Below, piece after piece: positions 1-64,000 of a stretch of 64,000 nt of DNA. This DNA comes from Candidatus Cloacimonadota bacterium. GTDB taxonomy: Bacteria > Cloacimonadota > Cloacimonadia > Cloacimonadales > Cloacimonadaceae. Under the pieces are notes generated by a model. That model saw nothing but the letters and a program-made list of their open reading frames with translations. It was not told the origin of the DNA and did no database searches. Numbering within the stretch: position 1 is the first letter of the stretch; each line of letters begins with the position of its first letter. The stretch lies in NCBI GenBank assembly GCA_029781115.1, contig JAKOXG010000018.1:1-64000 (forward strand), read 5' to 3'. A program made the position numbers and the translations under genes.

Positions 1-158
1 CGGATCCAGTTGTAAATGGTAGCGCTACCCTTGATGTCATATAAACGCATAGCTTTAGTTATTGTCAAGTGTCCTCTTTCAATCTCCTCGACTACCTTGA
101 GTTTGAAGGCTTCACTGTACCGGATAATGACTCCGCTGTTAGACATTTTTCTCATCAT
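1..158 (-). CDS. IS3-family transposase OrfA-like protein, N-terminal part
   Basis: On the minus strand an open frame starts at 158 with ATG ATG behind an AAGGAG ribosome site and runs off the left edge. The visible 52 residues read MMRKMSNSGVIIRYSEAFKL and continue KVVEEIERGHLTITKAMRLY then DIKGSATIYNWI. This is the helix-turn-helix of IS3/IS911-type OrfA: charged N-terminus, Y-S-E-x-F-K-x-K-V-V-E-E-I, a spaced helix and a terminal I-Y-N-W. In complete elements OrfA binds the IS ends and is joined to OrfB by frameshifting. Whether this copy is intact cannot be seen. No transposase is predicted on the plus strand here; plus-strand frames over this stretch are shadows. Confidence 0.7.
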   Translation of the reverse strand, partial: MMRKMSNSGVIIRYSEAFKLKVVEEIERGHLTITKAMRLYDIKGSATIYNWI

Positions 159-200
159 GTTCTCCTTAGTATTTTCTGTCCGGTATTTCAGTACGATACA
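1..200 (-). mobile_element. End of an IS3-like insertion sequence (partial)
   Basis: The first 200 bases hold the start of a transposase OrfA-like reading frame on the minus strand and, upstream of it, a candidate terminal repeat. Read on the minus strand the outer end at about position 200 begins TGTATCGTACTGAAATACC and continues with GGACAGAAAATA, which resembles the TG-starting, GGACA-containing ends of IS150-type IS3 elements. The other end lies outside the window, so neither target duplication nor second inverted repeat can be checked. Confidence 0.5.
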
Positions 201-282
201 GCGCTGATTTCGGGGATGCGAATGCTATTAGTTGGGTTCCGGATGGTTCTGGAGTGTGATGAGCTGCAAGCGGCGCTTGCAT

Positions 283-301
283 GGTCGGTTCGGCGACCGC
301 C
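283..301 (+). repeat. Short palindromic (REP-like) repeat, copy 1
   Basis: GGTCGGTTCGGCGACCGCC forms a stem around a TCGGCG loop. The same core recurs at 45083-45100 and, inverted, at 54668-54685. The flank after the core (GGCTACG) is shared with the third copy. It sits between the IS end and the stop of the thioesterase gene. Confidence 0.6.
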
Positions 302-303
302 GG

Positions 304-705
304 CTACGACTCAGTCAAGCGTTTGAAGCACTGCCAGATGTCGCCGGTAACGCGGGTGGGCTTGCCGTCAAAGACGTGCACCACGTGGAGCTCAGCCCAA
401 AAGCAGAGCTCGCCATCCTGATTGAACAGTTCCTGCTTCCAGTGGGTGCGCACCTTGTTGAGTTCAAGGGGGACGCTGCGCACTTCCACCACATCGTCTA
501 CCCGCACACCTTGGAGAAACTCCATCTCCACCCTGCGGATATAGAAATGCCAGCCCATATCCAGCAACTGCTGCACCGGCATCCCTGCATCCACCAAAGC
601 GTCGCTGCGAGCTGCTTCCAGGATGTCCAAGTAGTTGGTATTGTGCAGGTGACCATAGAGGTCACATTCAAAGGCGTAGATACGTTTCCTGAAGGGTTTT
701 ACCAT
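304..705 (-). CDS. Acyl-CoA thioesterase, hotdog fold (4HBT/YbgC-like)
   Basis: A 133-residue protein of the small hotdog thioesterases, which hydrolyse acyl-CoA or acyl-ACP thioesters in the cytoplasm. The N-terminal segment F-E-C-D-L-Y-G-H-L-H-N-T-N-Y (about residues 12-25) matches the family motif in which the aspartate and the following G-H-(V/L)-N-x-x-x-Y stretch form the active site; the length is normal. The ATG at 705 has AAGGAG eight bases upstream. The gene follows the large redox subunit by 11 bases, so it is probably co-transcribed with the NuoE/F/G-like genes. Why a thioesterase is in this operon is unclear. Substrate cannot be read from sequence; the aromatic or fatty acyl-CoA classes are both possible. 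Confidence 0.8.
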   Translation of the reverse strand: MVKPFRKRIYAFECDLYGHLHNTNYLDILEAARSDALVDAGMPVQQLLDMGWHFYIRRVEMEFLQGVRVDDVVEVRSVPLELNKVRTHWKQELFNQDGELCFWAELHVVHVFDGKPTRVTGDIWQCFKRLTES

Positions 706-716
706 GATGGGGCTCC

Positions 717-3700
717 TTATTTATCCAAGTCCAAGCCGGTGAGCGAGAACTGCTGAGTTGCGCCGCCGAATTCCATGGGATGCTTGCGGGTCTCATAGAG
801 CTGGAGCATGCGTTCTTCCAGGTAGCTCAGCTTTCGGGGTTTCAGTTTGCTCAAGGTGGCTTTATCCACGTAGTCGGGATCAAAGGTGGGGATTCTGCGG
901 GCTGCGAGCTCGTCCAAAAGGGTGTTGGCCATGGTGTTCCAGTTGTTGATGTCTGCCAGCGTGGGCGACATGAAGTTCACCTCATAGAAGAGCTTGAGCA
1001 GTTCGTTGATATACTTGGCTTTGGCAGGGTTTTTGAAGAAGCTTACTATGCCGTAATTGCCCAAGGTGCAGCCATCCAGATCCAGGTAGGAGGAGGCGGG
1101 CAGGAGCAGGTCTGCATCCGGGTTTTCATCCTTGTAGAGGCTGATGGCGATCTTGAAGGCGCCTTTGTCTTCCGCTCTGAGTCTCTCACCCCAGGAGAGG
1201 ATGAAGTCAGCCTTCTTTGTGGGTTCAAAGCTGGGTTTGACGGCGAGTAAGCCGCCTAAGTTGGGCGCATCGGAGCCGACCATCACGTTGTCCGGGTAAG
1301 ATGCTTCGCTGCGTGCCTTTTTCCACACCTTGAGTGCGTCTGAGGCGGAGAGGTGATCCAGGTTGTAAAGATAGAGGCGGTTGGATCCGGGTGGCAAGGT
1401 TCTGACAGTCTTGTAGGTTTCATCCACAAACTTGTGCCAGGGGGCGTTGTGGGCGCCGATCAGGATCAGCTTCTTGCCCTGCCTTTGCTTGAGCCTCAAG
1501 AGCGTGCGCAAGACCGAGTCTATGGGGCTGCAGACGACGTATTCGTCAAAGTCGTCCAGCCGCTTGTATGGTTCGGGATCGGGGTTGTGCAGGTAAGTGG
1601 TGGCACCTAAGTGAAGGTAAGCGGCATCAGCAGCGAACTCTGCGCTGATGTTGTGGGCGACGGCTTTGGCCATCAGCATCTCCTCAAGGGTGATGAAAGG
1701 CGAGATCTGCACTCGTTTGGTTTTGGCGGCTTCCGCCTTGGCTTGAATCAGCTCCCTCGCCTCTGCCCAAGAGATCTCTTTATACTTGCCTTTCTCTTTT
1801 ACAAGAGGGGTGGTGAGGCGGTCTTCGCTGATCAGGGTCTGCCAACCGAAACGGCCTTTGAAGCAGAGGTTTTTGCCGTGGAAGGAGGGCGTGTCTTTCG
1901 GAGTATCCACCAGGCAGACGATACCGCTTTGGTCGACTACACGCACCTGGCATCCGGCACCGCAGAGGCCGCAGTTTTGTGGGGTTTCTCCCTTGGGATG
2001 CGGGTTCATCTTGTAGCCCATATTGCGCTCTACCAGCGCGCCCACGGGGCAGACGGCGATGCACTTGCCGCAGCTTTCGCAGGTGGTTTGGGTGAGGGAT
2101 TCGCCAAATTCAGGTGCGACGACGGCAGCGAAACCACGGTAGATGAAGCCTAACACGGCGGGGCCTTGGATTTCAGCGCAGGTGCGGAGGCAGCGGGCGC
2201 AGTTGATGCACTTGTTGGTATCTCTGAGGATGAAGGGGTGGCCGTAGTCGATGGGGTGTTTGTTGATGGAGCCCATGAAGGGTTCGGGGTCTACGTTGTA
2301 GAGGGTGCAAAACTCTCTCAGCTTGCAGCTTTCGTTCACCTGGCAGCCGCATTCCAGGCAGCGTTCGGCTTCCGCCACCGCTTCCGCATCGTTGAAGCCC
2401 AGCTCCACTTCTTTGAAGGTGGTGGTGGCGTCTTTGTGGCTTATCTCTCTCATCTGAATGCGGTTGACCTTCTCGATGGTTTCAAATTCTTCGGTGGAGA
2501 TGTCCTTCAAATACTTGCCTTTCTTGGCATCAAAGCGCAATCTCGGAGCCCGCAAGGAGGCGACGTTGAGGTATCTGTCGATGGCTTCCGCGGCAGCACG
2601 TCCATCGGCGATGGCTTCGATGGCTGTGGCTGGCCCACGACGGAAGTCACCGCCGGCAAAGACGTTACCGAGGCCGGTATACATGTTTTCCTCGTTCACG
2701 ATGGCGGTGTCCCAGCGGCTTAAAGCGAGCGCTTTGCCGTCTATGTAGTTATCTTCCTCGGCAAAGAGTTCCACCTCAGGCACTTGGGAGATGGCGGCGA
2801 TGATGGTGTCAAACTCCTGGCAAAAGCACTCTCCGGTGGGGACGGGGCGTCTGCGGCCTGAAGAGTCCGGCTCGCCCAGCTCCATCCTTTCTATTCTCAC
2901 GCTGTTGAGGCAGCCACATTCGCCCATGTATTCCACGGGGTTGCAGAGGTAGTGGAACTCGACTCCTTCATGGATGGCGGCTTGCACTTCCAAGGCTTCG
3001 GCTGGCATCTCATTCTGCGTGCGCCGGTAGATGACGGTCACTTCGCAGCCCAGGCGGACAGCGGTTCTGGCGCAGTCTATGGCTGTGTTGCCGCCTCCGA
3101 CGATCGCCACCTTCTTGCCAATCTTGGGGGTGTTGCCCAAGGCATGGCTCCTAAGGAAATCCACTCCCAGCAGACAGCCTTGCAGATTGCTACCCTGCAC
3201 GGGCATGGGAACTGCCTTCTGCGCTCCGATTGCCAGGTAGACGGCATCGTATTCTCTGGACAGCTCCGAGAGCGTGAAATCTTCGCCCAAGCTGACGTTA
3301 TACTCGATCTGCATGCCGTTGGCGCACATGAGCTCGATCTCGGCATCCAGGATGTCCTTGGGTAGCCTGTATTCGGGGATGCCATAGCGCAGCCAGCCGC
3401 CGGCTTGGGGAGCGGCTTCAAACAGCTTTACCTCATGACCCAGATTGCTGAGGTAATAGCCACAAGAGAGACCGGAAGGTCCAGCCCCGACGATGGCTAT
3501 CCGGTTGCCTGTATCTTCGTGTCTTTCAGGGAGGTAGCTCCAGACATCGTCCAAGTCCATATCAGCAGCATAGCGCTTGAGCTGCCGGATGGCGATGGGC
3601 TCTTCCACGATGGTGCGGCGGCATTCACGCTCACAGAATGCAGGACACACTCTGCCGATGGAAAGCGGCATGGGAAGCGTCTCCTTGATCACTTTCACCG

Positions 3701-4082
3701 CTTCGTGATACTGGCCATTGGCGATGAGCGAAACATAGGTCTGCACATCCACTTTGCCCGGACACGCCAGCTTGCAGGGAGCTTCGCAATCCGCATAGTG
3801 GTCTGAAATGAGCAGTTCCAAAGCCATCTTTCTGGCTTCATGGATCTCTTGGCTATCCGTGACGATCTCCATATTGGGGACGATCTTGGTGCCGCAGGAA
3901 GTCACAAAGCCTTTGCGTCCTTTCACTTCCACGGCGCAGACCCAACAGGAGCCGAAGGGATTGAGCTCCTCATCATGACACAGCGTCGGGATGTGAATGC
4001 CCTGCTGCGTGGCCAGCTCCAGGATGGTGATGCCCGCAGGGGCTAAGATCTTTTTACCGTTGAGGGTTACTTCTATCATCAT
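717..4082 (-). CDS. Fused iron-sulfur flavoprotein: 2Fe-2S + GltD/NfnB-like + FdhA/NuoG-like, candidate bifurcating transhydrogenase subunit
   Basis: 1121 residues in ordered modules. Residues 1-80 form a [2Fe-2S] ferredoxin (C35, C46, C49, C63). Residues 95-160 carry the GltD/NfnB cysteine sets (C99, C103, C107; C146, C150, C154). At 195-222 lies an FAD site (IAIVGAGPSGL) and at 324-354 a second dinucleotide site (KVAIVGGGNTAIDC). A cysteine-rich linker (575-592) leads to two [4Fe-4S] sets (C625/628/631/635 and C668/671/674/678), then the FdhA-type cluster (C704, C707, C711, C740). The last ~370 residues resemble the NuoG/formate-dehydrogenase large domain but are short. ATG ATG at 4082 follows TAGGAG, which overlaps the stop of the NuoF-like gene. 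With NuoE- and NuoF-like partners it most resembles the Sporomusa-type Nfn (Stn) transhydrogenase, coupling NADH, NADPH and ferredoxin; this is inferred. A true formate dehydrogenase is less likely. Confidence 0.8.
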   Translation of the reverse strand: MMIEVTLNGKKILAPAGITILELATQQGIHIPTLCHDEELNPFGSCWVCAVEVKGRKGFVTSCGTKIVPNMEIVTDSQEIHEARKMALELLISDHYADCEAPCKLACPGKVDVQTYVSLIANGQYHEAVKVIKETLPMPLSIGRVCPAFCERECRRTIVEEPIAIRQLKRYAADMDLDDVWSYLPERHEDTGNRIAIVGAGPSGLSCGYYLSNLGHEVKLFEAAPQAGGWLRYGIPEYRLPKDILDAEIELMCANGMQIEYNVSLGEDFTLSELSREYDAVYLAIGAQKAVPMPVQGSNLQGCLLGVDFLRSHALGNTPKIGKKVAIVGGGNTAIDCARTAVRLGCEVTVIYRRTQNEMPAEALEVQAAIHEGVEFHYLCNPVEYMGECGCLNSVRIERMELGEPDSSGRRRPVPTGECFCQEFDTIIAAISQVPEVELFAEEDNYIDGKALALSRWDTAIVNEENMYTGLGNVFAGGDFRRGPATAIEAIADGRAAAEAIDRYLNVASLRAPRLRFDAKKGKYLKDISTEEFETIEKVNRIQMREISHKDATTTFKEVELGFNDAEAVAEAERCLECGCQVNESCKLREFCTLYNVDPEPFMGSINKHPIDYGHPFILRDTNKCINCARCLRTCAEIQGPAVLGFIYRGFAAVVAPEFGESLTQTTCESCGKCIAVCPVGALVERNMGYKMNPHPKGETPQNCGLCGAGCQVRVVDQSGIVCLVDTPKDTPSFHGKNLCFKGRFGWQTLISEDRLTTPLVKEKGKYKEISWAEARELIQAKAEAAKTKRVQISPFITLEEMLMAKAVAHNISAEFAADAAYLHLGATTYLHNPDPEPYKRLDDFDEYVVCSPIDSVLRTLLRLKQRQGKKLILIGAHNAPWHKFVDETYKTVRTLPPGSNRLYLYNLDHLSASDALKVWKKARSEASYPDNVMVGSDAPNLGGLLAVKPSFEPTKKADFILSWGERLRAEDKGAFKIAISLYKDENPDADLLLPASSYLDLDGCTLGNYGIVSFFKNPAKAKYINELLKLFYEVNFMSPTLADINNWNTMANTLLDELAARRIPTFDPDYVDKATLSKLKPRKLSYLEERMLQLYETRKHPMEFGGATQQFSLTGLDLDK

Positions 4083-4095
4083 GTTATCAAAACTC

Positions 4096-5865
4096 CTATG
4101 CCTTCACAACCGCATCAAACCTGCATGAATTGAAGCAGGAACCGCACTTGATGCACACAGCGGGGTCGATCACGTGAGGCTGCTTGCGCTTGCCAGTGAT
4201 GCACTTGACGGGGCATCTGAGCGCACAAACGTGGCAGCCCTTGCACTTGGTTTCATCGATGGAAAAGGTGAGCAGGTCTACGCAGACCTGAGTGGGACAC
4301 TTCTTATCGACAATGTGCGCTTCATATTCGTGTCTGAAATAGCGCAGCGTGGTGAGCACCGGGTTGGGAGCAGATTGCCCCAGACCGCACAGGGAGCCGT
4401 GGTTGATGTTCTCAGCCAACTTCTGCAGGCGATCAATGTCCTCTATCTCACCTTTGCCGGAGGAGATGCGCTCCAGGATCTCCAGCATCCTGCGTGTGCC
4501 GATCCTGCAGTAGGTGCACTTGCCGCAGGACTCACTTTGCGTGAAGTGGAGGAAGTATTTGGCCACGTCCACCATGCAGGTGTCTTCATCCATCACCACC
4601 ATACCGCCTGAGCCCATGATGGCCCCGGTGGCGTTGATGCTGTCGTAATCCACGGTGGTATCCAATAGTTCGGCAGGGATGCAGCCGCCGGAGGGGCCGC
4701 CCAACTGAATGGCTTTAAAGTTCTTACCATCCTTGATGCCACCACCCACTTTGTAGATAATGTCGCGGATGGTGATGCCCATGGGAACCTCGATCAGCCC
4801 GCTTCCTGCCACCTTCCCTGCCAAAGCGAAGACCTTGGTGCCGGGTGATTGCTGCGTGCCGATGGCTCTGAAAGCCTGAGGCCCATTGAGGATGATCCAG
4901 GGGATATTGGCCCAGGTTTCCACGTTGTTGATGTTGGTAGGTTTGCCCCAAAGTCCGCTCTCAGCGGGATAGGGCGGCCGCAGGGTGGGCATCCCGCGCA
5001 TGCCTTCGATGGAGTGCATGAGGGCTGTTTCTTCACCACAGACGAAGGCTCCGGCTCCCTCCTTGATATGCAGGGTAAAGCTAAAGTCTGTGCCCAGGAT
5101 GTTGGAGCCAAGATAGTTCCTTTCGGTGGCGGCTTGAATGGCTATCCTGAGGTGTTTGATGGCGAGGGGATATTCGGCACGGCAATAGATGTAGCCTTCA
5201 TCTGCACCCATAGCATAGGCGCCGATCAGCATTCCTTCTATGATCCTGTGAGGATCACCTTCCAGCACGCTGCGATCCATAAAGGCACCGGGGTCTCCCT
5301 CATCCGCATTGCAGATCACATATTTCTTGGGTCCGGGCTGGTCAAAGACAAAGCCCCATTTGAGTCCCGTGGGAAAACCGGCTCCGCCTCGACCGCGCAG
5401 ACCAGACCCTCTCACTATATCTATCACGGTATAAGGCCTCATTTCAAGCACTTGCTTAAGGGCTTGATAACCACCGCTTTGTTCGTATTCGTCTATGCTT
5501 TGGGGATCGATCACGCCGCAGTTTTTGAGCACGATGCGCGTCTGTGCCCCCATCAGGTCGTTGTGCTTGGCCTCATGCTTATCTGCCAGGATCAAGTGTG
5601 TCTCTGACAGATGGCCGCTGAGGTATTCATCCAGGAGGCGAGTGATGTCCTTGGGATCGACCTTCCCCAGGGTTACTCTGCCGAGATCGCCACCGTCAAA
5701 CTCCACAATGGGCTCTTCAAAACACATGCCGATGCAGCCGGTGCGCTTGAGTTGCACCATCTTGCTGCTTTCCAAAAGGTAGCTCTCCAGGCGGCGATAC
5801 ACGTTGTCCGCACCTGCGGCTATTCCGCAGCTTGCCAAACCTACTTTCACTGTGATTGCTTGCAT
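4096..5865 (-). CDS. nuoF: NuoF/HydB-like NADH-binding flavoprotein with N- and C-terminal ferredoxin domains
   Basis: Binds NADH and FMN and passes electrons to Fe-S clusters. The 589-residue product begins with a thioredoxin-fold [2Fe-2S]-like domain (L-A-S-C-G-I-A-A-G-A, then C-I-G-M-C). The FMN/NADH core has G-R-G-G-A-G-F-P-T-G and N-A-D-E-G-D-P-G-A-F-M-D-R. The [4Fe-4S] site is S-C-G-K-C-T-Y-C-R-x-G with a later H-G-S-L-C-G-L-G, and two ferredoxin clusters close the protein (C-x2-C-x2-C-x3-C, twice). This layout is HydB/HndC type rather than complex I NuoF. I start at ATG 5865, behind AGGAAG, and not at the upstream codon at 5883. It sits 13 bases before the large fused subunit and 14 bases after the NuoE-like gene, so the three are one operon. 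No hydrogenase catalytic subunit is nearby. Confidence 0.9.
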   Translation of the reverse strand: MQAITVKVGLASCGIAAGADNVYRRLESYLLESSKMVQLKRTGCIGMCFEEPIVEFDGGDLGRVTLGKVDPKDITRLLDEYLSGHLSETHLILADKHEAKHNDLMGAQTRIVLKNCGVIDPQSIDEYEQSGGYQALKQVLEMRPYTVIDIVRGSGLRGRGGAGFPTGLKWGFVFDQPGPKKYVICNADEGDPGAFMDRSVLEGDPHRIIEGMLIGAYAMGADEGYIYCRAEYPLAIKHLRIAIQAATERNYLGSNILGTDFSFTLHIKEGAGAFVCGEETALMHSIEGMRGMPTLRPPYPAESGLWGKPTNINNVETWANIPWIILNGPQAFRAIGTQQSPGTKVFALAGKVAGSGLIEVPMGITIRDIIYKVGGGIKDGKNFKAIQLGGPSGGCIPAELLDTTVDYDSINATGAIMGSGGMVVMDEDTCMVDVAKYFLHFTQSESCGKCTYCRIGTRRMLEILERISSGKGEIEDIDRLQKLAENINHGSLCGLGQSAPNPVLTTLRYFRHEYEAHIVDKKCPTQVCVDLLTFSIDETKCKGCHVCALRCPVKCITGKRKQPHVIDPAVCIKCGSCFNSCRFDAVVKA

Positions 5866-5879
5866 ATAACTTCCTAAAA

Positions 5880-6341
5880 TCAAGTATACTTAGCCAAAAT
5901 GCCCACGATGTCTTCCGGGGCAAGCTTGCCATAGGTTTTATCGTCTATCATGATCACCGGCGCCAAGCTGCAACAGCCCAAACAGGCCACTTCCACGAGC
6001 GTGAAACGCATATCCGGTGTGGTATCTTCGCCGGGCGCAAGCTTGAGCTGTTCCATGAGAGCCAGCTTGATGGAGTCCACATCTGAAACGTGACAAGCTG
6101 TTCCCTTGCAGACCTTTATCACGTGGCGTCCCTGCGCTTTGAGCTTGAACATGGAGTAAAAGGTAGCCACGCCGAAGATTTCGGCTGCGGGGATCTCAGT
6201 CCGCGCCGAGAGATAGAGCATCAATTCCTTGTTCAGGTGTCCATAAAGCTCTTGAGCTTCTTGGAGCAACGGAATCAAGATGCCGTCTTTACCCTGATAC
6301 TTCTGGATCAAGGCATCGAGTTTATCTGTATTTTCAAGCAT
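5880..6341 (-). CDS. nuoE: NuoE/HydC-like [2Fe-2S] thioredoxin-fold subunit
   Basis: A 153-residue partner of NuoF-like flavoproteins. The N-terminal helical part (LIPLLQEAQELYGHL, then IFGVATFYSMF) is the standard NuoE fold. The [2Fe-2S] ligands are C-K-G-T-A-C and C-L-G-C-C-S-L-A-P. ATG at 6341 is preceded by GGAAG with a good spacing; a longer in-frame extension to 6392 lacks one and would add non-conserved residues. It is the first gene of the E-F-G-like operon. In bifurcating enzymes such as HydABC and Stn this subunit's cluster sits next to the FMN and may take part in electron gating. Here the role follows from its partners. Confidence 0.9.
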   Translation of the reverse strand: MLENTDKLDALIQKYQGKDGILIPLLQEAQELYGHLNKELMLYLSARTEIPAAEIFGVATFYSMFKLKAQGRHVIKVCKGTACHVSDVDSIKLALMEQLKLAPGEDTTPDMRFTLVEVACLGCCSLAPVIMIDDKTYGKLAPEDIVGILAKYT

Positions 6342-6435
6342 TATTACTTCCTTTGGGGGATATGGCCTTATCTTAAAACCACTCTTTCCCACGCTAACCC
6401 AAAACCATAAAATAGGAAGGGCATATGTGTCAAAT

Positions 6436-6452
6436 CCTTTTCATGGAAAAGG
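6436..6452 (-). terminator. Possible weak terminator hairpin
   Basis: CCTTTTCATGGAAAAGG makes a 7 bp stem with a 3-base loop, 3 bases beyond the stop of the small membrane protein gene on the minus strand. The stem is AT-rich and the run after it (ATTTG) is short, so support is modest. Confidence 0.3.
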
Positions 6453-6455
6453 GGT

Positions 6456-6833
6456 CTAACTGCCATCTGATACGACAGTTACCGCCCTCTGTAGCCGACG
6501 GTGAATGCGGTAGTTGTTCCACACTACCAGGCCAAATATGAGATTAGCCACGATGAGCACGATATTGAGGGTGAGCGGCTCCCAAGTGGCATAGAGCGCA
6601 CCGGCAGGGATGAGGATGGCGAAGATGGCTATCTTGAAGAGGATTATCCCCCTGGGCAGACCAAGCTTTTTGAAGATCCAACGGGCGATGGGGTTTCGCT
6701 CACGCTCGTAATGATTTGGCCTGATCACCAGCCAGGTGGAATGGGCATCCAGGATGTTGAGGACAGTAAATACTACGCTTGAGAAGATGAGCAACGGGGT
6801 GGAGTGCAGGATCAGCAGCAGCTTATTCATCAT
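6456..6833 (-). CDS. Small membrane protein, DUF5658-like
   Basis: 125 residues with about three hydrophobic helices (near residues 8-25, 64-82 and 88-107). Between the first two lie L-N-I-L-D-A-H-S-T and E-R-E-R-N-P-I-A-R-W, the polar N-x-x-D-x-x-x-T and E-x-N-P pattern typical of DUF5658. The family has no established function. The start overlaps the end of the xer gene by 11 bases, so the two are translationally coupled. The tail after the last helix is basic and probably cytoplasmic. Confidence 0.65.
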   Translation of the reverse strand: MMNKLLLILHSTPLLIFSSVVFTVLNILDAHSTWLVIRPNHYERERNPIARWIFKKLGLPRGIILFKIAIFAILIPAGALYATWEPLTLNIVLIVANLIFGLVVWNNYRIHRRLQRAVTVVSDGS

Positions 6834-7737
6834 CTTTGGGCTCGTCCTTGGCTCTGGGATGCGCCTTTTGATACTGCTTCATCACCTCCTCCATGGTGAC
6901 GTGCGTGTAGACTTCCGTGGTGGAAAGATTGCTATGCCCCAGCATTTCCTGGATGGCACGCAGGTCTGCCCCACCCGCAAGCAGATGCGTGGCAAAGCTA
7001 TGCCTCAAAGTATGCGGCGAGAAGCCCTTATCATTGGCCACCAGCTTGATATAAGCCTGCAAAAGTTTATACACTTGGCGTGAATCCAGTGCTCTGCCGC
7101 TTTTGCTGAGGAAAAGCACGTCGCCACTGTGTTCGCTTTTGAGCTCTTCACGCACAGGCAGATAGTTCCGAATGGCTTCCACAGCACGCTTTCCCACGGG
7201 AACGATGCGCTGTTTATTGCCCTTTCCCGTCACCTTCACCAAGCCTCTTTTCAGCTCAATATCCTGCATCCTGAGGCTGGCAAGCTCCGCAGCACGCAAT
7301 CCGGAGGAATAGAGCAGCTCCAGCATCGCCTTATTGCGGATGCCAAAGACGTCGTCAGTCTCCGGGATTTCCAGCAGCAGCTCCATCTCTTCGGGGCTGA
7401 AATGCTGCGGCAATGGCTTTGAATACTTGGGGCGCTTGATCTTATCCATGGGGTTTCTGGCGATCACATCCTGAGTCTTCAGATACAGGAAAAAGGCGTT
7501 CAATGCAGAAGTTTTGCGGGAAATCGACCTGTTGGAGGTATTATTATCGTGCACCTTGCGCATGTATAGGCGTATATGCTGCTCCGTGATTTTGGTCACG
7601 TCCACTTCCGGCTCAAGGCTCAGGTCTTTCAGCAGTTCATAGAGCTGCAAGATGTCTGTGCGATAAGCCTTTACGGTGTGAGCAGATTTACCCTCCAGGG
7701 CAAGCTGCTTCAGGAAAGAATCAAGGTAATTCAGCAA
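6823..7737 (-). CDS. xerC: Tyrosine recombinase XerC/XerD family
   Basis: 304 residues, standard length for a Xer recombinase that resolves chromosome dimers at dif. All six active-site residues are visible: R148 (S-G-L-R-A-A-E-L), K172, H242 and R245 (P-H-T-L-R-H), H268 (L-G-H-S-N) and Y277 (E-V-Y-T-H-V). The N-terminal SAM-like DNA-binding domain spans about residues 1-95. The start is TTG at 7737, seven bases after AAAGGAG; no ATG fits better. XerC and XerD cannot be told apart from one copy, and nothing marks it as phage or integron derived. It is divergent from the acyltransferase gene at 7826. Confidence 0.85.
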   Translation of the reverse strand: MLNYLDSFLKQLALEGKSAHTVKAYRTDILQLYELLKDLSLEPEVDVTKITEQHIRLYMRKVHDNNTSNRSISRKTSALNAFFLYLKTQDVIARNPMDKIKRPKYSKPLPQHFSPEEMELLLEIPETDDVFGIRNKAMLELLYSSGLRAAELASLRMQDIELKRGLVKVTGKGNKQRIVPVGKRAVEAIRNYLPVREELKSEHSGDVLFLSKSGRALDSRQVYKLLQAYIKLVANDKGFSPHTLRHSFATHLLAGGADLRAIQEMLGHSNLSTTEVYTHVTMEEVMKQYQKAHPRAKDEPKDDE

Positions 7738-7825
7738 GTCAAAACTCCTTTTTTGGGTTTGGACACATTTTTTCCTTGCCTTAATTCTTGTCCATAAAAT
7801 AGTTGACCTAATGAGTGGAGGTTTT

Positions 7826-8584
7826 ATGAACAGCTATATAGACCCCAGTGCTAAGCTGGGCAAAGACGTAACTTTAGGCCACAATGTGGTGATCATGCAA
7901 GACGTGATTATCGGTGACGGCTGTCTGATCGGCAACAACGTCGTGATCCATGCCGGCAGTCAGATAGGCGAAGCTGTGAGGATGGACGATAACGTCATCA
8001 TCGGCAAAAGGCCGCTTTCCTCACCCCGCAGCATCTTCAAAGTTCCCACAGACCTCAAGCCCGCTGTAATCGGCTCTTTCTGTCAGATTGGCGCCAACGT
8101 GGTAATCTACTGCCAATGCGAGATTGGCGAGCGCAACCTGATCGCTGATTTGGCTACCATCCGTGAAAACGTGAAGATAGGCGACCTCAATATCATCGGC
8201 CGCAATGTAGCGATCGAAAACTTCGTCACCATCGGCAGTCGCAACAAGTTTGAGACAAACTCTTATATCACAGCCTATTCCGAGGTGGAAGACTACTGCT
8301 TTGTAGCTCCCGGCGTAGTCACCTCAAACGACAATTACATGGCCCGAGACCCCGAACGCTTCAACCATTTCAAAGGCGTTACGATGAAGACCGGCTCTCG
8401 CATCGGAGCGGCAGCCACGATCTTGCCCGGCAAAGTATTGCATCCTGACGCCGCAGTCGCTGCAGCAGCGGTACTCACCAAGGATGCCCAACCCGAGGTG
8501 ATCCATCTGGGCAGCCCCGCCAAACCCTTCAGGGAAGTGCCCGAGGCTCAGCTCTTAAAGAACAATTTGGACAAAAAACAATGA
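7826..8584 (+). CDS. Left-handed beta-helix sugar N-/O-acyltransferase
   Basis: The product (252 residues from ATG 7826, behind GGAGG) is built of hexapeptide repeats from about residue 6 to 230: repeated (I/V)-G-x-x-x-x such as I-G-D-G-C-L-I-G-N-N and I-G-E-R-N-L-I. The family transfers acetyl or other acyl groups from CoA or ACP onto sugars and forms trimers. A loop with S-N-D-N-Y-M near residue 168 and the final S-P-A-K-P-F-R-E-V-P are as in UDP-sugar N-acetyltransferases (WlbB/PglD-like) rather than LpxA. Its stop overlaps the start of the glycosyltransferase (ATGA). The upstream ATG at 7811 has no ribosome site. Substrate is unknown; surface-glycan synthesis is likely from the neighbours. 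Confidence 0.8.
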   Translation: MNSYIDPSAKLGKDVTLGHNVVIMQDVIIGDGCLIGNNVVIHAGSQIGEAVRMDDNVIIGKRPLSSPRSIFKVPTDLKPAVIGSFCQIGANVVIYCQCEIGERNLIADLATIRENVKIGDLNIIGRNVAIENFVTIGSRNKFETNSYITAYSEVEDYCFVAPGVVTSNDNYMARDPERFNHFKGVTMKTGSRIGAAATILPGKVLHPDAAVAAAAVLTKDAQPEVIHLGSPAKPFREVPEAQLLKNNLDKKQ

Positions 8585-9297
8585 AAGCTTTAGTAATCAT
8601 CCCCACTTACAACGAGATCGAAAACATCGACAAGATGATCAAAGCCGTGCTCAGCCAAGACCCAAACATAGATATTCTGATCATTGACGACAACTCCCCG
8701 GACGGAACCGCAGATGTGGTAAAAACCGTCATGGAGACCAACGACAGGGTCAAACTGATCGAGCGCAGCGGCAAGCTGGGACTGGGTTCCGCCTATGTGA
8801 GAGGCTTTGAATATGCCCTGGCCAACGGCTACGAATACATCTTGGAGATGGACGCAGATTTCTCTCACAATCCCAACGACTTGCCTCGCCTTTTGGAAGC
8901 GGCAAAGACCAACGACCTCGTGATCGGTTCCCGCTATGTCCACGGCGTAAACATCATCAATTGGCCCTTCAGGCGCCTCTTGATCAGCTATTTCGCCTCC
9001 AAATATGTATACTACATCACCCGCATGCCTATCAAAGACCCCACTGGGGGATTCAAATGCTTCCGCCGCAAGGTATTGGAGAGCATCAACCTCAAGGAAA
9101 TACTCTCCGACGGCTATTCCTTCCAAGTCGAGATGAACTTCCGCACCTGGGTGAAAGGATTCAGGATCAAGGAAGTGCCGATCGTCTTCACCGAGAGGAT
9201 CGGCGGTGTCTCCAAGATGTCCAAACAGATTGTCTGGGAAGCAGTTTGGATGGTTTGGCGTCTGCAATTTATGAAGCTGATGGGAAAAATTAGATAG
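8581..9297 (+). CDS. Polyprenol-phosphate mannose/glucose synthase, GT2
   Basis: 238 residues, a soluble GT2 enzyme of the dolichol-phosphate mannosyltransferase type that moves a sugar from a nucleotide donor to a polyprenyl phosphate. Seen are V-I-I-P-T-Y-N-E at the N-terminus, I-I-D-D-N-S-P-D-G-T, and the metal-binding D-A-D-F-S-H-N-P at 91-98, all hallmarks of this group. The C-terminal half has D-P-T-G-G-F-K-C-F and F-T-E-R-I-G-G-V-S-K-M. There is no membrane anchor domain, so it is the short bacterial form. It overlaps the preceding acyltransferase by 4 bases and is followed 13 bases later by a small exported protein. Confidence 0.85.
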   Translation: MKALVIIPTYNEIENIDKMIKAVLSQDPNIDILIIDDNSPDGTADVVKTVMETNDRVKLIERSGKLGLGSAYVRGFEYALANGYEYILEMDADFSHNPNDLPRLLEAAKTNDLVIGSRYVHGVNIINWPFRRLLISYFASKYVYYITRMPIKDPTGGFKCFRRKVLESINLKEILSDGYSFQVEMNFRTWVKGFRIKEVPIVFTERIGGVSKMSKQIVWEAVWMVWRLQFMKLMGKIR

Positions 9298-9310
9298 GAG
9301 GTGCCCCACC

Positions 9311-9775
9311 ATGAAGACCAAACATTGCCTTATCTTACTGCTGCTGCTGATCTTGGCTTCAGGGCTCTTCGCTCAACCCAAAATCCCCAGGATGTATGTG
9401 CGCAAGCTTGTCTTGGACAACGGCAAGCTACCCTTTGTAACTTGGCTTGACAAGGTCTCCGCACCCGAATACCTCCTGGAAGCCTGGATCACAGACCGCC
9501 CCTTCGACCTGCTGAGCACAGACACGCACACCGTTCACCACTTAGCCGTGAGCCAAGTGGGCGACGGTGTCAAGTTCCCCTTCACCGTAATTGCCAAGCT
9601 GCAATTGGGCAACTTCAAATTTCACTGGAACCCCGGCGAGACCATCCACTTCCGGCTGACGCACAAGGAGAGTGGCCAAGTAAAGGAATGGGAAGAGGTG
9701 ATCCCTGAAGGCTCATACCTGATGAAGCACCTTGATGACCCCATCGTCATCCCGCCATATTCCAAAGATAAGTAA
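9311..9775 (+). CDS. Exported protein of unknown function
   Basis: 154 residues starting with a clear Sec signal peptide ([20 protein letters not shown], cleavage near A-Q). ATG 9311 follows a strong AGGAGG. The mature part is beta-rich with no recognised domain; [15 protein letters not shown] could be a beta-sandwich edge. No lipobox is seen. It lies between a glycosyltransferase and ruvB, 2 bases before the latter, so it is part of the same transcript. A periplasmic or surface role is the only safe statement. Confidence 0.6.
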
Positions 9776-9777
9776 GC

Positions 9778-10797
9778 ATGTTACAACGCTTTAACGATCC
9801 CATAGAAACGATACAGGACCAGGAGTTTGACCGCGCCTTGAGGCCGCAAACCCTCAAGGAATTCATTGGTCAAAGCCACATTAAACAGCTGCTGGACATC
9901 TCCATCCAGGCCGCCAAGCTGAGGAAAGAACCGCTGGACCACGTTCTTCTCTACGGGCCTCCCGGCTTGGGCAAAACCACGTTAGCCCAGATCATCGCCA
10001 AAGAACTGGGCGTCAACATCACCGTGAGCAGCGGCCCCGTGATGGAAAAGCCCGGCGATCTGGCCGGCATCCTCACCAATTTACAAAGCCATGAAGTGCT
10101 CTTCATCGATGAAATACACAGGCTTTCACATGTGATCGAGGAATACATCTACCCCGCCATCGAGGATTTCAAAATGGAGCTCATCTTGGACAGCGGCCCT
10201 AGCGCACGCACCATCAAGATAGATGTAGAACCATTTACGCTGATTGGCGCCACCACCAGAGCCGGCCTGCTTACTCCGCCTTTGCGAGACCGCTTTGGCA
10301 TTGTCCTGAGGCTGGATTATTACGACCTCGATTCCATCTGCAAGATCATCAAGCGCAGTGCGCACATCCTGGACATGCCCATCGAAGATGAAGGCATCTT
10401 GGAGATGGCAAAACGCTCGCGTGGCACGCCCCGCATTGCGAACCGTCTGCTCAGAAGAGTGAGGGATTTTGCCCAAATCAAGGGCGACGGCATCATCACC
10501 AAAGAGATTGCCGATGCATCACTTGAGATGTTACAGGTGGATCACGCCGGCTTGGACGAGATGGATAAACGCTTGCTGCTCACGATCATAGAAAACTATC
10601 GGGGTGGCCCCGTCGGCATCAAAACTTTAGCCACGGCGATTGGTGAAGATGCAGACACCATCGAGGAAATCCTGGAGCCCTACCTGGTTCAACAGGGTTT
10701 TTTGGATCGCAGCCCCCAAGGGCGTCGCGCCACCCACAAAGCCTATTCCCATTTTGGTATTTCGCCAACTAATGCACAGACGGAGATCTTTGAATGA
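9778..10797 (+). CDS. ruvB: Holliday junction branch migration helicase RuvB
   Basis: 339 residues, full length. RuvB is the AAA+ motor that drives branch migration with RuvA at Holliday junctions. Walker A is G-P-P-G-L-G-K-T-T at 60-68, Walker [10 protein letters not shown] near 109, sensor 1 region G-A-T-T-R-A-G-L-L and arginine finger in P-L-R-D-R-F-G. The C-terminal winged helix ends [13 protein letters not shown] follows the upstream stop by two bases and has only a weak ribosome site. RuvA and RuvC are not in the window. Confidence 0.97.
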
Positions 10798-10906
10798 TTC
10801 CTGCAGCCGCCCGCAGCTCAGGATAAGCTCTTAGCAGCCCACTTTTGATGATGACAGGTTATCCTCTCCGCCACGCCCTCAACCTGCAAATCCGTGCGTT
10901 TGATTT

Positions 10907-12169
10907 ATGAGCTATAGAGCCAATATCACCAGCAATCTCATCAACAAGATCCTGCATTTGGTGCTGGGCTTTGTCGGCAGCATCATCATCGCCAGGGTCT
11001 TGGGCCCCGCAGGTCAGGGTTACGTAGCTTACATCACCTTAGTTTTCACCATGATAGGCAGTTACGGTCATCTTGGCCTCAACAATGCGGTGATGTATTT
11101 TTACAAACGCAAGAAGATACCCGCAAATCATCTCTATTACGTAAACACCACCTTCCTGACCCTGATCTTCTTCATCATTGCAGCCATTGTTTTGACGCTG
11201 AAGAAGCTGGACTTGATCCTGCCTGATTACCCCATAAGCTGGGTTTTGGGTGGCTTGGTATTGGTGATCGCCAGCTTCTATTATTACAACAACTACTCTT
11301 GGTATATTGCCAACGAACACATCCGCCAAGCAAACAGGCGCAACATCGCCGTCTTCCTCCTCAAATCCTTGGCTATCATTATCTTGGGCATCTTCAATGC
11401 CGGCTATTTCTATTGGGTCTCTGTAGCCACGATGTTTTTGAATGCGGCATTCCTGCATGCCGGCCTCAGGAAAGGCATTAAGTTTCGCTGGGACTTTGAC
11501 CTCATCAAGCGTGAATATGCCTACGGATTCATCATCTTTTTGGCGGCTGCCTTTGACCATCTGCACCTCAGGGTCGACCAGCTTTACATCAACGCCATGT
11601 TGGGCAACGCTCAGCTTGGGATTTACACCCTTTCCGTCACCTTGAGCGAGCTGATGTTCATGGTGCCCGCCAGCATCACCACCGCCCTCACAGCGCGGCT
11701 CTACAACCTCAACGACGAACACAGCAGCGCCGACATCATGGCCAAAACCTTCAAAATAACCCTCTACGTATGCGTAGCTTTGGCTCTGCTGGCCATTCCC
11801 GCCTCTTTTCTCATCCCTCTTGTCTATGGAAAGGACTTTACCGCAGCCATTTACAGCACTCTCATCCTGATGCCGGGAGTAGTATTTGCCTCCCTGGCGC
11901 GGGTTGCGACGCCTTACTTCTTCACCTCCGGCAGACCGAAGGTACACATGGTAGTCGCCCTCACTGCCCTGATAATCAACTGCATTCTAAACTACCCTTT
12001 CATCCGCCTTTGGGGCATCAACGGCGCAGCCTTAGCATCCACATTTTCTTACTTTGTCTATGGCTGCTCCTACATCTACATCCTCACCTGCAAAGAGGGA
12101 TTCAAGATGCGTGACCTCGTTTACCTCAGAGCCTCGGAGATAAAAGACCTGCTCAGGAGAAGAGCATGA
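10907..12169 (+). CDS. Polysaccharide flippase, Wzx/MATE-like
   Basis: 420 residues with about 12 hydrophobic helices, of the oligosaccharide flippase family that moves lipid-linked glycan units across the inner membrane. The N-terminus (N-K-I-L-H-L-V-L-G-F-V-G-S-I-I-I-A-R-V-L-G-P) and the paired-helix spacing are typical, including the R-V-L-G-P-x-G-x-G at the end of helix 1. ATG 10907 has no clear Shine-Dalgarno; the 109 bases before it, after ruvB, hold nothing recognisable. It overlaps the next gene by 4 bases (ATGA). With the glycosyltransferase and acyltransferase upstream it supports a surface-glycan role. Confidence 0.85.
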   Translation: MSYRANITSNLINKILHLVLGFVGSIIIARVLGPAGQGYVAYITLVFTMIGSYGHLGLNNAVMYFYKRKKIPANHLYYVNTTFLTLIFFIIAAIVLTLKKLDLILPDYPISWVLGGLVLVIASFYYYNNYSWYIANEHIRQANRRNIAVFLLKSLAIIILGIFNAGYFYWVSVATMFLNAAFLHAGLRKGIKFRWDFDLIKREYAYGFIIFLAAAFDHLHLRVDQLYINAMLGNAQLGIYTLSVTLSELMFMVPASITTALTARLYNLNDEHSSADIMAKTFKITLYVCVALALLAIPASFLIPLVYGKDFTAAIYSTLILMPGVVFASLARVATPYFFTSGRPKVHMVVALTALIINCILNYPFIRLWGINGAALASTFSYFVYGCSYIYILTCKEGFKMRDLVYLRASEIKDLLRRRA

Positions 12170-13743
12170 AGATTCAACTCGCCACCTGGCACACTCCCAA
12201 TTGGTCCAGCACCAATCAGATACACTGCCGCGGACATCTCATCGACAGCGCAGGAAAGATATATCAGCATGCTGAACTCTGCCAGCTTTTGAGCAGGGTG
12301 AAGTCCAGAAATGATCTGGAGCAGATTTTGGAGGGTACCAGCGGTCATTTTGCTATCATCATCGAGCTGGATAATGAGGTCTTAGCCGCTGTTGACCACG
12401 CTTCCACCATCCCCTTGTATTATAGTGACACCTGCATCAGCGACGACGCTTTAGCCATTCCTTCAGCACGAGAAACCCCCGAGGATGCCAAAAACCAATA
12501 CCTCCTCAGCGGCTATCTGATCGGCAACCGCACCCTTTATAACGACGTCTTTATCATCCCCGCCGGCAACATCCTCACACTCAGTAAAGACCAGCCGCAA
12601 GCCTCTCTGCATCAATACTATACCTACAGTCATACAGAGGGCAGCCAGCAGAGTGAAACCACCATGTTTGACCGCTTGGATGAAGTTCATTACCAAGCCA
12701 TCCAACGCCTGATCCAACATGCGGATGGCCGCCAATTTGCCATCCCCTTGAGCGGTGGCTACGATTCCCGCCTGGTTGCGTTGATGCTTAAGCAACTGGG
12801 ATATAACAACTTGCTGGCCTATTCCTACGGCAATCCCCGCAGCCGCGAAACGCACATCTCCAAAGCAGTTGCCGCCCATCTGGGCATCCCCTATCACTTT
12901 GTGGTAATCACAGCCAAAGACTGGTTTGAAGGCTACCAAAGCGATGAGCGCAAGGACTATTACCAAAAATGCGGCATGATCGCTGGCAAACCCTATATGC
13001 AAGACTGGCTGGCAGTTAGAAGCCTGAAGGCAAAAGGCGTGCTACACGCTGATGCCATCATCACTCCCGGGCACAGCGGCGACTTTCTGGAAGGAACCCT
13101 CATCCCAGCCCTGTTTGTGGAGAGGGACGGACTGGACAGGGAGATGGTGCTAAACCAAATCTATAAGCAGGCATACCGCCGTTGGCCTCATCCGGACAAA
13201 TACTCCCGGGAAATCAAGCAGCAGATTTGCTCATACCTGCAACTCCCTGAGCGGATGAGCGGCGAAGCGGCAGCCAGCTTTCTGGAGCAGTTTTTCTGGC
13301 AGCATCTGCAAGCCAAAAACTACCTCAGTGGCACCCTGATCTATGAATTTTTCGGCTTTGGCTGGACTTTGCCCTGGTGGGATAAGGGGCTCTTGGAATA
13401 CTGGCGCAGAGTTCCCCTGAACCTGCGCTACAAGCGCCAACTCTACAAACGCTATGTGCAAGAGCGACAACACATTGACATCCCCGTCTATTACAAGCAG
13501 TATCTGCCGGTGAGAGCCTATGAATGGTATATGCGAAGAAAGAGTGGCCACGCCTATGATGCACGCTGGCATCGCTTTGCGGACTTGCGCAAGGATAAAG
13601 ATGCACGGGTAGCAAGCTTGATCCCCACCGGTGTGACTCTGCCCGGCTTCATCGACCCCCAAACCCGCATTGCGGATTGCGATCTCAATGGCTTGCAGGC
13701 TTTGGTTGCTTTAGTGACGATTCTGCAGAGAAGCGCACCCTGA
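12166..13743 (+). CDS. Asparagine-synthase-like amidotransferase, no glutaminase cysteine
   Basis: 525 residues. The C-terminal half has the ATP-pyrophosphatase loop S-G-G-Y-D-S (196-201) and a following A-Y-S-Y-G-N-P-x-S-R-E, as in AsnB. The N-terminal glutaminase-like domain (to about residue 155) lacks the catalytic Cys at position 2 (sequence starts M-K-I-Q-L), so it cannot use glutamine in the usual way. Such proteins in glycan clusters adenylate an acid and transfer an amino group or a sugar; the substrate is not predictable. It overlaps the flippase by 4 bases and ends at a strong terminator. Confidence 0.75.
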   Translation: MKIQLATWHTPNWSSTNQIHCRGHLIDSAGKIYQHAELCQLLSRVKSRNDLEQILEGTSGHFAIIIELDNEVLAAVDHASTIPLYYSDTCISDDALAIPSARETPEDAKNQYLLSGYLIGNRTLYNDVFIIPAGNILTLSKDQPQASLHQYYTYSHTEGSQQSETTMFDRLDEVHYQAIQRLIQHADGRQFAIPLSGGYDSRLVALMLKQLGYNNLLAYSYGNPRSRETHISKAVAAHLGIPYHFVVITAKDWFEGYQSDERKDYYQKCGMIAGKPYMQDWLAVRSLKAKGVLHADAIITPGHSGDFLEGTLIPALFVERDGLDREMVLNQIYKQAYRRWPHPDKYSREIKQQICSYLQLPERMSGEAAASFLEQFFWQHLQAKNYLSGTLIYEFFGFGWTLPWWDKGLLEYWRRVPLNLRYKRQLYKRYVQERQHIDIPVYYKQYLPVRAYEWYMRRKSGHAYDARWHRFADLRKDKDARVASLIPTGVTLPGFIDPQTRIADCDLNGLQALVALVTILQRSAP

Positions 13744-13769
13744 TTTGACCGTCTTTACCGGTGAAGTTT

Positions 13770-13792
13770 AGCCCCGTTAAGGGGCTTTTTTT
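13770..13792 (+). terminator. Rho-independent terminator
   Basis: AGCCCC-GTTAA-GGGGCT followed by a run of seven T, 26 bases after the stop of the asparagine-synthase-like gene. It closes the 7826-13743 plus-strand run. Confidence 0.85.
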
Positions 13793-13816
13793 GTTTGCCC
13801 CAAACTTGAGGCCTGA

Positions 13817-14035
13817 GCAAATATTGACTTTCCGCATAGCCTGACCTCCCTCAAAAAGGTGCCTCAGCTCCCACTCCCCTCTGCCTCCTAACTGCCTGCT
13901 TTCTTACTCCTTACTTACTCGAGGAGCAGGAGAGCAGCAGGGAAGGAGTAGGGAAGCCGCATGGAATCGGCATTTGAGGAGGGTCGAAAACAGCAGTTTT
14001 CTATCACCTGATTCTGCAAGATAGTCAAATATTGC
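13817..14035 (-). repeat. ~220 bp intergenic repeat, copy 1 (MITE-like)
   Basis: The outer ends are inverted: GCAAATATTGAC at 13817-13828 and GTCAAATATTGC at 14024-14035. Inside, in minus orientation, it shares with the two other copies the block AAAGCAGGCAGTTAGGAGG (13884-13902) and a second block around 13957-13987 resembling CCTCAAATGCC plus CATGCGG. Length 219 against 221 and 218 bp. No open reading frame is supported within. Confidence 0.75.
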
Positions 14036-14127
14036 AAAACCGCCTCGTTTATCCGCCTCCAGAGCTCAGCCACAATCACCTACTATTTTCATAGGAGATT
14101 AGTCGCAGTTTACATAACGCAAAGAAG

Positions 14128-14154
14128 AGCCCCGCAGGATTTACCCACGGGGCT
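14128..14154 (-). terminator. Rho-independent terminator of the C25 peptidase gene
   Basis: AGCCCCG and CGGGGCT pair around a 13-base loop, 28 bases past the stop of the minus-strand peptidase. The tail read on the minus strand is CTTCTTTGC, moderately T-rich. Confidence 0.65.
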
Positions 14155-14181
14155 TGATATATCTGTTTTACAGCAGCTGTT

Positions 14182-17100
14182 TTATTTCATCAACATCATC
14201 TTCTTGGTGCTGGTGTAGTCTCCCACCTGCATTTTGTAGAAGTAGATTCCGCTGGAAACGCTGTTCCCATGCTGGTCTTGACCGTTCCAAGTGGTGCGGT
14301 GTTCGCCTTTGGGCAGGGTATCGTTGACCAGAGTTTTCACCAGTTGGCCTTTGAGGTTGTAGATTTCAATCTTCACCTTTGCCGTCTCTTTGAGGCTGTA
14401 GGCTATGTTTGTGGTGGGGTTGAAGGGATTTGGGAAGTTGCCTTTCAGGGCGGTGATGACCTGCTGCACGTTGTCATCGTTTGATACTGCCGTGCCTTCG
14501 CCACTGAGGTTGATGACGACGTTGGGTTCCGTAGCGTCCGTAATGATGGTCAGGCTTTCATTGAACACTCCCACACTCAAGGGCACAAAGCCGACGTTGA
14601 GCTCCATGAAGCCTTTGGGTGAGAGCACGATATTCATGCCTTGGTGCCGCTGTCCTGAGTCGTCGATCAGGCTGAACGGTTCCGGGACTTCGGCATGACC
14701 GAGCAAGACGGAAGTGCTTGGATTGCTGATAAATAGAGTTTGGCAGGCTTCCTCGCCCACGGGTATCGCTCCAAAAACCAGCTCACGCTGCTCTATATTC
14801 ACGATGGGCGGATCCATGACCTCGCCGGTGGTGGGGAATGCGATGTCATCGATCCAGGCGCAATCCTGCAAGCTGCTGGTCATGCTGTCTTTGGAATATT
14901 CCCATTTGTAGGTGTTCATGCCGGCAGGCGTGGTGTAGGTAACCTGACTCCAGCCATCCGTTGTTCCGCTCCATTGGCCTTGGAGATTGTCATTGATGTA
15001 AAACTTGAGCCAGTCAAAGTTGTATTCGGAAGAGACTTTCTTCCAGAAGGAGATGACTCCGGGTGATTCGCTATTGAGGGTCACGCTCATGGTGGTGGCT
15101 TGGTTGTGGCTGATAGTGGGTGATTTGGCAGCAAAAGAGCTGTTGTAGCTGGATGCTGCCGTGGGTGTCCATTCTCCATTGGTGAAGAGCCAGGGGAATT
15201 GGTTCAATCCGCCTTCAAAGGTTTCCTGCACCTGTCCCAAGCTGAGGCTGTAGGTTCTGGCGGTGCTGTATTCGCCACCGAAGGCCATGGTGGTCATATT
15301 GACGATGGTTCCCACGGGAATCTGTGAGCTGAAGGTGATTGTGTAAGCCAAATCCACTTCTGCGTTCGCTTCCAGAGTGCTGAATTCTATCGACACGGGC
15401 TCGGCAATGTGAAAGACATCGTTTACCACCATAAAGCCGCTCAGATTGTTGATTGCAGCGTGGCCGTTATTGTGGATTTTAAAGAAAATATTTACCGTCT
15501 CACCGGGATCAAGAGCCTCATTGCCATTGCCCAGGACGTCGTCCACAGTCACATCACCAAACTCCAGCTTGGGGGCATTGATGATCAGGTTGCGGGTATA
15601 AGTAAACTCTTCCTGAGCTGCGGTGGTGATCTGCAGTTCCAAGCCCACTACATGTTGATCGGGAACGTTGTTGGCAATCTGGAGCTCAAATCCCTGCACG
15701 GTAGCACCGGAGCTGTGCGCCTCGATGAGTGACACTTGATCTTGGCTGTTGAGCAGGCTGACGTAAGGGCTATCGAGGGTGATATTCAGTAACACGTTCT
15801 CTGCGTTGTCGTTACCCACGTTGTTCAAATCAAAGTGCAGGGTGACGGTTTCGCCATATTCTGCGACGTTGTTGTTGTCGTCAACCACAGTCATATCGCC
15901 CAAGCAGATGTAAGCTCCATCTGCAGGGATGACGGAGAGGGTTGTCACCAGGGATTCGTGATTGGGAGCAGTGATAGTGAGGATGAGGTCCATAGGTTGC
16001 TCGGGAAGCACGTCCAGAGTGAGAGCTGCGAGACCGGCAGCGTTTGCAATTCCGTGAGCATAGACCACTCCGTCTGCATAGAGGGTGACTCTTGCGCCGG
16101 GAACGGTGGTCACGGAGAAGGTATCCATACCCATCAAGAGGTTTTCCATATAGGTTGCGGTGAGGGGCACGGGAATTTTGCTGCGCACCATCATGGAAGC
16201 GTCGCCAAAGATGTGCCAGTTTTTGTATTCATCGCTCCCTCTGCTGCCATATACTTCGATCATCTTGGAAGAGGCGTTGTAGCAAAGGCCGCCGAGGGTG
16301 TATTTGCTTTCGTTTACCAGAAGGTCTGCAAACTCATCCTGAGCTCTCATGGGTGGCGACCAGTCCTGGTTGACGGTGCTGGCATACATGGCGACGGCAC
16401 CGGTGGGGTTGCCGGTAACATCGTTTTTAGCTCTCAGCCACGCTTCCGCGAAGCAGGTGCGCGAGACGAAGTTTCCATTCAGACAGGCTACGCTGAAGAT
16501 GATGGGGAGCTTGTTGTCGTTGGTAAGCATGTTTACGTGGCTGTTGCTGAATCCGGTGGTGCCCCATCTGTCATCGAGGCCGTGCCCCACATAGTTGATG
16601 AGGCTGCGTCCGGCATTGACGTTGTTGCTCACTTGGGTGGCGTTGGCTCCCATGGTTTGGTAGAGCTGATCTACCGTGGAAAAGCCGTAGTTGAGCAGTT
16701 TGCCACGGATGATTTCCATGTGTTGCTGATCGCTCTCGCCGTTGTCTCCCTGACCGCCTCCGCCTTCATTGGATGCGATTCCCATGCCTTGGATGAGCCA
16801 GGTATCGGATGCGTCTCTATCACGCTCATATTCTACCACCTTTCTCACCTGGATCTGCATTTGGGCTGCACTTTCAGCGGAGAAGCGGCTCACGTAGATG
16901 TCCGGATAGCTGTCATTTCCCGCCAAAAGTGCATAAGAGGGGTCTGAACCACCGTATTGATGCGTGAGGGAGGGAACCTGCTGTGAGTCACCCATGATCT
17001 GGACAAACATGAGGCCGTTGTTTTGATTGTATTGGTTTTGGATGTAAGTCTTGATGTTGGAAGCGGAGGGACCGGCTACTGAAACGTCGACCACATCAAC

Positions 17101-17877
17101 CACATAGCCGTTTTGACGCTTCCATTCCAGCCAAGGGACGATGGCGTCGTCAAACATGCTGTGTTTGATCACCAGGATGCGTCCTTCTTCGGCCAGGGAT
17201 GGATATTTGGCCATGCCAAAGTTTAGGAACATGTTGCGGTAGATGCCTTCAAACTCTTTGCTGTAGCTGTTTTTGGGGGCGTTTAAAGAGTTGGTGAGAT
17301 CGGTGCCGTTTTGGCTGATTGCCACCTTGATTTTGGTGAAGACTCTCAGCGTGCCCGTGGCGGGATAATAGCTGAAAGGTGTGAATCTGACAGTGATGCC
17401 GCGATAGTCTCTGAGGATAAAAGGCTCGCTCAGTTCGGCTTGGACTTCCGGCCAGAATCCCTGGCTTTGATAAAAGGGATCAAAGCTGTAGGGAACGGTG
17501 GCGGGATCTATGTTTCTGGTGAGGCTTCCCTTGGAGGGAGCTACCTTCATATCCAGGTCTATATATTCAGAATCCAAGACCTCAAGCTGCATCTTGGCAG
17601 TGTTTGGGATGATCACACTGGCGGCGAGGATGGGCACTTGCGGCAGGCCACGCTCCAGAGTGAGACCGCCTTTTGGGATGCTGAGATCATAGTAGATCTG
17701 GCCGTCAATCTCCACGGCTTGGCGCTCGAAATTTGCCAAGTTCAGCTCCAGGATCATGTCCCCGGGCTGCGCCGTGAGTAGACGGATTTCGTTGGCAGCG
17801 GAGCCAACGCTGATCTGTTCTGCTGCCAACATCCCCAAACAGAGCAGCAAAGTCAGAATGATAAACAGTTTTTTCAT
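14182..17877 (-). CDS. Secreted C25 (gingipain-like) cysteine peptidase with FlgD-like C-terminal sorting tail
   Basis: 1231 residues: Sec signal (MKKLFIILTLLLCLGMLAAE), a C25 propeptide-like region (about 30-225), then the peptidase with H432 (Y-V-G-H-G) and C465 (F-S-V-A-C-L-N). These are the catalytic His and Cys of the gingipain fold. Farther on are CARDB-like beta-sandwich repeats (about 650-880), a MAM-like/cleaved-adhesin segment (about 890-1030, C-A-W-I-D-D-I), an ASH-like domain, and at the end a FlgD-Ig tail with N-F-P-N-P-F-N-P-T-T and W-N-G-Q-D-Q-H-G-N, closing S-T-K-K-M-M-L-M-K. This tail is the exported-protein sorting signal of FCB bacteria. ATG 17877 follows GGAGG. It is probably a secreted peptidase displayed on the surface. 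It is a paralogue of the gene upstream; adhesin-like function is possible too. Confidence 0.85.
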   Translation of the reverse strand: MKKLFIILTLLLCLGMLAAEQISVGSAANEIRLLTAQPGDMILELNLANFERQAVEIDGQIYYDLSIPKGGLTLERGLPQVPILAASVIIPNTAKMQLEVLDSEYIDLDMKVAPSKGSLTRNIDPATVPYSFDPFYQSQGFWPEVQAELSEPFILRDYRGITVRFTPFSYYPATGTLRVFTKIKVAISQNGTDLTNSLNAPKNSYSKEFEGIYRNMFLNFGMAKYPSLAEEGRILVIKHSMFDDAIVPWLEWKRQNGYVVDVVDVSVAGPSASNIKTYIQNQYNQNNGLMFVQIMGDSQQVPSLTHQYGGSDPSYALLAGNDSYPDIYVSRFSAESAAQMQIQVRKVVEYERDRDASDTWLIQGMGIASNEGGGGQGDNGESDQQHMEIIRGKLLNYGFSTVDQLYQTMGANATQVSNNVNAGRSLINYVGHGLDDRWGTTGFSNSHVNMLTNDNKLPIIFSVACLNGNFVSRTCFAEAWLRAKNDVTGNPTGAVAMYASTVNQDWSPPMRAQDEFADLLVNESKYTLGGLCYNASSKMIEVYGSRGSDEYKNWHIFGDASMMVRSKIPVPLTATYMENLLMGMDTFSVTTVPGARVTLYADGVVYAHGIANAAGLAALTLDVLPEQPMDLILTITAPNHESLVTTLSVIPADGAYICLGDMTVVDDNNNVAEYGETVTLHFDLNNVGNDNAENVLLNITLDSPYVSLLNSQDQVSLIEAHSSGATVQGFELQIANNVPDQHVVGLELQITTAAQEEFTYTRNLIINAPKLEFGDVTVDDVLGNGNEALDPGETVNIFFKIHNNGHAAINNLSGFMVVNDVFHIAEPVSIEFSTLEANAEVDLAYTITFSSQIPVGTIVNMTTMAFGGEYSTARTYSLSLGQVQETFEGGLNQFPWLFTNGEWTPTAASSYNSSFAAKSPTISHNQATTMSVTLNSESPGVISFWKKVSSEYNFDWLKFYINDNLQGQWSGTTDGWSQVTYTTPAGMNTYKWEYSKDSMTSSLQDCAWIDDIAFPTTGEVMDPPIVNIEQRELVFGAIPVGEEACQTLFISNPSTSVLLGHAEVPEPFSLIDDSGQRHQGMNIVLSPKGFMELNVGFVPLSVGVFNESLTIITDATEPNVVINLSGEGTAVSNDDNVQQVITALKGNFPNPFNPTTNIAYSLKETAKVKIEIYNLKGQLVKTLVNDTLPKGEHRTTWNGQDQHGNSVSSGIYFYKMQVGDYTSTKKMMLMK

Positions 17878-17984
17878 TTATGCCTCCATGGCTATTTCAA
17901 TTTATTTTATATGGGTTATAGGGTCCACAACACTGCTCTCGATGCAAGAAATGAGCCATATAACGCACACAACATAATAAATAT

Positions 17985-18016
17985 ACCGGAGCGACGTGAG
18001 AACACATCGCTCCGGT
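17985..18016 (-). terminator. Terminator hairpin after the upstream C25 peptidase gene
   Basis: ACCGGAGCGA and TCGCTCCGGT pair perfectly (10 bp) around 12 bases. Read on the minus strand it is followed by TATATTTATT. It lies 15 bases after the stop of the 1264-residue peptidase gene and separates it from the next gene. Confidence 0.75.
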
Positions 18017-18030
18017 GAACTAAGGAAGGT

Positions 18031-21000
18031 CTATTTCATCAGCATCATCTTCATGGTTTTGGTGTAAGAGGGGGTTTCCATGCGATACATGTAGATACCG
18101 CTGGAGACGCTGTTTCCTCTCTCATCCTTACCATTCCAGATGAGCTGGTGGTTACCTGCGGGATATGCTTTGTTGGTGAGCGTCTTCACCACCTGGCCTT
18201 TGATGTTGTAGATGGTGAGCTTCACGTTGCCGGCATCCTTGGTGGCAAAACGGATGACCGTTTCGGGGTTGAAGGGGTTGGGATAGTTCCCTTGCAACAT
18301 GGTGGTAGCCGGAATGCTGGGATCATCGCTTGAAACATATGGTTTGACCACGAGACGCAGCATGATTGCGGGATTGTTGGCGTCGTTTGAGGTGATGATG
18401 ATCACATTGTTGACGTTCACGGCGGGGTCTGGCACCACATATTCGATTCTGAACACGGCGTTTGAAGCCGCATCAATGCTGTAGTTGTAATCATTTGGCA
18501 AAGCGGTGCTGCCCAGATAGAGGGTGAATCCTGCGGGCACACTGATATTGCCGTTCATGGGGATATTGCCCAGGTTGCGCAGGGTGATATCCTCGGTGAG
18601 GACTTGCTCCGGCTCGACATCTGTGAAAGTGATGTCCTCTGCAGTGGTGTAGAAGATGGCTGCATCGGTGGAATTGCCGAAGGGGAAGGTGATGTCGTCT
18701 ACCCAGGCACAGTCGCTACCGCTGGATATGGAATAGTCTTTTTGGTATTTCCAGGTGAAGGTATTGGTGCCCGCTGCCACGTCAAAGCTCACTTCCTCCC
18801 AATCCTTGTTGCCGGAATAGCTGGCCTTTTCGTCTCCGTTGATCATGAATACCAGTTTGTCGTGATCGGGTTCACAGGAGACTTTGCGCCAGAACTTGAT
18901 CACACCGGCAGATTCGGAAAACGTGGTTACAGAGATCTGGGTGCTGGTGTTGTTGCCAATCGCACCAGAACGCATGGCATAGGTTCCGGAATGGACGTTT
19001 GTGGGGCCGGAGGCGAGAGTCCAGGCCACAGGGCTGTTATTCACCCAAGGGTAGCTGGTGAAGTCGCCACTTTCAAAGCCTTCGCCATGGTAGCCGATGG
19101 GGAGCGTGACGCTGTGATTGAGCAGCTGTGTTCCCGCTTCGATGGCCAAACCAACGGTGACTACATCGCCCAACTCGATGTCATCAGACATGGTGCCGAC
19201 GATGAGCAGCTGGGTGAAAGCGCCAATGCCGATGGCGGGGAGTGGTAATTGGGTGTCGGAAAGCACAAAGCCTTCGTGGTTTGAGACCGCCAGGACTTGA
19301 CCTCCATCCACGCCTATATGGCCTTGGTTGATGAGGCCGATCTGGATGGTGATGGTCTCGCCGGGTTCGTAAAAGCCGTCTCCACTTCCATCAATTACGG
19401 ATGATTGGCTGATCACCACATCAGGTGCGTAAGCGGTGATGCTGCGCACTTTGCTCCAGGTATCGGTGCCGTCAGTCACGGTGATTTCAAAGGCGATTTC
19501 TTCCTGGTCTGGCACTATGGGGCTGATCTGCACGCTGAAGAGGCCGGTAAATTCTGAGACGGTTCCGGCGGGGATGTCAGAGATGCTGGTCTCTGCTTCG
19601 AGGATGTTTACCCAAGGGCTTTCTGAGGTAATGCTTGCGGTCAGGTTGGTTGCAGGCAGCACACCGACGTTGTTCAGGGAAAGATCAAAGGAGATCACGT
19701 CGCCAGCTTCTGCCAAGCCGCTGCCGCTGGGGTTGTTTACCGTGATGGGGCTCACGATCACGTAAGCACCTGTGTTTGGCAGCACTTGGATGTTTGCGAT
19801 CATGGGTTTGCGGCGTGAGCGGGTGATCACCAGTTTGGCGTCTCCGGGCTCATCAAAAGGCGTGTAAGTCATGTTTACGTTGCCGTTTTCATCCGCCATG
19901 GCCACACCATGCAGGACTCCATTCATGGAAAGAGCAACGTGGCTGTAAGGATCGGCGGTAAATTCCAGCGTGTCCAAGCCCAAATGGAGGACTTCAGGCA
20001 CCTCGGCAATGTTTTCCGCGGGGATGCCCAAGTAAGGGATGAGGCTGGCGTCGCCCATGATGGAATATACTTCCCAATAGTAGTTTGCCTGGCTGCTGTT
20101 GGATTGCACCACAGCCATATTGCCCATGAAGATGCCGGCACCCATCTGGCTTGCCCAATCTTCATAAGGTTCGCCGTGTTCGTGGAAAGCTGCGTCGACA
20201 TAGCCCGTTCTTCCGGGGATAAAGGGAGAACCACCGGCCACGGCAGGCGGCTTGTAACCAACGCTCCACCAGTAGTCTTCGTTCCAGTAGGTGTTGTTTG
20301 TTCCACCCACATAGACCACAGCACCTTTGTTTTGTGCTCTCAGCCAGGCTTCACCAAAGCAGACTCCAAGCTGGAATGCGTTGGTGATGCAGCAGTTGCC
20401 GATCACTACGGGGTATTTGTTGGTGTTTTGCAGGCTGTTGATATTGGCGATGGTGAAAGAGGGGTCTGCCCAGGAGTATTCGCTTCCGTGTGCGGTGTAG
20501 GTGACGTATCCCACGCCGTTGGATACGTTTTGCACGATCTGACTGGCGGAAGAGGCAGATTGGGGATATAGATAGGCGATGGGATTTATGTTGTGGGCAG
20601 CGTTGAAGTAGTTTGTGGTGGCGTAGTTGATCTGTCCGTTTGCGTGAGTGGGTGCCCAGTAGCTGTCCACTCCTGCGATCAAAACCGCAGAGCTGAGATA
20701 GCTGTCATCCGGCATGGTGTATTGCTCGTGCATCAGGGTCTTGTTTACCTGGTTTGTCACTTCAGCTGGTGTGGTGGCTGAAAAGCGGCTGAAATACATC
20801 TCTGGGAGATAGTCGCTGCCTTGCAATCTCACATAAGTGAGGTCTGTGACGTGTGAGCCAGTGTTGCCTTGATTTGAGGGCACTTGGGCTACGTCGCCCA
20901 CGATGAGCAAAAAGCTGGGAGCGGGGTTTTCAGCCGTGGAGCTGTTCCAGATGTTTTGCAGATAGTTTTTGATGGAAGTGGCAGATGTGCCGGTTTGATC

Positions 21001-21825
21001 CGTCGTAGCGACGATCACGTTGAAACCTTCCTGCGTCTTCCAGGTAATAAACGGCTGCAGCGCACTCACAAAGTTTGCCGGCGTGATGATCAAATAGCTC
21101 ATGGGGAAACGTGTAAGAGAAGCTTTGGTGGAAGCGGGGTTGAGGAGGGTATTGCTGTAGACAGGCGAGAAAGCCGGAGAGAAGGTCTTGGCTCTCAAAG
21201 CTTCTGTGGCAGCATGATCTGCGCCGATGAAGTCTACCTTTACCTCGGCTTCGGTGATCACTTCCAGCAAGCCTTGCGCAGGATTGTATCGAATAGGCAT
21301 AAAGTCTAACGCAAACATCCTCACGCCGCGCATGTGGCCCAGCTCGGTGGCTGTGACGCTGGTGCCGGCAGTCCAGGCAGAGAGGTTGTAAGCCTCACGA
21401 TCCACCACAAAGGGCAGGGTGGAGAGGTCCTGGTTTTTGGCTACTGGAGCCTGTTGAGGCACTATCGGGTAGTGAATGCCTTTGGTGGGAAGGTCTATGC
21501 TCTGACGCCTTTCCGAAGTGATGCTGGCTACCACGGTGGCACCTTCCGGCACGGCAATGATCTGCCTCGTCAGGGGCAGCTTGGGCAAGCCAACTTCATT
21601 CGTTGTGGCATATTGCTCAATAAAGATGTCTGTGAAGCGACCCTGAGGGGTATCTACTTCATCATAGCCAATCTTGGCAATGGAATAGTGAACTTGTAGC
21701 CCGTCCTTGGTCTCGCTTTGAAGCTGGACCGAAGTGGGCTGTGACGATAGTTGCAGGCTTCTCTGTGCTGCCAGAGGCAACAAGACTAAGCCCAACAATA
21801 TGAGTACCAGTATGTACCGTCTCAT
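18031..21825 (-). CDS. Secreted C25 (gingipain-like) cysteine peptidase, second paralogue
   Basis: 1264 residues with signal peptide (MRRYILVLILLGLVLLPLAA). The C25 domain (about 240-620) has H446 (T-A-H-G) and, by alignment with the neighbour's F-S-V-A-C, C479 in I-G-N-C-C. Downstream are CARDB-like repeats, a MAM-like segment (about 945-1075, C-A-W-V-D-D-I), and a FlgD-Ig tail with N-Y-P-N-P-F-N-P-E-T and W-N-G-K-D-E-R-G-N, ending T-K-T-M-K-M-M-L-M-K. The domain order is the same as in its neighbour but sequences are only partly similar, so this is an old duplication. The start at 21825 has AAAGGAG. Likely exported by a PorU/V-like route and attached at the surface. Confidence 0.85.
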   Translation of the reverse strand: MRRYILVLILLGLVLLPLAAQRSLQLSSQPTSVQLQSETKDGLQVHYSIAKIGYDEVDTPQGRFTDIFIEQYATTNEVGLPKLPLTRQIIAVPEGATVVASITSERRQSIDLPTKGIHYPIVPQQAPVAKNQDLSTLPFVVDREAYNLSAWTAGTSVTATELGHMRGVRMFALDFMPIRYNPAQGLLEVITEAEVKVDFIGADHAATEALRAKTFSPAFSPVYSNTLLNPASTKASLTRFPMSYLIITPANFVSALQPFITWKTQEGFNVIVATTDQTGTSATSIKNYLQNIWNSSTAENPAPSFLLIVGDVAQVPSNQGNTGSHVTDLTYVRLQGSDYLPEMYFSRFSATTPAEVTNQVNKTLMHEQYTMPDDSYLSSAVLIAGVDSYWAPTHANGQINYATTNYFNAAHNINPIAYLYPQSASSASQIVQNVSNGVGYVTYTAHGSEYSWADPSFTIANINSLQNTNKYPVVIGNCCITNAFQLGVCFGEAWLRAQNKGAVVYVGGTNNTYWNEDYWWSVGYKPPAVAGGSPFIPGRTGYVDAAFHEHGEPYEDWASQMGAGIFMGNMAVVQSNSSQANYYWEVYSIMGDASLIPYLGIPAENIAEVPEVLHLGLDTLEFTADPYSHVALSMNGVLHGVAMADENGNVNMTYTPFDEPGDAKLVITRSRRKPMIANIQVLPNTGAYVIVSPITVNNPSGSGLAEAGDVISFDLSLNNVGVLPATNLTASITSESPWVNILEAETSISDIPAGTVSEFTGLFSVQISPIVPDQEEIAFEITVTDGTDTWSKVRSITAYAPDVVISQSSVIDGSGDGFYEPGETITIQIGLINQGHIGVDGGQVLAVSNHEGFVLSDTQLPLPAIGIGAFTQLLIVGTMSDDIELGDVVTVGLAIEAGTQLLNHSVTLPIGYHGEGFESGDFTSYPWVNNSPVAWTLASGPTNVHSGTYAMRSGAIGNNTSTQISVTTFSESAGVIKFWRKVSCEPDHDKLVFMINGDEKASYSGNKDWEEVSFDVAAGTNTFTWKYQKDYSISSGSDCAWVDDITFPFGNSTDAAIFYTTAEDITFTDVEPEQVLTEDITLRNLGNIPMNGNISVPAGFTLYLGSTALPNDYNYSIDAASNAVFRIEYVVPDPAVNVNNVIIITSNDANNPAIMLRLVVKPYVSSDDPSIPATTMLQGNYPNPFNPETVIRFATKDAGNVKLTIYNIKGQVVKTLTNKAYPAGNHQLIWNGKDERGNSVSSGIYMYRMETPSYTKTMKMMLMK

Positions 21826-21923
21826 ATAATCTCCTTTATTTGTTTGATTTTAATAGCTGGTGAGTGTGTGAAAATCATAGCCTACCATCTGATTATAGAT
21901 TATAAGCAAGAATGGTGCCTAAA

Positions 21924-21986
21924 CCCAAAAAACTTACAGGCAAGAGCAAAAAGCTCTGCCAGGGCAGGGATTACCTGCTTTTTGGG
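21924..21986 (-). other. Structured intergenic segment upstream of a C25 gene
   Basis: On the minus strand an outer stem CCCAAAAA / TTTTTGGG encloses an inner hairpin (GGCAGAGC / GCTCTTGCC, one bulge) with a T-rich loop. A second hairpin, GGAGCC / GGCTCC, is at 22016-22033. The segment lies between the lipoprotein stop (22059) and the peptidase start (21825). It could be a terminator, a leader or a structured RNA; it matches no riboswitch I know. Confidence 0.35.
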
Positions 21987-22058
21987 CTTGGGCAGCCACA
22001 TCACTTTATCTCTTTGGAGCCGGGTCTGGCTCCGGGTTGTTTGTCTGTCGAGCACCAA

Positions 22059-22832
22059 TCAGGGAACGTAAAAGACGCGTTCTACACTTTTGGCTTTGAA
22101 GCTCTGCTGCTGCTCTTCATCCCAATCATAGGCATCCACCCTCCAATAAAGGGTTTGACCTCTGTAGGGAGTCAGCACGTTGACCGGAACTCTGACATAC
22201 AGCTCGTCCTCAATACCGGTCTGGATATCATCAATGGGCTTCCAGATCAGCTTGTGTTCAGAATCCAGAATATAGGGTCTAAAGCTTGAGGCAAAGCCGT
22301 TGTTGTCCCACTTCAGGCTGTCAGTGGTGGCATTGAAGGGGGCGCCGTTGGGTGGAAAGGTGAGCGTGGGTTTGCTGAGCAAGCCAAAGCTGACTGTATC
22401 GCTTAAGGCTGCATTGCCGGCGAAGTCCACCGCTTCGATGAAATAGGAATACCACACGCGCTCGATCAGGTCGCTGCTCTTGTCCACGTAGGTGGTTTGC
22501 TTGGGAGCGATGGAGTCGATCTGGGTGGGTTCTGTGTTCAGCTCGTCAAAGCGGAAGATGCGTATCAGGCTTACGTCATCGTCGATGAGGGGCTTCCAGG
22601 CGATCCTGATCCAATCGCCTTCGGCAACGGTGTCTATACCGTTATTCTCATCGGTGAGCTGGGTGAGTTGCCCATAAAAATCCGTGGGAGGATCACCCAT
22701 AGCTCCCAAATAGGGAATCATGGTGGGAGGGTAAGGTGGGGTCTTGTCCACGTCTTTCTCATCCTCGCCGGAGCAGGATATCATGAAGGCTGCTACAAGC
22801 AGGATGCTGAGTAGGGTAAGGAACTTTTTCAT
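22059..22832 (-). CDS. Lipoprotein with fibronectin-III-like fold
   Basis: 257 residues. A lipoprotein signal ends in a lipobox (F-M-I-S-C, cleavage before C20), so it is lipid-anchored in a membrane. The mature part has an Fn3-like stretch (I-R-I-A-W-K-P, later Y-S-Y-F-I-E-A-V-D-F-A-G-N) and a second one toward the end (L-Y-W-R-V-D-A-Y-D-W-D). ATG 22832 follows AAGGAG. It lies 25 bases after the PorV-like barrel and in the same operon as the PorU-like sortase, so it may be an accessory of that export system or an outer-membrane scaffold. No enzyme motif is seen. Confidence 0.6.
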   Translation of the reverse strand: MKKFLTLLSILLVAAFMISCSGEDEKDVDKTPPYPPTMIPYLGAMGDPPTDFYGQLTQLTDENNGIDTVAEGDWIRIAWKPLIDDDVSLIRIFRFDELNTEPTQIDSIAPKQTTYVDKSSDLIERVWYSYFIEAVDFAGNAALSDTVSFGLLSKPTLTFPPNGAPFNATTDSLKWDNNGFASSFRPYILDSEHKLIWKPIDDIQTGIEDELYVRVPVNVLTPYRGQTLYWRVDAYDWDEEQQQSFKAKSVERVFYVP

Positions 22833-22857
22833 GCCTTTTCTCCTTGTGTATAAAAGT

Positions 22858-23868
22858 TTAGAACCTGAGGCGCAAGCCCAGGCGGTTGGTAAGACCTAAG
22901 GGGTTGGTAATCAGGGCGTAATCAAGGTTTACGTCGTAGATGTTTAACGAAGCACCTGCGGTGAAGTGCTTTTCATAATAGCCAGCTCTCAAGGCAGCTC
23001 TGTCATTGTATTCCCACTCAACGCCATAGTGAGAAGTGCCTTCGTAGACGTAGTCGTAGTCATAGGCCAAGCTTATCTCGGATTTGAGGGACGGAATGGG
23101 CTGCCTGACGGCCAATCCCACTTTGGTGTTGAACAGCACTTCGTCTTTGATCCTGTTGGGTGTATCCCAAGAGATGTTTGTGCCGGAGATATCCTGGAAG
23201 TTCATGCCAAAATCCAGCTCGCCCAGCTCTTCCACATCAAAGATCACAGCCATATCTGTAGTGACCTTGAAGGAAAGGTCTATGCCCGTTCCGGTGCCGT
23301 AGTTGCTCTTTAGCTTGCGTTTGATGAACTTGACGTTGCCGCCCATGCAGATGTCAAAGGGGATTTCAAAGAAGAGCCAGCCCATATTTGCATCAAAGCT
23401 GAAACGCTTGGCAAAGGCAAACTGGTAAAAGTCGTCCGTGCTGTCAAAATAGCCATCCGGGACACCGGGCAGATGCAGGGCGCTGTTGTTGATGCGCTCG
23501 TCCACGCTGGTATTCAGCAGGTATTCTTCTGAGAAATAGGGGATCTTGCTGATGGTGAGACGGGTAAGATTGAAGCCAATGCTCACATCGTTGGGAAGCG
23601 GCTGCACGTAGCTGATGTTATCGTAGGATGCGAGGCCATTGTATAGGAAGGCATGCATGGCTGTCACTTCCCTTTCTCTGATGGCAGAGATGCCTGAGGC
23701 ATTCCAAAAGACGGCAGAACCATCATTTGCGAGAGCGGCAAAAGCACCGCCCATACCCATGGCACGCACACCAGAGCCGATGATCATGTAATCCCCGGCA
23801 TAACGTCCTGCACTCAATGATATGGCTATCAGGAGGCAGATTAAGGTGAGTAGATATGTCTTTTTCAT
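22858..23868 (-). CDS. PorV/PorQ-like outer-membrane barrel protein
   Basis: 336 residues with a signal peptide and then a beta-barrel of the PorV/PorQ/FadL-like family. The start of the mature protein has G-S-G-V-R-A-M-G-M-G-G-A-F-A-A-L-A-N-D, followed by W-N-A-S-G-I-S, the signature of this group. It ends L-R-L-R-F with a C-terminal aromatic, as outer-membrane proteins do. In Bacteroidota PorV escorts type IX cargo and binds the sortase PorU. It lies 9 bases after the PorU-like gene, and the AGGAG in the gap supports ATG 23868. The PorV role is inferred from that pairing; PorQ and unrelated UPF0164 members are alternatives. Confidence 0.75.
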   Translation of the reverse strand: MKKTYLLTLICLLIAISLSAGRYAGDYMIIGSGVRAMGMGGAFAALANDGSAVFWNASGISAIREREVTAMHAFLYNGLASYDNISYVQPLPNDVSIGFNLTRLTISKIPYFSEEYLLNTSVDERINNSALHLPGVPDGYFDSTDDFYQFAFAKRFSFDANMGWLFFEIPFDICMGGNVKFIKRKLKSNYGTGTGIDLSFKVTTDMAVIFDVEELGELDFGMNFQDISGTNISWDTPNRIKDEVLFNTKVGLAVRQPIPSLKSEISLAYDYDYVYEGTSHYGVEWEYNDRAALRAGYYEKHFTAGASLNIYDVNLDYALITNPLGLTNRLGLRLRF

Positions 23869-23877
23869 GATATGCTC

Positions 23878-26800
23878 CTATTTCAAGATGGCCATTTTCA
23901 TGGTCTTTTCCAGGGTTTTACCTCCCTTCTTGGCTATCACTTTGTAGAAGTAGACACCGTTTGCCAAGGGGAAGCCCAGCTCGTCCGTGCAATCCCAACC
24001 GTGGAGGGTGCGCGGATATTCGTGGTAACCTACGCCGATGGGCAGGTTTTTGAAGGTTTTCACCAAGCGTCCCGCCACGGTGTAAACCTTGATGGTCACT
24101 TGGTCTGCATCATCGGTGAGCACATAGGTAAAGCGGGTGCGCCCATCATTCTTGGGGTCTTCCGCTCTACCCAGAACAGGGTTGGGATAGTTTCCCACGC
24201 GGGTGAGCCCAAAGGTCTCACTTACCTCAAACTGCACCTCGCGGGTATTGAAGTTGCCGTTTACGTCCTTGCAGTCTACCACCAGGGTATAGTTGCCCCG
24301 GCCGAGGTTGAGCTGGTATTTGATGGGGATGCGGTTGATGTTTTCCAGGTTGATGCTGATGACGTAATCCTCCTGCGGGATCTGCACGCCATCCATGTAA
24401 AGCTTGATGGAATCGTCAAATACGTCTATACCATTGGCGTCGCTGAGCAGCAGTGAGATAATCCCCTTCCCAGAGATGTAGCCACCCACGGTGAACTCCT
24501 GATCTTGCACATTTACGTCTATGGTAGGGCGCACCAAGTCCCTGTTTCTATAGAGAGCATAGATACCCTGACGTCGCACCTCAAAAGCTACTTTATTGAT
24601 ATTGGTAGAGATGATGCCGCCCTGCAGGATCCACTTCCTGCCACTGGAGTCCCAACGGTAGATCTTGAATGAATTCTCACTTTCCTGAGTCTGAGTATCA
24701 GGATCCATGGCACTGTAGCTGAAGGTAAGCTTCATCCTCTTCCCGCCGATGAACACACCCGTGGAATCCACCAAACTCTCATCCAGGGTGCGCACCTCAT
24801 AAGCAATGGACTGAACGGGCAACGAAGCACCATCTGAAGAAAGCAGGGAGACGCGATGGATGTCCGGCTGGTTGTTGGGATCGATATTGCCCAGCTCATT
24901 CACCGAGAAGATCGCCGATTTACCCGCTGGAACAAGGTTTGCCGGAATCTCACACTCCAGGTTCCCGTCCAAGGATTTGATGGTCTTGCCCTCGCTTTCC
25001 ACGGTGTGATAGTTGAAGGGCAGCCTGATGAATAGCTCGTTGTTGGCATTGATAATGTAGTTCCATTCGGTGAAGGCGACGTTAGGATTGGCATAGACGT
25101 GGAAGTCAATCAAGCCAGGCGCCAAGCCGGTGAGGTCTATAGTTTCCCAACGCTGCTCACTTACTTCAAAGGCAGCCAAATCCTGATTGTTGACAACCCA
25201 TGAGGAATCCCCAACTGCCTTGGTACTCAGCCTCAAAATCGTAGGGATAGAGGCGGCATTACCTATGTTGGAGATCAACACCTTAAACACAGGCTTATTG
25301 TTTTCAAAATCCAGCTTGGCGGCCTCCACAAAGAGGTCTGGTCCTGCAATCACAAAGTACTGTTCCGGGGTCTCAAAGGTTTCGGTCTGCCCTCCTTCCT
25401 TTTCCACTTCCAAGACATATTTGAAAGAGACCTCTTTACCCGTGGCGATGGGAGCAAGCTTGCCGATTGTAACCCAGAGTCCCTCGCTCGCGTTATATTG
25501 CATATGGTATGATTGCCAACCAGTTAGCCCAGAATGTTTGATCATACATTTCATGCTCACGACGGGGGTGGAAGCATGGACTTCGGCTTTGAAAGCCGTG
25601 GAATCTCTCCAAGTAGGCACTTCGGGACTGAAGCCCGCATGTCTCACATCCGGACGTCCCACTCCAAATCCGGAAAGCCCGATATATTCTTCATTGGCAG
25701 AATATCCTGCCACATACACGCTGCGAATCTGAGGCCCTGCAGGCTTAAGCGGAATCACATAGTCAGCCCGATAAGAGCCATTGATCACCGGCAGGTCGTA
25801 AGGCACGTTGACCGTCACACCATTGGGTTTGAGGATAAACAGTTTTGCAGCCGTGACATCCGGCGGGAAGGTAGCACTCACCCTGAGAGTATCGCCATGG
25901 CTCAAAACGTGGCTTTCAAGGCTCACTTCAGCACCCTTGATGGGCTTCTTGAAGCGGATGACCGGATCTCCCAAATAACAGGCACCATCCGTCAGCGCAT
26001 AACGTACTTCCGGGATGGTGATCACGGAGAAGTATCTGGCTAAGGCATATTGCAGTGCATGACCCACAGAGGGAAAGTCGTGCTTAAACAACGCTTCCGT
26101 GAAGGCCAAGCCCCAATCCTCGTCCTGATAGAGGTAGCCCAGACCGGTAAAGCCCAAGGTGCTGATGGCGCCCTTATTGGGCTGCAACACCAAAGCTTCA
26201 CTGAGGGAAGCCATGCCATTAGTATCAAAAGCCGAAGCGTAGCAGGAAAGGCTCAACACCACCGGGAAACACTGGTTGTTGAGAGTGGCTACGTCATTGA
26301 AGTTAAAGAGGTTGTAGTCCGCCCAGACACGGCCGCCGCCGTGACCCATAAATTGCACGTACTGTGTACCACTGTTGATGGCATCTTTGAGGTTGAAGGT
26401 TCCGCCAAAGTAATCCTGACTCACGGTTTGAACAGCGGTATAAACCCTTGTGGTCCTGTATTCTTCCGGAATGTTACGCCGGATCATCCTCTCGGATTGC
26501 TGGGCAAAAGTGTCTGTTTTATCTTCGACCTTTCCGCCCGTAGTAAAGGTTAGGTGGCTGTTCCACAGCTTATTGGTGTTCAATTGCTCTCTATAAGCCA
26601 CCATTTTCTCTGCAACAGGCAGGATCTGCTCTACTTGCCAAACATTGATCCTGGCAATGGAAACATCCGGAATAGGGTCGTCACCCACGATGCAGGCATA
26701 CCAGTTGTCACTGGGAGTGGCACCGTGCTTTCTGGTCCAAACGTTCTTTACGGGCAACACCGCATACTGACGTGCTGTGCTGAAGTCTCTTTCATCCGAG

Positions 26801-28896
26801 ACGCCCTCTCCCAAGAGCAGCACATGTTGCATCGTTGGTTCCGCCCAGTTGTTGTAGGCGTAGGTCAGAAAGTCTTTGATCGGCTGTGCACTGCGGATGC
26901 CGTGATTGAATTCGTCCAATATATCTTGAAAGTCCACCCGCGCAACGCTGTAACCCTCGCTTTCATAGAGTGCTACCATCATATCTGTGCCTTCGTTGTA
27001 GAGCAAATCTCTGCGTGAGATGATGATGATATCCCCTTGATTCATAGGGTTTTTGAGATCCGAGCGAATATCCAGTCTGCCAAATTTCGGGCTCATCTTT
27101 TGGCTTTCGGTGCAGGCGTAGTATTGCACTTCCGTGGATGAAACACTATCTTGCAAAGTGACAGTCCAAGGTGGCATGAAATCGGCATCAAAAGGTTCTA
27201 TCTGCATATTGCTAAAGATACTTGAGCCTACCTTATAGACGGAAATATCGCCTTCGGAAAAGCCTCCCAGCTCAAATTGATAAAGCCCGGCACGACGGTT
27301 TGATGGCTTGGTAAAGAGCAGTTTATCGCTATCTGTCCGATATTCTCTCCAATACTTGAGCTCAAAATAGTCCAGCAATACCTGCTCCATATCCCCCGAA
27401 GGTGTATTTCCTGAAAGACTTATGTAGAGGTTGTTTGTTCCGTGCATCAGGAAGGAGTTTGGAATGGGATCTTTATTGACGAAGATCTTCTCGGTCTGTC
27501 CGCTCCATTGATGAGTATCGATGATGCCTTGATTGATGCGCACTGCCGCTTCGTGATCAAACTGACCCGGGGGTAAATCATCAACGTAAGTGAGCCCATG
27601 CAGCACCACCTTGGCGCTTGCTGTGCGGGTCAAACCGCCGAACGGATACTCCAGTTCAAAAGGCACGATCGCCAAATCCGGTGCAGTGATCCTCCTCCAA
27701 AACCAAGTATCCCTATCCAAGTCTCTACTTTGCACACCCTTCCAGCCTCTTCCCAATTTATCTCTGATAAGCTGTTCCTCAAAGTGGACCGTGGATTCAA
27801 AGGCATCAGGCGAGATGTAGGACGATGGGTTGGATTGCACCAAACCACCATTTTCCACCGCCATCCTCGCTCCCAGGCCATCTTTGAGGTAGAGCGTGTA
27901 GACGTTTTCCTGCGTATAATTATCCATATAGGCGTTTTCGCCGGCATGCCTGCGCCCGTAAAACTCAAAGTGATCGCTGTGATTAAAGCGTCCATCTTCT
28001 TCACCCACAAAGTGGATGGGGACGCTTCCGTTCTTATCTCTGAGCTCCAATCTGCGCGGGTCTACGGTAGCCAAATCCCAAGCCATCTCCACGCCCCAAA
28101 GCTCTGTTTCAGAATCAATTATCTCCTGCAAGAAAGCTCTGTCCACCTTATAAATCCCATCCTGATCCACGATCAATTGGATGGCATTCACTCCATTGAT
28201 GGAGTTTTTCGGAGCTTGATAGCTGTAATCGCGCTGACGTGGCAAGCGCCAGTTTTTGCTGCTGGCATTGTTGATGAAGAATGCATCAGCAGCGGCATCT
28301 ATTGGGTTTGGTGACAAAGAGGCGTTTCTGACTCCTTCCTTGTTGCCCGAAATGCCCACGCGGATGCGGATCTGATCATATACGATCAATTCCTTGGCCG
28401 CCGCCCTGTATTGGAAAGGCCGGATGCGCAAAGGGACAAAGCGCCTGTCTCCGATGAAAGCTGCCTCGCCCTTTTCCACGATCTGAGCCGGATAGGGGTT
28501 GTTGGTGCTATACACGGCAGGGTTTTGGTAAAATTCATACCTCACCTCTTCCCCTTCCACCACCATCTTGTCCGCCGGTAAAAGGTTGATATTCCTCAAG
28601 GTAGTGTATTGTGAATTGATGATTTGGATGTTGATATCTCCATCAACAGGCACACCCACAGCTTCCGAAAACACCATCAAAAGTGGCATGCCTTCATTGG
28701 CATCCACGTTGCCATGTGGCGAAGTCAGTCTCTGCCAGGTGCCGTGAGAGTCTTGGATATGCTCCAAACTGTATTCCGGCAGCACAAAATCGATGATCAA
28801 TTCATCCGAGCTTTGGCTGCTTAAGCTGATGCCCGCTGCGCCCAGCAACGAAAAACTGAGAGCGAGCATCAGGATCAAAATGTGCTGTAACTTCAT
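23878..28896 (-). CDS. porU: PorU-like C25 sortase of a type IX-like secretion system
   Basis: 1672 residues. In Bacteroidota PorU is the surface C25 transpeptidase that removes the C-terminal signal of cargo and attaches it to the membrane. Here the peptidase domain is in the middle (about 615-960) with H852 (F-M-G-H-G-G-G) and C885 (S-L-S-C-Y-A-S-A-F). Long N-terminal beta-rich regions (25-600) precede it, as in PorU. After it come CARDB-like and other beta domains, and then a FlgD-like tail with N-Y-P-N-P-V, I-K-V-Y-T-V-A-G-R-L-V-K-T-F and the ending K-T-M-K-M-A-I-L-K. It is longer than P. gingivalis PorU (about 1160). It follows purD by 36 bases and leads the PorV-like, lipoprotein and peptidase genes. 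A plain secreted C25 peptidase cannot be excluded. Confidence 0.75.
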   Translation of the reverse strand: MKLQHILILMLALSFSLLGAAGISLSSQSSDELIIDFVLPEYSLEHIQDSHGTWQRLTSPHGNVDANEGMPLLMVFSEAVGVPVDGDINIQIINSQYTTLRNINLLPADKMVVEGEEVRYEFYQNPAVYSTNNPYPAQIVEKGEAAFIGDRRFVPLRIRPFQYRAAAKELIVYDQIRIRVGISGNKEGVRNASLSPNPIDAAADAFFINNASSKNWRLPRQRDYSYQAPKNSINGVNAIQLIVDQDGIYKVDRAFLQEIIDSETELWGVEMAWDLATVDPRRLELRDKNGSVPIHFVGEEDGRFNHSDHFEFYGRRHAGENAYMDNYTQENVYTLYLKDGLGARMAVENGGLVQSNPSSYISPDAFESTVHFEEQLIRDKLGRGWKGVQSRDLDRDTWFWRRITAPDLAIVPFELEYPFGGLTRTASAKVVLHGLTYVDDLPPGQFDHEAAVRINQGIIDTHQWSGQTEKIFVNKDPIPNSFLMHGTNNLYISLSGNTPSGDMEQVLLDYFELKYWREYRTDSDKLLFTKPSNRRAGLYQFELGGFSEGDISVYKVGSSIFSNMQIEPFDADFMPPWTVTLQDSVSSTEVQYYACTESQKMSPKFGRLDIRSDLKNPMNQGDIIIISRRDLLYNEGTDMMVALYESEGYSVARVDFQDILDEFNHGIRSAQPIKDFLTYAYNNWAEPTMQHVLLLGEGVSDERDFSTARQYAVLPVKNVWTRKHGATPSDNWYACIVGDDPIPDVSIARINVWQVEQILPVAEKMVAYREQLNTNKLWNSHLTFTTGGKVEDKTDTFAQQSERMIRRNIPEEYRTTRVYTAVQTVSQDYFGGTFNLKDAINSGTQYVQFMGHGGGRVWADYNLFNFNDVATLNNQCFPVVLSLSCYASAFDTNGMASLSEALVLQPNKGAISTLGFTGLGYLYQDEDWGLAFTEALFKHDFPSVGHALQYALARYFSVITIPEVRYALTDGACYLGDPVIRFKKPIKGAEVSLESHVLSHGDTLRVSATFPPDVTAAKLFILKPNGVTVNVPYDLPVINGSYRADYVIPLKPAGPQIRSVYVAGYSANEEYIGLSGFGVGRPDVRHAGFSPEVPTWRDSTAFKAEVHASTPVVSMKCMIKHSGLTGWQSYHMQYNASEGLWVTIGKLAPIATGKEVSFKYVLEVEKEGGQTETFETPEQYFVIAGPDLFVEAAKLDFENNKPVFKVLISNIGNAASIPTILRLSTKAVGDSSWVVNNQDLAAFEVSEQRWETIDLTGLAPGLIDFHVYANPNVAFTEWNYIINANNELFIRLPFNYHTVESEGKTIKSLDGNLECEIPANLVPAGKSAIFSVNELGNIDPNNQPDIHRVSLLSSDGASLPVQSIAYEVRTLDESLVDSTGVFIGGKRMKLTFSYSAMDPDTQTQESENSFKIYRWDSSGRKWILQGGIISTNINKVAFEVRRQGIYALYRNRDLVRPTIDVNVQDQEFTVGGYISGKGIISLLLSDANGIDVFDDSIKLYMDGVQIPQEDYVISINLENINRIPIKYQLNLGRGNYTLVVDCKDVNGNFNTREVQFEVSETFGLTRVGNYPNPVLGRAEDPKNDGRTRFTYVLTDDADQVTIKVYTVAGRLVKTFKNLPIGVGYHEYPRTLHGWDCTDELGFPLANGVYFYKVIAKKGGKTLEKTMKMAILK

Positions 28897-28932
28897 GAGT
28901 AACCGCCTTATAAATCTGCATCCCCATTAACA

Positions 28933-30186
28933 TCAGGGAAAAGCCTGAATCTTGTTATCCCGCAAGCTGATATCCTTGCGGTAATACTGATCTTGAAAAT
29001 GAATCTTTTTCAGCTCTTTATACACTTGAGCGTGCGCCTGTTCTTTGCTTTCTGCCAGGCTTAGCACGGTCAAAACTCTGCCTCCGCTGGTGACGAGCTC
29101 GCCTTCCGGGGAAGCAACGCCTGCATAGCAGATTTCCGCTTCCAAAGAAGGGTCGATATGGATGGGATATCCCTTTTGAAAAGACCCGGGATATCCTCTT
29201 GAGGCCATCACAACAGCCACACAAGACTCCGGTTTCCAGCTTAGATTGAGCTGGCCAACCTGCTTGTTTACGATGGCTTGGCAAAGATCATAGAAATCTG
29301 TCTCCAAAAGCGGGAGCACGGCTTGAGCTTCCGGGTCTCCCAAGCGGCAGTTGAATTCCACCACCTTAGGCCCATCTTTTGTGATCATCAAACCACAATA
29401 CAACACGCCCACAAATGGACAACCTTCTTGATTCATTGCTCTTAGCACGGGCGCAATGATCTGCTCTTCCACCTCATTTCGCCAAGGCTCGGCTTCGGGC
29501 ACAGGTGAATATGCACCCATCCCGCCGGTATTCGGCCCCTGGTCGTGGTCGTAGAGCTGTTTGTGATCTTGGCTAAACACTGTGCTACAATAGTTTTCGC
29601 CATCGCTAAAGGCAAATAAAGATACTTCCCAACCCTGTAGGTATTGCTCGATTACTACTCCTTTTGATGTTTGACTCATCAACAATTGCACGGCTTGGAT
29701 GCCCTGTGATTTGTCTTGAACTATGTGCACTCCCTTACCTCCAGCCAAGCCGTCAGCTTTGATTACCAAAGGAAAAGTGCCATGATTTTCTATATATTCA
29801 ATCGCTTGATTTTCGTCGTAAGTAAAGAAAAAGGAAGCTGTGGGAATGCCATTCTTTTGCATGAGCTCTTTGGCAAAAATCTTGCTGCTTTCAATCCGGG
29901 CAGCTTTCTGACTGGGCCCAATGCAGGGGATACCAAGCTTTTCCAGCTCGTCTGCCAAGCCTTCTGCCAGGGCTTTCTCCGGCCCCACAAACACCATGTC
30001 CGGCCGGGTTTGAACACAATAGCTCACCATCTCCTCGAGTGTGTTAAGCTCAAGTGTCTCAAATTCTTCGGCTATGCCCGCATTGCCCGGAGCCACGATT
30101 ATGCGCAGCTCGTGCCGGGACGCACCAAAGGCTTTGGCAATGGCGTGCTCGCGCCCTCCACTGCCTATCACTAAGACGTTCTTCAT
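28933..30186 (-). CDS. purD: Phosphoribosylamine-glycine ligase PurD
   Basis: 417 residues, normal length. PurD joins phosphoribosylamine to glycine with ATP in purine synthesis. The N-terminus M-K-N-V-L-V-I-G-S-G-G-R-E-H-A-I and the ATP-grasp centre L-V-I-K-A-D-G-L-A-G-G-K-G-V are characteristic, as are the E-F-N-C-R-L-G-D-P-E-A-Q residues. The ATG overlaps the cinA stop (ATGA), so it is translationally coupled. No other purine genes are in the window. Confidence 0.95.
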   Translation of the reverse strand: MKNVLVIGSGGREHAIAKAFGASRHELRIIVAPGNAGIAEEFETLELNTLEEMVSYCVQTRPDMVFVGPEKALAEGLADELEKLGIPCIGPSQKAARIESSKIFAKELMQKNGIPTASFFFTYDENQAIEYIENHGTFPLVIKADGLAGGKGVHIVQDKSQGIQAVQLLMSQTSKGVVIEQYLQGWEVSLFAFSDGENYCSTVFSQDHKQLYDHDQGPNTGGMGAYSPVPEAEPWRNEVEEQIIAPVLRAMNQEGCPFVGVLYCGLMITKDGPKVVEFNCRLGDPEAQAVLPLLETDFYDLCQAIVNKQVGQLNLSWKPESCVAVVMASRGYPGSFQKGYPIHIDPSLEAEICYAGVASPEGELVTSGGRVLTVLSLAESKEQAHAQVYKELKKIHFQDQYYRKDISLRDNKIQAFP

Positions 30187-31427
30187 TGGGTTTCCTTTAT
30201 CTTTTTAATCATATGTAAAATAGCCATTTCGGCTGCTTTGTGTCGGATCAGTTTTCGGGTGCCCGTGAGCAAGAATCTCTGCACCCAGGATGAGGATAAA
30301 TAAGAAAATCCAATATAAACCGTGCCTACAGGCGTGGAAGCGCTCCCCCCAGTGGGACCTGCCACTCCGGTCACAGAAACTGCAACGTCAGATTTTGTCA
30401 ATCTCTTTATTCCATCCAGCATCTCAAAAGCGCACTCTTCGCTCACTGCTCCATACTTTTCCAAGGTTTCTTTACTCACGCCCAAGACTCGCTTTTTGAT
30501 CTCGTTGGAATAGCTCACCACGCCGCCTGCAAGGTAATCTGATGCACCCGGTTCATCGGAAAGCATCTTCATGATCAGGCCACCGGTGCAGGATTCCGCC
30601 AAAGACAGGGTGAGTCCACGCTCTTTCAACAGTGATGCCAGAACGCTTGCGGGCGAATCCTCATCAAAACCCCAAACATGATCCGGGATCTGCGCTGCGA
30701 CACGCTTCTGCCATTCGTTCAAGAGCTCGATATCATAGCCGGACAGCCTCAAGTCCACCCTGCCCGTCTGAGGCAACCAGGCAAAGGTCAGCTCGGATGG
30801 CAAATCCGCCAGATCCAAGTCCTCCGCCAGAGCTGATTCCGAGATGCCAAAGCTGTGAATGGTCTTTTGAATCAGGCTCCCCAGTTGCGGATATTCCCTT
30901 TTGAGAGTAGGGGTTATCTGCTCTTCAAACACATGCCTCATCTCCACCGGCACGCCTGCCAGCGCAAAAAAGCAGCCCTTTTCATGCCGGTAAAACAGCC
31001 CGGGCGCCGTCCCTTCATTATTGGGCAAGGCAGTAAAACCATCCGGAACCAAGGCCTGATTGCGGTTTATCAAGGGCGCCTGCATGCCTCTGACAGCAAA
31101 GCGGGCTTGCACTTTCTGCCAGATATCCTCATGATGGCTCTGCCCCACGCCAAAAAAGGAGGCGATGGACGCCTTGGTTATATCATCCGCCGTGGGTCCC
31201 AAACCACCTGTAGTGATCACCACTTCAAAGCGATTTACACAATAATCCAGAGCTGCGATGATATCCTCAGTTTTGTCTCTGATGGTGATGTTGTAAACCA
31301 CGGGGGCACCCAGCAGTGCAAGTTCTGAAGCCAGAAAGCTCAGATTTGTGTTGATCGTTTTACCCAGCAATATCTCATCGCCGATGGTGATGATGGCTGA
31401 GCTGATCTTTTTAGTATGATTTGGCAA
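30183..31427 (-). CDS. cinA: CinA-family protein (MoaB-like + NMN deamidase)
   Basis: About 414 residues. The N-terminal domain (about 5-170) is of the molybdopterin-binding type (I-G-D-E-I-L-L-G, then T-T-G-G-L-G-P-T-A-D-D). The C-terminal domain (about 260-410, L-A-E-S-C-T-G-G and V-T-G-V-A-G-P-T-G-G-S) is the PncC/NMN deamidase domain of pyridine nucleotide salvage. The start I favour is TTG 31427, with GGAG eight bases upstream, inside the end of proS (17-base overlap). A longer GTG at 31457 has no ribosome site. The stop overlaps purD. Biochemical activity of this copy is inferred. Confidence 0.85.
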   Translation of the reverse strand: MPNHTKKISSAIITIGDEILLGKTINTNLSFLASELALLGAPVVYNITIRDKTEDIIAALDYCVNRFEVVITTGGLGPTADDITKASIASFFGVGQSHHEDIWQKVQARFAVRGMQAPLINRNQALVPDGFTALPNNEGTAPGLFYRHEKGCFFALAGVPVEMRHVFEEQITPTLKREYPQLGSLIQKTIHSFGISESALAEDLDLADLPSELTFAWLPQTGRVDLRLSGYDIELLNEWQKRVAAQIPDHVWGFDEDSPASVLASLLKERGLTLSLAESCTGGLIMKMLSDEPGASDYLAGGVVSYSNEIKKRVLGVSKETLEKYGAVSEECAFEMLDGIKRLTKSDVAVSVTGVAGPTGGSASTPVGTVYIGFSYLSSSWVQRFLLTGTRKLIRHKAAEMAILHMIKKIKETQ

Positions 31428-32934
31428 AAACCACTCTCCGCTTGGAAGCCTTTCCACAAGAGATGCAATTGCCGTCTTCTTCAGCTACATCAAAGGGAAT
31501 GCAGCGCACCGTGACTTTGAGATCTTCCTTGATCTTCTCTTCACAGGCTGCATCGCCACACCAATGCGAGAGCGCAAAACCGCCGTGTATCTCAGGCTGC
31601 TCCTCATTTTTGGGTGTGAAATACTTGTAAAAAGCTTTATTATCATCTATCTTGATGGTATTATCTTGTTGGAACTTTAGAGCTTTAGCATAGATATTCG
31701 CCTGGATTTCCGCCAGAGTCTTGAGCACATAATCCTTGATCTGAGCCATTTCGACAGCCACTTTGTCTCTGGGCCCTTGATCCCTGCGGGCGATCATCAC
31801 TTTACCACTGGCAACGTCACGAGGCCCAATCTCCATCCTGAGCGGTATGCCTTTCTTGATCCAATGCCAGTTCCGCTCGCTTCCCGTAAGCTCTCTATCA
31901 TCAAGCTCTGTATAGAGATGCACGTCTTCAAACCAGGTGCCTTTAAACATTTCTTGCACCTGTTTAACCACCGCCATCACCGCCTCTTTCTCCTTTTCAT
32001 CCCGATAGATGGGCAGGATCACCAGATGTGCGGGTGCGATTTTGGGAGGCAAGACCAAGCCGTTGTCATCGCTGTGAGCCATGATCAAAGCCCCGATCAA
32101 CCTGGTGGAAACACCCCAGGAGGTAGTCCAGGCATAGTCAAATTCACCTTCACGATTCTGATAGCGGATATTTGAACTGCGGGCAAAATTCTGCCCCAAA
32201 AAGTGGGAAGTGCCGCTCTGCAAGGCCTTCTTATCCTGCATCATTGCCTCGATGCTGTAGGTATTGACGGCGCCGGGGAACTTTTCCCCCTCCGTCTTCT
32301 CTCCCTTGATCACTGGAATAGCCAGATAATCTGCGGCAAAACGTGCATAAACTTCCAACATCTGCATGGTCTCTTCCATCGCCTCTTCAGGAGTCTCGTG
32401 CACGGTGTGACCTTCCTGCCACAAAAACTCGGAAGTCCTTAAAAATAAACGGGTTCGCATCTCCCGTCTCACCACGTTTGCCCATTGGTTGATCAACAGT
32501 GGCAGGTCACGGTAGGAATTGACCCATTTGGCGAAAGAAGCTCCGATAATGGTCTCACTGGTGGGACGCACAATGTAAGGCTCCGTGAGCTCTCCAGCAG
32601 CTTTCAAGCCGCCATGCCCGTCATCCTCAAGACGGCTATGCGTGACCACAGCACATTCCTTGGCAAAGCCTTCCACGTGCTCGGCTTCCTTCTCAAAATA
32701 GCTCTTGGGGATAAAGATAGGAAAATAGGCGTTTCTGTGCCCAGTTTCTCTAAACATCCCATCCAAAACATGCTGGATATTTTCCCATATGGCATAACCC
32801 CAGGGTTTGATCACCATGCAGCCTCTAACTTCACTATTCTCAGCCAGATCAGCAGCTTTGATCACCTGCTGATACCACTCGGCATAGTTTTCTTCCCTGG
32901 TGGGTTCGATTGCAGTTCGTTCTTTTTTACTCAT
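31411..32934 (-). CDS. proS: Prolyl-tRNA synthetase, archaeal/eukaryotic type
   Basis: 507 residues. A class II synthetase that charges tRNA-Pro. The N-terminus (R-E-E-N-Y-A-E-W-Y) and motif 2 region (L-L-I-N-Q-W-A-N-V-V-R-R-E) are of the short ProS type 3, which lacks the bacterial editing insertion. The C-terminal zinc-like domain has C-G-D-A-A-C and C-I-S-C, and the protein ends in Tyr, both traits of the archaeal/eukaryotic class. ATG 32934 carries GGAG behind a TATAAT-like element at 32971-32976 (minus strand). It leads the proS-cinA-purD run into the PorU module. This ProS class is patchily found in bacteria, including the FCB group. Confidence 0.93.
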   Translation of the reverse strand: MSKKERTAIEPTREENYAEWYQQVIKAADLAENSEVRGCMVIKPWGYAIWENIQHVLDGMFRETGHRNAYFPIFIPKSYFEKEAEHVEGFAKECAVVTHSRLEDDGHGGLKAAGELTEPYIVRPTSETIIGASFAKWVNSYRDLPLLINQWANVVRREMRTRLFLRTSEFLWQEGHTVHETPEEAMEETMQMLEVYARFAADYLAIPVIKGEKTEGEKFPGAVNTYSIEAMMQDKKALQSGTSHFLGQNFARSSNIRYQNREGEFDYAWTTSWGVSTRLIGALIMAHSDDNGLVLPPKIAPAHLVILPIYRDEKEKEAVMAVVKQVQEMFKGTWFEDVHLYTELDDRELTGSERNWHWIKKGIPLRMEIGPRDVASGKVMIARRDQGPRDKVAVEMAQIKDYVLKTLAEIQANIYAKALKFQQDNTIKIDDNKAFYKYFTPKNEEQPEIHGGFALSHWCGDAACEEKIKEDLKVTVRCIPFDVAEEDGNCISCGKASKRRVVFAKSY

Positions 32935-33178
32935 TTCATCTCCATTGTAACAAAGGTATGTAAGTCAATAATTATAGCATAGCTTGCTTGTCAAGTGAGA
33001 AGTAAAAAAGCTTGAAAATATCAGGTGCAGAGAGCATCTGAGATGGAGCTGAGGTAGCAAATCGTAATATTCCTTTCATGAAAACTGTAAATTGATGGAA
33101 AACTACGGATCGATCACCTACTATTTTAGTAGGAGTTCATTGCCGCCACCCACCTCCGGTAGATGCAGGCTTAAAAAT

Positions 33179-33399
33179 CAATATTTGACCTCATTACAGG
33201 TTAGCGTCAAGCAATACCCCCTTTTTTGACACCCCTCAAATGCCCATTTCATGCGGACTCCCAACCCCTTCCCTACTACCCTCCTGCTCCTCGAGTAGGC
33301 AAGCAGTAGGAAAGCAGGCAGTTAGGAGGCAGAGCGTTGGGGAAGTCAAAAGGTCTCGCAGAGGGAGGTCAACCACAGCATAAAGTCAAATATTTTGCA
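33179..33399 (+). repeat. ~220 bp intergenic repeat, copy 2 (MITE-like)
   Basis: Ends are CAATATTTGAC (33179-33189) and GTCAAATATTTTGCA (33385-33399). Core blocks GACACCCCTCAAATGCCC (33228-33245) and AAAGCAGGCAGTTAGGAGG (33311-33329) match copy 3 exactly and copy 1 nearly so. The middle is rich in short inverted repeats such as CCTACT / AGTAGG. No open frame is supported. Confidence 0.8.
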
Positions 33400-33633
33400 A
33401 TTACCTGCATTTAGCAACTAAATTTAGGCTGAGAAAGAGCATGGTTTTTGAGGTGAAAAGACTCACGCCTCTGGCCGTTTTTACATTCGACGTAAGACGG
33501 GATGAAAGCCCTCAACCGGCGCACATTTCAAACCCTGTTCATCAGCCGGCTTATTCATCTGTGCGTCAACTCTATAACCATTTATGTAATAGTCAGTTCC
33601 GCTTTGGCAGCTGTCGGGTGTGATAAATTTCAC

Positions 33634-33663
33634 TTGACTGATTATCCCGCCCTTTTTTAATAG
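33634..33663 (+). promoter_or_regulatory. Candidate sigma-70-type promoter for the SLBB operon
   Basis: TTGACT (33634-33639) and TAATAG (33658-33663) are separated by 18 bases and lie 26 bases ahead of the GTG start at 33690. It is the only recognisable pair before this long plus-strand gene run. Confidence 0.45.
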
Positions 33664-33689
33664 TCTAAATCTAATTTTTGAGGATCGTT

Positions 33690-34181
33690 GTGAATAAATA
33701 CCTATTCATAATCTTGCTGTTGGTTATGTCTTATGGGCTTTTTGCTCAGAGTGACACCGGCATGTCAAACGTTGGCGGCATATCCGCTTACACCTATGAC
33801 GGAGCACGTTCCGGAGTGGAAAAGCTCAAGATGAACGTGTATATACTGGGTCAGGTCTACAAACCGGGGCTTTATTTGGTGCCGGATGATACCAACTTTC
33901 TGACGCTTTTAGCTTTAGCCGGAGGGCCAAAGGAAGATGCCAAGCTCAACAAAATACGCATTATACGCCCACGCGGTGAGGATGAACAGCCCGAAATCCT
34001 GTGGGTAAATCTAAAGAAATATATGGAAACGGCTGATGAAGACATGCTTCCCATGCTTATGCCTGGAGACACGGTGGTTCTTTCTGGAACGATCTTCTAT
34101 GCATTTACCAAAGTTGCGGATTTTCTCTCCAAGGTGGCTGTTGCCCTCAGCGTCTACAACCTGATAGCCAATTTGAAATAG
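33690..34181 (+). CDS. SLBB-domain exported protein (polysaccharide-export-like)
   Basis: 163 residues with a Sec signal (MNKYLFIILLLVMSYGLFAQ). The mature part has the SLBB fold: V-Y-I-L-G-Q-V-Y-K-P-G-L-Y, then L-T-L-L-A-L-A-G-G-P, and M-P-G-D-T-V-V. This domain occurs in Wza-type export channels, but the Wza poly-export domain is missing, so this is a shortened version or partner. I start at GTG 33690 behind GAGGA, rather than TTG 33678. It precedes the Wzc-like kinase by 16 bases, the classic Wza-Wzc order. A C-terminal hydrophobic helix (about residues 140-160) may anchor it. Confidence 0.7.
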   Translation: MNKYLFIILLLVMSYGLFAQSDTGMSNVGGISAYTYDGARSGVEKLKMNVYILGQVYKPGLYLVPDDTNFLTLLALAGGPKEDAKLNKIRIIRPRGEDEQPEILWVNLKKYMETADEDMLPMLMPGDTVVLSGTIFYAFTKVADFLSKVAVALSVYNLIANLK

Positions 34182-34197
34182 GAGCGCATGAATAGAT

Positions 34198-36483
34198 ATG
34201 GAACAGCAAAACATCCAAAATCCTGCTACTGAAGAAACAAATGTATCCGATTACCTTAGAATAATCGCGCAATACCGCTATTTGGTGGTCCTGATATTTA
34301 TCATCGTTTTGGTGGGCACGATTTTCTACACCGCCCGTCAACCCAGGATCTATTCAGCATCAAGCAGGATACTCCTGGAGACACAAAAGAGTGGGGCTGA
34401 CCTTTTCTTAGCCGGCACCGGCACAGGTAAAAACGAACTCAATAATCAAATTGAGCTGATCAAAAGCAAACCCATCCTCAATGCTGCTTGGGAGATCATG
34501 AAAAAGTATCCCGAGTGGGAGAGCTTCCCGGCCGCATCTTTAGCCAACCCTGCCAGTCATTTGTCTGGAGTGAAGGTGGAGGCCAAACGTGAGACGGATA
34601 TCCTCACCATCAGCTTTGAATCCACCTCACAAGGCGAGGCCATGGCAGCTGTAAACAGCATTGCTGAGGCGGTTCAACAGGAAAATACACAGTTTGCACG
34701 CCTTGAATTTACCACCATCAGAGAGTTTTTGGAAACTCAATTGGATGCCATTTCCAGACGCCTGCAGAGCTCGGAAAACGACCTGCGCGAGTTTAAAAAC
34801 ATGAACAAGCTCACCGAGCTTTCTACAGAAACCACCAAGCTGATTGAGGAATCTGCCAAGGTTGAAGCTGAATATGAAGCCGCCCTTACGGAGCAGGCTG
34901 TCAAAGCCCGCACCTTGGACCTCCACCAAAAACAGCTGCAAAAGCAGGACTCCTTGGTGGTCAATGTAAACTCCGTGCTCAAAACACCTTACATCAACGA
35001 ACTGCGCAAGCAGGTGACAGAAACTCAATCCTTGATCACCAAACTGCTGACCAAGAACAACTATCCTACAGACCATCCACAAATTATAGCTTTAAATGCC
35101 GAGCTGGAACGCACCAAAGCCGAGCTGGATATTGAGATCAAAAAGCTGGTCGCAGCCACATCAACAGATGACCCTTTGGCTATGCGCAATGAAACTATAG
35201 TAAAGATCATCCAGACCAATGTAGAGCTGGAAATAGCGCGCACCAGAGCGGAAGGATTGGCGCAAACCAAAGAAATGTATGACGAGCGCATCATCTCGCT
35301 GCCAAATACGGAACTGGAACTGGCCAGATTGATGCGTAACGTTCAGTTGGACGGCAAGATACACGGCATCATGATGGAGAAATATGAAGATGCCAAGATT
35401 GCTGAGCAAGCCAAGGCGGGTAATATCCGCATCGTGGACTTGGCCAGCAGGCCCGGAAGCCCGATCAAACCAAGGGTATCCATGAATATCTTGGTGGGTA
35501 TCATTTTGGGCTTGGGTCTGGGAATCGGAGCCGCTTTCCTGGTGCATTCGCTGGATAACAAGCTGCGCACCTTGGAAGACATGGAAACCTATGTGAGGCT
35601 TCCAATTGTGGGTACTATTCCGGTGATCCAGGAATCCGAAGCACGCCTGGAAGAATTTAACGCCATGATCGAGAATGCCGAAGGCGAAAACAAGGAGCAG
35701 CTCAGCAAGTCCATGCACTATGTGATGATGCAATTGGTCTCGCACTATGCACCCAAGTCGCCCGTGGCGGAATCTTACCGCACCCTGAGAACCAATATCC
35801 TCAGCCGCAGATCATCCACCGGCAGCACTTCCATGCTCATCACCTCGTCCGGCCCCAAAGAAGGAAAATCCACCACTATCGTCAATACAGCCATCACGTT
35901 GGCACAGATGAACTCCAAGGTGGTCTTGGTGGATATGGACATGAGACGCCCCATGGTTCACAACAAGTTTGGCATCGAGAAAGAAAATGGCCTATCGGAC
36001 TATTTGATAGACCCGGATGTGAGCATTGAGCAGGTCACCAAAGCCACCGGCATCCCCAATCTGGATGTGATCACCAGCGGATTTGTGCCGCCCAACCCGG
36101 CTGAGTTGATCTCATCTGCAAGGGCAGACACACTCTTGGAAGAGCTCAAAGCACACTATGATTTTGTGCTTTTCGATACACCCCCGATCATCGCTGTGAC
36201 AGACGCCCTGATCCTTACCAAAAAGGTAGACCTCACCTTCCTGGTGGTGCGCTGTGGTTTCACTGAAAAGGGCATCATCAAACGCACCAAAGAACTGATG
36301 GCAAACGTCGGCGCCACCATCGATGGCATCATCGTAAACGGCATCTACACCCAGAAATACTACAGTAGACAAAACTACTATTACTACTATTACTATTACT
36401 ACTACTATGGCGATGAAGCTCCCAGTAAGCTGAAGAAGAAAAATGCGGGCCGCTTCCTACGCAAAAATAAACCTGTCGCTTGA
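34198..36483 (+). CDS. Wzc-like bacterial tyrosine kinase with Wzz domain and an 11-tyrosine run
   Basis: 761 residues. Two transmembrane helices (about 27-47 and 428-450) flank a periplasmic coiled-coil region, followed by a cytoplasmic kinase. The kinase has Walker A S-G-P-K-E-G-K-S-T (551-559), Walker A-prime V-L-V-D-M-D-M-R-R-P (576-585) and Walker B V-L-F-D-T-P-P (657-663). These BY-kinases control polysaccharide chain length by autophosphorylating a tyrosine tail. The tail here is extreme: Tyr at 717, 721 and 722 and an unbroken run 727-737, then a basic end (K-L-K-K-K, R-F-L-R-K-N-K). The run is encoded at 36376-36408 by mixed TAC/TAT codons. The start ATG has GGAG 13 bases away, longer than usual. 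Its 3' end overlaps ispE. Confidence 0.88.
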   Translation: MEQQNIQNPATEETNVSDYLRIIAQYRYLVVLIFIIVLVGTIFYTARQPRIYSASSRILLETQKSGADLFLAGTGTGKNELNNQIELIKSKPILNAAWEIMKKYPEWESFPAASLANPASHLSGVKVEAKRETDILTISFESTSQGEAMAAVNSIAEAVQQENTQFARLEFTTIREFLETQLDAISRRLQSSENDLREFKNMNKLTELSTETTKLIEESAKVEAEYEAALTEQAVKARTLDLHQKQLQKQDSLVVNVNSVLKTPYINELRKQVTETQSLITKLLTKNNYPTDHPQIIALNAELERTKAELDIEIKKLVAATSTDDPLAMRNETIVKIIQTNVELEIARTRAEGLAQTKEMYDERIISLPNTELELARLMRNVQLDGKIHGIMMEKYEDAKIAEQAKAGNIRIVDLASRPGSPIKPRVSMNILVGIILGLGLGIGAAFLVHSLDNKLRTLEDMETYVRLPIVGTIPVIQESEARLEEFNAMIENAEGENKEQLSKSMHYVMMQLVSHYAPKSPVAESYRTLRTNILSRRSSTGSTSMLITSSGPKEGKSTTIVNTAITLAQMNSKVVLVDMDMRRPMVHNKFGIEKENGLSDYLIDPDVSIEQVTKATGIPNLDVITSGFVPPNPAELISSARADTLLEELKAHYDFVLFDTPPIIAVTDALILTKKVDLTFLVVRCGFTEKGIIKRTKELMANVGATIDGIIVNGIYTQKYYSRQNYYYYYYYYYYYGDEAPSKLKKKNAGRFLRKNKPVA

Positions 36484-37297
36484 GGTTTTGGGAAAGCTCC
36501 CAAACGGCTATACTCGTATTGAGACCCTTTTTGCGAGTGTAGATCTTAAAGATTTGCTTAGATTTACTTTGACAAAAAGCCAAGGTATAAAAATATGGTC
36601 TAACCTGCCACAATTGAATACAAAAGACAACCTCATATACAAGGTGGCTCTCTATTTACAGAGCCGCTTTGCCCCCGATAAAGGGGTGGAAATTGAGCTG
36701 TTTAAGGATATTCCTATTGCCGCAGGTTTGGGTGGTGGCAGCTCCAACGCAGCCGTCACTCTATTGGTATTGAGCAAGTTGTGGAGCCTGCACTTAAGTG
36801 AAGAGGAGTTGCACAGGATCGCTGCCACTTTCGGGAGCGACGTCAATTACTTTCTCTTGGGAGGCACGGCACTGGGAGAGGATCGTGGTCAACAGATTAC
36901 ACCTGTGGACGACATCCTTCTGGACAACCTTCTCCTGGTCAATCCACATGTCGCAATCTCGAGCTCTGAGGCCTATCAATTGGTAGACCACGGAGCCCTC
37001 GAGCCCTCGTTTTCATATCTGGACACGATCCAGAAAGGCGTCTTTTTCAACCGCCTGCAGCAGGGTATCGCAGCCCGGTATCCCGTGATAGGCGAGATTT
37101 TAGGCAAGATGCGAGAGCATGGCGCAACCGCTGCTCAGATGAGCGGAAGCGGCAGCACCTGCTTTGGCGTCTTTAAAACCAAAGCTGCTCTGGAGGCCTG
37201 TCGTGATGAATTTGACGACTCAGGCTTTTGGACCAAGGCTACAAGAACCATTAGTAAGGAAGAATATTACAAATGTACACAAAACTTAAGCTATTGA
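36443..37297 (+). CDS. ispE: 4-diphosphocytidyl-2-C-methylerythritol kinase IspE
   Basis: 284 residues. IspE phosphorylates CDP-ME in the MEP isoprenoid pathway. The GHMP kinase motif P-I-A-A-G-L-G-G-G-S-S-N-A is at 91-103; K8 and the D in F-G-S-D-V-N (near 133) are the expected catalytic residues. It overlaps the kinase gene upstream by 41 bases and prs downstream by 25, so this is a compressed gene run. The shared ispE-prs order is common in bacteria. It shows that the organism uses the MEP route; other pathway genes are not in the window. Confidence 0.94.
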   Translation: MRAASYAKINLSLEVLGKLPNGYTRIETLFASVDLKDLLRFTLTKSQGIKIWSNLPQLNTKDNLIYKVALYLQSRFAPDKGVEIELFKDIPIAAGLGGGSSNAAVTLLVLSKLWSLHLSEEELHRIAATFGSDVNYFLLGGTALGEDRGQQITPVDDILLDNLLLVNPHVAISSSEAYQLVDHGALEPSFSYLDTIQKGVFFNRLQQGIAARYPVIGEILGKMREHGATAAQMSGSGSTCFGVFKTKAALEACRDEFDDSGFWTKATRTISKEEYYKCTQNLSY

Positions 37298-38217
37298 CTG
37301 GTAAAGCAAACCGTCCCTTAGCAGAAGAAGTGGCCCGGCATGCGGGGATTCCACTTGCGGACATTGATCTGTTTAAGTTTGCAAACGATGAATCGTTTGT
37401 GAAGATCAACGACAACGTCCGTGGAGCCGATGTGTTCATTATTCAACCCACTTGCCGTCCCGTAAATGACAACCTAATGGATTTGCTGATCATGATCGAT
37501 GCCCTGAAACGCGCTTCGGCACAGAGGATCAACTGTGTGATCCCCTACTACGCATATGCCCGTTCAGACAAGAAGGATCAGCCGCGTGTGCCCATCACAG
37601 CCAAGCTGGTGGCAGACCTCATCACCGTAGCCGGAGCAGACAGATTAGTAACCGTGGATCTACACGCAGATCAAATCCAAGGCTTTTTCGACATCCCTGT
37701 AGACCATCTCTACTCTATACCTTCCTTCGCCAGATACTTTGAGAGCATGAAGATGGAAAACATCGTGGTGGTATCTCCGGATTCCGGCGGTGCAATACGC
37801 GCCAGGTCTTTGGCTACCAGGCTCAATTGCGGCCTCGCCATCGGAGATAAGAGACGCGTGGGAAACGATGACAAGGCAGAAGTGCTGAACATCATCGGAG
37901 ATGTAGAAGGCAAGACAGCCATCCTCTTTGATGACATCATAGACACCGGACGCAGCCTCATCCAAGTGGCTCACGTTTTGGAAGATCATGGTGCCAGCAA
38001 GATTTACGCTGCCTGCACACATGGCATTCTTTCGGCGAATGCAGTGGAGTTGCTCGAAGCTTCGCCGATAGAAAAGCTCTTCATCACAAATACCATCCCG
38101 CTCTCCGAAGAAACAGCCAAATGCAAGAAGATCGAGCAGATGTCCATTGCGGAAATGTTAGCCGTGGCCATCAAGAAGATCCACATCGAAGAATCGCTTA
38201 GCGTATTATTTAGATAG
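37273..38217 (+). CDS. prs: Ribose-phosphate pyrophosphokinase
   Basis: 314 residues, full length. It makes PRPP from ribose 5-phosphate and ATP. Seen are F-A-N-D-E-S-F-V near the start, T-V-D-L-H-A-D-Q-I-Q-G-F-F, V-V-S-P-D-S-G-G, and the PRPP loop I-L-F-D-D-I-I-D-T-G-R-S near 217-228. PRPP feeds purine synthesis and other pathways. The start at 37273 overlaps ispE by 25 bases and GGAAG lies upstream. Confidence 0.96.
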   Translation: MYTKLKLLTGKANRPLAEEVARHAGIPLADIDLFKFANDESFVKINDNVRGADVFIIQPTCRPVNDNLMDLLIMIDALKRASAQRINCVIPYYAYARSDKKDQPRVPITAKLVADLITVAGADRLVTVDLHADQIQGFFDIPVDHLYSIPSFARYFESMKMENIVVVSPDSGGAIRARSLATRLNCGLAIGDKRRVGNDDKAEVLNIIGDVEGKTAILFDDIIDTGRSLIQVAHVLEDHGASKIYAACTHGILSANAVELLEASPIEKLFITNTIPLSEETAKCKKIEQMSIAEMLAVAIKKIHIEESLSVLFR

Positions 38218-38236
38218 TAACCTACTGGAGGAATAA

Positions 38237-38878
38237 ATGATATTTACTCTCGAAGCACAGATGCGCAACACACAGAAGAAATCTGACCTCACACAGCTGC
38301 GTGCTCAGGGTATAGTACCTGCCGTACTATACGGCCCAAACATGGAGACCATGTCCATAAGCATAAACTTGGCCGAGTTTATGAGATGCTACAAGAAAAG
38401 CTTTACCGAACTCGCCTTTTATGAGATACATATGGATGGCAAGAAATACCACACCCTTCTCAAGGACAAACTGATACACCCTGTCCGCCGTGACTTCCTG
38501 CACCTGGACTTTCAGGTGATCCCCACAGAAGTTGAGATGGAATTTGAACTGCCGGTCAACTACATCGGCGAAGCCGCAGGAGTCAAAGAAGGTGGTTTTG
38601 TGGATATTATCCAGCGCACCGTGAAAGTGGTGTGCCAAGCCACTAACCTGCCCGATAACATCACAGTCGACCTCAGCCCCCTCAACGTCGGCGATGCAGT
38701 ACGCATCAAAGACCTTATCCAAGGCGAATGGGTCTACAAGGATGACGAAGAGGAAGTCCTTGTGGTAGTCCACGCCCAGGTTGAAGAGGAAGAAGAGGAA
38801 GAAGAATCCGAAGAAGGCTTGGAAGAAGGCGCAGAAGCCGAAGCCACTGGTGAAGCAGAAGAAAAGACCGAAGAATAA
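38237..38878 (+). CDS. rplY: Large ribosomal protein bL25 (Ctc type) with acidic tail
   Basis: 213 residues. The first ~95 residues are the 5S rRNA-binding bL25 domain (R-A-Q-G-I-V-P-A-V-L-Y-G), followed by the TL5/Ctc beta-domain (V-P-V-N-Y-I-G-E-A-A-G-V-K-E-G-G). The last ~36 residues are almost all Glu with Gly and Ala (38775-38875). GGAGG precedes ATG 38237. It is between prs and pth, the usual neighbours of ctc. The tail is longer and more acidic than typical. Confidence 0.95.
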   Translation: MIFTLEAQMRNTQKKSDLTQLRAQGIVPAVLYGPNMETMSISINLAEFMRCYKKSFTELAFYEIHMDGKKYHTLLKDKLIHPVRRDFLHLDFQVIPTEVEMEFELPVNYIGEAAGVKEGGFVDIIQRTVKVVCQATNLPDNITVDLSPLNVGDAVRIKDLIQGEWVYKDDEEEVLVVVHAQVEEEEEEEESEEGLEEGAEAEATGEAEEKTEE

Positions 38879-38898
38879 TCAGGTAGGTAGCCACATCA

Positions 38899-39474
38899 GT
38901 GAAACTCATCTTAGGCCTTGGGAACCCCGGAATGGAGTATCAAAACACGCGTCATAACGTTGGGTTCATCTGTCTGGATGAGTGGGCTCGCTCTCACAAG
39001 AAAGCCTTCAAGCAAGACTCTATGTTCGCCTATATTCACACTCCAAAAGCAGTGCTCATCAAGCCGCTCACCTGGATGAACCGCTCCGGTGAGGCCGCAC
39101 GCGTGGCACTGCGCCGCTGGGATATAGACCAAAGCCTGGTCATCTATGATGATCTGGAGCTGCCTGCGGGCAAACTCCGCATCCGCAGCTCTGGCACTGA
39201 TGGTGGGCACAATGGCATCAAATCCCTGCTGGAAGTGATCAATGGCGACGACCTCAAACGCTTTCGCATCGGCATTGGCAGAGAAGAAAATGCAGATGCC
39301 AGGGACTATGTCCTGCAAGCTCCATCGCCTGCGCAAGCAGAAGCTATCCAAGCTACGATTGGCAAAGTGGTGGAGTTATTAGACGTTTTTATACACAGAG
39401 ATTTCACTGCTGTACTAAACGAGTATAGCAAGTGGAGAAAATCCTATTCCGAGGGAGAACCTTCGGAATCATAA
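38899..39474 (+). CDS. pth: Peptidyl-tRNA hydrolase
   Basis: 191 residues. Pth frees tRNA from peptidyl-tRNA that has dropped off the ribosome. Seen are G-L-G-N-P-G-M-E-Y-Q-N-T-R-H-N-V-G at 4-20 (catalytic His included), T-W-M-N-R-S-G and the D-G-G-H-N-G-I-K-S loop. The start is GTG 38899, with only a distant AGGTAGG. It is 20 bases after rplY and 19 before rpsF. Confidence 0.95.
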   Translation: MKLILGLGNPGMEYQNTRHNVGFICLDEWARSHKKAFKQDSMFAYIHTPKAVLIKPLTWMNRSGEAARVALRRWDIDQSLVIYDDLELPAGKLRIRSSGTDGGHNGIKSLLEVINGDDLKRFRIGIGREENADARDYVLQAPSPAQAEAIQATIGKVVELLDVFIHRDFTAVLNEYSKWRKSYSEGEPSES

Positions 39475-39493
39475 GTCCATAGGAGGAACTTAA

Positions 39494-39784
39494 ATGATCA
39501 AAAACTACGAACTTATGGTGATCATATCACCAAAGCTCTCCGCGGATGAAGCCAATAAAGCCAACCAAGACCTGCTCACTTGGGTGGAAGAAAACGGCGG
39601 CGAGATCGGATCCACCGACCCGTGGGGAAAGAGAGCCTTGGCCTATCCTATCGATAAGGTCACAGAAGGCTATTACTATGTGAACTACTTCAAGCTGGAA
39701 GCCACTTCCGTGAAGGTGCTGGGACGCTTGATGAACATCAACGAAAACATTATCAGACACATGTTTGTGGCTAAAGATGCATAG
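39494..39784 (+). CDS. rpsF: Small ribosomal protein bS6
   Basis: 96 residues. A 30S protein that forms a pair with bS18. N-Y-E-L-M-V-I-I-S-P at the start and D-P-W-G-K-R-A-L-A-Y-P-I-D, Y-Y-V-N-Y-F are diagnostic. ATG 39494 has AGGAGG. First of the conserved rpsF-ssb-rpsR-rplI cluster. Confidence 0.96.
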   Translation: MIKNYELMVIISPKLSADEANKANQDLLTWVEENGGEIGSTDPWGKRALAYPIDKVTEGYYYVNYFKLEATSVKVLGRLMNINENIIRHMFVAKDA

Positions 39785-39795
39785 TGAGGAATCAA

Positions 39796-40239
39796 ATGGC
39801 AGACCTTAGGTTACCCCGTTTAAACAAAGTCATCGTTTGTGGCAGGATCACACATGACCTGGAACTCAAGTTTACCCCCAAGGGCACCCCTGTGCTGAGG
39901 TTTTCCTTGGCCAGCGACCGTGCCTACAGAGACGAAAGTGGAGAATGGCAGACCCAAACCTCCTTCTTAGACGTCGTAGTGTGGAGTGATCGCGCCGAAA
40001 ACCTCACCAAACACGCCACCAAAGGCACCGCAGTATTGGTGGAAGGCCGCATTGAAACACGCACTTATACAGATCAAAACAACATGAACCGCAAAGTGTG
40101 GGAAATCATAGCTGATAATGTTCAACCCTTGGAATGGAGACCCCGAGAAGATGGCAGTGTCCAATCAGAAGACATCCCGCTTCCGGATGATTCCAGCTCA
40201 GCTGAACCCACCAGCACCACAGACAACCTGCCATTTTAA
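39796..40239 (+). CDS. ssb: Single-stranded DNA-binding protein
   Basis: 147 residues with the OB-fold at 1-115 (L-N-K-V-I-V-C-G-R-I-T, later V-E-G-R-I-E-T-R-T-Y, W-E-I-I-A-D) and a disordered acidic linker ending D-N-L-P-F, the C-terminal tip that recruits repair proteins. I start at ATG 39796 (behind GAGGA), not at GTG 39784. It is 11 bases after rpsF. Confidence 0.95.
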   Translation: MADLRLPRLNKVIVCGRITHDLELKFTPKGTPVLRFSLASDRAYRDESGEWQTQTSFLDVVVWSDRAENLTKHATKGTAVLVEGRIETRTYTDQNNMNRKVWEIIADNVQPLEWRPREDGSVQSEDIPLPDDSSSAEPTSTTDNLPF

Positions 40240-40248
40240 GGAGAATTA

Positions 40249-40485
40249 ATGAATTACTCAGATAGAAGAAGAAGATTCTCGCGCCGTAAGTATTGCCGCT
40301 TTTGTGCAAACAAAGAGCTTCAGATAGATTACAAGAACGTCGATATGATGCGCCAATTTGTGTCCGATGTCGGCAGAATTGACCCCGCCCGTATCACCGG
40401 AACCTGCGCAAAACATCAGCGCAAGCTCACCACCGAGATCAAACGTGCCCGTCAAATGGCACTTATCCCCTACGTGATCGAATAG
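40249..40485 (+). CDS. rpsR: Small ribosomal protein bS18
   Basis: 78 residues, basic. The bS18 fold with K-Y-C-R-F-C at the N-terminus (often zinc-binding cysteines), then [23 protein letters not shown] and A-R-Q-M-A-L-I-P-Y is diagnostic. AAGGAG precedes ATG 40249. Binds bS6 in the 30S subunit. Its stop overlaps the next start by a base. Confidence 0.96.
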
Positions 40486-41339
40486 TGTTTTTGATTCCTT
40501 TGCTCTTGGGTGCCTTGGCCACCATTTTCCCGCCATTGGCTATGGTAGCTTTGATGGCGCATAACGGTCGTGCCGCCAGGCTTCATCCCATGCTGCCGCT
40601 CAGAACCATCAGCTGGTTTTTCCTGATCCCGCTGGCATCCCTGCTGTTCTACGGCAGCGATGTCCTCTCGCAGATACATCTGACTGATGCCGTGTTGGGA
40701 ACGGGAGCCATAGTATTGATCTACCTTCTTGCCCTCAAAGCAGGTGCCAAAAGCAACACCGCTTTCAGTTGGGCTACTCTGGGGATCATCATCTATGGCC
40801 TTCTGCGCGCTTGGGGCTGGGGCTCACAGCTGGAGCCTCTTCACACCGAAGCCATCAACACCGCCTTGGAGCAAATGAGACAAATCCAACAGAATATCGA
40901 CGAATCATTGATCAGAACTACCTTGACAGCAATCACCAATCTCTGGCCGGCACAGTGGATGGTCACCCAGATTCTGGCCTTGTTTGTGGGTTTTATCCTG
41001 TTTAAAAAGTTCAGCAGGATAGACGAACCGATCTCCGACAGGACGTTCCCCGCATTCTATAACATCTTTATCTTGGCTGCTTTACCGCTCTATTTCATCC
41101 CCGGTCTCGAGCTGTATTTCTACAACGCGCTCTTGGCGTTGTGCGTAGTCCCCTTCATCCAAGGCGTGGCTATCGTCAATCAGAAATCAGCCGCCATCTT
41201 TCAAAATAGAGTGGTGAGAGTCTTGATCCTGATCCTCTTGCTGTTAAACTATATAACCTATATCATATTGACCATACTGGGCTTTGCCTACATGTGGAAA
41301 AGCCCCTTAATATCACAACAAGGAGATACTCCCCAATGA
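40485..41339 (+). CDS. Membrane protein between rpsR and rplI (DUF2232-like)
   Basis: 284 residues with about eight hydrophobic helices. DUF2232/YybS-like membrane proteins are often encoded between rpsR and rplI, and I assign it on that synteny and the topology; the sequence match is not checked. The start is GTG 40485, overlapping the rpsR stop by one base. It runs four bases into rplI. Function is unknown. Confidence 0.55.
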   Translation: MFLIPLLLGALATIFPPLAMVALMAHNGRAARLHPMLPLRTISWFFLIPLASLLFYGSDVLSQIHLTDAVLGTGAIVLIYLLALKAGAKSNTAFSWATLGIIIYGLLRAWGWGSQLEPLHTEAINTALEQMRQIQQNIDESLIRTTLTAITNLWPAQWMVTQILALFVGFILFKKFSRIDEPISDRTFPAFYNIFILAALPLYFIPGLELYFYNALLALCVVPFIQGVAIVNQKSAAIFQNRVVRVLILILLLLNYITYIILTILGFAYMWKSPLISQQGDTPQ

Positions 41340-41971
41340 AAGTTATCCTCATGCAACATATAGAAAAGCTGGGAGCTAAAGGCGACATCGTGAATGTGAA
41401 GCGTGGCTATGCCAGAAACTATCTGGTTCCCAGAGGCTTTGCCATCTACGCCACACCTCACAACATGAAGAAGCTGGAAGAGATCCGCGCTATCGCCAAA
41501 CAAGAAGAAGCTACCCGCTTGGAAGAACTCAAAAACCTGGCTTCCAGAATCAACGGAACCACCCTCAGCTTTATCCGCAAGACGGATGAGCAAGGCAACC
41601 TCTATGGCTCCGTCTCTGATACTGACATCGTAAACGAACTGAGCGCCAAAGGCTTTCAGGTTCACAAATCCGCCGTCCAACTGGAAAAGCACATCAAAGA
41701 GCTTGGCATCTTCGATATAGAACTCAAGCTCCATAAAGAAGTGGAAGCCCAGATCAAGGTGGAAGTTCAGAAGGAAGATACCACTGAAGCAGTAGAAGTA
41801 GAACCCGAGCCGACAATCGAAGTCCCCACCCCTCAACCCGAAGCAGCAGAAGAGATCCCGACACCTCAACCTGTTGAAGAAGAGATCCCTGAAGCTCAAC
41901 CCATAGAAGAAGAAACCGAGACAGCGGAACCTGAAGCAGCAGTGGAAGAACCCGCTGAATCAGAAGAGTAA
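41336..41971 (+). CDS. rplI: Large ribosomal protein bL9 with a long acidic/proline-rich tail
   Basis: 211 residues; bL9 is normally about 150. The N-terminal domain (M-K-V-I-L-M-Q-H-I-E-K-L-G-A-K-G-D, then V-K-R-G-Y-A-R-N-Y-L-V-P-R-G) is typical, as is the central helix. From residue 145 there is an extra tail of Glu, Pro, Ala and Thr with repeated motifs such as I-P-T-P-Q-P. ATG 41336 (AGGAG upstream) is chosen over 41294 by homology. The tail resembles that of bL25 in the same operon and is probably disordered. It may be a lineage trait. Confidence 0.93.
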   Translation: MKVILMQHIEKLGAKGDIVNVKRGYARNYLVPRGFAIYATPHNMKKLEEIRAIAKQEEATRLEELKNLASRINGTTLSFIRKTDEQGNLYGSVSDTDIVNELSAKGFQVHKSAVQLEKHIKELGIFDIELKLHKEVEAQIKVEVQKEDTTEAVEVEPEPTIEVPTPQPEAAEEIPTPQPVEEEIPEAQPIEEETETAEPEAAVEEPAESEE

Positions 41972-41999
41972 ACTATTTTAACAAGACCGGGAGGTCAAC

Positions 42000-42572
42000 A
42001 TGAAAGACAGATTTTTCAACATTAGGCAGATAGTGCTGACCGTTATCTTCATCGCCGCACTTTCCCTGATGGGAATGATCACTGGCGAGAAATACATGGT
42101 GGCAGTGTATGGAGCTGCGATACTTATTATATCCGGCATTATCTTCCTGTTTGTAAGGAGAAACCAGCGCCACAGCGAGATTTCGCTCGTGAAGAACCGT
42201 GCAGTCGGCGTCGTCGCTGGCGTCGTGCTCTGTATCTTGGCCCTGATCACTCCCTTGATCTTGGTTCTGAAGAGCAACGTCATCAATGTCGGCGAGGAGA
42301 TTACAGCCATGACGATCGTTGCAACCCTCGCTGTAACCATACTGTTCATCGCTCTCTTTGCCTTGGCAGTACACCTGATCAACAACAAGGGTGAAACCTT
42401 TGCCATGCGTGCTTTGGGCTATCTGATCATCATCATCACATCCCTGATCCCTGGCATCTTGATGTCCCGTTTCGACAAAAACACCTCCACCATTGGCTCC
42501 ATCTACTATGTAGCCCTGGCTGTGCTGATCTTGTCTTACAACGGGATAAACCTTCTGAAATCAAAGGAATAA
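42000..42572 (+). CDS. Polytopic membrane protein, unknown function
   Basis: 190 residues with about six hydrophobic helices (near residues 10-30, 33-52, 67-87, 103-126, 137-155, 166-184). GGAGG precedes ATG 42000. It follows rplI by 28 bases and ends before a hairpin at 42613. No family is recognised; charged loops are short. Confidence 0.5.
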   Translation: MKDRFFNIRQIVLTVIFIAALSLMGMITGEKYMVAVYGAAILIISGIIFLFVRRNQRHSEISLVKNRAVGVVAGVVLCILALITPLILVLKSNVINVGEEITAMTIVATLAVTILFIALFALAVHLINNKGETFAMRALGYLIIIITSLIPGILMSRFDKNTSTIGSIYYVALAVLILSYNGINLLKSKE

Positions 42573-42612
42573 CACACCCCGGTTACTAATAAACATTCTT
42601 AGTATCCCAAGA

Positions 42613-42647
42613 CCCATCCGTTTTGGCACCCCGCTAAAGCGGATGGG
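42613..42647 (+). terminator. Hairpin after the membrane protein gene, possible terminator or attenuator
   Basis: CCCATCCG and CGGATGGG pair perfectly around a 19-base loop. No T-run follows, so it could be a Rho-dependent end or an RNA-stability element. It sits in the 97 bases before the DciA-like gene. Confidence 0.35.
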
Positions 42648-42669
42648 CTTGGATTATATGTGACTTAAG

Positions 42670-42972
42670 GTGGCACTTCAGAGCATTGCAGACATAGGCA
42701 AGACCTTGGCTCTCCGCTTAGGTGGAGAGAGATATGCCTCTTTCATCCGCCTCTACTTGGATTATAAAGAAGTGGTAGGCGAGCTGTTAGCCCAAAAGTC
42801 ACACCCTTACCGCTACAAAGACGACGTCCTCTTCGTGGCGGTGGAAAACAACAGCTGGCTGCAGGAATTGGTACTGAAGAAGCAGGAACTCATCGCCAGA
42901 TACCAAGCCGTCAGCCGGATCAAACCCAAAGACATCCTCTTTTTCATCCGCACTCCCAAGGATAAATCATGA
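42670..42972 (+). CDS. DciA-like DUF721 protein
   Basis: 100 residues. The DUF721/DciA fold: an N-terminal helix then L-F-V-A-V-E-N-N-S-W-L-Q-E-L-V-L-K-K-Q-E-L-I. DciA loads the replicative helicase in bacteria lacking DnaC/DnaI; the DUF721 family is wider. The start GTG 42670 has a weak ribosome site directly against it, so the N-terminus is uncertain. It overlaps rpe by 4 bases. Assigned by pattern. Confidence 0.6.
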   Translation: MALQSIADIGKTLALRLGGERYASFIRLYLDYKEVVGELLAQKSHPYRYKDDVLFVAVENNSWLQELVLKKQELIARYQAVSRIKPKDILFFIRTPKDKS

Positions 42973-43634
42973 AACGTCCCCTCGTCGCTGCCAGCGTCCT
43001 TTCCGCAGATTTCGCCCGCCTGGGTGAAGAGCTTTCCCGTCTGGAACAATCCGGCGCAGACCTCATCCATCTGGATCTGATGGATGGTCATTATGTGCCC
43101 AACCTCAGCTTTGGCATGCCGATCATCAAGTCCATTCGGGCGCACACCCGGCTACCCTTGGATGCCCATCTGATGGTGAGCAATCCCAGCTTTTACATCG
43201 AGCCTTTAGTCGAGCTGGGCGTCTCTTGGGTCACCTTCCATCCCGGCACCGAGCCACATAGCCACAGATTGCTCCATAGAATCCGGGAATTGGGCATGAA
43301 AGCCGGCGTAGCGCTCAACCCCTCCGATGATATTGACCTGCTCAAGTGGCTGCTTCCCGAGCTGGATTATGTGCTCTTGATGAGCGTCAATCCCGGCTTT
43401 TCCGGCCAAAGCTTCATCACCGGCATCATAGATAAAGCCACCCAACTCAAGCAGATGATCCGAACAAGCGGCTATGATATTGACATCCAGGTGGATGGCG
43501 GCGTCACAGGTGAAAATGCACAGCAGCTGATCGACGCCGGCGTCACCATCCTGGTAAGCGCATCCTACATTTTCAACCACTCAGACTATGCCCAGGCAAT
43601 CCGAAACCTAAGGGGAAACACGCATGTTCAATAG
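42969..43634 (+). CDS. rpe: Ribulose-phosphate 3-epimerase
   Basis: 221 residues, a TIM barrel of the pentose phosphate pathway. Seen are L-D-L-M-D-G-H-Y-V-P-N-L-S-F-G, D-A-H-L-M-V-S-N-P, V-N-P-G-F-S-G-Q-S and Q-V-D-G-G-V-T, the metal- and phosphate-binding motifs. It overlaps ffh by 11 bases. Confidence 0.95.
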   Translation: MKRPLVAASVLSADFARLGEELSRLEQSGADLIHLDLMDGHYVPNLSFGMPIIKSIRAHTRLPLDAHLMVSNPSFYIEPLVELGVSWVTFHPGTEPHSHRLLHRIRELGMKAGVALNPSDDIDLLKWLLPELDYVLLMSVNPGFSGQSFITGIIDKATQLKQMIRTSGYDIDIQVDGGVTGENAQQLIDAGVTILVSASYIFNHSDYAQAIRNLRGNTHVQ

Positions 43635-44952
43635 CTTAAGCGAAAAACTGGATAAAGTATTCCGCAACCTCAAAGGCAAGGGCTATCTCACCGAGCAAAA
43701 CATCAAGGATGGCATGCGCGAGATCAGAATGGCGCTGCTGGAAGCGGATGTAAACTTCAAAATCGTGAAAAACTTCGTGGCGGAAGTGCAGACCCGCGCC
43801 TTGGGAACCGAGGTGATGAAATCGCTCACGCCCGGACAGCAGATCGTGAAGATCGTCTATGAGCAGCTCGCCGCCCTCATGGACACCGAAGGCTTTGAAT
43901 TTAAAGTATATAACAACCGTCTCACCAAGGTCATGATGGTGGGTTTGCAAGGCTCCGGTAAAACTACCGCCTGTGCCAAACTGGCTCTTCTCTACAGCAA
44001 AAACAACATCAAACCCATGATGGTGGCTTGTGACGTCCATCGCCCCGCCGCCATCGAACAGCTCAAAGTCTTGGGCAAACAGGTGGACATCCCCGTGGTC
44101 AGCGTGGATGGCAGCAAAGACGTGATCCAGATCGCCGATGCCGCACTGCGCCAAGCTCAGAAAGATTTTACCAACCTCCTCATCTTCGATACCGCCGGAC
44201 GCCTCCACATCGATGCCGAAATGATGGAAGAGGTCTCACGCCTCAAAGACTTTGTCAAACCAGACTACATTTTCTTTGTAGCCGATGCGATGACCGGTCA
44301 GGAAGCGGTGAACGTAGCCAAGGAATTTCACGACAAACTGGCTTTTGATGCCGTGATCCTTACCAAGATGGACTCCGATGCACGTGGCGGTGCCGCCCTC
44401 TCCATCAAAGCCGTCACCGAACGCCCCGTAGCCTTCGTCGGCACCGGTGAAAAGACTAAAGACATCGAAGTCTTCCACGCCGAACGTATGGCTTCACGCA
44501 TCTTGGGCATGGGCGACGTGCTCACCCTCATCGAAAAAGCCGAAGAAACCTTGAACCTCGAAGAGGAAGAAAAGCTGGCACGCAAGATGCTCAAAAGCCA
44601 GTTCACGCTCAACGACTATCTCAAGCAAATGCAGAGCATCAAGAAAATGGGCTCTCTCGAATCCATCATCCGCATGATCCCCGGCTTGGGAAGCCGAATC
44701 CCCAAGGACGCAGTCATCGATGACGACGCACTCAAACACGTGGAAGCCATCATCCAATCCATGACCGAAGAGGAGCGTGAAAAACCTCATATCATCAACG
44801 GTAGCAGGCGCTTGCGCATAGCCAAAGGCTGCGGACGCTCCGTGACCGATGTAAACCGCCTCCTGCGTGTATTTAACGACACACTCAAAATGATGAAGCG
44901 CTTCAACAACCCTAAAGGCAGAAAAGAGCTGGAAAGGATGATGGGAGGCTAA
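43624..44952 (+). CDS. ffh: Signal recognition particle protein Ffh
   Basis: 442 residues. SRP54 GTPase that delivers ribosomes making membrane proteins. N domain, then G domain with G-L-Q-G-S-G-K-T-T (near 108-116), D-T-A-G-R and T-K-M-D, then a Met-rich M domain (M-L-K-S-Q-F, M-K-R-F). The end is R-K-E-L-E-R-M-M-G-G. It closes the long plus-strand housekeeping run and is followed by a strong terminator. The 4.5S RNA was not found in the window. Confidence 0.96.
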   Translation: MFNSLSEKLDKVFRNLKGKGYLTEQNIKDGMREIRMALLEADVNFKIVKNFVAEVQTRALGTEVMKSLTPGQQIVKIVYEQLAALMDTEGFEFKVYNNRLTKVMMVGLQGSGKTTACAKLALLYSKNNIKPMMVACDVHRPAAIEQLKVLGKQVDIPVVSVDGSKDVIQIADAALRQAQKDFTNLLIFDTAGRLHIDAEMMEEVSRLKDFVKPDYIFFVADAMTGQEAVNVAKEFHDKLAFDAVILTKMDSDARGGAALSIKAVTERPVAFVGTGEKTKDIEVFHAERMASRILGMGDVLTLIEKAEETLNLEEEEKLARKMLKSQFTLNDYLKQMQSIKKMGSLESIIRMIPGLGSRIPKDAVIDDDALKHVEAIIQSMTEEEREKPHIINGSRRLRIAKGCGRSVTDVNRLLRVFNDTLKMMKRFNNPKGRKELERMMGG

Positions 44953-44980
44953 CTCTTTAACCTGAAATCATTGTAAATAT

Positions 44981-45018
44981 GCCCGAGGGATAAGAGCAAA
45001 CATCCTTCGGGCTTTTTT
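44981..45018 (+). terminator. Strong rho-independent terminator after ffh
   Basis: GCCCGAGGGAT and ATCCTTCGGGC pair over 11 bases (one G-T) around a 10-base loop, followed by six T. It is 28 bases after the ffh stop. Confidence 0.9.
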
Positions 45019-45082
45019 GTATTCGGACAGCACGGTATTCGCCGGCGCATTTATTGGTCGCTACGGCGAGCGACCATACTGC

Positions 45083-45100
45083 GGCGGTTCGGCGACCGCC
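45083..45100 (+). repeat. Short palindromic (REP-like) repeat, copy 2
   Basis: GGCGGTTCGGCGACCGCC. A 20-base palindrome GGTCGCTACGGCGAGCGACC lies eight bases before it (45056-45075), with a related stem and a CGGCG loop. Together they form a paired hairpin unit typical of REP/BIME-like arrays. Confidence 0.6.
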
Positions 45101-45381
45101 TGTACATGCGCGACCCTACTCCTTCCTTGCTTAGCCTCCCGGTAATCCCCCGGAGCCTCTCGGGAAAAACCCGAGTATCTCCACGGCATCTCCGGGCGGG
45201 TGAGTAAGAGCCGAGCGAGTGAAGAGAAATTGATAATGTGGGATTAACATGCTTCCCATTGGGTTCTCACGCTACTTTGACATTGCTTTTATCAAGCTAA
45301 GCATAAACAATCTTAAGTTAATCCTTGACAAAATATGAGGATACTTAAACATGACCTTAGTATAATCAATATGGAGGTTAA

Positions 45382-45735
45382 ATGAACAACTGTCCCATCT
45401 GCAAGAGCCAACTTCAGGTGCATGAGTATCACTGCCCTCAGTGCAAGATCAGCTTCAAGGGCAATTTTGAAAGCACCTGGCCTGCTGCCCTCAGCGAGGA
45501 GCAGCTTGAGTTTGTGCGCACATTTATCATCGTTCAGGGCAATATCCGCGAGATGGAAAAAGCCCTGGGCATCTCATATCCAACGGTTAAAAATCGTTTA
45601 TCAGAAATAATCGGCAAGATAGCTGATTCGGCAACCGTGCCCGGAGATTACATCGATGTGATGCATGATCTGGAGCAGGGTTTCATCAATGTCGACGAGG
45701 CTATCGCCGAAATAAAAACAAGGAGAAACAAATGA
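45382..45735 (+). CDS. DUF2089 family zinc-ribbon/HTH protein
   Basis: 117 residues. N-terminal zinc ribbon with C4, C7, C19, C22 (C-P-I-C, C-P-Q-C), then an HTH (M-E-K-A-L-G-I-S-Y-P-T-V-K-N-R-L). The DUF2089 family is annotated as a transcriptional regulator, often of envelope genes. The last ~35 residues are acidic and helical, with D-V-M-H-D-L-E-Q-G-F-I-N-V-D-E-A, a SHOCT-like short motif. GGAGG precedes ATG 45382. It overlaps the next gene by 4 bases (ATGA), so the two work together: likely regulator and envelope stress protein. Confidence 0.75.
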   Translation: MNNCPICKSQLQVHEYHCPQCKISFKGNFESTWPAALSEEQLEFVRTFIIVQGNIREMEKALGISYPTVKNRLSEIIGKIADSATVPGDYIDVMHDLEQGFINVDEAIAEIKTRRNK

Positions 45736-47132
45736 AAACCATACCGATGAGATTTGAATACGACTACCCCAATCTTGAGAAGATCAGCATTGACAACGAG
45801 ATGGCGCCGCTTAGCATCGCCAATTCTGATGATGGCAAGATCATCATTGAGGCAGAGATTGCACTGCCGGATCGCTACAGCGACCTCAATCTTGAAAGCT
45901 ATTTCAGGGTAACCCTCGAAGAATTGAAGCTTAAGGTAGAATTTGACTGCCTGGCAGAGGTCACCGATGGTTCCCTGCATCTAAACCAGTCGCAGATCCA
46001 CATGCGCGTCCCCAAGGGCGTGGAGCTGAAGGTGGAAGCGGAAAACCTGCCGCTGCAGCTCTCCGGTCTTGAAAACAAGATCTCCGCAGACAATGAGAAT
46101 GCGGCTATCTTCGTCCATGCCTGCGAAGGGAAGCTCAATCTGGAAAACGAAAATGGCCCCATCAGGATCTCCCAATGCGCAGGAAACATCAGCATCAAAC
46201 AGGAAAACGGCCCCATCATGGCAGAGGAGATCAGCGGGCATTTCCTGAAAGTGTCCTCAGAAAACGGTGCCGTGAAGATCCGCCTGGCTCAGTTTAACGA
46301 CCTCAGCATCGAGAACGAAAACGGCATGATCTACTACGAAAGCCTGCCCATCGAGCAGGGCGGGTTTGATCTTAGCAATGAAAACGGCAAGATAGTTCTG
46401 GTGCTCCCGGAAGAGATGGAATATGCCATCGAAGCCAAGAGCGAGCTGGGACGTATCAGAAGCAGCCTAAAGGCTGATCAGCAGCGCATTGACGGCAAAT
46501 ATCTCTTCACCAATGGCGAACCCAAGGTGAAGATCAACGTCAAGACCGAAAACGGCAGCATCAGGCTGAGCAGCGATCCTTCCATCAACTTGGGTGCTTT
46601 CAAGAGCAAGCTGGACGACCTGCGTGAGACCATCAAAGAGGCCACCAGTTTGGAAGACAATGAGAAGGTGCAACAGATTCTGCAGAAGACAGTTGAGAGC
46701 CTGAATGCCATCAAGGATAAGGTCACCGAAGCCAAGATCAATGAAGCCATCCAAAAGAACATCGCTTCACTGAGAGAAACTCTTGCCGAGGTGAATTGGA
46801 TCGAGACCAAGGACAAAGTCCTGAGCACGATCGAGAAAATCAACACCGACATCAACAACAACCTGCGCAAGTTCTTTGAGAAAGTCAGGCAGACTGATCC
46901 AGACAAGGAGTCCGGCTTCAACTTTGGCAGACGCTTTGATGACTTTGGCGACACCTTGCAAAACATCTGGAGCAAAAGGCCTTCCTGGGGCAGATCCGGC
47001 AGAGATATGGATGACGAGCTTCCCAGGGATGTCAGCGAGCAAAGCCGCAGGAAGATTCTTCAGATGCTGGAGAACGGCAAAATCACTGCTGATGAGGCTG
47101 AGCGTCTCTTGCGTGCCATCGGAAAAGAATAG
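45732..47132 (+). CDS. DUF4097-like beta-strand-repeat protein with coiled coil and SHOCT-like end
   Basis: 466 residues. Residues 1-285 form a right-handed repeated beta-solenoid with many E-N-(E/G)-N-G-x-I rungs (as in E-N-E-N-G-P-I, Q-E-N-G-P-I, E-N-E-N-G-M-I). About 290-385 is a helical, charged coiled-coil segment. The end (R-R-K-I-L-Q-M-L-E-N-G-K-I-T-A-D-E-A-E-R-L-L) is the short SHOCT/YvlB-type motif. There is no signal peptide, so it may be cytoplasmic. DUF4097 proteins co-occur with envelope-stress genes (YvlB, LiaG). Role unknown. Confidence 0.65.
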   Translation: MKTIPMRFEYDYPNLEKISIDNEMAPLSIANSDDGKIIIEAEIALPDRYSDLNLESYFRVTLEELKLKVEFDCLAEVTDGSLHLNQSQIHMRVPKGVELKVEAENLPLQLSGLENKISADNENAAIFVHACEGKLNLENENGPIRISQCAGNISIKQENGPIMAEEISGHFLKVSSENGAVKIRLAQFNDLSIENENGMIYYESLPIEQGGFDLSNENGKIVLVLPEEMEYAIEAKSELGRIRSSLKADQQRIDGKYLFTNGEPKVKINVKTENGSIRLSSDPSINLGAFKSKLDDLRETIKEATSLEDNEKVQQILQKTVESLNAIKDKVTEAKINEAIQKNIASLRETLAEVNWIETKDKVLSTIEKINTDINNNLRKFFEKVRQTDPDKESGFNFGRRFDDFGDTLQNIWSKRPSWGRSGRDMDDELPRDVSEQSRRKILQMLENGKITADEAERLLRAIGKE

Positions 47133-47162
47133 ACTTGACAGAAAGGGGCGGTTCATAATAAT

Positions 47163-47176
47163 TGAACATATGTTCA
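47163..47176. promoter_or_regulatory. Perfect 14-base palindrome ahead of the DUF134 operon
   Basis: TGAACATATGTTCA is a perfect inverted repeat 40 bases before the DUF134 start, with TTGACA at 47136-47141 and TAATAA-like bases after it. A dimeric regulator site is the simplest reading; DUF134 or another factor may bind it. Confidence 0.5.
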
Positions 47177-47216
47177 CTTGGAACATGGCTAATTTAACCA
47201 AAATAAGGAGATTAAC

Positions 47217-47663
47217 ATGGCGAGACCAAAAGCGAAACGCATACTGCGAGACCTGCCCAACGTAAAGGGGTTCAGGCCCTTATGGATGCGCACCAACTAC
47301 CGCTCGGCCGTCGTCATGCCCTTGGAAGAATATGAGGCCATCCGCTTGGTGGACTATGAAGGAATGACCCACGAAGAAGCGTCACAGAGCATGGGCGTTT
47401 CCCGTCCCACACTCACCCGCATCTACGAACAAGCCCGCAGCAACCTCGCAACCGCGCTGGTGGAAGGGCGCACCTTTCTGATCGAAGGTGGCGAGGTGAA
47501 AATCGCTGAACCTCACTACTATTGCGAGGCTTGCCAGCACAAGTTCACCGCCACCTCCGAAGCCTCAGATTCTGACTGTTGCCCCAGTTGCAAATCGCAG
47601 CGTGTGGTTTCGCTTAACAAATGCTTCGTCGAAGGATGTCGCAGATGCTCACGCTGCCGCTAA
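47217..47663 (+). CDS. DUF134 family HTH and cysteine-rich regulator-like protein
   Basis: 148 residues. The N-terminal sigma-70-region-4-like HTH has E-E-Y-E-A-I-R-L-V-D-Y and T-H-E-E-A-S-Q-S-M-G-V-S-R-P-T-L-T-R (about 38-68). The C-terminal half has C-E-A-C, C-C-P-S-C and a terminal C-R-R-C-S-R-C-R that look metal-binding. ATG 47217 follows AAGGAG. DUF134 genes are common next to NifX-like and Mrp genes in anaerobes, so a regulatory role for this operon is likely. Confidence 0.75.
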   Translation: MARPKAKRILRDLPNVKGFRPLWMRTNYRSAVVMPLEEYEAIRLVDYEGMTHEEASQSMGVSRPTLTRIYEQARSNLATALVEGRTFLIEGGEVKIAEPHYYCEACQHKFTATSEASDSDCCPSCKSQRVVSLNKCFVEGCRRCSRCR

Positions 47664-47709
47664 CCAACCAAAACAAACCAATTCTATCATAAATAAGGAA
47701 GTTACACAC

Positions 47710-48042
47710 ATGAAAATCGCAATACCAACCGCTAACAAAGAGCTTTGCTCTCACTTTGGACACTGTGAAGCTTTCGCCATCTTCATCGTGGATGAAGGCG
47801 AGATCGTTTCCCAGGAATTCATTACCCCTCCCGTGCACGAGCCCGGATCACATCCCGCTTTCCTCAGGGATTTGGGATGCAACGTCGTGATCGCAGGAGG
47901 TTTGGGTGGCCGTGCACAAGATTTGCTCCACGGCTATGGCATCAGCACCGTGATCGGCGTGCAGCCAATGCCGCTTGAGAAACTCGTAACCTGTTATATT
48001 GATGGCAGTTTGGAGGCCGGCGACAACCGCTGCGACCACTAA
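47710..48042 (+). CDS. NifX/NafY-like dinitrogenase-cofactor-binding domain protein
   Basis: 110 residues. The family (NifX, NifY, MTH1175) binds or carries Fe-Mo or other metal-sulfur clusters. Seen are M-K-I-A-I-P at the start, F-G-H-C-E-A-F, V-V-I-A-G-G-L-G-G-R-A and C-D-H at the end. No nif genes are in the window, so a role in nitrogenase is unlikely. ORP of Desulfovibrio is of this fold and carries a Mo-Cu cluster. I start at ATG 47710; the longer frame to 47602 overlaps the DUF134 tail without support. The next ATPase starts directly after its stop. Confidence 0.8.
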   Translation: MKIAIPTANKELCSHFGHCEAFAIFIVDEGEIVSQEFITPPVHEPGSHPAFLRDLGCNVVIAGGLGGRAQDLLHGYGISTVIGVQPMPLEKLVTCYIDGSLEAGDNRCDH

Positions 48043-48894
48043 ATGAGAATTGCTATCGCCAGCGGAAAAGGGGGAACCGGCAAGACCACCTTGGCGGTCA
48101 ACTTGGCACACTATATGGCCGGGAGACACGACACGCTACTGGTTGACCTTGACGTGGAAGAGCCTAATTGCCATATCTTTATCAAAGGCGCTTTAAGACA
48201 AAAAGAGGAAGCTAAACGCATGGTTCCTGCTTGGGATACCCAGGGCTGCTCCATGTGTGGGAAGTGCGTCACCTGGTGTAGGTTCAACTCCCTTATCCGC
48301 TTGGGAAATACCATCTTAGTGCTGCCGGAGCTGTGTCATGCATGCCACCTCTGCAGCGAACTTTGCCCGGATTCAGCGCTTCCCCTGCAGGCTTTCCCTC
48401 TGGGCACCATCAGCTGGATCAAAGACGGTGCGCTGGACTTCCTGGAAGCACGCATGAAGATCGGTGTGGAGCAAGCTTCTCCCCTGATCGGCCAAGCCTT
48501 GGACTATGTGGATAAGCACTTTGCCGGCAAAGAGTTCCAGCTTTTGGACAGTCCCCCGGGAACATCTTGTTCCATGATTGCGGCAACCAAGACGGCAGAC
48601 TTTGCCCTGCTGGTCACCGAGCCCACCCCCTTCGGTTTGCACGACCTCAGCCTGGCTGTGGATACGCTCAGACAGCTCAGGGTTCCCATGGCTGTGGTGA
48701 TCAACCGCAGTGGCGCAAATGACGGCATCATCGAGGATTACTGCGCCAGCGAAAACGTGCCTATCTGGAGCAAGATTCCGCATCTGCGCAAGATTGCAGG
48801 ACTCTACAGCGACGGGAAGCTGCTCTATGAACAGGTGCCCGAGCTAAAGCAAAGCTTGGATCAGATCATAGCAAAACTGGAGGAACGCACGTGA
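48043..48894 (+). CDS. MinD/ParA-like ATPase with inserted ferredoxin, first copy
   Basis: 283 residues. P-loop S-G-K-G-G-T-G-K-T-T at 7-16, with two inserted [4Fe-4S] ferredoxin cysteine sets (C-x2-C-x2-C-x3-C at about 69-79 and 97-110). After that come D-S-P-P-G-T and V-T-E-P-T-P. These Mrp-like ferredoxin ATPases come in pairs and belong to the ORP complex in sulfate reducers. It is followed by the second copy with a 4-base overlap (GTGA). Probably Fe-S cluster carriers or cell-division-linked ATPases. Confidence 0.85.
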   Translation: MRIAIASGKGGTGKTTLAVNLAHYMAGRHDTLLVDLDVEEPNCHIFIKGALRQKEEAKRMVPAWDTQGCSMCGKCVTWCRFNSLIRLGNTILVLPELCHACHLCSELCPDSALPLQAFPLGTISWIKDGALDFLEARMKIGVEQASPLIGQALDYVDKHFAGKEFQLLDSPPGTSCSMIAATKTADFALLVTEPTPFGLHDLSLAVDTLRQLRVPMAVVINRSGANDGIIEDYCASENVPIWSKIPHLRKIAGLYSDGKLLYEQVPELKQSLDQIIAKLEERT

Positions 48895-49766
48895 AAGAAA
48901 TAGTAGTGATTTCCGGCAAAGGCGGCACAGGTAAAACCTCGGTTTGCGCAGCTTTAGCATACGCCAAACCCAGTGACCTGGTGCTTGCTGATTGCGACGT
49001 GGATGCTGCTGACATGCACCTGATCTTCCAGCCCAAAGTGCACAAGGATGAGCCTTTCTTCAGCGGCGTGAAGGCCGTTATTGATCCCGCATTATGCACC
49101 AATTGTGGCAGATGCGCCGAGATCTGCAGATTCGATGCCATCAGGCAAGACAAAGACGTCCGCTTTGTAGAACTCTTGGATTGTGAAGGCTGTGGCTATT
49201 GCGCTTTGATCTGCCCGGTAAAAGCGATTGAGATGCCCCAACAGAAGGTGGGACGCGTCTTTGGCTCGGAATCCCGAACCGGAACGCCCATGGCTCACGC
49301 CCGCCTGGATATCGGTGCAGACAATTCAGGCAAGCTGGTAGCCAAAGTGAAAAGCGACGCCAAATCACTGGCAACGGAGCATTCCCGCGACCTCATCCTG
49401 GTGGATGGATCTCCGGGGATTGGCTGCCCGGTGATCGCCTCCCTGGCAGGGGCTGATTTGGCTCTACTCGTCACCGAACCCAGCATCTCAGGCTTTGAAG
49501 ATCTCAAGCGCGTCTGTGATCTGGCATCCAAATTTGACCTCAAAATGGCCTGCGTGATCAACAAGGCCGACATCAACCCCAAGATAGCGGCTGAGATACG
49601 CAACACCATGAAACAACGCAACATACCCATCCTGATGGAACTGCCCTACAGCAACGACTTCTCAGAGGCCATCAGCTTGGGTCAGACTTTAATCGAATAC
49701 AACCCTTCCCAATGGCAGGCTCCTTTTGAGCAGCTTTGGGACAAATTACTCAAGGAGATACGATGA
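48891..49766 (+). CDS. MinD/ParA-like ATPase with inserted ferredoxin, second copy
   Basis: 291 residues. P-loop S-G-K-G-G-T-G-K-T at 8-16; ferredoxin sets C-T-N-C-G-R-C-A-E-I-C and C-E-G-C-G-Y-C-A-L-I-C near 64-110; then D-G-S-P-G-I-G-C and V-T-E-P-S. It starts with GTG 48891 behind GGAGG. Paralogue of the gene before it. The pair likely acts as a heterodimer. Confidence 0.85.
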   Translation: MKEIVVISGKGGTGKTSVCAALAYAKPSDLVLADCDVDAADMHLIFQPKVHKDEPFFSGVKAVIDPALCTNCGRCAEICRFDAIRQDKDVRFVELLDCEGCGYCALICPVKAIEMPQQKVGRVFGSESRTGTPMAHARLDIGADNSGKLVAKVKSDAKSLATEHSRDLILVDGSPGIGCPVIASLAGADLALLVTEPSISGFEDLKRVCDLASKFDLKMACVINKADINPKIAAEIRNTMKQRNIPILMELPYSNDFSEAISLGQTLIEYNPSQWQAPFEQLWDKLLKEIR

Positions 49767-50476
49767 AAATAGCAGTTACAGCAAAAGGTGGAAGCTGGGA
49801 CAGCCTCGTGGATGCACGTTTTGGCAGAGCAGACTATCTTGTCTTCTTCACCGAAGGCTCAGACGAACTGGAAGTGATAGACAACCGCGATATCCAAGAC
49901 GTTGCGCACGGAGCAGGCCCCAAGACCGCCCAATTACTCCATGATAAGGCACCTGATGTGCTGATCACTGGAAATGGACCCGGAGATAACGCAACCGCAA
50001 TCTTAAAACACTTAAACATCGAGCTTTACTTGGGCGCAGCGGATCTGACCATCCGTGAAGCCTACCAAGCTTACAAAGACAACAAGTTAAAAAAAAAGGA
50101 GTTAGCAATGCCTAAACTTGACGGAACCGGCCCCTTGGGTGATGGACGCCCAGGTAGAGGCTTAGGACCCTGTGGACAGGAAGGACTTCCCGAAGCCGGC
50201 TTCAGAGAAGGCCGCAGAGGTATGGGCAGGGGATTGGGTCCCTGCGGAAGAGGCGAGCAGCATCGCCATGGACACGGCTGCAGAGGACACCATCATCACG
50301 GCCCCGGACATGGACACGGCAGAAGTCACTGCTGTTGCCATCCACACCATCACCACGGCTACCATCATCAAACAACAGACATCTATCCTTACGACAAAGA
50401 GTCACTTCAGGCTCACAAGAAGGAGCTGGAAGCGAAAATTGCCTGGATAGACAACCAACTAAAGGAAGAGAATTGA
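49763..50476 (+). CDS. NifX-like domain fused to a DUF5320-like Gly/His-rich domain
   Basis: 237 residues. 1-105 is a NifX-like domain (M-K-I-A-V-T-A, F-G-R-A, I-T-G-N-G-P-G-D-N-A). About 116-185 is a DUF5320-like domain (M-P-K-L-D-G-T-G-P-L-G-D-G, G-R-G-L-G-P-C-G) followed by a His/Cys/Gly-rich metal-binding stretch (H-H-H-H, C-C-C, P-H-H-H-H). In other genomes these are usually separate genes. The joint contains nine A (50089-50097) with AAGGAG and an ATG at 50108 six bases on, so the second part could also be translated on its own. ATG 49763 has AAGGAG. Next to mrp. Confidence 0.75.
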   Translation: MKIAVTAKGGSWDSLVDARFGRADYLVFFTEGSDELEVIDNRDIQDVAHGAGPKTAQLLHDKAPDVLITGNGPGDNATAILKHLNIELYLGAADLTIREAYQAYKDNKLKKKELAMPKLDGTGPLGDGRPGRGLGPCGQEGLPEAGFREGRRGMGRGLGPCGRGEQHRHGHGCRGHHHHGPGHGHGRSHCCCHPHHHHGYHHQTTDIYPYDKESLQAHKKELEAKIAWIDNQLKEEN

Positions 50477-50483
50477 TAAACTA

Positions 50484-51296
50484 ATGGAACAAAAGAACAA
50501 AGAAGCCCAGATCAAAGCAAACCTGGACAAAATCAAACACCGCATCGTGGTAATGAGCGGGAAAGGCGGTGTGGGTAAAAGCTTCATCGCCGTAAACTTA
50601 GCCTATGGCTTGGCCATGCAGGGCAAGAAGGTGGGAATACTGGACGTGGATATCCACGGCCCCTCGGTTGCAAAGCTCACCAACATCGAAGGCTTACCCG
50701 TTGGCGTGCACGTGGAAAGCGGTAAGCCCATGCCTATCAAGGCGCTATCCAATCTCAGCGTGCTCTCCATCGCCTCCCTGCTTGCCAATGACAGCGACGC
50801 CGTCATCTGGCGTGGCCCCATGAAAATGGCCTTGATCCAGCAGTTCTTCAGCGACTTTTACTGGGAAGAGCTGGATTACTTGGTCGTGGATTGTCCTCCG
50901 GGAACCGGCGATGAAGTATTGAGCATCGTGCAGACCCTGGAGCATACTGACGGCGCCGTGATCGTGACTACGCCTCAGGATTTGGCCATTCTGGATGTGA
51001 AGAAGTCGGTGGATTTTGCCGAGAAGCTCGAGATGCCCATCCTGGGAATTATCGAGAACATGAAATACTTCCGCTGCCCCAAATGCGGGGAAATCACACC
51101 CATCTGGCAAGGTAACCAATTGGAAAAGCTGATCTTTGACCACTCGCTCGACCTGATTGCCGAGCTGGAGATAGACCCCATGATCGCCAAATCAGCAGAT
51201 GAAGGCCAGCCCTACATCTATTTCTACGGCAAGCAACCCTCAGCCCAGGTGCTGATGCAAGCAGTGGAAAAGCTGATCGCCAAATGTGAAGGCTAA
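50484..51296 (+). CDS. mrp: Mrp/NBP35-family Fe-S cluster carrier ATPase
   Basis: 270 residues. P-loop S-G-K-G-G-V-G-K-S near 25-33, D-V-D-I-H-G-P-S, D-C-P-P-G-T-G-D and C-P-K-C in the C-terminal part (F-R-C-P-K-C-G-E), which binds a shared cluster. It delivers Fe-S clusters. It closes the operon and is followed by a terminator. Confidence 0.92.
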   Translation: MEQKNKEAQIKANLDKIKHRIVVMSGKGGVGKSFIAVNLAYGLAMQGKKVGILDVDIHGPSVAKLTNIEGLPVGVHVESGKPMPIKALSNLSVLSIASLLANDSDAVIWRGPMKMALIQQFFSDFYWEELDYLVVDCPPGTGDEVLSIVQTLEHTDGAVIVTTPQDLAILDVKKSVDFAEKLEMPILGIIENMKYFRCPKCGEITPIWQGNQLEKLIFDHSLDLIAELEIDPMIAKSADEGQPYIYFYGKQPSAQVLMQAVEKLIAKCEG

Positions 51297-51322
51297 TTAC
51301 TCAAGAGAGTTGCAGATAAGAT

Positions 51323-51354
51323 GCCCAGGCCAGCGTGCTTGGGCTTCTCTTTTT
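51323..51354 (+). terminator. Rho-independent terminator after mrp
   Basis: GCCCAGGC and GCTTGGGC pair over eight bases (one G-T) around CAGCGT, followed by TTCTCTTTTT. 26 bases after the stop. Confidence 0.8.
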
Positions 51355-51374
51355 GGTGAAAAAGGCCTTAGCCT

Positions 51375-52985
51375 TTAGAACAGGAACTCCACGCCAAAGC
51401 CCAAGTTCTCCTCGATCTCGCCTCTGCCTCTGATGCGTCCATCGTGGTTTACATCAGTGTAAAATTCGCTGTATCTCGCCATCAGGTTGGCGTTTTCGGA
51501 GATCTGATAGACCAGCTCAGCGACCACATAGGCACGCTCATTGCGCAGGTTGATGAAGTCTATGCGGTCGACATCAGTTTGGGAGTAATAGATGGAGATT
51601 TGCTTGAACTTGGGGATGAAGCTGGGAGTGGCGCCAAGCTTGAACCAGAGCGACTTTCCCGCAACCCCATTGTCGCTATACATATCCTGATAGCCGATGC
51701 GCAGGAAGGCATATTCGGGGAAGTCAGCTTGCAGACAGCCAAACCATCCCAGCGAGCTTTCGGTGCTCTTCAAAATCTCATCTTTGGTGCTCAAAAAGTA
51801 GTGCTTCTGCTTGGTGGTGGGATCGACCACCGTCCTCATTTCGCTGCGTTTACCCTCATAGATTCTATCAAAATAGGAAGGCAGGAAGCCACTGCCAAAA
51901 TTACGAAACTCCAGCTTGGCCTGCAGGAAGCGATACTGCATCTTAAAACCCGGAAAGACAAAGCCGCTGCCGTGGCCATCAATGGAAGCCAGTTCGCCAT
52001 AAGTGCTCCAGAGAAACTTGCCCTTCTCCATCAGGGGCAGCTCCAAGTCCAAACTATAGATAGAGATAGGCTTTTTATCGGTGTAGCGGCTCAGGGAATC
52101 TGGAAAGCACTGAGTATCCAGATTATAATCCGGATAGTAGGTGGCAAAATTGGGGAAGACCTCATCTACATAGGGGTTTACACTTGGATCATCTATGATG
52201 CTGTTGCCGTTCAGATCCCAGTCAATCTCATCTGCGATGCCGTCACCATCGGTATCCGCAGCAAATAGCGGATCATTGGGAAAGCGGTCGTAGATATCCG
52301 GCACACCGTCGTTGTCGCTATCCACAAACCTGCCGTATTGGTCTCTATCCCAGCCCACATTCAACCCCAGATGCAGCTTTTGCAGCCAGGGCACCTTGAG
52401 CAGACTCAAAGGTTTGGCGTGCAGGTTGCCGGCCAAGATTTGGTTGCGGAAGATGTCATGCGTATAGATTTCCATGCCTATGCCACAGAAGCCTGTATTG
52501 AAGCCGATATAGCCGCCGATATTCTTCTCATCCGGATAGCGGAGCATATTGGAAAAGTTGTTGAAGATCAGCCCATGCGCCAGGGTATAATCTGAGATAC
52601 TGCCCGTCTTGAAGTAAAAGCGGTCATTGCGCTCTGCATAGCGCACATAGAGCAGTTTGCCCACAAAATCCTGCCAGCTGTCCCAGGTCTTAAAGCTCAC
52701 CCTGCCCTGCGCATCAAAAAGCAGGTCAATATCCAGAGCAACGCCTATCTTGCCAAACTCCAGCTCCGGACGCAGGCGTATCTGTGAGTAGGTGACTCCA
52801 TCGATGGTGATGGCGCCCACCGCTCCCTTGGCAAAAAAGTTTAGAGAGTCGGCACTACTGGGAGCATCCATAAAGTCCGGCTCCGGCTCTGGAAGTTCCA
52901 CCACTTCCGGGGGCTGCTCTTCCGCCTCCTGCGCCCAGATGACCAAAGGCAAGAAGATGCAGATGAGTATGAGGAGCTTTTTCAT
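51375..52985 (-). CDS. Outer-membrane barrel protein with a TSP3-like calcium-binding insert
   Basis: 536 residues with signal peptide (MKKLLILICIFLPLVIWAQ) and a proline/Glu-rich stretch. The bulk is amphipathic strands ending in F-G-V-E-F-L-F, a typical barrel end. In the middle lies D-S-D-N-D-G-V-P-D and D-T-D-G-D-G-I-A-D, then D-L-N-G-N-S-I-I-D, thrombospondin type 3/EF-like calcium loops inside the barrel (about residues 215-265). Function is unknown; it may be a porin or surface protein. ATG 52985 with GGAGG. Its 3' end faces the mrp operon. Confidence 0.7.
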   Translation of the reverse strand: MKKLLILICIFLPLVIWAQEAEEQPPEVVELPEPEPDFMDAPSSADSLNFFAKGAVGAITIDGVTYSQIRLRPELEFGKIGVALDIDLLFDAQGRVSFKTWDSWQDFVGKLLYVRYAERNDRFYFKTGSISDYTLAHGLIFNNFSNMLRYPDEKNIGGYIGFNTGFCGIGMEIYTHDIFRNQILAGNLHAKPLSLLKVPWLQKLHLGLNVGWDRDQYGRFVDSDNDGVPDIYDRFPNDPLFAADTDGDGIADEIDWDLNGNSIIDDPSVNPYVDEVFPNFATYYPDYNLDTQCFPDSLSRYTDKKPISIYSLDLELPLMEKGKFLWSTYGELASIDGHGSGFVFPGFKMQYRFLQAKLEFRNFGSGFLPSYFDRIYEGKRSEMRTVVDPTTKQKHYFLSTKDEILKSTESSLGWFGCLQADFPEYAFLRIGYQDMYSDNGVAGKSLWFKLGATPSFIPKFKQISIYYSQTDVDRIDFINLRNERAYVVAELVYQISENANLMARYSEFYTDVNHDGRIRGRGEIEENLGFGVEFLF

Positions 52986-53101
52986 GCCTCACCTCCGTTT
53001 TTCGTGTGAAGGCACTATTACTGAGCTTGCCTCTGAGGTCAAGATAAATCTATCAAAACTCAACGAAAGCCGGTCGAGACGAGGAAGCTGAGCAGTTTGA
53101 T

Positions 53102-53650
53102 TTACTGCTTTGAGTTTGGATGCACCACAAACCCAACGCGGATACCAAACATATTCAGATTGTTGACCCTGTCTTCCTGGCCTGTCACTTTTATATCGCC
53201 AATTCCAAGCATGTAGTAGACTTGCAGGTCAAGATAGACGTCGCGAACGACGGCGGCCAAAGTGCCCACCTTGGGAGTAAGGAGCATACCTCCATACTCA
53301 AATCCTCTGCTGGAATAATAATTCCTGTCTCCACCCATCTCATAGTGAAAATCGATCCCGGCATACATCTTTTTGAGAAAATATCTGCTGCCCGCACCGA
53401 TTGTAGCTGTCGCCACATACCTATTGTTGCACCCAATAGCCATGCAATTCAGTGTCAAATCAGCAGTTATATGATCGGTCACAAAGCCGCTGAACTGAGG
53501 AATAATCCCAAGAAGGATGTAACGCTCCCCATCCCACGCTCTGAAGGTGGCGACTTCCAAATCCCCGCCCATCAGCACATCACCGGCCTGGAAGGCAAAA
53601 GCACCACTCACGGACAGCAATGCTACGAAAATCATGATAAACTTCTTCAT
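53102..53650 (-). CDS. Small outer-membrane barrel protein, paralogue 1
   Basis: 182 residues. Signal peptide (MKKFIMIFVALLSVSGAFAF), then about eight amphipathic strands (G-G-D-L-E-V-A-T-F, P-Q-F-S-G-F-V-T-D-H-I, A-G-S-R-Y-F-L-K-K-M-Y-A-G-I-D-F). The shared (P-Q-x-(S/G)-x-F-V) and (G-x-R-Y-F-x-K-x-x-Y-x-G-x-D-F) motifs link it to the two genes at 53688 and 54820. ATG 53650 is used. Probably OmpA/OmpW-like barrel without a soluble domain. Function unknown. Confidence 0.7.
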   Translation of the reverse strand: MKKFIMIFVALLSVSGAFAFQAGDVLMGGDLEVATFRAWDGERYILLGIIPQFSGFVTDHITADLTLNCMAIGCNNRYVATATIGAGSRYFLKKMYAGIDFHYEMGGDRNYYSSRGFEYGGMLLTPKVGTLAAVVRDVYLDLQVYYMLGIGDIKVTGQEDRVNNLNMFGIRVGFVVHPNSKQ

Positions 53651-53687
53651 CTCTTTTATCTCCTATCGCTTTGGGATGTTGCCCAAG

Positions 53688-54191
53688 TCATTGATCCTGC
53701 TTCGAGCTGCGCTTACGGTCAAAGTTCACCTGCAAGCCAACGCGAATGGCAGCATAATCCGATCCCTTATAACGCTGCCGCGCGATAGACCTCCGGTAGT
53801 AGGCCTGCACGTCTGCATAGGCATTGGGAACGATGGGAACCAGGTAGCCAAGCTTTGGAGTGACGTGTAAGTAGCCATCGACAAAGCCCCTCATTATGGC
53901 AAAATCCACACCTGCGTAACAGTTCTTGTAGAAATACCTGCTACCCATACCAAGACCAACTGCCGTTGGAATTATGCTGTTTACCCCAAAAATAATGTCA
54001 AAAGTGACATTATCGGAGACAAAAGCACCAAATTGAGGATAAAAGATAACGGTGCTGGCCCATTTGTCTTCAGTTGCGTGTTTTCTGACTGTAAGCTCGC
54101 TTATCCCACCGAACAACACGCCCCTGGCTTCAAATGCAAATAAGCCATTTACGGCCACCAATGCGACAATGAACATCAGTAACTTTTTCAT
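53688..54191 (-). CDS. Small outer-membrane barrel protein, paralogue 2
   Basis: 167 residues from ATG 54191 behind AGGAG; a longer frame to 54233 has no support. Signal (MKKLLMFIVALVAVNGLFAF), then the same strand pattern as its neighbours (P-Q-F-G-A-F-V-S-D, G-S-R-Y-F-Y-K-N-C-Y-A-G-V-D-F). Ends S-K-Q-D-Q rather than an aromatic. It lies 37 bases from paralogue 1 and is co-transcribed. Confidence 0.7.
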   Translation of the reverse strand: MKKLLMFIVALVAVNGLFAFEARGVLFGGISELTVRKHATEDKWASTVIFYPQFGAFVSDNVTFDIIFGVNSIIPTAVGLGMGSRYFYKNCYAGVDFAIMRGFVDGYLHVTPKLGYLVPIVPNAYADVQAYYRRSIARQRYKGSDYAAIRVGLQVNFDRKRSSKQDQ

Positions 54192-54394
54192 CTTTCTCTC
54201 CTTATCTTCCGGTTTATAAGAGCTTATAAACACTTGGCCAAATTACATGCAAGATTCAGACCACTTTTTGGAAAATATTCAACATTGGTGGAGCCAAATG
54301 AATATTGCACCACTCCTATTTAAAGGCCAATCTCCTACTAAACAGGTGGGAATTTATTACCGCAACCCGGCACCTGAAAAAGCGGGACGAAAAT

Positions 54395-54612
54395 CAATAT
54401 TTGATCGTGTCATACAAAGAAGTCAAGAGAAACCGCCCTTATTGACACCCCTCAAATGCCCATTCCATGCGGGCTCCCAACTCCGCCCCTACTGCTCTCC
54501 TGCTCCTCGATCAAGTAAGGAGTAGGAAAGCAGGCAGTTAGGAGGAAGAGCCAAGCGGAAGAAAAAGCACATAGCAGGGGGTAGCCAACCCATACCAAAA
54601 GTCAAAATTTGC
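54395..54612 (+). repeat. ~220 bp intergenic repeat, copy 3 (MITE-like)
   Basis: Ends are CAATATTTGA (54395-54404) and GTCAAAATTTGC (54601-54612). Shared cores: GACACCCCTCAAATGCCC at 54444-54461 and AAAGCAGGCAGTTAGGAGG at 54527-54545, identical to copy 2. 218 bp. Confidence 0.8.
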
Positions 54613-54667
54613 GCAGGCTCATGATATGTGCAAGCAAAATAAGCCCCAAAATGCGCACCCCGTAGCC

Positions 54668-54685
54668 GGCGGTCGCCGAACCGCC
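54668..54685 (-). repeat. Short palindromic (REP-like) repeat, copy 3
   Basis: GGCGGTCGCCGAACCGCC, the reverse of copies 1 and 2. The flank is CGTAGCC, the complement of the GGCTACG that follows copy 1. Next to, but not inside, repeat copy 3. Confidence 0.6.
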
Positions 54686-54762
54686 GCATGCTGGCGCAGC
54701 CGGCAGTTGTATCGCCTGCTCTCCGATGAAGAGAGGATTCAAACAATGTCGATGCTGAAAAA

Positions 54763-54794
54763 CAAAAAACCTGAGATGCCGAACACCTCAGGTT
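54763..54794 (-). terminator. Rho-independent terminator of paralogue 3
   Basis: Read on the minus strand: AACCTGAG, loop, CTCAGGTT then TTTTT. Downstream of the stop of the gene at 54820 by about 25 bases. Confidence 0.8.
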
Positions 54795-54819
54795 ATTGAT
54801 AATGGTATATTCTTATGGC

Positions 54820-55371
54820 TTAGATGTTCATGTTAAATTGCACACCCAAGCGGATGCCGAGGCAGCTTTCCTCGTTGTCTATATCTTCCATATCACCGGT
54901 GTATTCGCCCAAGCCCAGCTTGTAATAACCTTGCAGGTCGATATAGGTGTTGGGCAAGACGGGTGCGAGATAGCCTATCTTGGGGGTGAGGTACATGGCG
55001 TTGTACTTTGTTTTTACGGTACTACCAAACATGCTCTTGTATTTTGCTCTGTTAAGCGCATAGGTAAAATCCGCACCGCCATAAAGGTTTTTAAAGAAAT
55101 ATCTGCCACCCACTCCGATGCCAATAGCTGTGGCACTGTCATCATCCTGGCTCATATTAACTAAGCTCAAAATGAGATCTGCACTCAGGTTTTCAATCAC
55201 AAAGCCGCTCAATTGGGGGTAAAAGGCGATAGTGTTGACTGCATCTGCGTCGGAGTCATCTTTTTGGGATGTAAATTCAAACCCTCCGCCGATCAGCATG
55301 CTGCTCGGTTCAAATGCAAAAACGGCAGTTACTGCCATTAATGCGACTACGATCATAAGGTACTTTTTCAT
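54820..55371 (-). CDS. Small outer-membrane barrel protein, paralogue 3
   Basis: 183 residues from ATG 55371 (GGAG upstream), not 55383. Signal (MKKYLMIVVALMAVTAVFAF) and the strand pattern of the other two (P-Q-L-S-G-F-V-I-E, V-G-G-R-Y-F-F-K-N-L-Y-G-G-A-D-F, L-T-P-K-I-G-Y-L-A-P-V). It has acidic loops (K-D-D-S-D-A-D, M-S-Q-D-D-D). It is separated from paralogues 1 and 2 by the repeat region and has its own terminator. Confidence 0.75.
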   Translation of the reverse strand: MKKYLMIVVALMAVTAVFAFEPSSMLIGGGFEFTSQKDDSDADAVNTIAFYPQLSGFVIENLSADLILSLVNMSQDDDSATAIGIGVGGRYFFKNLYGGADFTYALNRAKYKSMFGSTVKTKYNAMYLTPKIGYLAPVLPNTYIDLQGYYKLGLGEYTGDMEDIDNEESCLGIRLGVQFNMNI

Positions 55372-55556
55372 GTTTTTCTCCATGTGTTTTATTTTATGCC
55401 TACATCAGTCCGATCATGACCCGGCATATGGATAATATAAGGGTATGCGCAAATAAAGCCAATAAAATCCTCAATCTCAGTTAGTTGCAGGCTGAAAAAG
55501 CTGCTATGTCCGGAGTTATCTCGATGGTGTCTCAGCAGTTCTGCTGCTATTGTGAA

Positions 55557-56687
55557 TCAGAATATTCTCTTGATTTGCCCATCATCAGTGATTTGCAGGG
55601 GCAGATCCGGGAAGTCAGCCCGGGTGAGTTTGATGATTTTTTTGAGGGCGGCGTTGTTCTCATCCGGCACCGGCCCTCCCCTGCCTCTTTGAATCATGGA
55701 AATGATCCGGGCATCGATGAAAGAGCCATCAGCAGCGAGATTGATGGAAAAGATGGGCGACAAACCCAGGGCACCGCTGAGGGCAAAGAGCTTGTAGGTG
55801 GCAAAATTGCCCATGGAATAGACGATGAGCCGGTCTTTGTAGAGATCCACCGCTCTGGGAACGTGAGGTCCATGCCCCAGAAGCAGGTCTGCGCCGGCAT
55901 CGATGGCCACTCTGGCAAAACGGTAAGGGTTGCCCCGGTTTTCCCGCAGATAGTATTCGGTCTTTCTGGTAATATGTTGGCGTGCAGTCCCTTCGGCACC
56001 GCTGTGGAAGGAGACGATCACGATATCCGCCTCTTGCTTGAGGCTTTGGATGGTCTGACGCACCAGGTTGTAGTCGTTCAGCTGCAGGGTGGCAACGTTG
56101 GGAGCAAAGCCACAAAAGCCCACCTTGAAACCGTTTACCTCAAACACCTTGGTGGGGCACTCCAGCAGCCCGGCATAGTGAATCCCGGCTTCATCCAAAA
56201 GACGCATGGTATTGCGCCGCCCTTTCGCTCCGAAGTCGTTGGAATGGTTGTTGGCCAGGTTGAGCAGGTTAAAGCCAGCATTCTTGAGGTGCGTCACGTA
56301 GTGGTCTGGGGATTTGAAGGCAAAAGTCTTACCGGTTCCCGCCCCTGCTTTGGGGGTACCGGAGCCGCTCAGCAATACGCCTTCCAGGTTTCCAAAGAGG
56401 ATATCCGCATCCTGGAAATAGGGAATGGCAGAGCTCAGCAGATCGGCTCCATCATTGGGAGGCAGGGAGCTGTGCGAGGGAAAGTTGGAACCCAGCATGA
56501 TGTCGCCCACGGCTATCACCTTGAGCTGCCGGGGATTGAGGCTCTGCGAAGAGTCCAGATCAGCGTGCAGGATATGAGGCTGTTGTGTGCTGAACAACAG
56601 AACCAAGCAAAAGAAGACAAAGCTACAAGCACGGCCTATCCTCTTTGCCCCCAAGGTGCTACGGCTTTGTCTGGAAGTGCTGAACAT
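55557..56687 (-). CDS. CapA/PgsA-like metallophosphatase-fold protein
   Basis: 376 residues. N-terminal hydrophobic segment (about 23-40) anchors or exports it. The calcineurin-like fold has V-G-D-I-M-L-G-S, G-N-L-E-G-V-L-L, L-A-N-N-H-S-N-D-F-G and G-H-G-P-H-V-P-R, the signature of the CapA family named for poly-gamma-glutamate synthesis. Many CapA proteins act elsewhere in the envelope. No capBC genes are here. ATG 56687 (GGGAG 8 bases up) is used instead of TTG 56702. It ends in the same direction as the barrel genes. Confidence 0.8.
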   Translation of the reverse strand: MFSTSRQSRSTLGAKRIGRACSFVFFCLVLLFSTQQPHILHADLDSSQSLNPRQLKVIAVGDIMLGSNFPSHSSLPPNDGADLLSSAIPYFQDADILFGNLEGVLLSGSGTPKAGAGTGKTFAFKSPDHYVTHLKNAGFNLLNLANNHSNDFGAKGRRNTMRLLDEAGIHYAGLLECPTKVFEVNGFKVGFCGFAPNVATLQLNDYNLVRQTIQSLKQEADIVIVSFHSGAEGTARQHITRKTEYYLRENRGNPYRFARVAIDAGADLLLGHGPHVPRAVDLYKDRLIVYSMGNFATYKLFALSGALGLSPIFSINLAADGSFIDARIISMIQRGRGGPVPDENNAALKKIIKLTRADFPDLPLQITDDGQIKRIF

Positions 56688-56810
56688 AGAGAACTCTCCC
56701 AAGGTCTACTCCTATAGTGATGATATAGACGCAGTTTATTTTTGGTGGTTTATATGTCAAGCCCTATTGAGGCTATCGCGGGAAAACGAGTGATCATGCG
56801 ACTTGGCAGC

Positions 56811-57965
56811 TCACATCACCACGAAAAATGCACCCTCTCCAGAAATGCTGATGTCCCGATCCAAGGCATCGCAAAAGGCGGCCTTGCCCCTCTGGAGCCG
56901 GATTTGGGAACTGCTTTGAACCAGGCTCAGTTCTCCCTCCATACAGAGGATGATAGCCGGTGTATCCAGCTGTAAATCCAGCCGAGATGCGGGATTAACC
57001 TGTGCATAACCCAGCTTGAACTCATCCGCTTTTTGAGGGAAGAACCCAAGACCGGAGGTGCCGCTGTTCAGCCTGAGGATTTCCGGAGGCAAAGGCTTGA
57101 AGATCAGCACCTTACTCAGCTCTTTGAGGTCGATGTGCTTGGAGGTGAGTCCGGCGCGCAGGACGTTGTCCGATGCGGTCATCACCTCTATGCCGGCACC
57201 ATGCAAATAAGCGTGTGGTGTGCCGGTATCCAGAAATAAAGCTTCCATGGGCTGCAGTTGCACGATATTCAAATACAGTGGCGCCAGGACACCACAATCT
57301 TGAGGATAAAGCTGTGCCAGCCTCTCTATCCAGGCCAATTCCTTTTCCCAGATATCCGGGTCGAGCTGCGCTGTATTGTGCAGGGTTTGAGCCAAGGTGT
57401 CGCTTTCCAGGCACAAAAGCGTGGCAAAGCATTCCTTCCAGCTTTGAGGATTGGGGTCTGTGCAAAACCGCTCACAGGCGGCAATCCCGCTGCTGATGCC
57501 AAGCGCATGCAAGGCTTCGGTAATCTGTTCATATGACCTGAAGCCGCACATGGCTTCAAAGGGTGTGAGGGCGCAGATGAGCTCCAGTTTGTGGTTGGCG
57601 TCTCGGTAATTGCGCACGGAGGAGTCCAGAGCCAAGCCGAGCTCGTTCTCGCGCTCAAAGCCTGCTTCTGCCTGCGCTTTATCAGGATGAACCTGGATGG
57701 AAAGCGGCGTCTGCGCAGCCAAGACCTTCAGCAAAAATGGCAGTGGCTGCTCGCTGGAAAAGCTATCGCCCGCCAGATGCGGATTCTCTTTCAGAAAGAC
57801 GTCCAAGCTTTGTCCGTCGATCCAAGCAGGAGCCTTGTGATGTGCTCCCAACCACAATTCTGCCAGAGCTTGCTGCTCTTGCTCAGGTAAGCCGATCAGC
57901 TCCTGGATGTAGCTGCAAGAGCCCCAATCATAGCGTTGCAGGCTGCCTTTAAGAGGATGGATCAA
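56811..57965 (-). CDS. manA: Class I mannose-6-phosphate isomerase
   Basis: 384 residues. It links fructose 6-phosphate to mannose 6-phosphate, feeding GDP-mannose and glycan synthesis. Seen are Y-D-W-G, A-E-L-W-L-G-A-H, S-I-Q-V-H-P-D-K (zinc site), H-K-L-E-L-I-C-A-L-T-P-F and G-T-P-H-A-Y-L-H-G-A-G-I-E-V-M-T-A-S-D-N. Start TTG 57965 with AGGAAG; it overlaps the TPR gene stop (TTGA). Mannose would supply the GT2 enzyme at 8581 indirectly. Confidence 0.92.
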   Translation of the reverse strand: MIHPLKGSLQRYDWGSCSYIQELIGLPEQEQQALAELWLGAHHKAPAWIDGQSLDVFLKENPHLAGDSFSSEQPLPFLLKVLAAQTPLSIQVHPDKAQAEAGFERENELGLALDSSVRNYRDANHKLELICALTPFEAMCGFRSYEQITEALHALGISSGIAACERFCTDPNPQSWKECFATLLCLESDTLAQTLHNTAQLDPDIWEKELAWIERLAQLYPQDCGVLAPLYLNIVQLQPMEALFLDTGTPHAYLHGAGIEVMTASDNVLRAGLTSKHIDLKELSKVLIFKPLPPEILRLNSGTSGLGFFPQKADEFKLGYAQVNPASRLDLQLDTPAIILCMEGELSLVQSSSQIRLQRGKAAFCDALDRDISISGEGAFFVVM

Positions 57966-58834
57966 GTGTCTTCCTGCTTTATCCTGCTCTTGAGGAGCAC
58001 GAGGACGGGTGTGAGGCGCGGGAGATGTTTTTCAGCCATCTCAACCGTTTCCAGCGCTTCTTTATACTTGCCTTTCCTGATCTGCATGCGCATGATCTCC
58101 TCATAAAAGGTGCTGTTGTAAGGATCCTTTTCCAGCGCTCGGGAAAGTATCTCTATCGCCTTGTCGTCCAAGCCGATACGCATAGCACTGACGGCAAAGG
58201 AAAAGAGGTAGTTTGCCTCTTTGAGGGGTCTGATCTGGTCTGCTTCATTGAAGGCATCATAGGTTTGCAGCCACTTTTGATCCTGCGCAAAGACGATGGC
58301 CTTGAGAAACATCAGGTGTCCGTGTTTGCCGATCTTTTGCTCTGCACGGCGAATGTAGGCTTGAGCTTCTTCATATTCGCTGAGGCGCAAGAGCTGCTCG
58401 ATGATCAGGAAATAGAGGAAAGGCAGGTTGTCCACCTTGTGAAGCAGCTCCTTGATCAGCTCAATGCACTTGTGAGTTTCGCCCAAGTGCGCCAGCGCCA
58501 GAGCTTTATTGTATTGAACGTCTGTGAAGGGACGCTGGATCAGGTCGTAATAGACGATGGCGGTGCGATAGTCCCCGGTGGCAAAATAGCAATTGCCCAG
58601 CAGGTATTTGATGCTGTCGTCATGAGGTGCCAGCTTGGATGCGGTTTGCAGGTTTTTGATGGCTTTATCAAAGAGCTGACGTCTGATGTAAAACTCGGCA
58701 ATGCTCAGGTAAGGCCTGGGATCTTCCGGATAGTCCTTGATCGCTGTCTCCAGCAGGTGCAAGCCGTGGATCCAGTTGCTTTTCATCAGAGCTTCTGCTC
58801 TGAGCAGGGTGTGAGTAAGCTCTTGATCCGACAT
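57962..58834 (-). CDS. TPR-repeat protein
   Basis: 290 residues from ATG 58834; a longer frame to 59008 overlaps the tricorn gene and is rejected. Consists of tetratricopeptide repeats over about residues 30-275 (A-I-K-D-Y-P-E-D-P-R-P-Y, L-A-P-H-D-D-S-I-K-Y-L-L-G-N-C-Y-F-A-T-G-D, L-E-K-D-P-Y-N-S-T-F-Y). TPRs mediate protein-protein contacts. No signal peptide. It lies one base after the tricorn stop, in the same transcript. A chaperone or assembly role is possible. Confidence 0.8.
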   Translation of the reverse strand: MSDQELTHTLLRAEALMKSNWIHGLHLLETAIKDYPEDPRPYLSIAEFYIRRQLFDKAIKNLQTASKLAPHDDSIKYLLGNCYFATGDYRTAIVYYDLIQRPFTDVQYNKALALAHLGETHKCIELIKELLHKVDNLPFLYFLIIEQLLRLSEYEEAQAYIRRAEQKIGKHGHLMFLKAIVFAQDQKWLQTYDAFNEADQIRPLKEANYLFSFAVSAMRIGLDDKAIEILSRALEKDPYNSTFYEEIMRMQIRKGKYKEALETVEMAEKHLPRLTPVLVLLKSRIKQEDT

Positions 58835-58835
58835 C

Positions 58836-61800
58836 TTAAATCTCTTTGAGGATCTCCTTGATGGCGCGCTGCAATTGGGGATCGCGCTCTGCGATGGTAT
58901 CGTTGGGAGTGTGTTGGATGATGATATCCGGCATAGCGCCTGTGCCTTCCATATTGGTTCCATCCATCTTATACCAGCCGGAACCGGGAAGGCGCATGGA
59001 TGAGCCATCCACGAGATTGTATTCCCAAGTGCCGATCACCGCACCGCTGGAAGGGTAGCCCACCACCTTCCCCAGCTTGAGCTGCTGGTACACGATTGGG
59101 AAGATCTCGCCATCAGAGAAGGAATGCTCGTCTACCAGCACGATGCTGGGTTTGTCCCAAGCGCTATAGGGCTCCGGTCTGGGTTCATAGGTTCTGCGGC
59201 GGCTGGTGGAATAGGCATATTGCTTTTTGATCAGGATACTGATCAGCATGTCGTGGATGCGGCCACCCACATTGCCCCTCACGTCGATGATGAGCGCTTT
59301 TTTATCCACATTATCCGTGTAGAGCTCCTTGGTAAACTGCTCATAATTTTCCGTGCCCATAGCCGGGATGTGGATATAGCCCACTTGGGAATCGGTGAGT
59401 TCATCCACCAGTTGACGGCTTCTGGCCACTTTGTAATCGTAGCCCAGCTTCCTGACTTCGCTCCAAGAGAGGCCGTTGATGTCTGCCTCGATCTCCTCGC
59501 CATCACGCTCCAGTTTGAGATAGATGCGCTTGCCCACTTTGTTCATCAGCAGCGAATCCACGGGTGTGTGGGCGGTGATCTCGTGACCGTCTATATGCGT
59601 GAGCAGGTCGCCGACTTGCAGCTTGTAATAGTGATCCAAGCGAGTGTGAGGATAGACGAAAGAGATCTTGATGCCCCGATCCAGCCGGTTTTCCCGGTCA
59701 AAATCCAAACCCAGATAGGTGGTCTGATGATACCTGCTTCGCTCGGTCTCACGTCTGGGATAGAAGCCAGTGTGAGAGGCATTGACGTCGCCTATCATTT
59801 CGTCCACCACGGTGGCCAGATCGTAGATATTGCGGGCTTGCTTGGCGTAGGGCAGGTAGAGGTCATACATCGCCTGCCAGTCCCTGCCGTGCATGGTGGG
59901 ATCATAAAAGTTGTCGCCAAACACGCCCCAGACCTCCTCAAAGACCCTGGTATTGAGCGTGCTTTCATCCCACTCATAATCCACATCCACGGTGATCTCT
60001 TTGGGAGCGCCGCCGATGGCACAGCTATTGATGGTACCATTGGTGATGTAGTAATAGGTGCCGCTACTATGCTGCACGTTGAAGGTTCTGAAGCCAAAAT
60101 CCAGCTCAGTTTTGCTGTCTTTTCCATAGATGGTGGCACTCTTGAGGATGAAGTTTTTATTTGAGCGGCTGCCGTTGCTGAAGTAGTAGAATTTGTTATC
60201 ACCTTGCATACGATACAGATAGAGATAGGCCTCGCTATCCTTGAGGATGTTGACCAGACGCTGCTTGAGCCCCGGCCAGTAGATCTCCAGGCTGGGCTTT
60301 TCCGGCTCCGTCTCTTCTATCTCTTCTGACTCTTCTGGCTCTTGCGGTTCTGTGGCTTCCATCTCTTGCGGCTCTGTGGCTTCTTCTACCTGAGCTTCTT
60401 CATCTTCCTCTGGAGGAGCAATTTCTTCCTGTGGAGCTTCTGGTTGCGCCTCTGGCTCCGGATCCACGGCCAAAGCATCCGCCCAAAAGTCTTCGTCATA
60501 CTCAAATTGATCTCTGGGAACCAAATCCAGCCTGTAGATCTCGCCTCCCATAGACAGGACCAGGGAGCGATTGTCCGGCGTCCAAGCCACATTGGAGACA
60601 TAGCCATCCATATTCATCAGCTTGGTATGAACTTGAGTGGCAAAGTCATAGACATACAGTTCATAGACATAATCCGGACGCACGACTGCATAAGCGGCAA
60701 AGTCCTGGCTGTCATTGAAAGCAAGATTTGAGACCATCGGCCAGGGTGCGTTTATGGGTCTGAGGTTGGTAAAACCGCTATCGGCGATCGCCACCTGCGA
60801 GCTCATCACCGCTCCATCGTAATAGAGCACCCACTTTCCGCTCATATCAAGGTAAAACCTGTTCACATTGAGGCTGTCTGAGCCAAACCACCTTACCTTG
60901 GTGAGGTTGGTAGGGTCATCGATGCTGGTGGTAAAGAGCTTTTCCTTGCCCTTATACAGCTTTTGGATCATCAGGGTGCGGTCGTCTTCCATGAAGGTAA
61001 AATTGCTGATGCCGCTCTGATCGAAGGTGATGCGCCTGGGCTCTCCGCCCTTCACCGGACGCAGGAAGGCATCATATTTATATTCAAAAGCCATCAGCTT
61101 CTGGTTTTCTGAGACGGTTACCCTTGAAATGTCGTTGCGTGCCTGGTCAAAGCGGCTGCTATCCTGCCACATATCTTCCGGGATATTGACGTCCAGCAGC
61201 GTCACCTGCGCTCCCTTGGGTGCGTCGGGATCGTATTTGTAAAGCTCGTCAAAGTGCTCAAAGACTACTCGCTCATTGTCTTTGGCGATGCTGATGTCCC
61301 TTGCAGACCACTTATCGAGCCGGCTGAGCTGCTTGGCAGATTTGAAGCTCAGGTTTTTAGCCCTGAAGAGCTGATACCTTTCGCCATCGGATTGACAATA
61401 GAACAGCGCTCCGGTGCTGTGCGAAAAGCGCGGATAGCGGTAAGAATATTTGCCATCCGTGAGCTGGGTATACTCCTTGGTGGCGATATCTATCTTCCAG
61501 AGGTTACCGCTCAGAGAGCCGGTGTAGGCCTCACGGTAGGCATCTCCATAACGGTTGAAGACGATGGATTTGTTGTCCGGCGAAAGTGTGGCAAATCTCT
61601 CGCCAATCTCCGCCAGCAAAGTGGGACGGCTGCCATCCAGCGGCATCTTGTAGAACCCGGAGCCAAAGCGGGGATTATACTTGGTGACCAGCAGCGCATC
61701 CGAATCCTTGAACCATTCCACCACGCTGTAAGATTCCGAGATGATGGCTTTGGCATCGCCACCTTGAGGTGAGATCAGGTAAGGATAGGTGATTCCACCA

Positions 61801-62054
61801 CGGTTGGAATTGAAGGCAATCCACTTGCCGTCATAAGACCATTGCGGCCCCCATTCCGAGGCTTCGGTGGCGGTGAGCCTGCGTGCGTCACCTCCGGCAA
61901 AATCCACAATCCACAGGTCATCATCAAACACAAAGCACACCTGAGAGCCATCCGGAGAGATGCTGGGATCTCTGGGAAACAGGGGCTTGGTTGCCTGCAA
62001 CAGGCTGGCCATACACAGAAATGCTACAATAGCTACAAAAGCTGTCTTTCTCAT
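58836..62054 (-). CDS. Secreted tricorn-type S41 protease
   Basis: 1072 residues. Signal peptide, then a WD40/PD40-like beta-propeller (about 25-520, I-S-P-D-G-S-Q, W-S-Y-D-G-K-W). A long acidic linker rich in E, P, Q and A (about 530-585) follows. Next are the C1 domain (D-V-N-A-S-H-T-G-F-Y-P-R, catalytic His region), a PDZ domain and the S41 peptidase with D-V-R-G-N-V-G-G-R and the nucleophile in H-S-F-S-D-G-E (near S980). Tricorn proteases cut peptides made by larger proteases; archaeal ones are cytoplasmic, this one is exported. Length is near normal (about 1070). It pairs naturally with the C25 peptidases as peptide-degrading machinery. It is followed by TPR and manA genes. Confidence 0.87.
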   Translation of the reverse strand: MRKTAFVAIVAFLCMASLLQATKPLFPRDPSISPDGSQVCFVFDDDLWIVDFAGGDARRLTATEASEWGPQWSYDGKWIAFNSNRGGITYPYLISPQGGDAKAIISESYSVVEWFKDSDALLVTKYNPRFGSGFYKMPLDGSRPTLLAEIGERFATLSPDNKSIVFNRYGDAYREAYTGSLSGNLWKIDIATKEYTQLTDGKYSYRYPRFSHSTGALFYCQSDGERYQLFRAKNLSFKSAKQLSRLDKWSARDISIAKDNERVVFEHFDELYKYDPDAPKGAQVTLLDVNIPEDMWQDSSRFDQARNDISRVTVSENQKLMAFEYKYDAFLRPVKGGEPRRITFDQSGISNFTFMEDDRTLMIQKLYKGKEKLFTTSIDDPTNLTKVRWFGSDSLNVNRFYLDMSGKWVLYYDGAVMSSQVAIADSGFTNLRPINAPWPMVSNLAFNDSQDFAAYAVVRPDYVYELYVYDFATQVHTKLMNMDGYVSNVAWTPDNRSLVLSMGGEIYRLDLVPRDQFEYDEDFWADALAVDPEPEAQPEAPQEEIAPPEEDEEAQVEEATEPQEMEATEPQEPEESEEIEETEPEKPSLEIYWPGLKQRLVNILKDSEAYLYLYRMQGDNKFYYFSNGSRSNKNFILKSATIYGKDSKTELDFGFRTFNVQHSSGTYYYITNGTINSCAIGGAPKEITVDVDYEWDESTLNTRVFEEVWGVFGDNFYDPTMHGRDWQAMYDLYLPYAKQARNIYDLATVVDEMIGDVNASHTGFYPRRETERSRYHQTTYLGLDFDRENRLDRGIKISFVYPHTRLDHYYKLQVGDLLTHIDGHEITAHTPVDSLLMNKVGKRIYLKLERDGEEIEADINGLSWSEVRKLGYDYKVARSRQLVDELTDSQVGYIHIPAMGTENYEQFTKELYTDNVDKKALIIDVRGNVGGRIHDMLISILIKKQYAYSTSRRRTYEPRPEPYSAWDKPSIVLVDEHSFSDGEIFPIVYQQLKLGKVVGYPSSGAVIGTWEYNLVDGSSMRLPGSGWYKMDGTNMEGTGAMPDIIIQHTPNDTIAERDPQLQRAIKEILKEI

Positions 62055-62064
62055 CTATAGTTCC

Positions 62065-63348
62065 TTATTCGTTCTTTTCTTCAATATCCAAACCGTTTTG
62101 GGCTTGCTGTATCTCATAGCTGTGCTTCAAAATCCTCACCTTGAGCTGCGGCAGGACTTCGCCGCTGATCACGATGCTGGCGGGTTCCCTCTCCTCATCG
62201 GTGAGGAAGTGCTCCAGTTCCTGATCCAGCTCTTGCTCTATCTTGCTTATCTTTTGGGAAATCTCCTCGGTCTGCTGCGTTGAGCCCTCTTGCTTGGCAT
62301 GCACCAAATCCTTGGTGAGTTGCATGAGCAGCGTCTTGTAGAAGGAACTGATGGTGATCTCCAACTGGGTAAAGTTCTCCGCACCCTGCTGACCGACGTA
62401 GCCGGCCCGGATGCGCTTGATGCTCTGCACGTTGCTGTTGATGATGCCGCCAGCGTCAGAGACCTGCACGCCCAACTCACCCACGAGCTCGCACTGTTCT
62501 ATCCCACTGCAATTGACCTCGCCTTTGCACAGCAGGCGTGTGCTGCTGATAAAGCCGCTCTTTACCGAGCCCAAAACCTCTATGCCCGGTTTGCGGCACT
62601 CCTCGATCTCCTGCTTTACCAACAGGTCTCCCCCACAATACACTTGGCTTTGGCTGATGCGGCCTGTCACAAGCAGGTTGCCGCCCACCCACAGGGAGCT
62701 GTCCACCACGTCGCCCTCCACGTTCAGGTTTACGGGCAGCCGCAAGCCTTGCACCCCTGTCAGGTCACCACTCACATAGAGCTCATCGATGATGTGCATG
62801 CGGCCATCGTCATCTATGCTGACATAGCCGGCTTTGGTGCTGGTGAAACGTCCCTTTTCGGGATCAAAAACCACGTTCTCGCCTGCCAGGCTCTTGTCGC
62901 CCTCCAGCTGCTTGGGGTCAAAGCTGATCATCTCACCCAGCACGTTGTAGATGCTGCCTTCGCGCTCGAAGATGTTGTCGTTAAAATCTGCCAACACGGT
63001 TCCCGCTTCCAGGCAGGAAAGGTGCGAGATGCGCAGCGGGTCTATATTGGCGCCAAAGTCTTTGGCTTCCTCCACATCAAAGTAGTGGTTGATGGTCTGA
63101 TGGATAGACGTGGCTTTGCACATGGCGATGGGGAATTTGAGATCGTATTCTCTCACGAGGTTGTGCTTGCGGGTATAACGCAAGGCGCCTTCAAAGCCGT
63201 ATTTGATTCCTGCTGCATCGATGAGGTCGAGTATCTCCTGTTCGTCGATCAGCCTGCCTGTCTTCTTGATCGTCAGCCAAGCGGAGAGCCTGTCTTCGCT
63301 TATCTCTAAGATCAGGTTTCCCTGTTTGTTTGTAAAAGTGTCATTCAT
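62065..63348 (-). CDS. FapA/DUF342-like polymer-forming protein
   Basis: 427 residues. The N-terminal helical domain is followed by a beta-helix (about 190-330) with rungs such as L-Y-V-S-G-D-L-T-G, V-E-G-D-V-V-D-S-S-L-W-V-G-G-N-L-L-V-T-G and V-Y-C-G-G-D-L-L-V-K, then a coiled coil. DUF342/FapA proteins are cytoplasmic with unclear function, sometimes linked to motility. It overlaps the PgeF-like gene by 8 bases and precedes the tricorn gene by 10. Confidence 0.75.
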   Translation of the reverse strand: MNDTFTNKQGNLILEISEDRLSAWLTIKKTGRLIDEQEILDLIDAAGIKYGFEGALRYTRKHNLVREYDLKFPIAMCKATSIHQTINHYFDVEEAKDFGANIDPLRISHLSCLEAGTVLADFNDNIFEREGSIYNVLGEMISFDPKQLEGDKSLAGENVVFDPEKGRFTSTKAGYVSIDDDGRMHIIDELYVSGDLTGVQGLRLPVNLNVEGDVVDSSLWVGGNLLVTGRISQSQVYCGGDLLVKQEIEECRKPGIEVLGSVKSGFISSTRLLCKGEVNCSGIEQCELVGELGVQVSDAGGIINSNVQSIKRIRAGYVGQQGAENFTQLEITISSFYKTLLMQLTKDLVHAKQEGSTQQTEEISQKISKIEQELDQELEHFLTDEEREPASIVISGEVLPQLKVRILKHSYEIQQAQNGLDIEEKNE

Positions 63349-64000
63349 GCTCTATTCCCACTAAATTGATTTGCCTACGGTTGCTGCCGTCTCTGCGGAA
63401 GGAATGGTAGCCACGGTCTGCATGGGTACAATTCATATCTTGATCTATATCTCTAAAAGCCACGCCCGCGCTGAGCAGCTGCTGAAACACAGCTGAGCGA
63501 ATGTCCAACTGATGGTTGTCGTTGAGCCGGGGATGCAGCCCTTGCTCCTGCATGGAGCTGACAAACTGCTCATAGAGCTCGGGGCTCACCTGATAGTGCT
63601 CAGCGCAGATGCAAGCACCCACCCACACGCTGAGGTCTTGCGGCAGGATGCCAAAGTGTGCCCTTAACATATCGATAGCTTTGCCCACAATGTTTTGCCG
63701 GGTGCCTTCGCGTCCGGAATGCAAGGCTGCCACTGCCCGATGTTGTTTATCCATCATCAGGATGGGCGCACAATCCGCAGTGCGGATCATCAGATACTGC
63801 TCCGGCACCTGTGTGATCAAGCCATCCACACCGGCAATCTTCGCTTTATCCCCAAAGCCGGCACCGGAATCGCTCTGGCTGCAGATGTGTATCCGGCTGC
63901 CGTGCACCTGTTCAGCGCTCACCACTTGGGAAAGCGGGATCACCTTATCCTCCAGCCTGATGCAGTCCTGTTGCAATAACTGCCGATATTCAGGCTCTCT
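63341..64000 (-). CDS. pgeF: PgeF/YfiH-type laccase-domain protein, 5'-truncated by the window
   Basis: Family members correct mis-made peptidoglycan precursors or act as multicopper oxidases. The visible 220 residues start at the window edge and lack the N-terminal part, so the true start is outside (a TTG at 63976 is open upstream). Seen are S-A-E-Q-V-H-G-S, R-T-A-D-C-A-P-I, L-H-S-G-R-E-G-T (usually H-A-G-W-R-G-T) and C-T-H-A-D-R-G-Y-H-S-F-R-R-D, the zinc/copper ligands and conserved tail. The H-S-G-R-E variant is a small departure. Ends overlapping the FapA-like gene by 8 bases. Confidence 0.85.
   Translation of the reverse strand, partial: REPEYRQLLQQDCIRLEDKVIPLSQVVSAEQVHGSRIHICSQSDSGAGFGDKAKIAGVDGLITQVPEQYLMIRTADCAPILMMDKQHRAVAALHSGREGTRQNIVGKAIDMLRAHFGILPQDLSVWVGACICAEHYQVSPELYEQFVSSMQEQGLHPRLNDNHQLDIRSAVFQQLLSAGVAFRDIDQDMNCTHADRGYHSFRRDGSNRRQINLVGIEHE

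Follow-up and report, generated by a model that had tools for sequence, protein, structure and literature searches.

The window, by which we mean the whole 64-kb stretch of Cloacimonadota DNA analysed here, carries three copies of an intergenic repeat, family A, and a second palindromic repeat, family B (Table 1). A sequence-only reading of the window had reported family A at 13817-14035 (minus strand), 33179-33399 and 54395-54612. These three copies are real: pairwise BLAST gives E = 1e-33 to 1e-43, their common cores are as that reading described them, and each copy lies between ORFs. The reported length of ~220 bp, however, covers only the inner part of the repeat; when 66 copies were aligned with 400-bp flanks to define the conserved unit, its full length was ~325 bp. 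Similarly, the reported inverted ends CAATATTTGAC / GTCAATATTTG exist as inverted repeats, but they are internal and not the termini of the unit.

Table 1. Repeats of families A and B in the window, with their parts, lattice slots and surroundings.
Feature	Position	Strand	Slot (occupant)	Basis	Setting
Family A copy 1, full unit	13774..14098	-	13.9 kb (A)	nhmmer, 66-copy model, E 9.6e-85	converging ORFs 12166-13743 (+) and 14182-17877 (-)
Copy 1 end palindrome TCTCCTATGAAAATAGTAGGTG	14077..14098	-		66-copy alignment	
Copy 1 core, homogenised, species-specific	13870..13981	-		approximate limits	
Family A copy 2	33114..33442	+	33.3 kb (A)	nhmmer, 66-copy model, E 2e-83	flanking genes diverge; located upstream of proS (31411-32934, -)
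Copy 2 end palindrome CACCTACTATTTTAGTAGGAGTT	33115..33138	+		exact palindrome match	
Copy 2 core	33232..33343	+		approximate limits	
Family B palindromic repeat CTTACTCACCCGC...GATACTCGGGTTTTTCCCGAGAGGCTCCG...TAAGCAAGGAAG	45119..45210	-	45.2 kb (B)		fourth lattice slot in window
Family A copy 3	54331..54657	+	54.5 kb (A)	nhmmer, 66-copy model, E 2.1e-88	between two minus-strand ORFs
Copy 3 core	54450..54560	+		approximate limits	

Read from 5' to 3', the unit opens with a palindrome of 20-25 bp (CACCTACTAnnnTAGTAGGAG), followed by a spacer that includes GGAAAAAGC, an internal repeat (CAATATTTGACC) and an AT-rich linker; then come a strongly conserved core of ~110 bp, the inverted internal repeat AAAAGTCAATATTTGC and the end TTTGCAAACAAATTAAGGCCCAAAATGGGC. 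The palindrome at its start (~20-25 bp) reads AAC[A/T]CCTACTAnnnTAGTAGG[A/T]GTT in the 66-copy alignment and falls outside the intervals first reported. The outer ends are unlike, with the palindrome at one and AATTAAGGCCCAAAATGGGC at the other; the end palindrome is on the 3' side in 14 of the 66 copies and on both sides in none. The model of the unit finds the copies on their reverse strand as well, which shows the whole ~325 bp to be an imperfect palindrome. Flipping of the core between fixed arms was rejected, as arm models give chimeric rather than cleanly flipped arms. A minisatellite of type AACACCTAAAACCTAACACC adjoins or replaces the 5' end at loci L025, L029, L088, L028, L030 and L093. 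Further, a subgroup of copies (L058, L070, L072, L074, L084, L088, L091 and L093) has in common a longer 3' extension ending GTCCGG...TTTGGCACGAGTCAG, and L218 has a similar stretch, AAACTGTCCGGCTTTTTCAGTACGGCAC, after the remnant of an IS3-like transposase.

The genome from which the window comes (G000; 2.25 Mb in 22 contigs, 99% complete) was compared with other genomes, all of them draft assemblies and those named here MAGs. The copies are by no means confined to the 64-kb window: genome-wide, G000 has 63 core-pattern matches (<=3 mismatches) and 76 places listed with a covariance model. Same-genus relatives carry at least 48 copies (G005, MAG USST_metabat.121, JAKQWO) and at least 73 copies (G002, UBA3900, DGFM01). 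Family A is absent from the congeners G001 (Go_SlDig_bin_45), G003 and G004, apart from one weak G003 match (E 0.003), and from 35 other genomes of the taxonomic family. Searches of phages and plasmids gave no match, nor did the exact core pattern against genome contigs, a set from which own and near records may be excluded; a scan of viral contigs gave two matches, a number within chance expectation. The earlier statement that no named element matches still holds: Rfam has no match to the window, the phage and plasmid searches were negative, and a literature search mostly outside subscription journals gave no description of the repeat. All 66 aligned copies in G000 are flanked by ORFs without overlapping them; the flanking pair is converging in 22 cases, diverging in 16, tandem in 27 and undetermined in one. 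Upstream of proS in UBA3900, an orthologous copy (L131) has a run of N as its middle, and such repeats are therefore partly hidden in assemblies.

A structured repeat RNA had been put forward as one explanation of the repeat. The imperfect palindrome is in line with an RNA or RNA-processing element transcribed from every copy, as is a modest excess of folding (z -1.6 to -3.4; single strands of the three window copies fold modestly better than shuffled ones, at z -1.6 to -2.2). Yet the fold and covariation check went against it, with compensatory base changes at 0 of 10 RNAalifold pairs in the alignment of copies. Pairs in the end palindrome do no better than shuffled controls, the 66 copies have no orientation preference relative to genes, and an Rfam gathering search of the 64-kb window gave 0 matches. 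We consider such an RNA highly improbable, and it would account for none of the dispersal, the lattice sharing or the concerted change described below. Regarding coding capacity, no ORF of more than ~20 codons is common to the carrier species. A 20-codon ORF, MPIPCGLPTPSLLLSCSSSK, in the G000 core had an excess of synonymous changes in a single frame test out of 18 (z 2.75); it was judged to be chance and rejected as coding because its start codon is not kept in G005 (ATG to ATT).

Repeats dispersed in bacterial genomes are commonly regarded as selfish DNA scattered at random. The minimum of the 58 within-contig spacings of family A in G000 is 9831 bp, and none is <9.5 kb as compared to 19.4 expected; in 20,000 uniform-placement simulations the number never fell below 6. 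Similarly, the 39 spacings among the 73 copies listed in G002 have a minimum of 9334 bp (0 <9.3 kb, 14.4 expected), while 13 of the 14 listed spacings in G005 are >=13.6 kb and one pair is 524 bp apart. Family B (CTCGGG...CCCGAG; core GATACTCGGGTTTTTCCCGAGTGGCTCCG, CTCGGGTTTTTCCCGAG) is also palindromic and is unrelated to A in sequence; G000 carries 58 copies of it and G005 117, with no spacing <6.2 kb among the 50 and 100 copies listed, respectively. A relative of family B lies upstream of proS in G001 (L109), a genome with at least ~20 copies and no A.

When both families are merged, they occupy one quasi-regular lattice with an exclusion zone of 6-10 kb. Among the matches listed, G005 has 130 slots, with 0 of 67 spacings <6 kb (29 expected), and G000 has 126 slots, with 2 of 107 (34 expected). 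The mean spacing in G005 is 13.7 kb with a CV of 0.36, a value lowered because long spacings go unseen on short contigs. Pairs of A and B at 1-6 kb number 2 as compared to 12.9 expected in G000, and 0 as compared to 15.8 in G005. Short-contig censoring cannot create the exclusion, and contig breaks at repeats would remove spacings whatever their length. A search artefact was rejected after a pattern search and a full scan of contiguous DNA. Family A is one occupant of ~130 conserved intergenic slots, one per about 10-15 kb. There are also wide stretches: between the two A copies of a 112-kb stretch in G000 (contig C14) there are just three copies of B. Elsewhere in G000, ~86 kb (C8:1-86000) hold neither A nor B; a crude ORF caller kept 19 ORFs in 90 kb there, and the region may consist of very large genes or be foreign.

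From species to species, the slots mostly stay in place, and it is their occupant (A, B or both) that changes. Of the window slots, G005 has A and B at 13.9 kb and B at both 33.3 and 45.2 kb, and G002 has A at 33.3 kb (its middle being the assembly gap of N) and at 45.2 kb. Two further copies on G002 contig C37 (63.0 and 22.1 kb) have a matching spacing and, judging from coordinates alone, are probably the counterparts of the slots at 54.5 and 13.9 kb. Among 22 alignable G000/G005 sites, a set enriched for A since the aligned G005 loci were mostly chosen for carrying it, A occurs in both species at 16, in the same orientation at 12 and in the opposite orientation at 4. The sequence-only reading had proposed a search for empty sites; A is missing from G005 at the remaining six sites, of which two hold B and four hold neither. 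In three of these (at least) four cases there is next to nothing between the flanks. In contiguous G000 DNA, 4/4 comparable G000 slots are filled in G005 and 4/4 G005 slots in G000, small but unbiased counts of largely identical slots taken in two directions. In one case G002 has, instead of a B slot (L325, C4 ~74.5 kb), an A slot at a distance of ~4 kb. The lattice is largely conserved across species that are ~15% apart in DNA.

This sharing could be passive. A and B may be selfish intergenic repeats without function that survive in a limited number of tolerant sites, their even spacing following from the grouping of genes. The presence of A, B or both at the same orthologous slots fits this reading, as do the adjacent A-B pairs of G005 (17, 3.7 expected) and the intergenic position of all copies, the flanking genes converging or diverging in 38 of 65. 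The co-occupation that it predicts is, however, not seen in G000, where A and B are never <1 kb apart. In addition, many other gaps exist (22 and 26 slots, as against 125 and 130 gaps of >=40 bp), yet placement is still too even: random placement limited to real intergenic gaps, run on contiguous DNA scanned in full, gives P = 0.0008 (G000) and 0.0004 (G005). Passive tolerant sites are a serious rival to the reading that we prefer, although rather doubtful as the explanation.

While the slots persist, their sequences turn over in concert. The species consensus sequences have common arms and different cores. At the 12 same-orientation G000/G005 sites, core identity between orthologs (0.62) equals that of shuffled cross-species pairs (0.62), whereas within the species it is 0.83 and 0.84. 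The outer ends keep an orthologous signal, both on the 5' side (0.66 vs 0.61, p 0.021) and on the 3' side (0.53 vs 0.44, p 0.005). Linkage between variable sites decays quickly (r2 is 0.18 at 1-2 bp and has dropped to 0.04 by 12 bp), and all four combinations occur at 6459 of 7141 site pairs, which identifies the copies as mosaics. Compared with a recent burst from a single master copy, recurrent gene conversion is the better fit to this pattern, although saturated substitution may contribute in part. Such extensive recombination among cores, together with their genome-wide homogenisation, raises the question of whether recombination itself creates the exclusion zone, with selfish repeats settling anywhere and close pairs deleting or inverting the DNA between them until distant copies survive. 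This is very unlikely. Families A and B exclude each other without evident homology, which counts against recombination as the whole cause. Moreover, close pairs are lacking whichever way the copies are oriented, although inverted pairs would delete nothing.

The empty sites and the inverted copies suggest past mobility of family A. The sequence-only reading had proposed a MITE, and in part this stands: A is a small, non-coding, dispersed intergenic unit, absent at some orthologous sites and sometimes in opposite orientation. Long terminal inverted repeats, a clear target duplication and a shared transposase (rve and Y1 were searched) are nevertheless wanting. The inverted repeats in family A are internal only and ~11-16 bp long, and at one clean G005-empty site (L003/L237), where the flanks have diverged, a target duplication is not visible. 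Transposases of the rve (PF00665) and Y1 (PF01797) types were not found in G005, a carrier of at least 48 copies, and an IS3-type (rve) mobiliser was accordingly rejected. A plain MITE explains the dispersal and the presence or absence of copies, but not the two-family lattice or conserved slots that change in concert. On its own, it does not predict a ~10-kb exclusion, slots shared with an unrelated repeat or concerted evolution.

The exclusion would follow if A were a MITE mobilised by a transposase that acts in trans and keeps away from DNA close to copies already present, and target immunity of this kind is known for Mu, Tn3 and Tn7. The hard minimum of A spacing at 9.3-9.8 kb in two species speaks for such a mechanism, along with the small, non-coding, dispersed nature of the unit, the empty sites in relatives and the shared sites with opposite orientations. 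It would, however, need cross-immunity between A and B, which are unrelated yet mutually exclusive at 1-6 kb, and the two may adjoin in G005. The lack of long terminal inverted repeats and of clear target duplications counts against it, as do the species-specific cores of orthologous copies and the fact that neither rve nor Y1 was found in all three carriers, both being absent from G005. We take target immunity to be a serious rival but an unlikely one; if it were at work, the system would be a MITE one in which different families exclude each other.

The account that we favour, tentatively, is one of chromosome punctuation by protein-bound palindromic repeats at conserved, evenly spaced slots, a function that we infer. 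Each slot would be a palindromic DNA site whose arms are recognised by a putative DNA-binding or nucleoid protein, and the slots would delimit or anchor chromosomal domains of ~10-15 kb. One occupant per domain would be enough, such that further nearby copies would be lost. Ectopic recombination (gene conversion), perhaps initiated at extruded or cleaved imperfect palindromes, would homogenise the cores, and occasional copying of a MITE-like unit would create new slots and allow one family to replace another. Counting against punctuation are the lack of A in three congeners and of B in at least two, whereby neither family is essential to the genus, as well as the G005-empty sites and the 112-kb stretch on C14. 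It is possible, though doubtful, that the function is indifferent to sequence, with unrelated palindromic families alternating in a lattice of ~130 slots and being homogenised in each species. If true, the lattice would amount to a satellite-like system of chromosome domains, exchangeable in sequence and of a kind not known to have been described in bacteria. If functional, the repeats would provide a sequence handle on ~10-kb chromosomal domains. The expectation for any closed genome of the genus is that almost no pairs of occupants lie 1-6 kb apart.

Sites of Noc, SlmA and MatP are tens of dispersed palindromes of ~10-20 bp per chromosome, each set with one binding protein. Family A resembles these in its tens of dispersed palindromic sites, and its genome-wide spacing is non-random, as would be expected of chromosome-organising sites; unlike them, it is a homogenised unit of ~325 bp. 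DNA uptake sequences of Neisseria and Haemophilus, which are likewise dispersed genome-wide and have a reported non-random, rather even spacing, are 10-12-bp words at ~1 per kb, whereas A is ~325 bp every 10-30 kb. ERIC elements are intergenic, occur in tens to hundreds of copies without a known transposase of their own and belong to a MITE-like class (PMC10969869); they are imperfect palindromes of ~127 bp (PMC2759123). Family A is alike in being a many-copy, MITE-like intergenic imperfect palindrome, and is set apart by its length of ~325 bp and its single end palindrome; no sequence relation to ERIC emerged from the searches of Rfam, phages and plasmids. The passages of PMC10969869 and PMC2759123 do not mention for ERIC an exclusion zone of ~10 kb, shared slots or the replacement of cores throughout a species, as seen in A. 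MITEs and TIMEs share with A the small, non-coding, dispersed and mostly intergenic unit. As in A, the cores of the Tn3-derived TIMEs vary between common ends, and Tn3-family immunity is given as a reason for low copy number (PMC4133298). TIMEs are 262 bp long with 38-bp terminal repeats, in contrast to A, which is without such long terminal inverted repeats or clear target duplications. Moreover, TIMEs mostly occur as one copy per genome, as compared to ~75 of A.

Like REP/BIME elements with their RAYTs, family A is an extragenic palindrome, and G000 carries two RAYT-like Y1 transposase genes (221 aa; L217:1156-1821, plus strand, and L218:850-1515, minus strand); a RAYT-like locus also occurs in G002 (L379). 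Many short palindromes (GCGGCGGTTCAGCGACCGCCCGTAC; GGTCGCTATGGCAAGCGACC) surround both G000 genes, with which they likely form a REP/RAYT system. A RAYT/REP origin of family A was rejected, as L217 and L218 are flanked by these other palindromes and the carrier G005 is without Y1. Near L217 and L218, A-like sequence occurs only as short degenerate fragments of 13-18 bp.

Palindromes unrelated to A also occur upstream of proS in other Cloacimonadota. The palindrome at L126 is single copy, another long one lies at L108:605-705, and that at L112:5442-5763 spans 322 bp with 78% self-complementarity.
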